Source: Anaerolineae bacterium
GTDB taxonomy: Bacteria > Chloroflexota > Anaerolineae > J102
NCBI GenBank assembly: GCA_026991225.1
Contig: JALXCB010000162.1
Coordinates: 1-39,142, forward strand
DNA: 39,142 nt
Direction: 5' to 3'
Below, piece after piece: positions 1-39,142 of the stretch. Under the pieces are notes generated by a model that saw nothing but the letters and a program-made list of their open reading frames with translations, was not told the origin of the DNA and ran no database searches. Position 1 is the stretch's first letter. Every line of letters starts with the position of its first letter. The position numbers were made by a program, and so were the translations under genes.

Positions 1-384
1 GCGTAGCGCCCCCGCATGGGGGGTGGCAGGGGGGTGTCCCCCCTGCACAGTGCTTCGCCGACTGAAGTCGGGCTCTGCGGGCCTGCGGCCGGTGGACGGC
101 CTGCGCCGTCCAGTCATCCGATTGAGGGTGGTCGATTGTTGGAGCAAGGCCCGCGCTCACCTGCGCCCGCCCGGAGCTGAAGCCTCCGGGCTACGGAACG
201 GCGGCCCGTGGAGGTCAGAGAGCCAGAGAGCCAGAGGGCCAGAGCGCCAGAGGTCAGAGCGGCAGAGGCCAGAACGCCCCCTCGCGCCTTCGCCCGCTCG
301 CCCTTTTGCCGCTCGCCCATCCGTCGCCTCGCGCTCGCCCGTCCCGCCCGGAGCTGAAGCCTCCGGGCTACGGAACGGCGGCCC
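1..384. repeat. Repeat-filled spacer upstream of the Rhs fragment
   Basis: No credible gene is seen. The stretch holds two copies of a GC-rich hairpin (170-190 and 347-367, stems CCCGGAG/CTCCGGG) followed by a shared 'ctacggaacggcg' spacer, and a second palindrome at 380-395 with arms GGCCCGT/ACGGGCC. Between them, 212-275 is an imperfect tandem run of units like 'gccagag', which returns at about 480-515 and, inverted, at 19690-19740. These are half-copies of the multi-hairpin module described at 3520, 7089 and 26187. Confidence 0.6.
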
Positions 385-1392
385 GTGAACGGGCCTGTTG
401 CGCCCGGCCCATCCCTCTGCTACAATCTCCCCAATCCCAATCCTCAATCCCAATCTTTCCCCGCACCTTCCCAATTTCAGAGAGCCAGAGGCCAGAGCGG
501 CAGAGGCCAGAAAGCCCCTTCGCGCTTTCGCCTCCTCGCCCATTCGCCACCCCCCACCCTCGCCCGCTTCATCCAGCCCGACACCCTCGTGCCGGACCCG
601 GGCGACCCCCAGAGCCTGAACCGGTACAGCTACGCCGCGAATAATCCGGTGAAATACGTAGATCCGACGGGACATTGTGAAGAAACGGGTGATGAGGCGT
701 GCTGGGGCGTCTATGAACAAATCATCGAGGCTTGCCCTGAATGTGCCACGCTCACTCGGGCTGGCAGACTGGCGGATAGAAGATTGGACCAGGAAAGCAT
801 TTTCTATCTGCGACATATCCTTCGAAGCGTACAAAGCGGTTGGACCCCTTCTGGCCCCAAGCCGTTCGTCTCCGGCGTCTCACTAAATGGTGGATTGTTG
901 AGGCATGGCATCATCGGTGCAGAAAAGTTGACCAACCCCCGGAATGACAAGACCACTTATTTCGTTTACGCTGGACAGGGTATGGGGATTGGAGGGGGAG
1001 GATCAATGGCGCTTTATACGGGAGATGTGGAAGGTCTTGAAGATGACAATTTGGCGTACTCGGGCAACTTTGTGACCACCTATGTCACTGCGGCGGAGGT
1101 GCTTGGGGCAACAACGACGTACGCTTACGCATTAACTGATAATCCTTTACAGCCCGAGCAGCCTCATGTATTTGCAGCTGGTGCGGTAGTGGGTGAGCAG
1201 GTTGACGCTGGCGTAACTTTGACGGAGTATGTTCCGATCCTGACAATCGATCAAGATGGCAGTAAGACCTGGAACATTGACAATTATCTCTTCGATCCGG
1301 AATTTACGCATCGCGGGATAGGTGGAAAAACATTTTTCAATGCTTATGGCCATTCGCTGACCAAAGTATGGAGGTTTCTCGGTGGAAATTAG
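385..1392 (+). CDS. Orphan Rhs C-terminal module (truncated Rhs core plus variable domain)
   Basis: Residues 60-98 of this frame match the end of the Rhs repeat-associated core: RFIQPDTLVP, then LNRYSYAANNPVKYVDPTG. In intact Rhs proteins this hallmark closes a beta-cage of more than 1000 residues and is followed by a polymorphic C-terminal domain. Here everything upstream of about base 559 is repeat DNA, so the cage is missing and the first 60 codons (GTG at 385, inside a hairpin) are probably not ancestral. The variable domain (residues 99-335) has an early cysteine cluster (CEETGDEACW, then CPEC) and a glycine-rich middle (GMGIGGGGSMALYTG). I do not recognise a nuclease or other toxin active site. 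The stop overlaps the next gene by 11 bases. Codon use after base 600 looks less GC-rich than in neighbouring genes, suggesting transfer. It may be a silent donor cassette rather than an expressed protein. Confidence 0.6.
   Translation: MNGPVAPGPSLCYNLPNPNPQSQSFPAPSQFQRARGQSGRGQKAPSRFRLLAHSPPPTLARFIQPDTLVPDPGDPQSLNRYSYAANNPVKYVDPTGHCEETGDEACWGVYEQIIEACPECATLTRAGRLADRRLDQESIFYLRHILRSVQSGWTPSGPKPFVSGVSLNGGLLRHGIIGAEKLTNPRNDKTTYFVYAGQGMGIGGGGSMALYTGDVEGLEDDNLAYSGNFVTTYVTAAEVLGATTTYAYALTDNPLQPEQPHVFAAGAVVGEQVDAGVTLTEYVPILTIDQDGSKTWNIDNYLFDPEFTHRGIGGKTFFNAYGHSLTKVWRFLGGN
559..578 (+). repeat. 20-bp direct repeat, left copy, flanking the Rhs cassette
   Basis: CTCGCCCGCTTCATCCAGCC occurs here and again, perfectly, at 2025-2044. 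At this site it encodes the ARFIQP part of the conserved Rhs core. The two copies bracket the variable domain and its partner gene, as expected if orphan modules exchange by recombination in the conserved core. The surrounding DNA is low-complexity, which weakens the case somewhat. Confidence 0.5.
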
Positions 1393-1924
1393 CAAACGCC
1401 ATAAAATTTATCTACTCATCATTTTCACGCTGGCGGTGGCGTTGACTGTGCGATGGCTGTATTTTCATAACAAGTGGCGCACCGTCGCGATGAAAAAAGA
1501 GCAATATGAAATCAGCTATCCTGCGGATTGGTTTGACAGCACTCATGAAGCTATTCGAGGGCCGGTGGGCAAGTGGATCAGCCTGGAAGTCACCAATTTC
1601 CCCTTTGTGAACAGCATGATGATTCGGGTTTATAATGACTTCAAGTCTCCGACGACAGATGATGCTGAACATTGGGCGATAAGGATTATCGAGAAGGATG
1701 GATGCAAGACATGGTCACAACCCCGGGAAGTTCACATATCGTCAGCAATCTCGCCAGGAGTCATGGTGATGTGCGTCGATAATGTGAACTATCATCGTAA
1801 GATAGTCGCTTTCACACATAACGATCATGTTTATGCAGTTGAGTTATTGACATTCAAAAGTCGCTGGGAAAAAGGAAACCGTATCTTTGAAAAGGTGCTG
1901 AAATCATTTAGGTTGTTGGAGTGA
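1382..1924 (+). CDS. Membrane-anchored protein coupled to the Rhs module; candidate immunity protein
   Basis: A 180-residue protein starting at GTG 1382, with GGAGG eight bases upstream, and overlapping the end of the Rhs frame by 11 bases, which implies translational coupling. Residues 9-28 form one hydrophobic helix after a basic N-terminus (KRHK), so the protein is probably anchored with its C-terminal domain outside the cytoplasm. The soluble part opens with YEISYPADWF and ends with FEKVLKSFRLLE, a pattern typical of PsbP/Mog1-like small domains. By position it is the obvious partner of the Rhs variable domain. The immunity role is inferred from position only. Two cysteines (GCKTW and VMCVD) could form a disulfide. 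It has no recognisable enzymatic motif. Confidence 0.6.
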   Translation: MEISKRHKIYLLIIFTLAVALTVRWLYFHNKWRTVAMKKEQYEISYPADWFDSTHEAIRGPVGKWISLEVTNFPFVNSMMIRVYNDFKSPTTDDAEHWAIRIIEKDGCKTWSQPREVHISSAISPGVMVMCVDNVNYHRKIVAFTHNDHVYAVELLTFKSRWEKGNRIFEKVLKSFRLLE

Positions 1925-2418
1925 GGGAAGTTATGCTGGTCAGGACGCCGCTCGCCAACTCTTTCGACTTTGCTCAGGACAAGCTACGCAGACAGTTTCG
2001 TGTGTATTCGAACGTTTCATTGCGCTCGCCCGCTTCATCCAGCCGGTGTGGCCTCCTTCTGCACTGCGCCCGCCCGGAGAGGATGCTCCCTCTCGGCTTC
2101 TCTCGCGAGTACGTCGAATGAATTCAGGTCTGAGGGCGTTCCGCTGCATGTCCCCCTGCGGGGACATGTTTTCGCCCGGTTGGACCTGTCTGCGCAGGCA
2201 GACAGGCGGCCAAAGGTCCCTAGCCCCGACTTCAAGTCGGCGGGGTCAAGGCCCCCATGCAACCGGCTTGAGGTTTGCCAACAGTATCGTTCACCCGCGG
2301 GCGGCGGCGCGGCCAGAGAATCGTCTTTCATTGATGATCCAATGCGAACCAAAAGCCTTGGTTTCAATTTGCTTTCAGTTTAGAGGATCCCGTCTCGCGG
2401 CGCCCGGGACGCCGCCCA
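1925..2418. repeat. Composite repeat region after the Rhs module
   Basis: No gene is supported. The region holds the right copy of the 20-bp direct repeat (2025-2044) and several hairpins: catgtcccc/ggggacatg at 2147-2168, cctgtctgc/gcagacagg near 2186-2207 and ccccgacttcaagtcggcgg at about 2225-2243. The right end of an element with terminal sequence CCAACAGTATC lies at 2266-2288 and abuts TTCA. A terminus of the TAAACTAAA family lies near 2355-2383. Confidence 0.55.
2025..2044 (+). repeat. 20-bp direct repeat, right copy
   Basis: Perfect second copy of the sequence at 559-578. After it the sequence no longer follows the Rhs core, so this looks like the stump of another Rhs junction downstream of the partner gene. 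Confidence 0.45.
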
Positions 2419-3135
2419 TCATTCACTCACCAACGCAAGCAGCTCCAACGCGTTGGGGATGGCTGCGCCCTCGGCCGTGTTGTTGAAGATGCACCACACA
2501 GGCCCGTTCGTCTCCCAGCCCCGCAGCTTCTCCGCCAGGGATGCGAGGAAAGCCTGGTCGTAGGATGAGCGATAGACGTTGGGGGAGCCGTGCAGTCGCA
2601 CGTAGGTCAGGCCCGGCCAGCCGCCCGGATTGAAGCCGCCGGGCGCGGGCGAGGGGTCAGCAGCCACGCGGGCGATGTGGAATTCGTGCAGCAACACGTC
2701 GGCCTCCTCCGCGAACCAGCTCGCGTTCCGGGGTTCGCACGCCACATGGCCCTGGTAGCGCTCTCGCAACGCCGTCAGGAAAGACGCCACCAGGTCGGGA
2801 TCGAAGGCCAGGCCCGGTGGAAGCTGCAATAGCAGCACGCCCAGCTTCTCACCCAGCTCCAGCACGCTGGGCAGGAATTCGTCCAGCAGCTCGGGCTGAC
2901 GCAGGCGCTTGTAGTGGGTGATGCTGCGGTGGACTTTCACCGCGAAGCGGAAATGGGCAGGCGTGGACGCAGCCCAGCGGGCGTAGGTCGCGGGCTTGTG
3001 ATGGCGGTAGAAGGAGGAGTTGATCTCCACCGCGGGGAAGACGCGGGCGTAGCGTTCCAGGTGCGAGCCCTCCGCCGGAAAGGCGTGAGCATGCGCCCAG
3101 GGAATGGACCAGCCTGCACAGCCGATATAGATCAT
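2419..3135 (-). CDS. DUF72 family protein (YecE-like)
   Basis: A 238-residue protein. ATG 3135 is chosen because the family begins almost at once with the conserved IGCAGWSIPW (residues 4-12); the open frame extends 28 codons further but only into non-conserved sequence. Other family marks are VEINSSFYRHH (36-45), HFRFAVKVHRSITHYKRL, and CIFNNTAEGAAIPNA near the end, equivalent to the usual FNN.xxG.AP.NA segment. DUF72 proteins fold as TIM barrels; their reaction is not established. The length fits the family. The gene stands alone, with a TA-flanked element beginning 53 bases upstream and hairpin repeats downstream. Confidence 0.88.
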   Translation of the reverse strand: MIYIGCAGWSIPWAHAHAFPAEGSHLERYARVFPAVEINSSFYRHHKPATYARWAASTPAHFRFAVKVHRSITHYKRLRQPELLDEFLPSVLELGEKLGVLLLQLPPGLAFDPDLVASFLTALRERYQGHVACEPRNASWFAEEADVLLHEFHIARVAADPSPAPGGFNPGGWPGLTYVRLHGSPNVYRSSYDQAFLASLAEKLRGWETNGPVWCIFNNTAEGAAIPNALELLALVSE

Positions 3136-3190
3136 TGTGAAAATCGTCTTGCCGAGGTTTGCGAAAGATAGCCAGGCCGACGTTGTCTTA

Positions 3191-3430
3191 GAGGCTGTTA
3201 TACACTTTGGCTTCGGCAAAGCTCAGAATCATCGCATTGGGAGTTGGAATTCGCCGCTGATTACCCGGATGCAACGGATTTTCGCGGATTTTTTCAAAAG
3301 GATGCCATTCTTCATTCTTATTTCAGTGAAAATCCGTGCTTATCTGTCGCATCAGCGTCATCCGCGGCGAATTGAGCCGTACACGATGCGACACATCGCG
3401 TGCAATCGACGGGAAGTTCATAACAGGTTC
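3191..3430. mobile_element. TA-flanked non-autonomous element, copy 1
   Basis: A 240-bp non-coding element with imperfect terminal inverted repeats GAGGCTGTTATACAC and (reverse complement of the right end) GAACCTGTTATGAAC, flanked by TA on both sides (3189-3190, 3431-3432). Its reverse complement aligns along its length with the element at 12000-12243, including a core rich in 'gcggatga', 'cacggatttt' and 'aaaaaatccgcg'. TA duplication is typical of IS630/Tc1-mariner-type transposition; no transposase is present. Confidence 0.75.
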
Positions 3431-3479
3431 TAGCACATTTTATCAGAACTGGCGGGCAACGCCTACCTCTTCCCAGCTA

Positions 3480-3699
3480 CTGGGTGCGTCCCAAATTATT
3501 GGCGCGTTGCGCCTGGCGCCCCGGAGGTGAATCTCCGGGCTGGAAACGACGCCCCCTCAAGGGGGCTTTCAAGCTGGCACGCGTCAAAAACCGGGTTCAC
3601 CCGGCGTGGTTTTGTAGCCCGGCGCTTCAGCGCCGGATGGAGCCCGCATGACCGAATTCCTGACGACAACGCGATTTGCCAAAATTTTAGGACGCGCCT
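3480..3699. mobile_element. Hairpin-carrying element inserted at the tupA stop codon
   Basis: A 220-bp element bounded by imperfect inverted repeats GGTGCGTCCCAAATTATTGGC (3483-3503) and the complement of 3678-3698 (differences at four positions) and by a 7-bp direct repeat CCAGCTA (3473-3479 and 3700-3706). On the minus strand the right copy reads TAGCTGG, whose TAG is the tupA stop codon. The interior is a complete four-hairpin module (3520-3636). No coding capacity. Confidence 0.65.
3520..3636. repeat. Four-hairpin module, copy 1
   Basis: Four palindromes in a row: 3520-3539 (CCCGGAGGTGAATCTCCGGG), 3551-3566 (GCCCCCTCAAGGGGGC), 3591-3604 (CCGGGTTCACCCGG) and 3619-3636 (CCGGCGCTTCAGCGCCGG). 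The linkers 'ctggaaacgac' and 'gtggttttgtag' are conserved in the other copies, whereas the stems differ in sequence but remain paired. Confidence 0.8.
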
Positions 3700-3703
3700 C
3701 CAG

Positions 3704-4588
3704 CTATTTCCCCGCATTTGGATAGAACAACTGCTGCCCGTATTTGTCCTTGCCGAATTCGGCGATAAGGGCCTGGGTCTCGGGGTTGGTGATCCAATCC
3801 ACGAAAGCCATGGCCGCCGCGAATTTATCCTGATGGGCCTCGTCCTGGGCGATGGGCAGCACGCCGTACTGGTTGAAGAGGATGGGGTCGCCCTCCACCA
3901 GAATGTCCAGGTCGAGGCCGTCGCGGCGGGAAAGATAGGTGGCCCGATCGCTGAGCGTATAGGCCCGCAGTTCGCTGGCCATGGTCAGCACCGCGCCCAT
4001 GCCCTGGCCCGCGCTGAGATACCAGTCCCCTTCTGGTTTCACGCCCGCCTTCTCCCAAATGCCCAGCTCCTTGATATGCGTGCCCGATTCATCGCCGCGG
4101 GAGATGAATGGAGCCCAGGCATCCGCGATCTTTTTGAACGCGGCGGCCGCGTCGGTCATGCCGCGAATCCCTGCCGGGTCGTCGGGCGGGCCCACAATGA
4201 CGAAATCGTTGTACATGACATCCTTGCGGAAGGGGGCGTAGCCCTCGGCTACGAATTTCTCCTCCCGGCTTTTGGCGTGCACCAGCAACACGACTGCATC
4301 TTTGGCTTCGCCCAGTTTCAGGGCCTGGCCCGTGCCCACGGCCACCACGTCCACCTTGATGCCCGTTTTGGCTTCGAAATCGGGCAGGATGGCGTCCAGC
4401 AGGCCACTGTCGTAGGTGCTGGTGGTGGTGGCGAGCACCAGCTCTTTGGCGGGCTTGACTTGACGGGTCTTTTCGCCCCCCGACTGGCTGCATCCGGCCA
4501 GGGAAATCGCCAGGATCAGCGCCAACGCCAGAAAAACGATATGTCGAACGGGCATATCGCCGGGTAAAAAAATACGATGATGCTTCAT
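3704..4588 (-). CDS. tupA: Tungstate ABC transporter substrate-binding lipoprotein (TupA type)
   Basis: A 294-residue exported lipoprotein: hydrophobic segment 17-31 and lipobox ISLAGC with Cys33 as the lipidation site. The mature part begins LVLATTTSTYDSG (51-62); the TTTS...SG motif is the oxyanion-binding signature of TupA proteins. Further family segments are VVAVGTGQALKLG, DAVVLLVHAKSREEKF, YNDFVIVGPPDDPAG and FISRGDESGTH. The protein captures tungstate (possibly molybdate) outside the membrane for an ABC importer. No permease or ATPase gene follows; the gene ends in a repeat element, so the partners must be elsewhere or have been separated. A ModE-like regulator lies 11 bases upstream on the same strand. 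Its stop codon lies within the 7-bp duplication of the element at 3480-3699. Confidence 0.88.
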   Translation of the reverse strand: MKHHRIFLPGDMPVRHIVFLALALILAISLAGCSQSGGEKTRQVKPAKELVLATTTSTYDSGLLDAILPDFEAKTGIKVDVVAVGTGQALKLGEAKDAVVLLVHAKSREEKFVAEGYAPFRKDVMYNDFVIVGPPDDPAGIRGMTDAAAAFKKIADAWAPFISRGDESGTHIKELGIWEKAGVKPEGDWYLSAGQGMGAVLTMASELRAYTLSDRATYLSRRDGLDLDILVEGDPILFNQYGVLPIAQDEAHQDKFAAAMAFVDWITNPETQALIAEFGKDKYGQQLFYPNAGK

Positions 4589-4599
4589 GATTCGATGCT

Positions 4600-4980
4600 T
4601 CAGGTTTTGGGCTCCTCCAACGCCCGCGCCAGCTTATGCAGATGCGCTGTCCCCTGTTCCTGGGCGCAAACGTCGATAGCAGCGAATAGCTCACGCAGGC
4701 GTTCGATCAGGATGCAAGCTTCGGATGTCAATTGCGCCCCGCCGCCGCCGCGTCCCCCCACCGTGGTTTGCACCAGGGGGAATCCCAGCCGCTCCTCCAT
4801 CTCATGGATGCGCTGCCAGGCCAGGCGATACTGGATATTCATGGCCTTGGCCGCGGCGCTGATGGAACCTTCTCGACCCACGGCCTCCAGCAGCTCCATG
4901 CGCCAGCGGCTGAGCGCGACATCCCCCTCCTCGGTTTCGAGCCAGACGTTCGCGTGGATGGTAAGCGGCGGGAGGGGCAT
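4600..4980 (-). CDS. ModE-type winged-helix transcriptional regulator (DNA-binding domain only)
   Basis: A 126-residue protein with the ModE N-terminal domain: LLEAVGREGSISAAAKAMNI (about 30-49) followed by QYRLAWQRIHEMEERLGFPLV, the LysR-like helix-turn-helix and wing, then TTVGGRGGGGAQLT, the glycine-rich wing tip typical of ModE. It lacks the C-terminal molybdate-binding (Mop) domains of E. coli ModE, as is common for short family members next to molybdate/tungstate uptake genes. It lies eight bases after clpX and 11 bases before tupA, so all three are probably co-transcribed. It likely controls oxyanion uptake; which ligand it senses, if any, cannot be told. Confidence 0.85.
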   Translation of the reverse strand: MPLPPLTIHANVWLETEEGDVALSRWRMELLEAVGREGSISAAAKAMNIQYRLAWQRIHEMEERLGFPLVQTTVGGRGGGGAQLTSEACILIERLRELFAAIDVCAQEQGTAHLHKLARALEEPKT

Positions 4981-4988
4981 GGTGGCAG

Positions 4989-6281
4989 TCAGGCGGTTTG
5001 GGCCAGATGCTCATCGCTGGACCAGGGAAGGGGCTGGCCCTGGTCGTTGAGCAGCAGCGGGCGGGTTCCTTGAAGGATGTTTTCAGCGTTGACGACGCAT
5101 TTGGCCACGTCGTCCCGGCCCGGAATTTCGTACATGACGTCCAACAGCACGCTCTCGACGATGGTCCGCAGGCCGCGGGCGCCCGTTTTGTGGGCCATGG
5201 CCTGTTTGGCCACGGCGCGCAGGGCCTCGGGCGTGAATACCAACTCTACGCCATCCAGGGCCAGCAGACGTTGGTACTGGCGCACCACCGCGTTCTTGGG
5301 CTGGGTGAGAATGGCGATGAGGGATTCCTCATCCAATGGCTGAAGGTTGACCACCACGGGCAGACGCCCCACGAATTCGGGAATGAGTCCGAAGGCCAGC
5401 AGGTCTTCGGGGCTGACTTTGGCCAGGAGTTCGGTGCGGCGTTTCTCCAGCGCGGCTTTCTCCATGGGCGCGCCGCCGAAGCCCAGGCGACCTTCTGCGC
5501 CCACGCGTTTGGCGATGATCTCCTCGATGCCCGCGAACGCGCCGCCGGCGATGAAGAGGATATTGCTGGTGTTGATGGAAATGAGATCCTGCTGGGGATG
5601 CTTGCGTCCGCCCTGGGGCGGCACATTCGCCACCGTGCCCTCGATGATCTTCAGCAGGGCCTGCTGCACCCCTTCGCCCGACACATCCCGGGTGATGGAG
5701 GGGTTGCCGCCCGATTTGCGGGCGATCTTGTCGATCTCATCGATGTAGATGATGCCGATCTCGGCCCGCTCCACTTCCCAATCCGCGGCCTGAAGCAGCC
5801 GCACCAGGATGTTTTCCACATCGTCGCCCACGTAGCCCGCCTCGGTGAGGCTGGTGGCGTCGGCGATGGTGAAGGGCACGTCGAGGATGCGGGCCAGGGT
5901 TTGGGCCAGGAGGGTCTTGCCGCTGCCTGTCGGGCCCAGCAGCAGGATATTGCTCTTCTGCAATTCCACCTCGTCGGTCTCCTGGCCCCAGATGATGCGC
6001 TTGTAGTGATTGTACACTGCCACCGAGAGCACTTTTTTGGCTCGATCCTGGCCGATGACGTAGTCATCCAGCCGCCGCACCAGTTCCTGGGGCGACAACA
6101 CCCGGTCCATGCTCAGGTTGAGCGCGGGCTTCTTCTGGGCCGAAGGCGTGACGCCCTCTTCTTCCAGGATTTCGACGCAGAGGCCCACGCATTCATCGCA
6201 GATATTGACGCCATCGGGCCCGGCGATAAGGCGCTGCACCTCGTCTTCGGAGCGGTGGCAGAAAGAGCAGTAATGGGTCAT
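4989..6281 (-). CDS. clpX: ATP-dependent Clp protease ATP-binding subunit ClpX
   Basis: A 430-residue AAA+ unfoldase that recognises tagged substrates and threads them into ClpP. The N-terminal C4 zinc-binding domain is complete (Cys5, Cys8, Cys28, Cys31). Walker A is GPTGSGKT (116-123), the pore loop GYVGDD is at about 149-154, Walker B is IIYIDEID (177-184), and GARGLR near the C-terminus is sensor 2. The LGFGG segment after VGAEGR corresponds to the IGF loop that docks on ClpP. The length is normal. It starts two bases after the clpP stop, so clpP-clpX form one operon, which continues into the ModE-like gene and tupA. Confidence 0.97.
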
Positions 6282-6283
6282 GG

Positions 6284-6922
6284 TCAGTTTTCTTCGCGCT
6301 TCTCCAGCATGGGATCGGGCTCGCCGAAGATGTGGTCGATGATGCCGTATTCCAGCGCTTCCTGGGGATGCATATAGTGGTCGCGATCGAAGTCGGCTTC
6401 GATGCGCTCCATGGGCTGGCCGGTATGTTTGGACAGGATGTAGAAGTTGGCGTTCTGCAGGCGCTCAAGCTCCTTGAACTGGATGCGCACGTCGGGCGTG
6501 TAGCCCTGGGCGCCGCCGCCCGCAGGGTGCATGTGAATCGTGCTGTGGGGCAGGGCGTAACGCTTGCCCTTTTCGCCCGCGGCCAGCAAAATCGTGGCCA
6601 TGCTGGCGGTGATGCCCACGGCCCAGGTGGAGACCGGGGCCTGAATCATCTGCATGGTGTCATAGATGGCCAGCCCGGCGTAAACATGCCCGCCGGGGGA
6701 GTTGATATAAAGCTGGATGTCCCGTTCGGGGTCCACATGGTTGAGGTAGAGCATCTGGGCGATGATGCTGTTGGCCACCTGGTCATTGATAGGCGTGCCC
6801 AGGAAGATGATCCGTTCCTTGAGCAGCAGGGAGTAAATATCCATGGCGCGTTCGCCACGCCCCGTCTGCTCGATGACCATGGGGATGAGGGAATGGGGGA
6901 GGGTGGGGGTGGAGTTGATCAT
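6284..6922 (-). CDS. clpP: ATP-dependent Clp protease proteolytic subunit ClpP
   Basis: A 212-residue self-compartmentalised serine protease. The catalytic triad aligns as Ser107 (GITASMAT), His132 ([13 protein letters not shown]) and Asp181 (FDRDHYM). The family N-terminus [20 protein letters not shown] and oxyanion segment [18 protein letters not shown] are present. The usual HQP after the catalytic His is HPA here, a mild deviation. Met15 (VIEQT) is a possible alternative start. It is first in the run clpP-clpX-modE-like-tupA; tig lies upstream on the same strand behind a 319-bp repeat-filled gap. Confidence 0.96.
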
Positions 6923-7241
6923 AGTTGGTTTATCTGTATCCGTATTGGGTGTTTTGTGAGACTGAGCCAGGATGGTGGAAAGTGTTCAGTATTCCGTTCC
7001 AGGACGGTTATTTTGCGGATCATGCTTTTTCGCTGACTCACTCGACTGAACACTGAGCACTTCGACAATGTCGCATTTCCCGGCCACGCCCGGAGCTGAA
7101 GCTCCGGGCTACGAAACGACGCCGGGTGAACCCGGCTTTTGGCGCACGCGACCCGCCAAAAGCCCCGTTCACGGGGCGTGGTTGCTAGCCCGCAGGTTCA
7201 CCTGCGGGCGTCCGAGCGCGAATATGACATTGTCAGGATAC
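6923..7241. repeat. tig-clpP spacer containing a hairpin module
   Basis: No gene is supported between tig and clpP. The tig-proximal half is the hairpin module at 7089-7208. The clpP-proximal half holds 'tgttcagtattccg' and 'cactcgactgaacactgag', short ACTGA-rich sequence related to the heptamer repeats elsewhere. No convincing clpP promoter could be picked out. Confidence 0.5.
7089..7208. repeat. Four-hairpin module, copy 2, with an extra central hairpin
   Basis: Palindromes at 7089-7108 (CCCGGAGCTGAAGCTCCGGG), 7121-7136 (GCCGGGTGAACCCGGC), 7162-7177 (GCCCCGTTCACGGGGC) and 7189-7208 (CCCGCAGGTTCACCTGCGGG), all perfect apart from a two-base loop, plus a central hairpin with arms ttttggcg (7137-7144) and cgccaaaa (7154-7161). 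The linkers are 'ctacgaaacgac' and 'gtggttgctag'. In this position it could act as an attenuator or mRNA-stabilising structure between tig and clpP, which is inference. Confidence 0.85.
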
Positions 7242-8681
7242 TTATTCCTCTTCCTCCGAAGCTTCTTCGGTTTCCTCGGCTTCTTCGGCTTCTTCGACCT
7301 CTTCGCCTTCTTCAGGCTCTACTTCTTTCACTTCTTCCACCGCGGGCGCTTCCATGACGGGATGCTGGCCCGGTTCGGGGACGTCCTCGCCCTTGGCGAT
7401 GGCCTCCAACAGCTCGAACGCCTTCTTGCGCAGAATAAGCTGTCGGATGAACGCTCGATACCCTTCATTCTTCTTCAATTCTTCGATCAGGGAATCCGTC
7501 TGCTCAGGTTCCAGGCCCGCGTCGCGAAGATACTGCTCCATCTCATAGTCGCTGACCTCGAACTGCTCCCGCTCGGCGATGGCGTCCAGCAGCAGACGCT
7601 CCTCCAGCCGACTGCGGGCGTCGGGCTCCAGCTCCTTGCGATATTCCTCGATGGTTTTGCCCTGCAGGTCGAGAAGCTGCTGGGTGGATTCGAAACCATA
7701 CGCCTTATAAATGTCCTCGCGTTCCTTTTCCAGCTCCTCGATTTCGCGGGCCAGCGTGGCGGGCGCATAGCGTATGGTCGCGCCTTCTTTCAACTTTTCG
7801 AGCAACTCGGACTCGAATTTTCGCTCCGCTTCGCTCTGCAGATGCTCACGCGCGCCTTTCTCCACAGCGTCCTTGAACGCGTCCACGGTCTCGAATTCGG
7901 TGTTCTCGGCCACCAGCTCATCGGTGAGTTCGGGCAATTCCTCTGCTTTGACGCCCTTCACTTCCACCTCGAATTCCGCGGTCTTGCCCGCCCAGGGCGA
8001 CCCGTCATCCTCGGGGAAGTCGATGGTGAACGTCTTTTTCTCGCCCGGCTTCATGCCCACGATGGCCGCGTCGAATTCGGGCGACAGGGTGGGATCGTCG
8101 TCGTCGGGGATGAACTCCCACTCATCTTGCTCGATCTCCGTTTCGCCATCCACGGTCATCTTGATGCTCATGGTGACGAGATCGCCGTACTGCACCGGGC
8201 GCTCCACCGGCTGCCACACCTTGTTGCGTTCCAGCAGATGATGAAGCTCCTCATCCACCAGCTTGAGGACGTCCGCCTCGTCCACGGGCTCGATGGGCAC
8301 GCGAATGGCGCGGTAGTCGCCCGGATCCACCTCAGGCTTCAGGGGGACGACGAATTCATAGGTGAGGGGATCGTGCTCGATGTGACGCAAGTAAGCGCCT
8401 GGGACGATCTTATCCTCATCGATGGTCTCGATGGCTTCCTTGAACACATCCTCGGCCATATCCTCGGCCACTTCTTGTATCAGATAGTCGCGGCCGAGGC
8501 GGGCGATGATGATGTTGGCGGGCGCTTTGCCGGGCCGAAAGCCGGGGATGCGCACCTTGCGGCCTAGCTTCTTGGCCAGCTTGCGCAGTTCCGCATCCAC
8601 GCGGTCTTGGGGAACCTCCACCTTCAGGAGGAGTTCGTTGGAATCTTCGAGGATTTGTTGGGTGATATTGAGTTCAGACAT
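7242..8681 (-). CDS. tig: Trigger factor (ribosome-associated chaperone and peptidyl-prolyl isomerase)
   Basis: A 479-residue protein that binds the ribosomal exit tunnel and shields nascent chains. The N-terminal ribosome-binding domain carries GFRPGK (47-52), the version of the GFRxGK loop that contacts protein L23. The FKBP-type domain follows at about 165-250 (VQYGDLVTMSIKMTVDGE, then VGMKPGEKKTFTIDFPED), then the helical chaperone domain. The last 45 residues are a glutamate-rich tail (VEPEEGEEVEEAEEAEE), a lineage-specific addition. The order tig-clpP-clpX is widely conserved in bacteria. No strong Shine-Dalgarno is seen. Confidence 0.96.
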   Translation of the reverse strand: MSELNITQQILEDSNELLLKVEVPQDRVDAELRKLAKKLGRKVRIPGFRPGKAPANIIIARLGRDYLIQEVAEDMAEDVFKEAIETIDEDKIVPGAYLRHIEHDPLTYEFVVPLKPEVDPGDYRAIRVPIEPVDEADVLKLVDEELHHLLERNKVWQPVERPVQYGDLVTMSIKMTVDGETEIEQDEWEFIPDDDDPTLSPEFDAAIVGMKPGEKKTFTIDFPEDDGSPWAGKTAEFEVEVKGVKAEELPELTDELVAENTEFETVDAFKDAVEKGAREHLQSEAERKFESELLEKLKEGATIRYAPATLAREIEELEKEREDIYKAYGFESTQQLLDLQGKTIEEYRKELEPDARSRLEERLLLDAIAEREQFEVSDYEMEQYLRDAGLEPEQTDSLIEELKKNEGYRAFIRQLILRKKAFELLEAIAKGEDVPEPGQHPVMEAPAVEEVKEVEPEEGEEVEEAEEAEETEEASEEEE

Positions 8682-8719
8682 GGAGGACCTTGATAAGTTT
8701 GTGAAATAAGATTTTGTTT

Positions 8720-8873
8720 GTAACTACTAAGGTGTCGCCACCACTTTTTGCCACGAAGACACGAAGAAAAGCGAAGGCACGACGTATTTTTCTTCATTTT
8801 TCCTTCGTGTCTTCGAAAAACTTCGAGCCTTCGTGGCTTTTGGCGGCCTTAAGTCAAGTACGTTAGCAGTTAC
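8720..8873. mobile_element. GTAAC-ended MITE, copy 1, with 8-bp target duplication
   Basis: A 154-bp element with ends GTAACTACTAAGGT and (complement of right end) GTAACTGCTAACGT, flanked by the perfect 8-bp direct repeat TTTTGTTT (8712-8719 and 8874-8881). The interior is an imperfect inverted repeat: 'ttttgccacgaagacacgaa' against 'ttcgagccttcgtggctttt'. GTAA termini with 8-bp duplications are hallmarks of IS66-family insertions; no transposase is present. Confidence 0.85.
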
Positions 8874-8881
8874 TTTTGTTT

Positions 8882-9325
8882 TTGGGTTCGATGACGTGGT
8901 TTCGATTTGGTTACATGCGAAGCAAAAGTAACGTTGCGTCGGTTTGCAAAAGTAACTCGAAGCCCATGTTGAGCGAGTCTGCCACGGACGTAATGCGTAA
9001 TCCGTAATCCGTGAGATCGTTACGCATCACGCATTACGCATTACGTGCTTGGCTTCCCGCGCCCACCTGGCCGCGAGGCGTTTTTATCGGTATCGGCGCG
9101 CTGCCGCGCGTGGTGCCTGCTTTGAAAATAAAGTGTTCAGTAATCAGTCATCCGTGGAAATCTGCGAAGCATCTGCGGGTATCTGCGTTCCCATTTTCCT
9201 CGGTATCGGCGCGGGCTCGCCCGCCGTCGGACTGCTTTCAAGCAGCCTGACATTGCATTGTAGCACAGAACGAGATAAAGCTGGAAAGACGGGACCCTTT
9301 GCTGATGTCTTTTTGGCCTCTTCAT
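8882..9325. repeat. Repeat mosaic between two MITEs
   Basis: No gene is supported. From about 8930 to 9092 lies an inverted copy of the 'taatgcgtaatgcgtaa' palindromic family also seen at 13735, 19394 and 33727: heptamer units such as gtaatgc run into their complement. At about 9150-9206 there is a partial copy of the 'cgcagat' family, matching 13660-13715 in the opposite orientation. The rest (9207-9325) shows nothing recognisable. Confidence 0.5.
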
Positions 9326-9467
9326 GTAACTGCTAACGTACCCCGGTTAACAAACCACAAAGGACACAAAGGCACTAAGAACACGAAGAAAAAATGGATA
9401 ATTTCCCCTTTGTGCCTTTGTGTCTTCGTGTGCTTAGTGGTTTTCGGGTGACGACCTTAGTAGTTAC
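9326..9467. mobile_element. GTAAC-ended MITE, copy 2, with 8-bp target duplication
   Basis: A 142-bp element with ends GTAACTGCTAACGT and (complement of right end) GTAACTACTAAGGT, flanked by the perfect 8-bp direct repeat CTCTTCAT (9318-9325 and 9468-9475). The interior palindrome differs from copy 1: 'cacaaaggacacaaaggca' against 'tgcctttgtgtcttcgtgtg'. It ends only a few bases upstream of the -10 box proposed for the next gene. Confidence 0.85.
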
Positions 9468-9479
9468 CTCTTCATGCGA

Positions 9480-9485
9480 TATAAT
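9480..9485 (+). promoter_or_regulatory. Putative -10 box for the cyclase gene
   Basis: TATAAT lies 86 bases before ATG 9572 and just outside the right end of the MITE at 9326-9467. Any -35 box would fall inside the MITE terminus; none is convincing. Confidence 0.4.
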
Positions 9486-9571
9486 AGAGTACGTGGTTCC
9501 TGATTGCCTCCACCGAAAAAGCTTTGTCTCCCGCCAAGTCGCCAACTGAACATGGAGCGCTCCTGAACGCC

Positions 9572-10204
9572 ATGCCCGACCGCATCATCGATCTCTCCCC
9601 CACCATCTCGCCCGACCTGCCCGTCTGGCCCGGCGACCCGCGCGTCACCTTGCGCCAGCCCTACCATCTCGCCCGCGGCGACGACTTCACCCTCACCGAG
9701 CTGGTCATGAGCGCCCACGCGGGCGCGCACGTGGACGCGCCCGCGCATTATGTGCGCGGGGGCGCGGGCGTGGACCGTCTGCCCCTGGACGCGTTGGTCG
9801 GGCCAGCGAGGGTGGTCGATACGGGCGACGCGGAAGGCGTCACCGCCGCCGTCCTGGCCGGGCTCAGCATCCCGCCCGGAACCGAACGGCTGCTTCTTCG
9901 CACGAGGAACTCCACTCGCGGCCTCATGCGTTTGCCAGAATTCCAGACGGATTTCGCAGCTCTGGCCGCGGATGGGGCGCAGTGGTTGGTCGATCAGGGC
10001 GTGCGGCTGGTGGGCATCGATTACTTTTCCATCGCCCCTTACGACGATCTGGCGCCCACCCATCGCATCCTGCTGGAAGCGGGCGTGGTCATCGTCGAAG
10101 GGTTGGATATGATCGACGTGAGACCGGGCGAGTATGTGTTCGTCTGCCTTCCCCTGAAGCTGAAGGGCGCGGACGGCGCGCCTGCACGGGCGATTTTGCT
10201 TTGA
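9572..10204 (+). CDS. Cyclase family protein (kynurenine-formamidase-like metal-dependent hydrolase)
   Basis: A 210-residue protein. The start at ATG 9572 gives the family N-terminus RIIDLSPTISPDLPVWPGDP. The metal-binding signature HxGTHxDxPxH appears as HAGAHVDAPAH (His49, His53, Asp55, His59), with the usual Thr replaced by Ala. Family segments VRLVGIDYFSIAPYDD and THRILLEAGVVIVEGLDM, where the partner His and Glu lie, are conserved. Relatives hydrolyse N-formylkynurenine or related amides and lactones with Zn or Mn; no tryptophan-catabolism gene is adjacent, so the substrate is open. A four-codon upstream ORF (ATG 9552 to TGA 9566) precedes the start. Convergent with the mazG-like gene, with only a palindromic repeat between them. 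Confidence 0.87.
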   Translation: MPDRIIDLSPTISPDLPVWPGDPRVTLRQPYHLARGDDFTLTELVMSAHAGAHVDAPAHYVRGGAGVDRLPLDALVGPARVVDTGDAEGVTAAVLAGLSIPPGTERLLLRTRNSTRGLMRLPEFQTDFAALAADGAQWLVDQGVRLVGIDYFSIAPYDDLAPTHRILLEAGVVIVEGLDMIDVRPGEYVFVCLPLKLKGADGAPARAILL

Positions 10205-10303
10205 ATAGGGAACGCAGATGACGCAGATTGAAACGGATGAATGCAGATAAAAAGAAGAATCTGCGAAAATCAGCGTTGCATCCGCGTTATCTGCGTTCTA
10301 TCC
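10205..10303. repeat. Palindromic 'AACGCAGAT' element between convergent genes
   Basis: An imperfect inverted repeat that fills the whole gap between the cyclase and mazG-like stop codons. Left end 'atagggaacgcagatgacgc'; complement of the right end 'atagaacgcagataacgcgg'. Between them are 'gcagataaaaagaagaatct' and 'gcgaaaatcagcgttgcatc'. The right terminus extends into the mazG-like frame and supplies its last codons and TAA stop. A relative lies at 29388-29500. As RNA it could form a bidirectional terminator-like hairpin, although no clear T-tract is seen. Confidence 0.7.
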
Positions 10304-11669
10304 ACCGCCGCCGCTTCTCCTCATCGGGCAGGCGCAGGAAATCCAGGCCCTGGCGACGGGCTTCCTCCTCCAGCGCCATCAGCATGTCCCGCAATTGTCG
10401 AGTGACCGCGCGCAGGGCGGCTTCGGCGTCCATGCCCGCGGCCTCGGCCTGCTCTGCCAGCCGCAGCAACGCCCAACCCAGTTCTTCTTCCGACCATCCC
10501 CCTGATTCGGGCAGGGGATAGCCCACCCGGGCCAGGCGGGAGACCGTGGTTTGGGCCCGCGACAGCGCGGGCAGGGCCGCAGGAATGCCATCCAGCAGGG
10601 TCTTCTTCTTTTCCCGCTCGCCGTTCTCCTCCCGCTCCTGCTGCTTGATGGCCTCCCAGTTCCGGGCGACCTCCTCCGCATCCTGCACGTTCACATCCCC
10701 GAATACGTGAGGATGCCGGCGGATGAGCTTGTCCACCACATGGCCGATGACATCCGCCAGCTTGAACTCCCCCTCCTCCGTGGCGATCTGCACGTGAAGC
10801 GCCACCTGGATGAGCAGGTCGCCCAGCTCTTCCTTGAGCGCGTCGGGGTCGTCCGCATCCAGCGCATCCAGAACCTCGTAAGTCTCTTCCAGCAGATAGG
10901 GACGCAGGGTCTGGTGGGTCTGTTTGCGGTCCCAGGGGCAGCCGTCGGGCGCGCGCAGGTGGGCGATGATCTCCTGCAGGTCTTCATAGGTGGCGGCCCG
11001 GGCCAGGGGCGGCACCCACAGGGTGGTCATGTCATCCAGATCGTCGCGTCGGTCGAGTTCGTAGAGAGGGAGCGTCCGCAGACGCAACGCGTCCGACCCC
11101 GCGCCCGAGATCAGCGTCACCGGATGGTCGTCGGGGTAGGCGTTCATCAGCGTGAGCTTCACGTCCCCGGCCAGGAGACGGCCGTAAAGCTGGGGGACGA
11201 GCAGGCCCATGCCCAGGGAGCCGGGCGGATGGTGCATCTCGGCCAGGCGTTGGGCGTCGATGATCTGCAGGCCGTGGATGGGGTCTGCGTTCAGCGCCGC
11301 GAAGGCAGGCTCCAGAAAGCTGACCGCGGGGTGGATGGCGACAGGGAGGCCCTGGGCTTCGGCCCGCTGGCGGATGAGCGCGGGCGTGCGTTCGGCCACC
11401 GTGGGGTCGCCGGGCACGGCGTAGACGATGTCGCCCGCGGCGGCCCGGGCCACGATATCCTCGGCGATGGCCGCGTAGACCGCGTCGAAGTCGTCGTGGG
11501 TTTCGTAGAGCGCGTCGTAGCTGTGAACGACGGTGTAGCGGGTGATTTCGGGAATGGCGGGGTGCTCGCGGGTGCGCACCCAGATCTCAGGCGCCTGGGT
11601 GATGATCTCCCACGCCCGCCGGGTGATGAGTCCGGGATCGCCCGGACCGAGACCGATGATGTGGATCAT
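10287..11669 (-). CDS. mazG: Nucleoside triphosphate pyrophosphohydrolase MazG with N-terminal tetrapyrrole-methylase-like domain
   Basis: A 460-residue two-domain protein with the YabN-type architecture. Residues 1-220 resemble an SAM-dependent tetrapyrrole methylase (GLGPGDPGL at 6-14, VYAVPGDPT at 82-90). Residues 225-350 are a MazG domain: CPWDRKQTHQTLRPYLLEE (244-262), with EE261-262 and E265 followed by KEELGDLL (279-286), the helical metal-binding E residues that hydrolyse NTPs to NMP and PPi. It probably clears damaged or surplus nucleotides. The final residues IERR and the TAA stop are encoded by the adjoining palindromic repeat, so the original end may have been different. A -10-like TAAACT lies six bases before the ATG, suggesting a leaderless mRNA. 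Confidence 0.92.
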   Translation of the reverse strand: MIHIIGLGPGDPGLITRRAWEIITQAPEIWVRTREHPAIPEITRYTVVHSYDALYETHDDFDAVYAAIAEDIVARAAAGDIVYAVPGDPTVAERTPALIRQRAEAQGLPVAIHPAVSFLEPAFAALNADPIHGLQIIDAQRLAEMHHPPGSLGMGLLVPQLYGRLLAGDVKLTLMNAYPDDHPVTLISGAGSDALRLRTLPLYELDRRDDLDDMTTLWVPPLARAATYEDLQEIIAHLRAPDGCPWDRKQTHQTLRPYLLEETYEVLDALDADDPDALKEELGDLLIQVALHVQIATEEGEFKLADVIGHVVDKLIRRHPHVFGDVNVQDAEEVARNWEAIKQQEREENGEREKKKTLLDGIPAALPALSRAQTTVSRLARVGYPLPESGGWSEEELGWALLRLAEQAEAAGMDAEAALRAVTRQLRDMLMALEEEARRQGLDFLRLPDEEKRRRWIERR

Positions 11670-11675
11670 GGGGGA

Positions 11676-11681
11676 AGTTTA
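11676..11681 (-). promoter_or_regulatory. Extended -10 box, leaderless promoter of mazG
   Basis: On the minus strand TGTTAAACT (TG-n-TAAACT) ends six bases before the ATG at 11669, placing the transcription start at or beside the start codon. No Shine-Dalgarno fits in between. Confidence 0.5.
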
Positions 11682-11710
11682 ACACGCGCCTCCAAAAAGG
11701 GAGAAAAAAC

Positions 11711-11738
11711 TTGACAAATTCGTCGTTCCTGCTATAAT
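11711..11738 (+). promoter_or_regulatory. Consensus sigma-70 promoter for the tRNA pair
   Basis: TTGACA (11711-11716), a 16-base spacer and TATAAT (11733-11738), both hexamers perfect. The predicted start is about seven bases before the first tRNA. Confidence 0.85.
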
Positions 11739-11751
11739 ACATACTTGCCAA

Positions 11752-11826
<75 letters not shown>

Positions 11827-11829
11827 AAA

Positions 11830-11857
11830 AGCCCCGGTTCGCGCCGGGGCTTCATCT
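11830..11857 (+). terminator. Hairpin between the two tRNAs
   Basis: Stem AGCCCCGG/CCGGGGCT with a six-base loop (11830-11851), followed by TCATCTT. The T-tract is weak, so it may be a partial terminator or a processing site rather than a full stop. Confidence 0.5.
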
Positions 11858-11858
11858 T

Positions 11859-11934
11859 GGCGACGTAGCTCAGGAGGCAGAGCAAGCGGCTCATAATCGC
11901 TGAGTCGGTGGTTCGAGTCCACCCGTCGCCACCA
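11859..11934 (+). tRNA. tRNA-Met (CAT), elongator type
   Basis: A 76-base tRNA with encoded CCA. The acceptor GGCGACG pairs fully with CGTCGCC, the anticodon stem AGCGG/TCGCT carries loop CTCATAA, and the T arm is GGTGGTTCGAGTCCACC. The fully paired acceptor and weak anticodon stem exclude an initiator. tRNA-Ile2, whose C34 is later modified to lysidine, shares this anticodon and cannot be fully excluded. Confidence 0.85.
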
Positions 11935-11940
11935 AAGCAA

Positions 11941-11973
11941 ACGCTCCCAGCTTGAATGCCGGGAGCGTTTTTT
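11941..11973 (+). terminator. Rho-independent terminator after the tRNA pair
   Basis: Stem ACGCTCCC (11941-11948) and GGGAGCGT (11961-11968) with a 12-base loop, running into a T-tract (11968-11973). Confidence 0.85.
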
Positions 11974-11999
11974 GTTGGATATGGTTCGGACTGGCTCCA

Positions 12000-12243
12000 G
12001 AACCTGTTATGAACTTATCGCCAATTTTTGGCGTGATTTTGTGGATGACGTGCGTTTTAATTCGCCACGGATGATGCTGATGCGACGGATCAACACGGAT
12101 TTTTACGGAAAAAGAAGGCATTCTTTTGAAAAAATCCGCGGAAATCCGCTTTATCCGCGTTATCTGCGGCGAATTTTAACCTCCGATGCGGCGATCCTGA
12201 CCTTTGAGTGACCTTTGAGGGCGGCAAAATGCATAACAGCCTC
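12000..12243. mobile_element. TA-flanked non-autonomous element, copy 2, at a stop codon
   Basis: A 244-bp element with left end GAACCTGTTATGAAC and (complement of right end) GAGGCTGTTATGCAT, collinear with the reverse complement of the element at 3191-3430. The right flank is TA (12244-12245); the left flank is CA, so the duplication has decayed or the element moved by recombination. On the minus strand the TA plus the first element base G make the TAG stop codon of the neighbouring hydrolase gene. Confidence 0.72.
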
Positions 12244-13490
12244 TAGCGAGTGACGGGCGCGCCATATTCCCGCATCAGTTCGTTGTAGCGCATGCGGGCG
12301 CCGACGTCGGGCAAGGCCGCGGAGGCGTCCAGCACCTTGCCCTCGACGCGGAAGACGAGGATGCCGAAGGCTGCCAGCACCTCTTCGGGCTCGAAGTTGC
12401 AGTGGCCGTAGCGGGCGATGGGGATGTTGATGTGCTGGAAGGCTGCGCCGTGGGCCATCACCTTCTGGCGATAGAGCGGCTCATGCCAGTAGGGGACGAT
12501 GGGGTCCAGCAGGGTGTGCATGGTCACCACAGGGACTTGCAGGTCGCCCGAAGCCTGATAACGCTGCTGGATGGCCAGTTTGGCCTGGGGATCGGCCCGG
12601 AAGCGCTCCACGCCCATGTTCAGGGCGAGATCGTTATCGGAGCCGAAGTAGATCGTGTGCTGGTTGTCGAAAGGCTGGCCGCCCAGCTTGGCCCGGGCGT
12701 CGTTGGTGGCGAAGACGTTGTACCACAGCGCGCCCAGCACGGTCTTCTCCACCGAACTGGGGTCGGCGGGGTCGATGGCGGCCCGGGTCACGCGCAACAG
12801 TTGCTCCGTGGCGTGGGGGTCCTGGGCGATGGCGGCGCTGATGGCGGGTTTGTAAACGTCATCCCAGTTTGCCATCACCTCGTCGGGGATGGCCACGGGG
12901 CTGGGGGGCAGCACGCCCGGGAAGTAATAATCGAACACGACCCGGAAATCACCGAAATAATCGGTCTGCTTCTGGAAATTCCCGATGGGGCCGCAGGTGG
13001 AGAGCGCACCATCGAACACATCGGGATGCTGCTCCACGCCCAGGATGGTCACGAGGCCGCCCTCCGAGGGGCCAGTCAGATAGACGTGCTCCGGCTCCCC
13101 TTTCGTGGCGCTGAAGATGCTCACCAGATCGGTGACGTCAGCCACGCCTTCGGGTACGGCCAGACCGTTGGTGGCGTAGCTGGTGGTGGCGAAGGCGAAG
13201 CCCATGCTGGTGATCATGTCGATGATGGACGTGCCATCGGGCAGGGTGAGCTGGTCTTCGGGGATGCCGATGGGCTCCAGCGGGGAGACATAGCCGTGGG
13301 CGTAGACCACGAGATCGCCGTTCCAGGGGCCTGCGGGCATGCAAATGCGATAGATGGCCCCGCTGCTTTGCACGCCGTCGGGATCGCAGATGCTGCTGCC
13401 GCCGCTGTCGGCGAATGCGCGGGCCTGAAGCCCCAACAGTCCTGTCAGAATCAGGACAAAGAGTAAAACCAATCGAGTTGTGCGCCGCAT
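12243..13490 (-). CDS. Secreted alpha/beta hydrolase
   Basis: A 415-residue protein with a clear signal peptide: basic MRRTTR, hydrophobic 7-21 and probable signal-peptidase I cleavage after Ala27 (RAFA, then DSGG). The mature part has the alpha/beta-hydrolase layout: LVVYAHGYVSP (about 60-70, oxyanion region), nucleophile elbow GPSEGG with Ser142, a late acid in TLLDPIVPYWH and a catalytic His candidate in RYGHCNF. Two cysteines near the start of the mature protein (SSICDPD and YRICMPAG) could form a disulfide. The substrate is unknown; esterase or lipase activity on extracellular substrates is plausible. Its TAG stop is completed by the adjacent mobile element. It is a single gene. Confidence 0.85.
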   Translation of the reverse strand: MRRTTRLVLLFVLILTGLLGLQARAFADSGGSSICDPDGVQSSGAIYRICMPAGPWNGDLVVYAHGYVSPLEPIGIPEDQLTLPDGTSIIDMITSMGFAFATTSYATNGLAVPEGVADVTDLVSIFSATKGEPEHVYLTGPSEGGLVTILGVEQHPDVFDGALSTCGPIGNFQKQTDYFGDFRVVFDYYFPGVLPPSPVAIPDEVMANWDDVYKPAISAAIAQDPHATEQLLRVTRAAIDPADPSSVEKTVLGALWYNVFATNDARAKLGGQPFDNQHTIYFGSDNDLALNMGVERFRADPQAKLAIQQRYQASGDLQVPVVTMHTLLDPIVPYWHEPLYRQKVMAHGAAFQHINIPIARYGHCNFEPEEVLAAFGILVFRVEGKVLDASAALPDVGARMRYNELMREYGAPVTR

Positions 13491-13860
13491 GAGAACCTCC
13501 TTGTTCTGCCTGCATGATCTTCCGGGACCGGCGATGGCGTGAGCACAGAACGCCCGTCGCCGTTTCTCAGAAGCGTTCCAGAGAAACCGATAGAAGCATT
13601 ATAGTCCCGATCGAATTTTCTTCAAAACAATCCCACGGCGGGCCAACCCGCGTCGATACCGATGAAAATGAGAACGCAGATTTTCGCAGATGCTTCGCAG
13701 ATTTCCACTGATTACTGATAACTGATCACTGATTACGGATTACGCCTCACGTCCGTGACAGACTCGCCCAATGCTGGCTTCGAGTTGCTTTTGCAAACCA
13801 ACGCAACGCTATTTTCGGAACAGTAACCTGATTCAGCCGCGAATGCCCGTTTGGGAATCG
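13491..13860. repeat. Repeat mosaic upstream of the GT2 gene
   Basis: No gene is supported. At 13660-13715 lies a partial 'cgcagat' element; 13707-13734 is four tandem heptamers ACTGATN (T, A, C, T); about 13735-13830 is part of the taatgcgtaa family, matching 8930-9000 in the opposite orientation (for example 'ttgcttttgcaaaccaacgc'). Confidence 0.5.
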
Positions 13861-13891
13861 CACCAGAGAATCCTCTTCGCGGGACGCGGGT

Positions 13892-13920
13892 TTGGTTGGC
13901 GGGTCATCCTATGCTAGAAT
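13892..13920 (+). promoter_or_regulatory. Putative promoter of the GT2 gene
   Basis: TTGGTT (13892-13897), a 17-base spacer and TAGAAT (13915-13920), with TGC directly before the -10 (extended -10). Confidence 0.55.
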
Positions 13921-13986
13921 GCGAAAGCCTTGAGCTTTCAGGGCGAATCATGGCGCCTTTGTGCGTCATTGGTGTGCAATCCTTGC

Positions 13987-14736
13987 ATGAACGACTCCCC
14001 TCGCGCCATCGTCATCATCCCCACTTACAACGAAGCCGAGAACGTTCCGCCCCTGGTGGAACGGATTCTCGGCCTTGAAGAGGACGTTGACGTCCTGATT
14101 GTCGATGACAACTCGCCCGACGGCACCGGCGATGTGGCCGACGCCATCGCCCGCGAAACCCCCCGCGTCCAGGTCATCCACCGTCCCCGCAAGTTGGGGC
14201 TGGGCACAGCCTACACCGCGGGATTCATGCGCGCCCTCGATCTGGGACGCGAGCGCATCATCACCATGGATGCGGACTTTTCCCATAATCCCCGCTATAT
14301 CCCCACGCTGCTTCGTCTGACCAACGACCACGATCTGGCCATTGGCTCCCGATATGTGCCCGGCGGCGGCGTGCGTCTGTGGGGATGGCATCGGCGTCTC
14401 CTCAGCCGCGGGGCCAATCTCTTCGCCCGCACCCTGCTGGGATTGCACGCGCACGATTGCACCGCGGGCTTCCGCTGCTATCGCTCCCACGTCCTGGAGA
14501 CGGTGGACCCGCGCACCATCCGCGCGGATGGCTATTCCTATCTGCTGGAGATGCTGTGGCGGGTGCAGAAGGCGGGCTTCAGCATCGCCGAAACGCCCAT
14601 CGTCTTCACCGATCGCCGCCGCGGCGCGTCCAAGATCTCGCAAGCGGAGATCTTGCACGCCGCGGGCACGGTCTTCCGACTGGCCTTCACTCACTCGGGC
14701 CAGGCCTCCAAGCCCGTTCCCAGTCAGCTCGATTGA
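13987..14736 (+). CDS. Polyprenol-phosphate mannosyltransferase-like GT2 glycosyltransferase
   Basis: A 249-residue single-domain family 2 glycosyltransferase. AIVIIPTYNEAEN (7-19) and VDDNSPDGT (39-47) form the nucleotide-binding half. MDADFSHNP (94-102) holds the DXD-type metal site, and the end carries FTDRRRGASKIS, the conserved RxxGxSK segment of dolichol-phosphate-mannose synthases. It lacks C-terminal membrane helices, as in bacterial Ppm1 catalytic domains. It probably loads mannose (or glucose) from GDP- or UDP-sugar onto polyprenyl phosphate for envelope glycosylation. ATG 13987 is chosen because homologs begin right before the IIPTYNE strand; TTG 13930 is an alternative. Neither has a good Shine-Dalgarno. 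A pilin-like ORF follows after 16 bases. Confidence 0.88.
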   Translation: MNDSPRAIVIIPTYNEAENVPPLVERILGLEEDVDVLIVDDNSPDGTGDVADAIARETPRVQVIHRPRKLGLGTAYTAGFMRALDLGRERIITMDADFSHNPRYIPTLLRLTNDHDLAIGSRYVPGGGVRLWGWHRRLLSRGANLFARTLLGLHAHDCTAGFRCYRSHVLETVDPRTIRADGYSYLLEMLWRVQKAGFSIAETPIVFTDRRRGASKISQAEILHAAGTVFRLAFTHSGQASKPVPSQLD

Positions 14737-14752
14737 TTCTGATATTCGCGTC

Positions 14753-14917
14753 ATGACTCCCAACCGACCCAACTCCTCCAACAGCGGCCAGGGCATCATC
14801 GAATTCGCGTTGATCCTCCTCCTCATCGCCATCGTCGTCCTCGCCATCCTACTGATCCTGGGGGACGATCTGCGCGCGTTCGTCTTCGACCTGCTGAACA
14901 CCTGGTTTCCGCAATAG
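14753..14917 (+). CDS. Flp/Fap-type (type IVb) pilin-like small protein
   Basis: A 54-residue protein. Residues 12-37 (GQGIIEFALILLLIAIVV and onward) match the Flp pilin pattern: cleavage after Gly12 would leave a mature N-terminus QGIIEF with Glu at +5 followed by an aromatic, then one long hydrophobic helix. The short tail DDLRAFVFDLLNTWF resembles the end of Flp1 pilins. It would be processed by a TadV-type peptidase and assembled by a Tad secretion machine; none of those genes is in the window. The GT2 gene ends 16 bases upstream, so the two may be co-transcribed. Confidence 0.75.
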   Translation: MTPNRPNSSNSGQGIIEFALILLLIAIVVLAILLILGDDLRAFVFDLLNTWFPQ

Positions 14918-15376
14918 TCTGACCGCGGGCGCATCCGCACCGAACCCGAGGAAAATGTTTATCGGCCAGGTGGCCGCAGAAAGCTGAGGGGCGCGTGCAA
15001 CCCTTCGGAAACGCTCAGGGCAGGCGTGATGGGTGAGGTCATGACGTTTTACGGTTGACGCTGATTGACTGACAAATCTTGAGGCGTTCCTTTCCGAGCG
15101 CATTCACCGAGTAAACTCGGATTCTTTAGGCGCTTCGCGCCGGCGGTCGACCTTCGTCGACCTGATTTCCATCATGAAAATGGACGGCGGAGGCCGTCCA
15201 CTGGCCGCAGGCCCGCAATGGTGCGACTTCAGTCGACAGTATAGGCGACCGAAGCAGACCTAAACGCGCTTTGTCAGTCAACCAGCGGTTGACGTTTTAC
15301 GCCCGATGCGGGCTCACCCAACGTCGGCCTGGCAAATCCTTCGCAACCGACGCCAACTCACTCTTCATCACAGAAC
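14918..15376. repeat. Spacer between the pilin gene and comF
   Basis: No gene is supported. Most of it (15042-15301) is the hairpin-array element listed separately. 15301-15370 ('gatgcgggctcacccaacgt') resembles the right part of the taatgcgtaa family seen at 19500-19560. 14918-15040 shows nothing recognisable. Confidence 0.5.
15054..15289. mobile_element. Hairpin-array element flanked by 12-bp direct repeats
   Basis: The 12-bp sequence TGACGTTTTACG occurs at 15042-15053 and 15290-15301. Just inside are inverted repeats CGCTGATTGACTGACAAA (15059-15076) and the complement of 15270-15287 (one mismatch). The interior is a string of small hairpins: ccgagtaaactcgg, ggcgcttcgcgcc, ggtcgaccttcgtcgacc, tggacggcggaggccgtcca and gcgacttcagtcg. 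Non-coding. Confidence 0.65.
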
Positions 15377-16174
15377 ATGGGCCTGCGGGACCGCTTCCGC
15401 CCCGTCCTCGATCTGGTTTTTCCGCCCAGATGCGTCTATTGCGGCAGATTGGGGAGCTATCTGTGCGATGCGTGCCGGAAGGAGGTCCAGCCCATTGGAC
15501 GGGATATCTGCATCCGTTGTGGGAATCCGATGACCGTGCGGGGCGTGTGTCATCATTGTCGCCACGACCCGCCCGACCCTATTCGCGGCATCCGCGGCGT
15601 CTTCTTCTACAAAGGGCCTATCGGTCAGAGCATCCGCAGCCTGAAATATCAGGGCGTGCGGGAACTGGCCCCCATCCTGGGAGCGTATCTGGCCGATTAC
15701 ATCCGCGAGCATCCCATCCCCATCGACGCACTGATCCCCGTGCCGCTTCACCCCCAACGCCTGGCTGCCCGCGGTTTCAATCAGAGCGAACTCCTGGCCC
15801 GAACCATCACCCACATCCTGGGCATTCCCACCCGCGCCGATGTCCTCCGTCGGGTGCGCGCCACCCAATCGCAAACGCATCTCAACCGGGCCCAGCGGCG
15901 GCAGAATGTCGCCAACGCCTTCGAAGTGGCCCCTGGCGTGGACCTGCGAGGGCGCACGCTGTTGATTATCGACGACGTCGCCACCACCGGGGCCACGCTG
16001 CGGGCCTGCGCCCTGCCCCTCCATCGGGCGGGAGCCAGGGAAATCTGGGCGTTGACCGTGGCCCGGGCGCATATCAACACTGTGATCGCCCCAGATGGTT
16101 CGGGGCCGCCCCCGGCCGAAGCCTTTCTGCTTTGGGATGAAGAACGGAAGCGGTCTGCGGGCCTGACGTTTTAA
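15377..16174 (+). CDS. comF: ComF family phosphoribosyltransferase-like protein
   Basis: A 265-residue protein. The N-terminal zinc-ribbon part has paired cysteines (Cys19/Cys22 and Cys30/Cys33, then Cys45/Cys48 and Cys58/Cys61), followed by a type I phosphoribosyltransferase fold with RGFNQSE (132-138) and the PRPP loop IIDDVATTGAT (197-207). ComF proteins take part in DNA uptake in naturally competent bacteria. No other competence gene is nearby. The start matches the family N-terminus (LDLVFPPRCVYCG). The infC promoter begins within two bases of its stop codon. Confidence 0.92.
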   Translation: MGLRDRFRPVLDLVFPPRCVYCGRLGSYLCDACRKEVQPIGRDICIRCGNPMTVRGVCHHCRHDPPDPIRGIRGVFFYKGPIGQSIRSLKYQGVRELAPILGAYLADYIREHPIPIDALIPVPLHPQRLAARGFNQSELLARTITHILGIPTRADVLRRVRATQSQTHLNRAQRRQNVANAFEVAPGVDLRGRTLLIIDDVATTGATLRACALPLHRAGAREIWALTVARAHINTVIAPDGSGPPPAEAFLLWDEERKRSAGLTF

Positions 16175-16175
16175 T

Positions 16176-16204
16176 TTGACCATTTCACCCCTTTATGGTA
16201 TGCT
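16176..16204 (+). promoter_or_regulatory. Promoter of the infC-rpmI-rplT operon
   Basis: TTGACC (16176-16181), a 17-base spacer and TATGCT (16199-16204). The leader to the proposed infC start is about 58 bases. A regulatory leader is known for infC and L20 operons in other bacteria; I could not assign one here. Confidence 0.7.
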
Positions 16205-16269
16205 TGCCAATCGCAAAACCCACTTTTCATTGCATCTTTGCATCCCAGCTTTAACAGGAGTCAGGCGCC

Positions 16270-16911
16270 ATAGCCAAGCGAAGAAGTAGTCGCCGAAGTA
16301 CGAGCCGCGCACCTCGGGTTCGTATCAACGAACAAATCAGAGCCCCCAAAATTCGGGTGGTGGATGAGTCTGGTAATCAACTGGGCGTGATGACCCCATC
16401 CGAGGCTTTGCGTCTTGCCCGGGAGCGTGATCTGGACCTGGTGGAGGTTGCGCCCAAGGCCGATCCGCCCGTTTGCCGCCTGATCGATTACGGCAAATAT
16501 CAGTACGAACAGACGAAACGGCAGCGGCAGGCCCGCAAAGCGCAGAAACAGGTCGAGGTCAAGGAGATCCGTCTCCGCCCCAAGACCAGCGAACATGACA
16601 CCGAGGTTCGGCTCAAGCAGGCCCGCAAGTTCCTGGAAAGCGGGGCCAAGGTCAAGGTCCGCTTGCGTTTTCGCGGCCGCGAAATCCAGCATTCCGACGT
16701 GGCCATGAAGATCATGAAGGAATTTGCGGATGAGCTGGCGGATGTGGGCGAAGTCGAAGTGCGTCCCAACATGGAAGGGCGCAGCCTGCTGATGATCATC
16801 GCCCCCCTGCCCAATCGCTCCCAATCGAGTAAAAAATCCTCCTCGAAACCTCCTCAGAAAACTCAGGAGAAAGCCGCAGCCAAGGCGCCAGACGCCAAGA
16901 AAACCGGCTAA
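16270..16911 (+). CDS. infC: Translation initiation factor IF-3, apparent ATA start codon
   Basis: A 213-residue IF-3 if translation starts at ATA 16270. The frame is closed upstream by TAA at 16252, and the only standard start candidates (GTG 16357 and 16360) would delete the conserved N-terminal segment RVRINEQIRAPKIRVVDE, which aligns with other IF-3s. AGGAG (16256-16260) sits nine bases before the ATA. infC genes of E. coli and B. subtilis use AUU, through which IF-3 represses its own synthesis because it rejects non-AUG starts; AUA should allow the same feedback. The domain order is normal: N-domain, KR-rich linker (QTKRQRQARKAQKQ) and C-domain with FLESGAKVKVRLRFRGRE. The C-terminal tail is Ser/Lys-rich. 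First gene of infC-rpmI-rplT. Confidence 0.93.
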   Translation: MAKRRSSRRSTSRAPRVRINEQIRAPKIRVVDESGNQLGVMTPSEALRLARERDLDLVEVAPKADPPVCRLIDYGKYQYEQTKRQRQARKAQKQVEVKEIRLRPKTSEHDTEVRLKQARKFLESGAKVKVRLRFRGREIQHSDVAMKIMKEFADELADVGEVEVRPNMEGRSLLMIIAPLPNRSQSSKKSSSKPPQKTQEKAAAKAPDAKKTG

Positions 16912-16998
16912 CCTCAGCACTTCCGCCAATCATTTATCTTCGAGAGGGTGCTGCTCATCATGAGAAGCTCCCTCTTTACTTGTCAGGAGATATCCATC

Positions 16999-17211
16999 AT
17001 GCCCAAGATCAAAACCTATAAATCGGCCGCCAAGCGGTTCAGGCTTTCGGCCACCGGCAAATTGCGCCGCCACAAGCAGGGCAAAGGCCACCTCAAGCGC
17101 CGCACGCCTAAACGCAGCAAGCGCCAGTTCGACAAGCTGCTCACCGATAACGAACTGAGCCACAAGCGCCGCTTGCAGCAACTCGCGCCGTATCTCAAAA
17201 AACAAAAGTAA
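16999..17211 (+). CDS. rpmI: 50S ribosomal protein L35
   Basis: A 70-residue protein. ATG 16999 begins MPKIKTYKSAAKRFRLS, the L35 hallmark, with AGGAG nine bases upstream; the open frame before it is not conserved. The middle KGHLKRRTPKRSKRQF is typical. It lies between infC and rplT, the classic order, and supports the large subunit. Confidence 0.97.
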   Translation: MPKIKTYKSAAKRFRLSATGKLRRHKQGKGHLKRRTPKRSKRQFDKLLTDNELSHKRRLQQLAPYLKKQK

Positions 17212-17249
17212 AGCCAAACGAGCATCCAAACACGTAAAACGAGGTTCCC

Positions 17250-17606
17250 ATGACACGCGCAACCAGTGGCGTTACCACTCGCGCCCGCCATAAGAAGGTT
17301 CTGAAGCTCACCAAAGGTCATTATGGCGCCCGGCATCGTCTCTTCCGGACCGCCAATGAATCCATGATCCACGCGCTGCTCTATGCCTATCGCGACCGCC
17401 GTCGCCGCAAGCGCGACTTCCGCCGCCTGTGGATCACGCGCATCAACGCGGCCAGCCGTCAGCATGGCATGAAGTACAGCACCCTCATCCATGCCCTCAA
17501 AGAGGCCGACATCCAACTGGATCGCAAGATCCTGGCCGATCTGGCCGTGAACGATCCCAAAGCTTTCGAGGCCGTGGTCGAGACCGCCAGGCAAGCTGTC
17601 AGCTAA
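17250..17606 (+). CDS. rplT: 50S ribosomal protein L20
   Basis: A 118-residue protein of normal length. Family segments are [40 protein letters not shown] and [19 protein letters not shown]20 is needed early in large-subunit assembly and represses its own operon by binding the leader mRNA in several bacteria. GAGG lies six bases before the ATG. An rRNA methyltransferase gene follows 11 bases after the stop. Confidence 0.97.
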
Positions 17607-17617
17607 AAACGGATGCG

Positions 17618-18400
17618 ATGCACATCATCGACATCACCAGCGCCGCGAATCCCAGGCTGAAGCTGGCAAAATCCCTGCATCAGCGGCGGAACCGGCGTAA
17701 ATATCAACAGATCCTCCTGGAAGGCGAGCGCCTCATCGCCGACAGCCTCAGCGCCGGAATTTCCCCGGCGCTTTTTTTCTTTACGCCCGAGGCCCAGGCC
17801 CGTTATCCCGCGCTCCTGACCCAGGTCGATCAGATGGGCGCGCCGCTTTTACGCGTCCCCGACCATCTTTTCGCCCAGATCGCGGACACGGTCACGCCTC
17901 AGGGCGTGCTCGCGGTCAGCCCGATTCCCCAGGTTCCGCCCGGCGATAAGGGGCTGGCGTTGGTCCTCGACGGCGTGCGCGATCCGGGCAATCTGGGCGC
18001 GATCCTGCGCACGGCCGCGGCCGCGGACGTGGACCAGGTCATCATCCTGCCCGGCGTCACCGACCCCTGGTCGCCCAAAGCCTTACGTGCGGGCATGGGC
18101 GCGCATTTTCGCATCGCCATCCGCCAGGCGGCCTCGGCCGGGGAGGCCCAAACCTGGCTGGATGGCTACGCCGTTTATTTCGCCGACGCACACGCCGCGC
18201 AGCTCTACACACACCCCGATTGGTCCGCCCCCAGCGCCCTCATCCTGGGCGGCGAGACGGAACGGGCCCGCATCATCGATCTCTGGCCCGACGTCCAGCC
18301 CATCGCCATCCCCATGGCCCGCGGAGTCGAATCCCTCAACGTGGCCGTGGCCGGGGGCGTCATCCTCTACGAGGCCGTCAGGCAGCGAAGGAAGGAGTAA
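17618..18400 (+). CDS. SpoU/TrmH-family RNA 2'-O-methyltransferase
   Basis: A 260-residue protein with the layout of SpoU methyltransferases. The N-terminal substrate-binding domain includes RRKYQQILLEGERLIADSL (about residues 26-45). The C-terminal knotted SAM-binding domain has motif 1 LVLDGVRDPGNLGAILRTA, motif 2 ALILGGETERA and motif 3 IPMARGVESLNVAVAGGV, with the Arg and Asn used in catalysis. It methylates ribose 2'-OH in rRNA or tRNA; the exact site cannot be read from sequence. Its place right behind rplT is common for 23S rRNA methylases of this type. It starts 11 bases after the rplT stop and ends three bases before metF, so it is in the same transcript. Confidence 0.92.
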   Translation: MHIIDITSAANPRLKLAKSLHQRRNRRKYQQILLEGERLIADSLSAGISPALFFFTPEAQARYPALLTQVDQMGAPLLRVPDHLFAQIADTVTPQGVLAVSPIPQVPPGDKGLALVLDGVRDPGNLGAILRTAAAADVDQVIILPGVTDPWSPKALRAGMGAHFRIAIRQAASAGEAQTWLDGYAVYFADAHAAQLYTHPDWSAPSALILGGETERARIIDLWPDVQPIAIPMARGVESLNVAVAGGVILYEAVRQRRKE

Positions 18401-18403
18401 GCC

Positions 18404-19285
18404 ATGCAGTTCAAAGACATCTATCAACAGGCCCAGGCCCCTGTCCTTTCGGTGGAGCTTTTCCCGCCCAAAACCGAGAAAGGATGGGCTAATCTGGAGA
18501 AGGAACTGGCCCAGATCATGAAGCACCAAGTGGGATTCGTCTCCGTCACCTATGGTGCGGGCGGCTCCACCCGGAACAACACGTTGGAGCTGGTGAAGTA
18601 TGTGCGCGAGACGTATGGCGTGACCACGGTCTCTCATTTCACCTGCGTGGGGGCTACGAAGGAATCGGTCATCGAGTATGTGGACCGGGCCATGGCCGCG
18701 GGCTCCGAAAATCTGGTGGCCTTGCGCGGCGACCCGCCCAAGGGGCAGATCGAGTTTACGCCTACGCCCGGCGGCTTTCACTACGCCTATCAATTGGTCG
18801 CTTTCCTCAAGGAACATTATGGCGACCGGCTCTCCCTGGCTGTGGCGGGCTATCCCGAAGGCCATGTGGAGACCCGCGACCTGGCCACCAGCATCGAGCA
18901 CTTGAAGATGAAAGTGGATGCGGGCGCGGACCTGGTCATCACCCAGCTATTTTACGATAATGCGGACTTCTTCCGTTTTCGCGACATGGCGGTGAAGGCG
19001 GGCATCGACGTTCCCATCGTGCCCGGCCTCCTGCCCATCACCAAATACTCCCAGATCGACCGGATTACGAAGCTGTGCGGGGCCAGCATTCCGGCCGACC
19101 TGACGAAGCTGTTGACCACCTATGAAGACGGCTCGCCCGACCAGCAGATGGCGGGCATCGCCGCGGCCATCGATCAGGCGGGCGAGTTGCTCGAAAATGA
19201 TGTGCCCGGCATCCACATTTTTACGTTGAACAACAGCCTGGCCACGGCCCACATGGTCGCGGCCCTGGGGCATTATTTCGAGTAA
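18404..19285 (+). CDS. metF: 5,10-methylenetetrahydrofolate reductase
   Basis: A 293-residue FAD-dependent TIM barrel that reduces methylene-THF to methyl-THF for methionine synthesis. It begins with SVELFPPKTEKG (16-27; the conserved catalytic Glu lies here), then FVSVTYGAGGSTRNNT, ENLVALRGDPP and the late DLVITQLFYDN and IVPGLLPI segments. Length fits the bacterial single-domain enzyme. AAGGAG lies eight bases before the ATG, and the methyltransferase stop is three bases upstream. Last gene of the run starting at infC. Confidence 0.95.
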   Translation: MQFKDIYQQAQAPVLSVELFPPKTEKGWANLEKELAQIMKHQVGFVSVTYGAGGSTRNNTLELVKYVRETYGVTTVSHFTCVGATKESVIEYVDRAMAAGSENLVALRGDPPKGQIEFTPTPGGFHYAYQLVAFLKEHYGDRLSLAVAGYPEGHVETRDLATSIEHLKMKVDAGADLVITQLFYDNADFFRFRDMAVKAGIDVPIVPGLLPITKYSQIDRITKLCGASIPADLTKLLTTYEDGSPDQQMAGIAAAIDQAGELLENDVPGIHIFTLNNSLATAHMVAALGHYFE

Positions 19286-20117
19286 GGGACGGTCTACGTA
19301 GTCCCGTAAACCGGTAGACCAGGAAACCAGAAAACCAGGAAGACCAAGAAGACCGGGCCGCGTCGCTTGCCCACCCGGTCTACTGGTCTACCGATACAGA
19401 TGAAAATGCCTCGCGGCCAAAGTGGCGCGGGAAGCCAGGCACGTAATGCGTAATGCGTAAGGTCGTCACGGATTACGCATTACGCATCACGCCGGTCGCC
19501 GCCTCGCCCAACGTGGGCTTGGCGATTTTTGGTAGGCAGGGCCAACGCTATTTTCAGAACAGTCCGATCTTCAAGCCATGTCCACGCTGAAGCTGCGTCG
19601 CCCGATGCGGTAGGGTTCGGTGCGGGCGAGCGCCCGCCCAACCCCGCGCCCCGCTTGTGGCGGCGGATGGGCGAGGGGGCGCGAAGTGCTCTGGCCTCTG
19701 GCGTTCCGGCCCTCTGGCCCTCTGGCTCTCTGACCTCCACGGGCCGTCGTTCCGTAGCCCGGGGGCTTCAGGATACTGTTGGTTTACCTGGGTGCGTCGA
19801 GGATGCGCCCCCTCCCGGCCTCCCTCGCTGTACGGGGGAGGAGGTCTTTACTCCGGAAAAAGGGCTTATTCCTTGAAAATCGACTGGGTTCGGGCGTCCC
19901 CCTCCCCCGATACTCGCTCCGCTCGTGTTCGGGGGAGGGGCGCAGGAGTGGGGGCAGCGTTGGCAGATCGCCGCCTCTGCTGGTTTGTTTTGCAGCCGGC
20001 TTGGGGTTTGCCAACAGTATCCTTCAGCTCCGGGTGGCCGAGGCCGAAAACACCTGATTTCAAAATGCGTTTAGTTTAAATTCCGGTCAATCACCCAACA
20101 GGATTCACAAACTCCAG
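19286..20117. repeat. 832-bp repeat mosaic after metF
   Basis: No gene is supported. In order: a 'ggtagaccaggaaaccag' inverted repeat (19291-19393, relative at 38555-38663), a full copy of the taatgcgtaa palindromic family (19394-19566), an inverted 'ggccctctggccctctggct' tandem run (about 19690-19740), a hairpin split by an inserted element (19771-20021), and a TAAACTAAA-family terminus (20070-20078). Such layering suggests repeated insertion into a neutral site. Confidence 0.6.
19771..20021. mobile_element. GATACTGTTGG-ended element inserted in a hairpin apex
   Basis: An element of about 251 bp with inverted ends GATACTGTTGG (from 19772) and CCAACAGTATC (to 20021). CTTCAG is present on both sides (19766-19771 and 20022-20027), so the duplication is 4 to 6 bp. 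Joining the flanks restores a hairpin of the multi-hairpin family, with the flank CTTCAG at its apex. Single ends of the same element abut TTCA at 2288-2293 and 38714-38720. The interior holds gggggagg hairpins and no gene. Confidence 0.68.
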
Positions 20118-21626
20118 TCATTGCGGCATGGTGAAATTTGCGCCCAGGATGATGACGATGTCGGCCTGGAGCTGATCGGGCGCGCCGGGCCGGATATCCT
20201 GGTCGGAAACGCCGAGCAAATCGGCCAACTGTCGCACGATGGCATCATGCCCGCCCCCCTCGATGATCTGCGTGGTCGCGTAATCGTTGCGGTCCGCCTG
20301 ACCGATGCCCACGATATTGTAGCCGTAGGAGATGAGGATGTCAGAGACCTCCTTCTCCAGATCGGGCGTGGTCGTGCCGTTGAGGACGATGATGCGCACC
20401 TCCTGCCCGGTGGGCGTCGCGCCCGGCTGGGATGCAGCGTCCGCCGGGGAGGTGGCTGTAGGCGGGATCGTCTGGCTCTGGCCCGACCCCTCCGCGTTGT
20501 CCGCCGCAAAAAAGTCGCTGATGGCCGCCTGGATCCGGTCCATCTTGGGCATGAGCACCCAGGCGCCCGTATCCGTGATGGTGGGCTCCACCATGTCCAC
20601 GTCGATGATCAGCCGCCGGACGTTGTCCAGATTCATGTTCCGGGCCATGTTGGCCAGCGCAATCATCTTGCTCAGGGGCATGTCGGTCTGGATGGAGTCG
20701 GAGAGGATGTTGAGCAGGGCCGGGGCGCGCACGATGAGTCGGGGCAGCTCGCCCGTGCTCAGCACCTTGTCCTTCACCGCCATGATCACCTGCTGCTGAC
20801 GCTCCATCCGCCCGAAATCGCTGTCCACATGGCGGGTGCGGGCGTATTTCAACGCCAGGTCCGCATCCATGCAATAGTGGCCCGGCTCGATGTAGAGGGG
20901 ATCGTAGCCGTAATTGTCGTCGGGGAAGGTGGGATCGTCAATGAGTTTGGGCACGTCGATGTCGATGCAGCCGATTTCCTCCAACAGCTTGCGGAAGCCC
21001 TCGAAATTGATGCGGACGTAATAATCCACCGGCTGGCCGATGAGGCTCTCCACCGTCTTTTTGGCCAGCGCGGGCCCGCCGCCGGGATAATTTTTGGCGT
21101 CACCGATGACATGGGCGCTGTTGATACGCGTCTCCCAATAGCCGGGCACCTGCACCCACAGGTCGCGGGGGAAGGAGATCATGCCCACGTCGCCCGTTTT
21201 CGGGTTCACGTGCAGCAGGATCATCGTGTCTGTGCGGAAATAGCCCTTCTCGTTGGGACGCTGATCGATGCCCAGGAGGAGGATGTTGACCGGGTCTTGC
21301 GTTTCCCAGAAGGAATCGGTTGGGATTTCGGGCGTGGCGTTGACGGCCGCGCCGGGAAGCGTTTCGCCTGGATGGGACTCCGGGTTTTGGGGCGAATCGG
21401 CCAGGGCTTGCTGCAAACCATCCTCCCGATGGCTTCCAAACAACAGGGGATGCGCGTCCGCCTGGGGCGAGGCGAGGAGGATGGAACGGGCCGTACGGAA
21501 GAACAGGAAACTCGCGTAGAGGAAAGAGGCCAGGAAGATCACCAAAAGCAGGCCCAATAGCCCGCCCGAAAAGAGTTTTCCGGTTGGCGAAGCGTGTTTT
21601 GAGGGGTGTTGCATGGGTTGCGTCAT
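20118..21626 (-). CDS. LytR-CpsA-Psr (LCP) family cell-wall ligase with LytR C-terminal domain
   Basis: A 502-residue membrane protein from ATG 21626. One membrane segment follows a cytoplasmic N-terminus (SGGLLGLLLVIFLASFLYAS). The LCP catalytic domain has NILLLGIDQRPNE, FRTDTMILLHVNP and VGMISFPRDLWVQVPG, with conserved Arg and Asp that bind lipid pyrophosphate, then ALKYARTRHVDSDFGRMERQ. The C-terminal LytR_C domain is VRIIVLNGTTTPDLEKEVSD and onward, after a Ser/Thr/Pro-rich linker. LCP enzymes transfer polyprenyl-linked glycopolymers onto peptidoglycan outside the membrane. This start is preferred because TAAACT lies seven bases before it; the open frame extends 19 codons further upstream. 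A MITE lies beyond the promoter. Confidence 0.92.
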   Translation of the reverse strand: MTQPMQHPSKHASPTGKLFSGGLLGLLLVIFLASFLYASFLFFRTARSILLASPQADAHPLLFGSHREDGLQQALADSPQNPESHPGETLPGAAVNATPEIPTDSFWETQDPVNILLLGIDQRPNEKGYFRTDTMILLHVNPKTGDVGMISFPRDLWVQVPGYWETRINSAHVIGDAKNYPGGGPALAKKTVESLIGQPVDYYVRINFEGFRKLLEEIGCIDIDVPKLIDDPTFPDDNYGYDPLYIEPGHYCMDADLALKYARTRHVDSDFGRMERQQQVIMAVKDKVLSTGELPRLIVRAPALLNILSDSIQTDMPLSKMIALANMARNMNLDNVRRLIIDVDMVEPTITDTGAWVLMPKMDRIQAAISDFFAADNAEGSGQSQTIPPTATSPADAASQPGATPTGQEVRIIVLNGTTTPDLEKEVSDILISYGYNIVGIGQADRNDYATTQIIEGGGHDAIVRQLADLLGVSDQDIRPGAPDQLQADIVIILGANFTMPQ

Positions 21627-21633
21627 AGCCTGA

Positions 21634-21639
21634 AGTTTA
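21634..21639 (-). promoter_or_regulatory. -10 box, leaderless promoter of the LCP gene
   Basis: Minus-strand TAAACT with seven bases to the ATG at 21626 and a weak -35-like TTGCAG 17 bases upstream (21657-21662). There is no room for a Shine-Dalgarno in the resulting mRNA. Confidence 0.45.
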
Positions 21640-21691
21640 CTCTTTTCGCTCAAAAGCTGCAAAATCCCGCCATCCCGGCGCATGACAAATC

Positions 21692-21842
21692 GTAACTGCT
21701 AACGTGCTTGACTTTAGGCCTCCAAAAGCCACGAAGGCTCGAAGTTTTTCGAAGACACGAAGGAAATATAAAAACCACGTCGCTCCTTCGCTTTTCTTCG
21801 TGTCTTTGTGGCAAAAAGTGGCGGCGACACCTTAGGAGTTAC
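21692..21842. mobile_element. GTAAC-ended MITE, copy 3, with 8-bp target duplication
   Basis: A 151-bp element with ends GTAACTGCTAACGT and (complement of right end) GTAACTCCTAAGGT, flanked by the perfect 8-bp direct repeat GACAAATC (21684-21691 and 21843-21850). It is nearly the reverse complement of copy 1, with the same 'ccacgaaggctcgaagtttt' and 'cttcgtgtctttgtggcaaa' arms. It sits in the promoter region shared by the divergent LCP and DUF951 genes. Confidence 0.88.
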
Positions 21843-21871
21843 GACAAATCTGTGAAATCGGGATTTGTTGG

Positions 21872-21877
21872 TATAAT
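21872..21877 (+). promoter_or_regulatory. Extended -10 box, leaderless promoter of the DUF951-MFS pair
   Basis: TTGGTATAAT (TG-G-TATAAT) ends eight bases before ATG 21886, so the mRNA would have a leader of at most two bases. No -35 is evident; the MITE target duplication lies just upstream. Confidence 0.55.
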
Positions 21878-21885
21878 GTTTCTTT

Positions 21886-22116
21886 ATGAGCCAGCCCGAG
21901 TATATCGAAATCCACGTCGGCGACATCGTTCGACTGAAGAAAAAACACCCCTGCGGCGGTTGGGAGTGGCGGGTCGTGCGCACAGGCGCGGATATCGGTC
22001 TGATTTGCACGACCTGTCAACGACGATTGATGCTGCCTCGGGACAAATTCCGCCGGTCCCTGAAACAGATCGTCGCCCGCGCCTCGGATATGGACCTCAA
22101 CGACCAATCTCTATGA
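21886..22116 (+). CDS. DUF951 family small protein
   Basis: A 76-residue protein matching DUF951: IHVGDIVRLKKKHPCGGWEW (9-28), then RTGADIGLICTTCQRRLMLP and RDKFRRSLK. The HPCG and CxxC cysteines suggest metal binding or a nucleic-acid-binding barrel; the function is unknown. In many bacteria this gene neighbours translation or membrane genes. Here the MFS transporter start overlaps its stop (ATGA), so they are coupled. Confidence 0.85.
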   Translation: MSQPEYIEIHVGDIVRLKKKHPCGGWEWRVVRTGADIGLICTTCQRRLMLPRDKFRRSLKQIVARASDMDLNDQSL

Positions 22117-23420
22117 CATCCGCCATTTCCGAATACAAACCTGTACTCAAAATCCCTGCCTTCAGACGTCTGTGGCTGGCGCAGCTTCTCTCCCTGACCG
22201 CGCAAAATGGCATCCATTTCGTCCAGTTGGTGCTCATCGAGCGTCTGACCGGGCAAAGCCTGCAAATCGGGTTGATGATCGTCGCCTTCAGCCTGCCGCC
22301 GGTGATCTTCTCCTTCGTGGCGGGCACGGTCATCGACCGCGTGCCCAAAAAATACATCATCACCTTTTCCAATCTGTTTCGGGCCCTCCTGGCCATCAGC
22401 TATATCTTCACCCTGCACTGGTTCGACACTTTTCCCACCCTGCTCCTGCTCATCGTTTACACCATCACCTTTCTGGGCTCCTCCATCGGCTCATTTTACA
22501 ACCCGTCGGTATTGGCCAAGCTGCCCTTGCTGGTGGGGGAAGACAAACTCGTCGTCTCCAATTCGCTGTTCAACATCACCGCGGCCCTGGCCCAGCTCAT
22601 AGGCCTGATCATCATCGCCCCCGCCGCGGTGAAGCTGCTGGGATTGGCGGGCGCGTTCGCGTTGATGGGCGCGTTCTACTTCATCGCCTTTCTGCTGGTG
22701 CTGAAGCTGCCGCGAGACCGCGGTCACAAGCCCTCGGGCAAGATGACGTCCATGAGGAAAATGTGGAAGGAGGTGCGCGAGGGCTGGGTCTTTGTCGTCA
22801 CCCACCGCCCCATCTACCTGGCCGTGATCCAGCTCACCCTGGTGGCCTCGCTGCTGATGATTCTGGCCATGATCGCGCCCGGGTTCAGCGCCCGCGTTCT
22901 GGGCCTGGCTCCCGAGGACGCCGTGTACATTTTCGCTCCCGCAGGCGCTGGCATGTTGCTGGCCATCCTGTTCCTGGGCAAGGCGGGCGACCTTATCCCC
23001 GTGCGCTGGATGCAGAGCGCCATGCTCGTCCTCACCACCCTCTCTTTCGGCATGTTGGCTCTGATTAGCTTCGATTACACCGCCTCGCGCATCCCCAACG
23101 TTCAGGTTTCGGAGCATGTGAGCACGACCATGCTACTGGTGGCGCTGACCATGCTCCCTCTTGGATTCAGCCTTTACATCATCAACACCCTGGCCCAAAC
23201 CGAACTCCAGCGCCGCACGCCCCCCTCGCTGCGGGGCCGGGTCTTTACCGTGCAATTCATGATGGCCTCGCTGGTGGGCCTGGCGCCCCTGCTCATCGCC
23301 GCCACTCTGGCCGACCTCATCGGCATCCCGGGCATGCTCTTCTGGCTGACGGTGGGGTGTGCGCTGGTGGGCGCGCTCAGCCTCTACGACGCTTATCAGC
23401 ACCGCGGCGTGACCGAGTGA
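22113..23420 (+). CDS. Major facilitator superfamily transporter (MFS_3 type)
   Basis: A 435-residue polytopic membrane protein. ATG 22113 overlaps the DUF951 stop and gives the usual start, PAFRRLWLAQLLSLTAQ with the first helix. The conserved loop 2-3 motif is AGTVIDRVPKKYI, and a central cytoplasmic loop (RDRGHKPSGKMTSMRKMW) separates the two six-helix halves. SLRGRVF in the second half is typical of the enterobactin-exporter-like subfamily. It is probably a drug or metabolite exporter driven by proton exchange; the substrate is unknown. Confidence 0.9.
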   Translation: MTSAISEYKPVLKIPAFRRLWLAQLLSLTAQNGIHFVQLVLIERLTGQSLQIGLMIVAFSLPPVIFSFVAGTVIDRVPKKYIITFSNLFRALLAISYIFTLHWFDTFPTLLLLIVYTITFLGSSIGSFYNPSVLAKLPLLVGEDKLVVSNSLFNITAALAQLIGLIIIAPAAVKLLGLAGAFALMGAFYFIAFLLVLKLPRDRGHKPSGKMTSMRKMWKEVREGWVFVVTHRPIYLAVIQLTLVASLLMILAMIAPGFSARVLGLAPEDAVYIFAPAGAGMLLAILFLGKAGDLIPVRWMQSAMLVLTTLSFGMLALISFDYTASRIPNVQVSEHVSTTMLLVALTMLPLGFSLYIINTLAQTELQRRTPPSLRGRVFTVQFMMASLVGLAPLLIAATLADLIGIPGMLFWLTVGCALVGALSLYDAYQHRGVTE

Positions 23421-23460
23421 TCCACAAACGCAACCCTGGATTTCCTGAAAAAACCTTAAC

Positions 23461-23562
23461 CACGGAGACACAGAGAGCACGGAGAAGGAAAAAGATAAGA
23501 TTTGGAGAGGGTTTTCTCCGTGAACCCTCTTATTTTTTCTCTGTGTCCTCCGTGTCTCCGTG
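23461..23562. repeat. CACGGAGACACAGAG inverted repeat
   Basis: Arm 23461-23484 (units cacggag, acacagag) pairs imperfectly with 23539-23562 (ctctgtgtcc, tccgtgtctccgtg). It lies between the MFS and PAP2 genes and could form an RNA hairpin. A repeat of this kind with 'accacggagacacagag' is, to my knowledge, common in many environmental bacterial genomes. Confidence 0.7.
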
Positions 23563-23614
23563 TTGAAAAACCTTTTTGCAGTGCATCCAACTCTCATTTT
23601 CCCGAACACACATC

Positions 23615-24541
23615 ATGATCCAGTGGCTGCAACAATTCAACGAGGCCAGCGTCCCCTTCATCCTGTGGGTGCAGGCCAATTTCCAGTCAGATGGGATGAC
23701 CGCGATCATGCGGTTCTTCAGTTTTTTGGGAACCGAGTATTTCTTCCTGCTGGCTATGCCCTTCATTTACTGGACCCTCTCCAAACGCTGGGGGGTCATG
23801 ACCGCGCTGGCGTTGGTGTTCTCCAGCTACGCGGCCGGTTTTATCAAGTGGACGTTCAACATGCCCCGGCCGCCTTCGCCGCCCGTGCAGCGGCTGTGGC
23901 GGGAGACCTCGCCCGGCTTCGTCAGCGGGCACGCGACCACGGCCATGGGCGTGTGGGGGACGCTGGCGGCGCTGGTGCGTCGGGGCTGGTTTTGGGTCCT
24001 GGTGGGCACGATCATCTTCTTCATCGGGTTCTCCCGCATCTACCTGGGCGTGCATTATCCCTCCGACGTCATCGGCGGCTGGATCACAGGCTTCGTGGTG
24101 GCGGTCGTCCTGCTGTGGACCGCTCCCGCGCTGGAGCCCGTCGTACGTTCATGGAACGCGCTCGTCATGCTGGCGGCCGCGCTGGCTTTCTCCCTTCTCT
24201 TGCTGGTCATTTTCCCCATCGACCCCGAAAGCCCCGGCTGGCCCAATGGCAGCGCGGTGCAACTGACGGGCCTGCTATTCGGTCTGCTGGCGGGGTTGGT
24301 CTGGGACGTGAAATCCCTCCATTTTCAGGTGGATGGCCCCTGGGTCAAACGCATCCTTCGCTTCCTCGCCGGCCTGTTCATACTCGCTCTGTTCTATATC
24401 GGCCCCAAGCTTCTGCTGGACGCCCTGCCCCTGCAAAACGACCTCGCGATTCAGGCTATCCGCTACCTGCGCTACGCCCTGGTGGGCTTCGTCGCCTCGG
24501 GCCTGGCGCCGTGGCTCTTCCAAAAGTTATCCCTGGCTTGA
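23615..24541 (+). CDS. PAP2-family membrane phosphatase
   Basis: A 308-residue membrane protein with all three phosphatase motifs: KWTFNMPRP (K-x6-RP), SGHATTA (PSGH, with Ser in GFVSGH) and SRIYLGVHYPSDVIGG (SR-x5-H-x3-D). The C-terminal half adds several further membrane helices beyond the PAP2 core (VMLAAALAFSLLLLVIF, LLFGLLAGLVW, ILRFLAGLFILALFYI), an enlarged form common in this group. Likely substrates are lipid phosphates such as undecaprenyl pyrophosphate or phosphatidate. ATG 23615 is used because the first conserved residues start there. Convergent with thrC, 100 bases away. Confidence 0.88.
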   Translation: MIQWLQQFNEASVPFILWVQANFQSDGMTAIMRFFSFLGTEYFFLLAMPFIYWTLSKRWGVMTALALVFSSYAAGFIKWTFNMPRPPSPPVQRLWRETSPGFVSGHATTAMGVWGTLAALVRRGWFWVLVGTIIFFIGFSRIYLGVHYPSDVIGGWITGFVVAVVLLWTAPALEPVVRSWNALVMLAAALAFSLLLLVIFPIDPESPGWPNGSAVQLTGLLFGLLAGLVWDVKSLHFQVDGPWVKRILRFLAGLFILALFYIGPKLLLDALPLQNDLAIQAIRYLRYALVGFVASGLAPWLFQKLSLA

Positions 24542-24641
24542 TGAGCTCCAGGTCGATGATATCAACCTCGATATAAAACTCGGGGCCAAACCGTTCGCGG
24601 CGGATGGGGAGGGGATACTGATTGAGCAGATGGAGAAAGGA

Positions 24642-25973
<1,332 letters not shown>

Positions 25974-26104
25974 GGGAGACGTTAGAGAGGGTAGGAGAGG
26001 ATGGAAATTGAATGTGGAAAGATGAGTAACTGCTAAGGTAGTTGGCCCCAATCGCCTCTCTTTTGCCACGAAGACACGAAGGAAACGAAGGCGCGAAGCC
26101 ATTC

Positions 26105-26353
26105 TAAACTAAAAGCAAATTGAAACCAAGGTTTTTTGGTTCGCATTGGATCATCCATGTAAGGCGATTCTCTGGCCGCGCCGCCGCCCGCAGGTGAACC
26201 TGCGGGCTAAAAAACGACGCCCCATAAATGGGGCTACGGCGCATGTCGCATGCCGCGGAAAGCCGGGTTCACCCGGCGTCGTTTCGTAGCCCGGAGCTTC
26301 AGCTCCGGGTGGACGAGGCCGAAAACGCCTGATTTCGAGATGCGTTTAGTTTA
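26105..26353. mobile_element. TAAACTAAA-ended element carrying a four-hairpin module, nested
   Basis: A 249-bp element with termini TAAACTAAAAGCA and (complement of right end) TAAACTAAACGCA. The left third ('ttgaaaccaaggttttttgg') matches 2335-2383 in reverse; the right third ('gtggacgaggccgaaaacgc') matches 20030-20078 and, in reverse, 38665-38710. The centre is a complete four-hairpin module. It is nested in the MITE at 26026-26417, so it moved in later. Confidence 0.7.
26187..26309. repeat. Four-hairpin module, copy 3
   Basis: Palindromes at 26187-26206 (CCCGCAGGTGAACCTGCGGG), 26219-26234 (GCCCCATAAATGGGGC), 26262-26277 (GCCGGGTTCACCCGGC) and 26290-26309 (CCCGGAGCTTCAGCTCCGGG), with a weaker central hairpin around gcatgtcgcatgc. 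The linkers 'ctaaaaaacgac' and 'gtcgtttcgtag' are complementary to each other, so the whole module is one large palindrome of palindromes. Confidence 0.85.
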
Positions 26354-26417
26354 AAAAGATTTTTATCCGTGTTTCCTCGTATCCGTGTCGAGTGAACAGG
26401 ACTACGTTAGTAGTTAC

Positions 26418-26507
26418 AAAGATGAAAGACTGAAGATTAATGATTAAAGAGGGAAACGTGGATAGCGCCGAATTATTCTTTAATCTTCAGCCATTATGCT
26501 TTCATCT
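26418..26507. terminator. Inverted repeat downstream of argH
   Basis: 'gatgaaagactgaagattaa' near 26421-26440 pairs imperfectly with 'ttaatcttcagccattatgc' and 'tttcatcttc' near 26480-26511, just after the argH stop on the minus strand. A transcript hairpin is likely; it lacks a clean T-tract, so termination is uncertain. Confidence 0.4.
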
Positions 26508-27887
26508 TCATTTATCAAAACCGAGAATCGCCTTCGCCTGGTTGATCTGCGTCAGCACGGCCTCGCGCGCGGTGCCTCCGGCCGCGCGGCGCTGTTCCAC
26601 CGACCGCTCGAAGTCCCACACGCTCAGCGCGTCCTCGGTGAAGCCGGGGTAGATGGCCTGCAGGTCGGGCAGCGCGAGACGGCTGAGGGGAACCCCGCGG
26701 CGTTCGGCCTCGGCCACCACCTGCCCGACGATATGATGGCTCTGGCGGAAGGGAACGCCCTGCGCCACCAGCCAGTCCGCCAGGTCGGTGGCCAGCATGG
26801 CGTCGTCCAAGGCCGCAGCCATGCGGTCGGGCCGCAGTTCCATGGTCTCCAGCGCGCCCGCGACCACGGGCAGAGCCAGCTTCAGCGTGTCGATGGCGTC
26901 GAACAGGGGCTCCTTGTCCTCCTGCAGGTCCTTGTTGTAGGTGGAGGGCAGACCCTTGAGGGTGGTCAGCAGGCCCGTCAGGTCACCGATGAGCCGCCCG
27001 GTTTTGCCTCGCACCAGCTCGAACGCATCGGGGTTCTTCTTTTGCGGCATGAGGCTGGAGCCGGTGGTATAGGCGTCGGCCAGACGGACGAAACCCAGGT
27101 TGGGATTGGAGAAGAGGATCAGGTCTTCGCTGAGGCGGCTGAGATGGACGCTGAGCAGCGCCGCCCAGAACAGGAACTCCGCCACGAAATCCCGGTCGCT
27201 GACTGCGTCCATGCTGTTCTCGCTGATGCGGCTGAAGCCCAGACGCATGGCCAGCTTCTCCCGGTCGATGGGCAGGGGCGTGCCCGCCAGCGCGCCCGAT
27301 CCCAGCGGCATCACCTCGATCCGCCGCCGCATGTCCTCCAGCCGGCCCCAATCCCGTTGCAGCATCCAGAAGAAGCTCATCATCCAGTGCGCGAAGCGCA
27401 CCGGCTGCGCGGGCTGCAGATGGGTGTAGCCGGGCATGATCACGTCGATGCTGCGCTCCGCCGCCACGATGATGGTGCGCTGAAGGTCGGTCAGCATCAT
27501 TTCCAGGTCTTGCAGCGCGTCGCACAGGTAGAGGCGCAGGTCCGTGGCGACCTGATCGTTGCGGCTGCGGCCTGTGTGCAGCTTGCCCGCCGCTGGTCCG
27601 ATGAGCTCCGTCAGCCGCCGTTCGATGGCGGTGTGAATGTCCTCATCCTCGGGCTTGAGCCGGAACCGCCCCTCCTGCCACTCCAGGGCGACTTTCTCCA
27701 GCCCTCGCACGATCTGATTCCGCTCCTCCTCGGTGAGAACGCCCGCCTCCAGCAGCGCGTCGGCATACGCCTGCGATCCCTGGATATCCACCTCCCACAG
27801 GCGGGCGTCGAAGCCAATGGACTTGTTGAATTGATCCATGCGGGGGTCGGTGGGCTGCTCGAACCGCCCGCCCCAAAGTTTCGTCAT
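26508..27887 (-). CDS. argH: Argininosuccinate lyase
   Basis: A 459-residue enzyme that splits argininosuccinate into arginine and fumarate, the last step of arginine synthesis. It begins KLWGGRFEQPTDPRMDQFNK, has DIHTAIERRLTELIG and GKLHTGRSRNDQVATDLRLY, HLQPAQPVRFAHW with the catalytic His region, and the superfamily signature GSSLMPQKKNPDA whose flexible loop carries the catalytic Ser. Length is standard. GGAG lies about nine bases before the ATG. It is on the same strand as the aldo/keto reductase gene, 51 bases away, with a heptamer repeat between them. Confidence 0.97.
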   Translation of the reverse strand: MTKLWGGRFEQPTDPRMDQFNKSIGFDARLWEVDIQGSQAYADALLEAGVLTEEERNQIVRGLEKVALEWQEGRFRLKPEDEDIHTAIERRLTELIGPAAGKLHTGRSRNDQVATDLRLYLCDALQDLEMMLTDLQRTIIVAAERSIDVIMPGYTHLQPAQPVRFAHWMMSFFWMLQRDWGRLEDMRRRIEVMPLGSGALAGTPLPIDREKLAMRLGFSRISENSMDAVSDRDFVAEFLFWAALLSVHLSRLSEDLILFSNPNLGFVRLADAYTTGSSLMPQKKNPDAFELVRGKTGRLIGDLTGLLTTLKGLPSTYNKDLQEDKEPLFDAIDTLKLALPVVAGALETMELRPDRMAAALDDAMLATDLADWLVAQGVPFRQSHHIVGQVVAEAERRGVPLSRLALPDLQAIYPGFTEDALSVWDFERSVEQRRAAGGTAREAVLTQINQAKAILGFDK

Positions 27888-27911
27888 GCGCGCACACTCC
27901 AGAAACTGATC

Positions 27912-27936
27912 ACTGATGACTGATGACTGATGACTG
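27912..27936. repeat. Heptamer tandem repeat (ACTGATG) x3.5
   Basis: Three perfect ACTGATG units plus ACTG between argH and the aldo/keto reductase gene. The same heptamer frame, with a variable last base, occurs at 13707-13734. Confidence 0.75.
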
Positions 27937-27938
27937 TC

Positions 27939-28907
27939 TCACTGCCCGCTCACCCGGCTGGCCTCATCCAGATAGGCCATCTCCTCCTCGGTGAGGACGA
28001 TATCCACGGCCTCCAGGCTCGGCATGAGCTGTTCCACCGAGTTGGCGCCGATGATGGGCGCGGTGATCACGGGCTGATTCAGCAGCCAGGCCAGCGCGAT
28101 CTGCAAGGGCTGAACGCCCCGCTCCTCCGCGATCTTCTCCACTGCGGCCAACACCCGCCAGCCGTATTCGTTGAAGTAGCGGCGTTTCACGCTCTCCTGC
28201 CGGGCGGAGTCGGGCGGCGGGGAGTCGAGATGGTATTTGCCCGTGAGGAAGCCGCCCGCCAGCGGGCTGTAGGGGATGACGCCGATGCCCTCGCTTTCGC
28301 ACAGGGGCTTGAGCTCGTCCTCGAATTCGTTGCGATGAACGAGATTGTAGTGGGGCTGCAGGCAGTCATAGCGGGCGAGATCGTACTTGTCGCTGACCCA
28401 GAGGGATTTCATCAGCCGCCAGGCGCGGATATTGGACGCGCCCAGATAGAGCACCTTGCCCTGCCGCACCAGGTCATCCAGCGCCCGCAGGGTTTCGTCG
28501 ATGGGCGTGCTGAAATCGTCGGCGTGGATCTGATAGAGGTCAATGTAATCGGTTTGCAACCGGCGCAGGCTGTCCTCCACCGCCTGCATGATGTGCTTGC
28601 GGCTGAGTCCCTCGCCGTTGGGCCCTTCCCACATGCGCCCCCGCACTTTGGTGGCCAGCACCACATGGCGGCGGTTCTTCCGCTTTTGCATCCATTCGCC
28701 GATGATCTGCTCGGACACGCCGCCGGGATTGCCCTCGGCCCAGCGGGAATAGACGTCCGCGGTGTCGATGAAGTTGCCGCCATGCTCGAAAAAGGCGTCC
28801 ATCACCTGAAAAGACGCCTCTTTGCTCGCGGTCCACCCCCATTGCATGGTTCCCAGACAAAGGGCTGAGACTTTCAGGCCGGTTCGGCCCAGGTTGCGGT
28901 AGTTCAT
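27939..28907 (-). CDS. Aldo/keto reductase
   Basis: A 322-residue NADPH-dependent oxidoreductase with a TIM barrel. The catalytic tetrad is complete: Asp48 and Tyr53 in [10 protein letters not shown], Lys87 in VLATKV and His128 in LYQIHADD. The C-terminal NADP-binding end is [11 protein letters not shown]. The sequence is closest in style to the YajO/Gfo-like bacterial subgroup ([22 protein letters not shown]). The substrate is unknown; it probably reduces aldehydes. The universal stress gene overlaps its start by four bases (ATGA), so the pair is translationally coupled and may respond to stress. Confidence 0.93.
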
Positions 28908-29359
28908 GCCTCCTCCTCGGCTACCTGGGCGCGAACCAGCAACACCGGGCAGGGCGCATGACGCACCACCGACTCGGCCACGCTGCCGAAGATGAGGCGG
29001 CTGATGCCGCTGCGGCCATGCGTGGTCATGACGATGAGATCGATGTCGTGGGTCTCCGCGTACTCCACGATGGCCTCGGCAACCACGTCCCGCTCCACCG
29101 CGTCGGCGCTAACCCGCACGCCCTCCTCCCGCAGCCTTTCGGCAATGCCGTTCAGGTAGTCCAGCGCTTCTTGCAGCAGCTCCTGAGGATCGGGCAGGGG
29201 CACGGCCATGCTGGCGTCGGGCGCAGCCAGGGGCAGGGGCAGATGCACCACCTGGAAGAGGATGACATCGACGGAGCCTTTGCAGAGCTCTATGGCGTAA
29301 GGAATCGCCTGTTCGGCCAGTTTGGAGCCATCCAGGGGAACAAGAATGCGTTGATACAT
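28904..29359 (-). CDS. Universal stress protein (UspA family)
   Basis: A 151-residue single-domain USP. It starts [20 protein letters not shown], has [20 protein letters not shown] (G-x9-GS nucleotide loop) and ends CPVLLVRA. The ATP-type loop is present, although the first Gly of the usual motif is Thr. AGGAGG lies five bases before the ATG, a strong ribosome site unlike the leaderless genes elsewhere. It is first in a two-gene operon with the aldo/keto reductase; a palindromic repeat lies upstream. Confidence 0.93.
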
Positions 29360-29387
29360 GAGGACCTCCTGCTTTGAAAATAGGATT

Positions 29388-29500
29388 AGGGAACGCAGAT
29401 GACACAGATTGAAACGGATGAACGCAGATAAAAAGAAAAAAATCTGTAAAAATCATCTGCGGAAATCTGCGATGCGAAGCATCCATGTCATCTGCGTTCT
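29388..29500. repeat. Palindromic 'AACGCAGAT' element, copy 2
   Basis: 'ttagggaacgcagatgacac' at the left and the complement of 'catgtcatctgcgttctc' at the right, with the same interior as 10205-10303 ('gaaacggatgaacgcagata'). It lies upstream of the usp gene. The right half 'ctgcggaaatctgcgatgcg' resembles 9150-9206. Confidence 0.65.
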
Positions 29501-29576
29501 CATTTTCGTCCGTGTCGGCGAGCTATCTTCAGTATGCCCGATCCGTCCTCAAAACGCCATGAGGGAGATCATGGGG

Positions 29577-30269
29577 TCAGGGGAAACGTCGGCGGGCTTT
29601 CTCCAGTTCGATGGCCCGGGCGGAGAATCGGTAGAGCCGGGCCGGGCGGTGATCGCCATGCCGCATCTGGCCCGTCTCCTCGATGATATTCATGCTCAGG
29701 ATCTTCTTGCGGAAATTGCGCTTGTCCAGCTTCTCTCGCAGCACGATCTCATAGACCGCCTGCAACTGACTGAGGGTGAAAGACTCGGGCAGGAGCAGGA
29801 AGCCCAGGCCCGTGTACTCCAGCTTGTAGCGCAGCCGCTGCAGGGCGTAGCGGATGATGCGTTCATGATCGAAGGCCAGGGGCGGCAGGTCATACACATT
29901 GAACCAGGCCGCATCGCCCGCGTCATCGCCCGCGTGCACCTGCCGGGCCTGATCCGCGCTGACGATGGCGAAATAGGCCACGCTGATCACCCAGCCGCGG
30001 GGGTCTCGGCCCGGATCGCCAAAGGTGTAGAGCTGCTCGAGATAGATATCCTTGACGCCCGCCTCCTCATACAACTCCCGCGCGGCCGCATCCTCCAGCC
30101 GCTCATTCTCATTGACGAAACCGCCGGGCAGGGCCCAGTGATTCGCGAAGGGCTCTCGCTTGCGCTTGATCAGCAGGACGCGCAGTTCGCCCTCGGCGAA
30201 GGTGAACAGCACGATATCCACCGTTACCGAGGGTTTGGGATACTCCTTTTTGGAAGACGACGCACGCAT
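29577..30269 (-). CDS. Nudix protein with C-terminal winged helix (NrtR-like)
   Basis: A 231-residue protein. The Nudix box is intact: GGFVNENERLEDAAARELYEEAG, with its RExxEE-type core present as RELYEE. The C-terminal part (GLGFLLLPESFTLSQLQAVY, then REKLDKRNFRKKIL) is the winged-helix domain of NrtR-type regulators, which control NAD metabolism and bind ADP-ribose through the Nudix domain. The intact box suggests that hydrolysis, for example of ADP-ribose, is retained. The start ATG 30269 gives the conserved PSVTVDIVLF soon after. No NAD gene is adjacent and no NrtR box was recognised. TACGAT seven bases before the ATG may be a leaderless -10. Confidence 0.85.
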   Translation of the reverse strand: MRASSSKKEYPKPSVTVDIVLFTFAEGELRVLLIKRKREPFANHWALPGGFVNENERLEDAAARELYEEAGVKDIYLEQLYTFGDPGRDPRGWVISVAYFAIVSADQARQVHAGDDAGDAAWFNVYDLPPLAFDHERIIRYALQRLRYKLEYTGLGFLLLPESFTLSQLQAVYEIVLREKLDKRNFRKKILSMNIIEETGQMRHGDHRPARLYRFSARAIELEKARRRFP

Positions 30270-30392
30270 CGTCTTTATCGTAACGCACCCCACGTCTGGC
30301 GTCAAGAAAAACAGGCGTGTCGGGAAAACGGCCGCCGCTTCGGGAATGAGTCTTACGTAAAGTCGCCAGGGTCGCAAAGGGAAGACCGAAGG

Positions 30393-31658
30393 CTACGCTT
30401 CCTCCTCGCCCGAACGCTCCTCCAAAAGCTCCTGCTCCGCCTCCGCGGGCGGGGCGTCCTCCTCCGGCTTGCGCCCGCCAAACCGCTTGCTCATCCGCTC
30501 GGCCAGCGACGCGCCATCCTCCGACACCAGACTGCTCTCCAGACGGCGGCTGATACGCAGGAGTTGGGAGCGGGCCCGGGCCAGGTTATAAGCCGCCGTG
30601 CGCTGACTGGTTTGCCAAAACGAGGTCTCCCGCTCGGTGGGCACGCCCCATTCGATGGCCGCGCCCGCCCAGGTCAGACCCGCGCCAAACCCCACCATGA
30701 CGATCTTGTCATGGGGTTTGATCCGATCCTGCTCGATGGCCTCGGTCAGGGCGATGGGGATGGACGCGGTGGAGGTGTTGCCGTAGTGTTGGAGATTCAT
30801 GAACACCTTATCCTCCGACAACCCCAGTTGACGCATGGATGAAGCGATGATGCGCTCGTTGGCCTGATGCGGGATCACCAGGTCCACATCCTCGACGCGC
30901 AACCCCGCCCGATCCAGCACCTTGCGGGTGGCGTCCGTCATGACCCGCGTGGCGAAGCGGAAGACCGCGCGGCCGTTCATCTTGACGAAATGCTGGCCCG
31001 AGGCTACCGTCTCCAGGGTGGCGGGCATCTTGCTTCCCCCCGCAGGCAGGATCAGCACATCCGCGCCCGATCCATCGCATCCCATCTCGGTGGAGAGGAT
31101 GCCGCCGGGCACGGCGCTGGCCTGCACCACCACCGCGCCCGCGCCATCGCCAAACAGCACGCAGGTATTCCGATCCGACCAATCCACAATGCGGGAGAGG
31201 GTCTCCGCGCCGATGACCAGCACATTGTCCGCCTGGCCCGAAGCGATCAATCCTTTGGCCATGCCCAAACCATAGACAAACCCCGAACAGGCCGCGCTCA
31301 GGTCGAACGCGCCCGCGTTGGTCGCCCCAATCAAATCCTGGATGATGCAGGCCGTGGCCGGGAACGTGTGCTCGGGCGAGGAGGTGGCGCAGATGATCAT
31401 ATCCACCTTCGAACTGGGCAAATTGGCCGTGTCCAAAGCCGCGCGGGCCGCCTTCGCGCCCAGCGTCGCCGTGGTTTCGTTGGGATCCACCGCGATATGC
31501 CGCTGGCGAATGCCCGTGCGCGTGCGAATCCACTCGTCGCTGGTGTCGACGATCTGCGCCAGTTCGTCATTGGTGACCACGCGATCGGGAATGGCTTTGC
31601 CCCAGCCGACGATATGCGCATACCGACCAAAGGGCATCATGCCTGCATCCAGACTCAT
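30393..31658 (-). CDS. fabH: Beta-ketoacyl-ACP synthase III with acidic C-terminal extension
   Basis: A 421-residue condensing enzyme that starts fatty-acid synthesis from acyl-CoA and malonyl-ACP. The catalytic triad is complete: Cys124 (SAACSGF), His265 (IPHQANER) and Asn295 (GNTSTAS). The catalytic body ends at about residue 340 (GAGLTWAGAAIEWGV), the usual FabH end, and is followed by about 80 extra residues: a helical ARARSQLLRISRRL segment, then a Pro/Glu-rich tail. The extension is unusual for FabH and may mediate partner binding. The start overlaps the fabF stop (ATGA). Confidence 0.92.
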   Translation of the reverse strand: MSLDAGMMPFGRYAHIVGWGKAIPDRVVTNDELAQIVDTSDEWIRTRTGIRQRHIAVDPNETTATLGAKAARAALDTANLPSSKVDMIICATSSPEHTFPATACIIQDLIGATNAGAFDLSAACSGFVYGLGMAKGLIASGQADNVLVIGAETLSRIVDWSDRNTCVLFGDGAGAVVVQASAVPGGILSTEMGCDGSGADVLILPAGGSKMPATLETVASGQHFVKMNGRAVFRFATRVMTDATRKVLDRAGLRVEDVDLVIPHQANERIIASSMRQLGLSEDKVFMNLQHYGNTSTASIPIALTEAIEQDRIKPHDKIVMVGFGAGLTWAGAAIEWGVPTERETSFWQTSQRTAAYNLARARSQLLRISRRLESSLVSEDGASLAERMSKRFGGRKPEEDAPPAEAEQELLEERSGEEEA

Positions 31659-32902
31659 GCCTCATAGCCTCCGAGTATCAGGGTGCTGTTGTGGCCGCCA
31701 AAGCCAAAGGAGTTGCTCATCACGTATTTGAGCTTTTTGGGGCGGGCCTGATTGGGAACATAATCCAGGTCGAGTTCAGGATCGGGATTTTCGTAGTTGA
31801 TGGTGGGGGGGATGACGCTGTCGCGGATGGCGAGCAGGGAGAAAATGGCCTCGATCGCGCCCGCCGCGCCCAACAAATGCCCCGTCACCGATTTGGTGGA
31901 GCTGATGGGAACCTGATAAGCGTACTCACCGAAAACGGCTTTGATGGCCTTGGTCTCCGAAATATCGTTCAACCGGGTGCTGGTGCCATGGGCGTTGATA
32001 TAGTCGATATCCTCCGGCTGCAAGCCCGCACTTTCCAGAGCCCGCTGCATGGATTCAATAGCGCCCAGGGCGTCCTCGCGGGGAGCGGTGATATGGTAGG
32101 CGTCCTCCGTGGCGCTATATCCCAATACTTCGCCATAAATGCGCGCGCCCCTGGCCCGGGCATGGTCCAGGCTCTCCAGCACGAGGATGGCCGCGCCCTC
32201 CGCCAGCACAAACCCATCCCTGTCTCGCTCGAAGGGACGGGACGCCTTATTGGGCTCCTCATTGCGACGAGACAGCGCTCCCGTGCGATCGAACGCCGCC
32301 ACCGTAAAACGATGGAATCCAAATTCGACCCCTCCCGTGATCATCACGTCGGCCTCCCCGCGGGCGATGGCGTTGTACGCCTCCCCTACGCCATAATTGC
32401 CCGAGGCGCACGCGCCAACCACGCCGAAGTTCTTGCCCCGGAAGCCATATTCGATAGCCACCATGCCCGGAGCGGAGTCGATGAGCATCGCGGGCACTGT
32501 AAAGGGGCTCACGCGACGCGGGCCCTTGGCCAGCAGGGTGTCATAGCCATCCAACAGAGCATTGACACCTCCAATAGCCGAGCCCAGGATGACCCCCGCC
32601 CGGGCAGGATCCACCTGAGCAGGGTCCAGGCCCGAATCGGCCATGGCGTCGCGGGCAATGGCGAGAGTGTGGGAGATATAGCGGCCGTAGCGTCGAACAA
32701 TTTGTTTCCCCACACGCTTCGCGACATCAAAACCATCGATGCCGGCGACAAAACGCGTGTTCAAGTCCGATGCATCGAAACTGGTGATGGGACTGACATT
32801 GGGGCGTCCTTCGAGCACATTTTTCCAGATGGTTTCGACGTCGTGGCCTACAGAACAGACCGCTCCGACGCCGGTGACGACCACGCGATTTTTTTCAGGC
32901 AT
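31655..32902 (-). CDS. fabF: Beta-ketoacyl-ACP synthase II
   Basis: A 415-residue elongating condensing enzyme. Active site: Cys165 (VGACASGNYG), His305 (NAHGTSTRLND), Lys337 and His342 (TKSVTGHLLGAAG). The N-terminal VVVTGVGAVCSVG and C-terminal NSFGFGGHNSTLIL are standard. GAGGAAAAGG precedes the ATG. It forms a two-gene coupled operon with fabH; ACP, fabD and fabG, which usually accompany them, are absent. Confidence 0.95.
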   Translation of the reverse strand: MPEKNRVVVTGVGAVCSVGHDVETIWKNVLEGRPNVSPITSFDASDLNTRFVAGIDGFDVAKRVGKQIVRRYGRYISHTLAIARDAMADSGLDPAQVDPARAGVILGSAIGGVNALLDGYDTLLAKGPRRVSPFTVPAMLIDSAPGMVAIEYGFRGKNFGVVGACASGNYGVGEAYNAIARGEADVMITGGVEFGFHRFTVAAFDRTGALSRRNEEPNKASRPFERDRDGFVLAEGAAILVLESLDHARARGARIYGEVLGYSATEDAYHITAPREDALGAIESMQRALESAGLQPEDIDYINAHGTSTRLNDISETKAIKAVFGEYAYQVPISSTKSVTGHLLGAAGAIEAIFSLLAIRDSVIPPTINYENPDPELDLDYVPNQARPKKLKYVMSNSFGFGGHNSTLILGGYEA

Positions 32903-33130
32903 TTTTCCTTTTCCTCAATGATGACAACCATGGATTGATAATGGAATGAGTCAATTGGATAACACCTCAGGTCACACAAAGACGCGCCGAACCCGCCCAT
33001 CTCGGACGTAACTCCCACAAAAAGGAATTTATCTTACGGAAAGATCGTAATTTAGATCATGGAAGATTTCAAAATCAATGCGATAATGAGGATATCTGTA
33101 TTTCCCTCTCGAACTCATCTGGAGAACCTT

Positions 33131-33688
33131 ATGCGCGTACCTGTCGACTTGGGCGTCTATGGCGAGTATCTGCACTATGGCATGCCCCTGGCCTTAGTGA
33201 CAGTTCTCGAGGACGATGGCTCCGTCAACGTCACCACAATCGCTTCCATCACCCCCCTGCCCGGAGAGCCTTCCCGCCTGGTCATGGGCATCCTGGCCGA
33301 AAATTACACCAGCCAGTTGGTGGAAGAGCAAAAGGAATTTGTGGTCAACTTCATCACGCCCGAAATGAGAAGCATCGCCCGGGCGTGCGGCTCCTACTCG
33401 GGCAAGGACGCCAACAAGATGGAAATCTGCGATCTCCATCCCCTGCCCGCCAGATACGTGAAAGCGCCCCTGTTGGAGGAATGCCCGCTCAATATCGAAT
33501 GTCAGGTGGAGCATGTGTTGAAGGTCGATGACCTGTACCTGTTCGTCTCCAAAATCCTGGTGCTGGAAGTGGCGCCCGAACTCTCCGACGGCCGCAACGG
33601 CGTTCAGGTCGACAAACTGGCATTGTTGTTCTACGCCTTCGGTCACACCTTCGCCCGCGGCCCCATGGTCGGCCACGGGCCAATTTAG
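33131..33688 (+). CDS. Flavin reductase family protein (FMN-binding split barrel)
   Basis: A 185-residue protein. ATG 33131 with GGAG seven bases upstream starts RVPVDLGVYGEYLHYGMPLA; an earlier in-frame ATG (33059) has no ribosome site. VTTIASITPLPGEPSRLVMG and NYTSQLVEEQKEFVVNFITP match the family's FMN-binding strands. Relatives are flavin reductases, FMN-binding oxygenase partners or store FMN as flavoredoxins. The gene stands alone, divergent from fabF. TGCGATAAT about 40 bases upstream could be an extended -10. Confidence 0.85.
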   Translation: MRVPVDLGVYGEYLHYGMPLALVTVLEDDGSVNVTTIASITPLPGEPSRLVMGILAENYTSQLVEEQKEFVVNFITPEMRSIARACGSYSGKDANKMEICDLHPLPARYVKAPLLEECPLNIECQVEHVLKVDDLYLFVSKILVLEVAPELSDGRNGVQVDKLALLFYAFGHTFARGPMVGHGPI

Positions 33689-33726
33689 CCTTCGGCGGAT
33701 AACCTCATCGATTCCAATGATTGCCA

Positions 33727-33838
33727 GCCAGATTGGCGCGGGAAGCCGAGTTTGTGATGCGTAATGCGTGATGCGTAAGGACCTCACGGATTACGTATCA
33801 CAGCGTTACGCCCGCAGCCGCCTCGCCCAGCCTTGATC
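33727..33838. repeat. TAATGCG palindromic family, copy
   Basis: 'gatgcgtaatgcgtgatgcg' followed by 'ctcacggattacgtatcac' and 'gcgttacgcccgcagccgcc', the same arrangement as 19425-19510. The preceding 'ggcgcgggaagccg' also matches. Confidence 0.65.
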
Positions 33839-33874
33839 CGACGTTCCTCAATCCTGACCCAAATCCTACAACTC

Positions 33875-34174
33875 ATGATCACCTTCACCCTGCAACTCCC
33901 TCCTCTTTCCGATGACCAGCAATTCCAACTGGAAGAAGCCTTGCTGAAAGTGCCGCGCGTGGACGCCTTCGGCATGGATGCAGGCACCGGGCTCTTCACC
34001 GTGTCCGCCGCGAAGGAGACCCTGCGCGACCTGGTGGCGACCCTGTACGGTTGGGCCTCCAATTATCCGGGCATGTTGCTGCAAACCGCGGTGGCCTGCG
34101 GCGAGGAGGACGCCATGATCTTGGGCAAACACTCGCCTAACGACATGATTCACTACCTGGCGGGCTGTGCGTGA
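33875..34174 (+). CDS. Conserved-looking 99-residue protein of unknown function
   Basis: ATG 33875 opens a 99-codon frame whose TGA overlaps the GTG start of the FemAB-like gene, implying coupling. MITFTLQLPPLSDDQQFQLEEALLKVP shows a beta strand and a helix, then VDAFGMDAGTGLFTVSAAKETLRDLVATL, a beta-alpha pattern. The predicted fold alternates strand and helix, like a small ferredoxin-like or ACT-like domain, but I recognise no family. No signal peptide or metal motif. No ribosome site is evident; the frame can extend to 33833. Confidence 0.6.
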   Translation: MITFTLQLPPLSDDQQFQLEEALLKVPRVDAFGMDAGTGLFTVSAAKETLRDLVATLYGWASNYPGMLLQTAVACGEEDAMILGKHSPNDMIHYLAGCA

Positions 34175-35217
34175 TCCCGGACGTTCGCACCAGTCAATCG
34201 CCCGGATGGGATGACCAGGTCTGGGATGCGTTCGTGGAGGCGCATCCGCGCGGGCATTTCTTGCAGCTCAGCGGTTGGGGCGCGTTCAAGGAGGCGTTCG
34301 GGTGGGAGTCGGTGCGGGTGGGGCTGGTGGAGAATGGCCGGCTGACCGCGGGCGCGCAGATCCTCTTCCGTCCTCTGGCCCGCCTGCCCCTCGCGCCCCG
34401 CTTCGCCTACATTCCCAAAGGCCCGGTGGTGGATTGGGACGACCCCGCGCGGGTGGAGGCGCTGTTTCGGGCCATCGACGCCGCGGCCCGCAGTCAGTGC
34501 GCGGCCATGCTGCGCGTCGAGCCCGAACTGCGGAACGCGCCCGAGCATCGCGCCCGGCTTCAGGCGCTGGGCCTCGCCCCATCCCCCCGTTGGATTCAGC
34601 CCCGAACCACGGTCTGGATCGACCTCGCGGCGGACGAAGAGGCCATCCTCAAGCGCATGAAGCAGAAATGGCGCTACAATGTGCGACTGGCCGGGCGCAA
34701 GGGGGTGGTCGTGCGCGAGGGGAACGAGGCCGACGTGGAAGCGTTCATCGCGCTGATGCAGGTGACGGGGGAGCGCAAGGACTTCGGCGTCCACGCGCCC
34801 GACTATTATCGCACATTCTGGCGCATCTTCGCGCCCGCGGGCCGGGCCGCGCTGCTGCTGGCCGCGTATGAAGATGAGCCTCTGGCCGGGATCATGGTGG
34901 GGCGTTCGGGCCGGCGCGCCTACTACTTCTACGGCGCTTCGGGCAACAAGCATCGCAATCTCATGCCCAGCCATCTGCTGCAATGGGAGGCCATGCGCTG
35001 GGCCAAGGCCCGCGGCTGCACCGGCTATGACCTGTGGGGCGTTCCCGACGCCGTGGCCGACGACCCCGACGCGCCCATTCCCGACCCGCCCAAGGGTATG
35101 TGGGGCGTGTGGCGCTTCAAGCGGGGCTTTGGCGGCCAGGTCGTACGCTATGTGGGCGCGTGGGACAAGGGCTACTGGCCGGGCGTGTTGGCCGCCGCCC
35201 GCAGGCTGCATGTGTGA
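34171..35217 (+). CDS. FemAB/FemX-type peptidyltransferase (lipid II bridge ligase family)
   Basis: A 348-residue protein with two GNAT-like domains. The N-terminal part has HFLQLSGWGAFKEAFGW, typical of FemX/MurM. The central KRMKQKWRYNVRLAGRKGV is the conserved K.K.R.NIR-like segment, and RRAYYFYGASGNKHRNLMPS with LLQWEAMRWAKARGCTGYDL is the aminoacyl-transfer core. Such proteins add amino acids from aminoacyl-tRNA to peptidoglycan precursors; related Fem proteins also conjugate other small molecules. Start GTG 34171 overlaps the stop of the upstream 99-residue gene, suggesting joint function. Confidence 0.88.
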   Translation: MIPDVRTSQSPGWDDQVWDAFVEAHPRGHFLQLSGWGAFKEAFGWESVRVGLVENGRLTAGAQILFRPLARLPLAPRFAYIPKGPVVDWDDPARVEALFRAIDAAARSQCAAMLRVEPELRNAPEHRARLQALGLAPSPRWIQPRTTVWIDLAADEEAILKRMKQKWRYNVRLAGRKGVVVREGNEADVEAFIALMQVTGERKDFGVHAPDYYRTFWRIFAPAGRAALLLAAYEDEPLAGIMVGRSGRRAYYFYGASGNKHRNLMPSHLLQWEAMRWAKARGCTGYDLWGVPDAVADDPDAPIPDPPKGMWGVWRFKRGFGGQVVRYVGAWDKGYWPGVLAAARRLHV

Positions 35218-35403
35218 GCACCATCCAATTGCTCACTGTTCGTAACGATACATGCCCCCCTTGTAGCCAGGTCAAAAAACCATGAAGACACGAAGGCGCA
35301 AAGATGCGAAGGGGAACATATAAGATTTTCTTCGTGGCTTCTTGCGACCTAAAATCGAGTACGTTAGCAACCCCACTGAACACTGAATACTGGCTTTACT
35401 GCA
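35218..35403. repeat. Decayed MITE remnant before the FGE fragment
   Basis: 'ccatgaagacacgaaggcgc' and 'ttcttcgtggcttcttgcga' are the arms of the GTAAC-ended MITE family, and 'agtacgttagca' (35359-35370) matches its right end minus the last five bases. No target duplication remains. 35371-35400 ('cccactgaacactgaatact') belongs to the ACTGA-type repeats. Confidence 0.5.
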
Positions 35404-35706
35404 AAAAGTGAAACAGGCATCCGCGGAATCAGCCTCGTGGGCATGTTCCCCGACGGCGCCAGCCCCTACGGCTGCCTGGATATGAGCGGAAATGTGTGGG
35501 AATGGACGTTGAGCAAAGCCAAAAAATACCCGTACAGGTCCGATGATGGCCGGGAGAAAATCGATAAATCAGATGATCCTCGTGTGTTGCGTGGCGGTTC
35601 GTTCGTCGTCGGTCTGCATTACGCGCGGTGCGCCGTCCGCCTCGACTCCCGTCCGCTCATCTGGAACTTCAGCTTTGGTTTTCGTGGGGTCGTTCCCGGA
35701 AGTTGA
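35404..35706 (+). pseudogene. C-terminal fragment of a formylglycine-generating-enzyme (SUMF1) domain protein
   Basis: In frame, TGIRGISLVGMFPDGASPYG, then CLDMSGNVWEWT, VLRGGSFVVGLHYARCAVRL and FSFGFRGVV match the C-terminal half of FGE-sulfatase domains. The N-terminal half is missing: a repeat remnant ends just upstream at 35370. Only GTG 35437 is available as a start, and the copper-binding cysteine region is not complete. It is almost certainly non-functional. Confidence 0.75.
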
Positions 35707-35876
35707 TCTCTGGACTCTGGAACCTCTGCCCCCCTCCAACCTCCCCTCGGACTTCGACCCCCTCCCGTCCTTCCCCGCGAAGCGGGGGAGAGGATGCTGT
35801 CGAGCGAATCGGCGCGGTAAAACCTCTCTCCCCCGAAGCGAGCGGAGCGAGTATCGGGGGGCTGGAGAGGGGGCAG
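35707..35876. repeat. Repeat sequence after the FGE fragment
   Basis: GC-rich hairpin sequence, e.g. 'cccccgaagcgagcggagcg' followed by 'agtatcgggggg', related to 'ccccgatactcgctccgctc' at 19905-19930. No gene is supported here. Confidence 0.45.
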
Positions 35877-36044
35877 CTACCTCAACCCCTCCTGCGACAA
35901 CGCCAGCACATGGCCCGCGTTTTCCTGGGTGATCAGGCTGGGGCCCGTGAGGATGATCTTGGTGGCGGGGCGGCTTGCGTTGACCAGGTATTGGGTGAGA
36001 TCATGATGGTGAGATAGCCCTACCAGTACCAGCTTATCCCTCAT
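35877..36044 (-). CDS. Possible 55-residue ORF coupled to the PyrD-like gene
   Basis: ATG 36044 overlaps the end of the PyrD-like gene by 11 bases and reads MRDKLVLVGLSHHHDLTQYL, then a KIILTGPSLITQEN stretch, ending at TAG 35877 where repeat DNA starts. It could be translated through coupling. No family is recognised and its end falls at a repeat boundary, so it may be a truncated larger gene or spurious. Confidence 0.35.
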   Translation of the reverse strand: MRDKLVLVGLSHHHDLTQYLVNASRPATKIILTGPSLITQENAGHVLALSQEGLR

Positions 36045-36867
36045 CCTCTTCGGGCATGAAGGGTCGAATGTTGATGGACAGACGTCGGGCCGCGGCCGGG
36101 TCGCGCCACACCAGCCCGCGAATGGCGACGGCGCTGGCTCCCATCTCCAGACAAAGAAGGGCGTCATCCAGGGAATAGACGCCGCCCGCGGCGATGATGG
36201 GTGCGCCCAGGTCGAGTTCGGCCAGCAGGCTCAGGGCCCGCAGGGTGAAGGGAAAGGCCGCGGGCCCGGCCAGGGGCGCTTCCACCAGGGTCTTGCTCGC
36301 GGGATAGGCCGCGGGCGGGGGCGTCCCCACGATGAGCGCGTCCGCGCCGGCGATGAGCGCGGTGCGGGCGAGATAGGCTGCGCGGGTGACGGGCAGACGG
36401 GCGAGGATGGGCAGGGGCGTGGCCCGGCGCGCGGCGGCGATGAAGGCTGCGGTCTCGCTGAGATTGACATTCTCCGATACCGTGAGCTCGATCCCGGCGA
36501 TGACCTCTTCCAACTCCTCCAGATGCGCAGCCATCCACGCCCGATCGCCCGGCTCGCCTCCGGCCAGGGAGAGGATGACGGGGACGTCCAGGCGGCGCCA
36601 CGCGCGGGCCTGGCTTTCAACCAGCCGCCGAAAGCCGGGATTGTGACCGCCGGTGTCCAGCAGAAACCCGCCCGGAATCTCCGCCACCCGCGGCTGAGGA
36701 CGGCCCTTGCGCGGGGTCAGGGAGACGGGCGCGGTGATGATGGCCCCGAAAGCCTCGGGCCGCAGTCCGGGCGGCCACGTGTCACCATAGCCCACCGCGC
36801 CGCTGCCTGCGAGGAGGAGCGAATCGACATAAAGGCCGAGTTTGTTCTGGGGAGCAAGGTTGAGCAT
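36034..36867 (-). CDS. Dihydroorotate-dehydrogenase-like flavoprotein lacking catalytic residues
   Basis: A 277-residue protein with the length and layout of class 1 DHODH (N-terminal NKLGLYVDSLLLAGSGAVGYG, then FGAIITAPVSLTPRKGRPQP, GGFLLDTGGHNPGF and the late PIIAAGGVYSLDDALLCLEMG phosphate-binding loop). Key positions differ: the family SCPN loop with the catalytic Cys reads SENVN (131-135), the active-site Lys of the K(S/T)xTLxPR segment is Ala-Pro (45-47), the KL of VKLSP is RL (157-158) and the loop after SCPN is shortened. It may have changed its reaction or lost it. The start ATG 36867 is chosen at MLNLAPQNK. It follows the PyrK-like gene by 43 bases. Confidence 0.75.
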   Translation of the reverse strand: MLNLAPQNKLGLYVDSLLLAGSGAVGYGDTWPPGLRPEAFGAIITAPVSLTPRKGRPQPRVAEIPGGFLLDTGGHNPGFRRLVESQARAWRRLDVPVILSLAGGEPGDRAWMAAHLEELEEVIAGIELTVSENVNLSETAAFIAAARRATPLPILARLPVTRAAYLARTALIAGADALIVGTPPPAAYPASKTLVEAPLAGPAAFPFTLRALSLLAELDLGAPIIAAGGVYSLDDALLCLEMGASAVAIRGLVWRDPAAARRLSINIRPFMPEEDEG

Positions 36868-36910
36868 GAGGTCGTGCGGTCGCGCAGTCGTTTGGTCGCG
36901 TGGTCGGAGG

Positions 36911-37681
36911 TCAGCGGAGGATATCGACCAGGTCGAAGATGGGGCCGCGCAGGCAGACGCGGCGGCGACCGCCCGCCACGTCCGCGGCGCAGGCCTGGCA
37001 GGCGCCAAACCCGCAGAGGAAGTCAGTCTGGTAGAGGGCCTGGGCGTAGCCCCGGGGCAGGATCACCCGCGCGTCTTCGATGGCCCGGGCCAGAAAGCGA
37101 TAGAAATCCATGCCGCCCACAGCCATCACCGCGTCGGCCCAGGTCAGCAGGTCGGGCAGGAGAGGACGCAAGTCGCCGCGTCGCCCGGCGCTGCCATCCA
37201 GCGTGGCCACATGGTATTCCACCGACAGGGGCAGGTCCCGGGCGGGGATGGTCTGGCGTCGGGTGGTCGCCTCCACGGCCAGAGCCACGCCCACGCCGCG
37301 GGCTGAGGCCGCGCGCACCAGGGGCAGCAGGGCCCAGGCTGCGTCTCCCTGGCCCAGGCAGAGGATGCGGCGGGCATGGTCGGGCAGGCTGAATCCCTGG
37401 CCCACCGGGCCCAGTGCGTCCACTTCCGTCCCTTCCGCGGCCATGCGTAGCCAGGCCCGGCCCCGGTCCGCGTCGGGCGCGAGGCGGATGCGAAAGGTTG
37501 CTTCGTCGATGGCGATGGGGTGGAAGGTGCGGCGCAGGAAGGGATCCAGGCTCCAGCCCGTCTGGATGAGCACGGCCTGGCCGGGGTGAAGCTGTCGAGC
37601 CAGGTCTGGCGCGTGCAGGCGCAGGATGTGAACCGCGCCGCGCGTTTCCCGCTCCTGAATCCGCGCTCGAACCTGGATCAT
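36911..37681 (-). CDS. PyrK-like iron-sulfur flavoprotein (electron-transfer subunit)
   Basis: A 256-residue protein with an N-terminal FAD-binding barrel (RGAVHILRLHAPDLARQLHP), an NAD-type nucleotide domain (ARRILCLGQGDAAWALLPLV, ADAVMAVGGMDFYRFLA) and a C-terminal 2Fe-2S ligand set: Cys223, Cys228, Cys231 and Cys243 (CGFGACQAC, then VCLRG). The [2Fe-2S] motif is intact. The RxYS/RPIS flavin motif reads RRTFHPI (50-56). PyrK normally shuttles electrons from the PyrDB subunit to NAD. It lies directly before the PyrD-like gene and 12 bases after the Crp/Fnr gene, forming one operon. Confidence 0.85.
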   Translation of the reverse strand: MIQVRARIQERETRGAVHILRLHAPDLARQLHPGQAVLIQTGWSLDPFLRRTFHPIAIDEATFRIRLAPDADRGRAWLRMAAEGTEVDALGPVGQGFSLPDHARRILCLGQGDAAWALLPLVRAASARGVGVALAVEATTRRQTIPARDLPLSVEYHVATLDGSAGRRGDLRPLLPDLLTWADAVMAVGGMDFYRFLARAIEDARVILPRGYAQALYQTDFLCGFGACQACAADVAGGRRRVCLRGPIFDLVDILR

Positions 37682-37693
37682 GCTCCCTCGACC

Positions 37694-38437
37694 TCACTTC
37701 CCCCGGGCGATGGCTTCCAACCCCTCGACATCGAGCAGAATGGTGCGTCCCTTGTAGTTGCGAATCAACCCCTCTTTGCGGAAGCGGCTCATCACCCGAA
37801 TGGCGGTCTCCACCGTCGTGCCGGTCATTTCCGCGATATCCTGGCGGGTGAGATGGATGTCGATCATGAGGCCTTCGCCTTCGGGCGCGGGCGCGCCCCC
37901 CAGGTCATTCAGGCGCAACAAGGCCCGGGCGATGCGCTGTTCCACCCGATCCACAGCCAGACTGCGCACGAGTTCGGTGCACAGGCGCAGCCGCCGATTC
38001 AGTTCCAGGATGACCTCGAAGGAGACCTCGGGATAGCGATGGATGATGGTCATCAGGTCGTTGCGGGCGATGGTGACCACCGCTGTTTCCTCCAGCGTCA
38101 CCGCGGTCATGGAATAAGGGCGGCCATCGAACACCGCCATCTCCCCGATGAGTTGCCCCGGCCCCAGCACCGTCACCACCACGTCTCGTCCCTGATCGGT
38201 GTGGCGCACCAGCTTCACCCGCCCGCTCCAGATGATGTAGAGGGCCTCGGGCGGGTCCCCTTGAAAAAAGAGATAAGAGTCCGCGGGATAGCAATGACCA
38301 TGAAGAAACTGCACCACGTCCCGCCAATCCGCATCGGAAAGGGATTTGAACAAAGGCGTGGTGCGCACCGCTTTCATCATCTCCCGCTTCATCTTCTCCA
38401 GGCGGGAGCTGGTGCGGCTGGGAGCAGTTTTCTTCAT
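37694..38437 (-). CDS. Crp/Fnr-family transcriptional regulator
   Basis: A 247-residue protein with an N-terminal cyclic-nucleotide-binding-like domain (PADSYLFFQGDPPEALYIIW, then GQLIGEMAVFDGRPYSMTA) and a C-terminal Crp-type HTH (LTRQDIAEMTGTTVETAIRV, then SRFRKEGLIRN). It lacks the N-terminal cysteine cluster of oxygen-sensing Fnr, so it is not an Fe-S sensor of that type. Being first in the operon with the PyrK/PyrD-like genes, it may regulate them. TG-A-TAAAAT ends six bases before the ATG, so its mRNA is probably leaderless. Confidence 0.92.
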   Translation of the reverse strand: MKKTAPSRTSSRLEKMKREMMKAVRTTPLFKSLSDADWRDVVQFLHGHCYPADSYLFFQGDPPEALYIIWSGRVKLVRHTDQGRDVVVTVLGPGQLIGEMAVFDGRPYSMTAVTLEETAVVTIARNDLMTIIHRYPEVSFEVILELNRRLRLCTELVRSLAVDRVEQRIARALLRLNDLGGAPAPEGEGLMIDIHLTRQDIAEMTGTTVETAIRVMSRFRKEGLIRNYKGRTILLDVEGLEAIARGK

Positions 38438-38902
38438 AAACCTATTTTATCATAACTTCCCCCACCCGGCCTAGAACGTGAGTCCGATTACATTCAAGGG
38501 GCGAGAAGCCGATTGAGTCTTGTGCGACATGGCTCGCCGATACGAACGAAAACGGCGGGGCGCGTAGCCCCGTAACCCGGTAGACCAGGAAACCAGGGAA
38601 ACCAGGCCGTTTGGCTCACCCTCCCGGTCTACTGGTCTACCGGTTTACTGGTTTCCTGGTCTGCTAAACTAAACGCATTTTGAAATCAGGTGTTTTCGGC
38701 CTCGGCCACCCGGAGACTTCATGATACTGTTGGCAAACCTCAAGCAGGACCCCCGGCATGGCTAACACCAACGTGCAGGTGGACGGGCTCCCGCCCGCGG
38801 TTCTAGCCCGCGATTTCGGGCGCAGGGGCGGCTCGGGCCTCGGGTCGGACGAGGCGGCCGCGCGCCGAGGGGATATTTTTCTACCTCCCACGCCATCGGT
38901 GC
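38438..38902. repeat. Repeat mosaic before the terminal lipoprotein gene
   Basis: Includes a 'ggtagaccaggaaaccaggg' inverted repeat (38555-38663, relative at 19291-19393), a TAAACTAAACGCA terminus (38665-38677) and then 'cggcctcggccacccggaga' leading to TTCAT followed by GATACTGTTGG (from 38720). The part from 38780 to 38900 is GC-rich with small palindromes and no recognised gene. Confidence 0.5.
38444..38449 (-). promoter_or_regulatory. Extended -10 box, leaderless promoter of the Crp/Fnr gene
   Basis: Minus-strand TGATAAAAT (TG-A-TAAAAT) with six bases to ATG 38437. No -35 or Shine-Dalgarno is apparent. Confidence 0.5.
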
Positions 38903-38908
38903 TATACT
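38903..38908 (+). promoter_or_regulatory. Extended -10 box, leaderless promoter of the terminal lipoprotein
   Basis: TGCTATACT (TG-C-TATACT) ends seven bases before ATG 38916, leaving almost no leader. Confidence 0.5.
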
Positions 38909-38915
38909 GCCCCCC

Positions 38916-39142
38916 ATGCCTCGTCGATTTCGCATCCCCGCCCGCGCCCGCCTGATTTTGCCTCTCCTCGTCGCCACAGCGCTGCTTGCCGCCTGCGGCC
39001 GCGGGCCCGCGCCCGACGCCGCCCCTTTGCCGGACGATCAGCCCGCTCTGGCCGCCAACCCGGCCTCGCCCGCACCGCCATCCCCCACCCCCACCCTCTC
39101 GACCCGCACCCCCGCCCCCCTCACCCCGCAGCCCGCCGCCCC
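38916..39142 (+). CDS. Lipoprotein (N-terminal part, runs off the window)
   Basis: The frame starts MPRRFRIPARARLILPLL, a type II signal peptide, with lipobox LLAAC (Cys27) followed by GRGPAPDAAP. The next 50 residues are an Ala/Pro/Ser/Thr-rich linker (SPAPPSPTPTLSTRTPAP), typical of surface lipoproteins that hold a binding or enzymatic domain away from the membrane. The functional domain lies beyond the window end at 39142, so no role can be named. It is likely anchored on the outer face of the cytoplasmic membrane. It has its own promoter-like -10 immediately upstream. Confidence 0.7.
   Translation, partial: MPRRFRIPARARLILPLLVATALLAACGRGPAPDAAPLPDDQPALAANPASPAPPSPTPTLSTRTPAPLTPQPAA

Follow-up and report, generated by a model that had tools for sequence, protein, structure and literature searches.

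A GC-rich hairpin in the 39,142-nucleotide stretch of Anaerolineae DNA analysed here (hereafter the window) is interrupted at its loop by a short non-coding segment, which raises the question of what this segment is and how it came to lie there. We consider it probable, at roughly four chances in five, that it is a MITE with IS1182-type terminal inverted repeats that inserts into hairpin loops and duplicates the loop in doing so, its most likely mobiliser being an IS1182-family transposase acting in trans.

The segment had initially been annotated as a 251-bp element at 19771-20021. The element is real, but its start was off by one: the base preceding GATACTG is G here and C, T or A in other copies, and therefore belongs to the target rather than to the element, which leaves 250 bp (Table 1). 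Its two terminal repeats face inwards, and the open reading frames that overlap it are all spurious, in agreement with its description as non-coding. CTTCAG is present on both sides, as annotated, and the flanks when rejoined give CCCGGGGG-CTTCAG-CTCCGGG, a hairpin whose loop is CTTCAG. This hairpin belongs, as had been proposed, to the family found in the surrounding repeat modules, and intact copies of it stand at 26259-26313 and 3587-3641 of the window. An Rfam search of the window returned two tRNAs only, with no match to the element or the modules.

Table 1 Features of the element, its target hairpin and related repeats in the window.
Feature	Position	Strand	Remark
MITE, type-I core, non-coding	19772..20021	+	terminal inverted repeats GATACTGTTGGTTTAC / GATACTGTTGGCAAAC
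Loop copy CTTCAG, left	19766..19771	+	duplicated
Loop copy CTTCAG, right	20022..20027	+	duplicated
Target hairpin, left arm CCCGGGGG	19758..19765	+	
Target hairpin, right arm CTCCGGG	20028..20034	+	
Right end of the ~250-bp palindromic module hit by the element (...GCGTTTAGTTTA)	20022..20080	+	60 bp identical to intact module
Intact palindromic module, hairpin loops unoccupied	26103..26353	+	paralogous empty site (right flank + hairpin)
Intact hairpin module	7089..7218	+	empty loops at 7097 and 7197
Truncated element copy, type-II core	2079..2288	+	right end adjoins GTTCAC at 2289-2294
26-bp right-end remnant	38723..38748	-	adjoins loop ACTTCAT (38716-38722) and module arm (38665-38715)

The ends of the element recur throughout the genome. 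GATACTGTTGG occurs four times exactly in the window and five times when one mismatch is allowed (0.33 expected), and 35 times exactly in the whole genome as against once for a reversed-pattern control. Near matches to the 16-base end number about 50 in the genome, the exact 16-mer was found 70 times in a sister species (G014), and BLAST with the element as query returned 63 matches in the window's genome. Pairing of ends in this genome, G010 and G014 yielded 39 copies, mostly 200-250 bp long. Multiple dispersed copies in both species, and a length of 250 bp without a transposase gene, well within the bound of about 500 bp, are features of a MITE. Two further ends in the window had been reported to abut TTCA, and both (at 2288 and 38723) do so, but they belong to truncated copies, the one at 2079-2288 having lost the first 27 bp of its left end while matching a full copy at 97.6% identity from base 28 onwards.

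Within the element, the core contains an inner hairpin, CCCCCGATACTCGCTCCGCTCGTGTTCGGGG (19904-19934), which is also present at 35830-35860 and, without the element, in many other places in the genome in both orientations; the MITE core thus contains a further repeat. An inner hairpin of the core appears flipped between the window (19908-19935) and another copy (L002). Alignment of the elements revealed two core types, I and II, that are unrelated to each other, yet the ends are common to both. One copy (L014, compared with L013) has a type-II left end joined to a type-I core, and cores appear, from such alignments, to have been exchanged between element copies.

The target is itself a dispersed repeat. 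The hairpin pattern CCGNNGNTKMANCNNCGG was found at 369 sites in the genome and at 8 in a control, often as pairs 98-102 bp apart. When 14 genomic hairpin modules were aligned with the window module at 26103-26353, they fell into two families, the commoner of which is ~250 bp long with terminal repeats CTAAACTGAAAGC / GCGTTTAGTTTA; it is found genome-wide and, in the window, at 26103-26353, 7089-7218, 3587-3641 and 166-387. The first of these folds as a branched palindrome with a DNA z-score of -6.2. The element was found in module hairpins B (CCCGCAGG-TGAA-CCTGCGGG) and C (CCCGGAGC-TTCA-GCTCCGGG). The abundance of this type of hairpin is limited to the window's species, with only 2-18 sites in sister genomes, and its abundance there means that the MITE accumulates inside the palindromic repeat. 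G014 has 18 of these sites, plus a second hairpin, CCCGGCG-ACTTCAT-CGCCGGG, with a 7-nt loop. The loop of hairpin B reads TGAA in most modules and TTCA in L320, L330 and L331, with unchanged surroundings, and looks as if it had been flipped (modules L318-L331; window 26193-26198), as does the inner hairpin of the MITE core.

The duplication flanking the window's element was also seen elsewhere. The 39 paired copies comprise 29 with distinct flanks. In 10 of these, the junction shows a perfect direct repeat of 6-7 bp, and 3 more have one with a single mismatch (13/29). Random re-pairing of left and right flanks gave a mean of 1.9 exact duplications and a maximum of 7 in 2000 trials. Re-pairing of the stems does not discriminate (mean of 15.4 and maximum of 21 against 20 of 29 observed), because hairpins of one family are able to cross-pair. 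The duplicated bases, which serve as the 6-7 bp target site duplication of the MITE, make up the loop when the hairpin is rejoined and vary with the hairpin (CTTCAG, GTTCAG, CTGAAGC, ACTTCAT, AATTCAT, CTAAAAC), and full stems on both sides together with a duplicated loop form the single commonest pattern among the copies. Since each hairpin type carries its own matching duplication, the insertions are independent events. In L124, L019 and L288, the loop bases are inverted rather than direct across the element (e.g., CTGAAC / GTTCAG).

It could be argued instead that the element includes its hairpin flanks, that module and MITE were amplified as a composite unit, and that the direct repeats do not stem from target duplication. 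The flanks are indeed repeats themselves, and contig C100 of the window's genome (150-1406; L016-L018) has a 527-bp unit three times in tandem, each with one copy of the element and with flanks alike across the repeats. Nonetheless, copies of one and the same element occupy several unrelated types of hairpin, with matching loop copies in each case, while hundreds of hairpins are empty and an empty paralogue has a single copy of the loop. This reading is already disfavoured, and we regard it as very improbable.

Unoccupied counterparts of filled sites were found in both species. Window positions 26259-26355 correspond to the right flank and hairpin without the element (60 bp of right flank align to an intact module at 100% identity), and a filled site in G014 (TTTTATAGCCCGGCGACTTCAT / element / ACTTCATCGCCGGGCGGGTGGCGGCTAGCGC; L111) has an empty paralogue (L094) in which ACTTCAT occurs once. 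These empty sites are paralogous rather than orthologous because synteny stops at the element: the neighbouring gene (20118-21683) is kept in all 8 sister genomes, yet in every one of them the conserved order breaks off on the side of the element, and no orthologous empty site was found.

A preference for TTCA as target had been put forward in the initial annotation. Inspecting the flanks of the termini, we found that nearly all ends adjoin half-hairpins and that TTCA or TGAA lies within the last 8 bases at 66 of 82 junctions (4.5% by chance), with TTTA or TAAA present in most of the remaining junction loops. Such figures are what one would expect if a short word, TTCA (or TTYA), were recognised, with hairpins being hit merely because the loop of an abundant repeat holds that word. 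However, one strand of the window alone has 159 TTCA, of which 5 lie in long-stemmed hairpins, whereas the ends are nearly all at half-hairpins. Moreover, the same ends are also found in CTAAAGA and CTAAAAC loops, and the common factor is thus a hairpin with a 6-7 nt loop. The enrichment at junctions stands, but TTCA is largely a property of the local hairpin loops, and recognition of the word itself is unlikely.

The CTAAAGA case comes from another family, f16, which includes genomes G097 and G120. In G097, a 216-bp element (L292:1823-2038) separates CACGGGG-CTAAAGA from CTAAAGA-CCCCGTG, and the hairpin CACGGGG-CTAAAGA-CCCCGTG is itself repeated, with 42 occurrences in G097, 7 in G139, 4 in G120 and 0 in controls. 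Judged from these sequences, f16 is an independent replicate of the loop-inserting design on an unrelated stem. Since its CTAAAGA loop is duplicated, the rule is that a 6-7 nt hairpin loop becomes the duplication, and TTCA is not required. The annotated case of a non-coding element inserted with duplication into the loop of a repeated hairpin is thus one of many, in two species and in this further family.

A clear duplication is lacking in 16 of the 29 paired copies. In L002, L009 and L027, the outer halves of both module hairpins are kept and the ~95 bp between the two loops are missing, as might be expected if the element replaced part of the palindrome, with the loop repeats being incidental. 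This has been proposed for IS1272 and TnSha1, which delete their target hairpins (PMC5678879, PMC4923244). Yet the intact loop duplication with both full stems is the commonest pattern, and in the window the stem-loop is not deleted, both arms and two loops being kept, as in 12 other copies. L025 presents the reverse case, with module interior on both sides of the element; the two interiors differ at three subtype-marking positions and come from different module subtypes, which points to recombination between element copies. We therefore find replacement quite unlikely. The simplest reading of copies that lack a duplication is that they have decayed or arose by recombination between MITEs residing in different hairpins. 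Ranked behind this simpler account is a tentative and rather doubtful rule in which the two ends act independently, each attacking a hairpin loop at its 5' edge. If true, attack on the same loop would give a duplication, and attack on the loops of two adjacent hairpins within one module would delete or duplicate the ~95-108 bp between them, so that one rule would cover both loop duplication and IS1272-like deletion, with a DDE transposase targeting extruded single-stranded loops.

We sought the autonomous partner whose existence had been anticipated from the ends. A class-wide search with the 16-base end led to G120 (C297; L288:1049-2810), in which two perfect ends 1,762 bp apart enclose a 563-aa ORF that scores 337.6 bits against NF033551 (IS1182 family transposase; cutoff 270) and has DUF772 and DDE_Tnp_1_6 domains. 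Both termini of this element are GATACTGTTGGCAAAC, its right end has about 20 bases in common with that of the MITE, and its flanks are half-hairpins in the style of the MITE flanks (TTTAGCTCGGGGGTTCAG and a near mirror image), with the inverted loop copies mentioned above. A de novo search around other IS1182 transposases of the class showed that elements in G071, G252 and G039 likewise carry GATACTGTTGG at both of their ends, so that the terminal inverted repeats of the MITE are shared with autonomous elements in these genomes and G120. Several more IS1182 elements have GATACTGTTGG at one end or with 1-2 changes, including the broken copy in the family member G016. A hairpin setting is not clear for same-tip IS1182 elements of other families, and the G039 element shows ATAGTATT, a direct repeat of 8 bp, but no strong stem. 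An autonomous element with the same ends thus exists, but outside the window's genome: no L288-related IS1182 gene was found in this genome (G000, 97% complete) or in G014, in assemblies that are 97-98% complete. The mobiliser is now absent from these genomes, missing from the assembly, or too diverged.

Two other leads were rejected. In G014 (C117), a 2,040-bp span between perfect ends contains a 550-aa ORF with AlbA_2 and HATPase_c_4 domains, which was considered as a mobiliser; the span also holds a second right end with a half-hairpin (L111:3494-3530), and an 81% homologue in G015 is without such ends. The span appears, from its sequence, to be composed of a truncated element, the gene and a complete element: a 60-bp right end stands on one side of the AlbA_2/HATPase_c_4 gene and a full-length MITE on the other (L111:1672-3711). 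The 2,040 bp sit wholly in one hairpin with ACTTCAT duplicated, and the gene may be carried between two MITEs. The named genomes were searched with the 14-mer CAGGATACTGTTGG; one match had a near-match partner end no more than 2.5 kb away but lacked hairpin flanks, and we attribute these matches to chance.

We propose that the MITE is moved by an IS1182-family transposase acting in trans, with each MITE end being joined to a GC-rich hairpin on the 5' side of its loop, presumably at a time when the palindrome has been extruded, either as a cruciform or as a single strand. Repair of the two staggered joints would then copy the 6-7 nt loop to both sides, and the ~250-bp palindromic repeat, with its ~370 hairpin sites, would supply targets in bulk. 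We infer that the transposase recognises structure rather than sequence. Insertion into loops accounts for the nested repeats in these genomes.

The initial annotation cited IS1397- and IS621-type elements as precedents. The closest relatives are instead IS1272 and TnSha1, as the same-tip autonomous elements encode IS1182 transposases. These two IS1182-family elements of staphylococci, TnSha1 being a composite transposon, target hairpins with little preference for primary sequence and remove part or all of the hairpin without a target duplication (PMC5678879, PMC4923244). The present system resembles them in its hairpin targets and in the NF033551 DDE transposase of its same-tip autonomous elements. 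It differs in that the hairpin is kept and its 6-7 nt loop duplicated, and in that a non-coding MITE of 200-250 bp is inserted into a hairpin that is a dispersed repeat. IS1182 hairpin targeting was previously known from staphylococci, with destruction of the target, and duplication of the loop had appeared only as a hypothetical route in a figure (Fig. 13c of PMC5678879). It is now seen in dozens of natural insertions from two species and in a replicate from another family, and these offer a ready set of substrates with which to ask whether structure (a cruciform or single-stranded loop), and not sequence, is what a DDE transposase reads. Neither IS1182-type MITEs nor duplications equal to the loop are described in the literature on hairpin- and REP-targeting elements compared here. 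SMR-A of Haloquadratum walsbyi is likewise a non-coding element (~110 bp) with terminal inverted repeats that inserts in palindromes of other mobile repeats, in its case archaeal IS605/PATE ends (PMC3119063). SMR-A shows no target duplication and has no identified transposase (PMC3119063), whereas here the loop is duplicated and IS1182 elements with the same tips are known. The insertion sequences that target REPs (ISPsy8, ISPa11, ISPpu9/10, ISRm19/22 and IS1397; PMC1525189) have in common with our element the insertion into repeated extragenic palindromes, but are set apart by their descriptions as coding, proteobacterial elements. Set beside these systems, the element fits best as a MITE belonging to an IS1182-type system in which insertion duplicates the loop.
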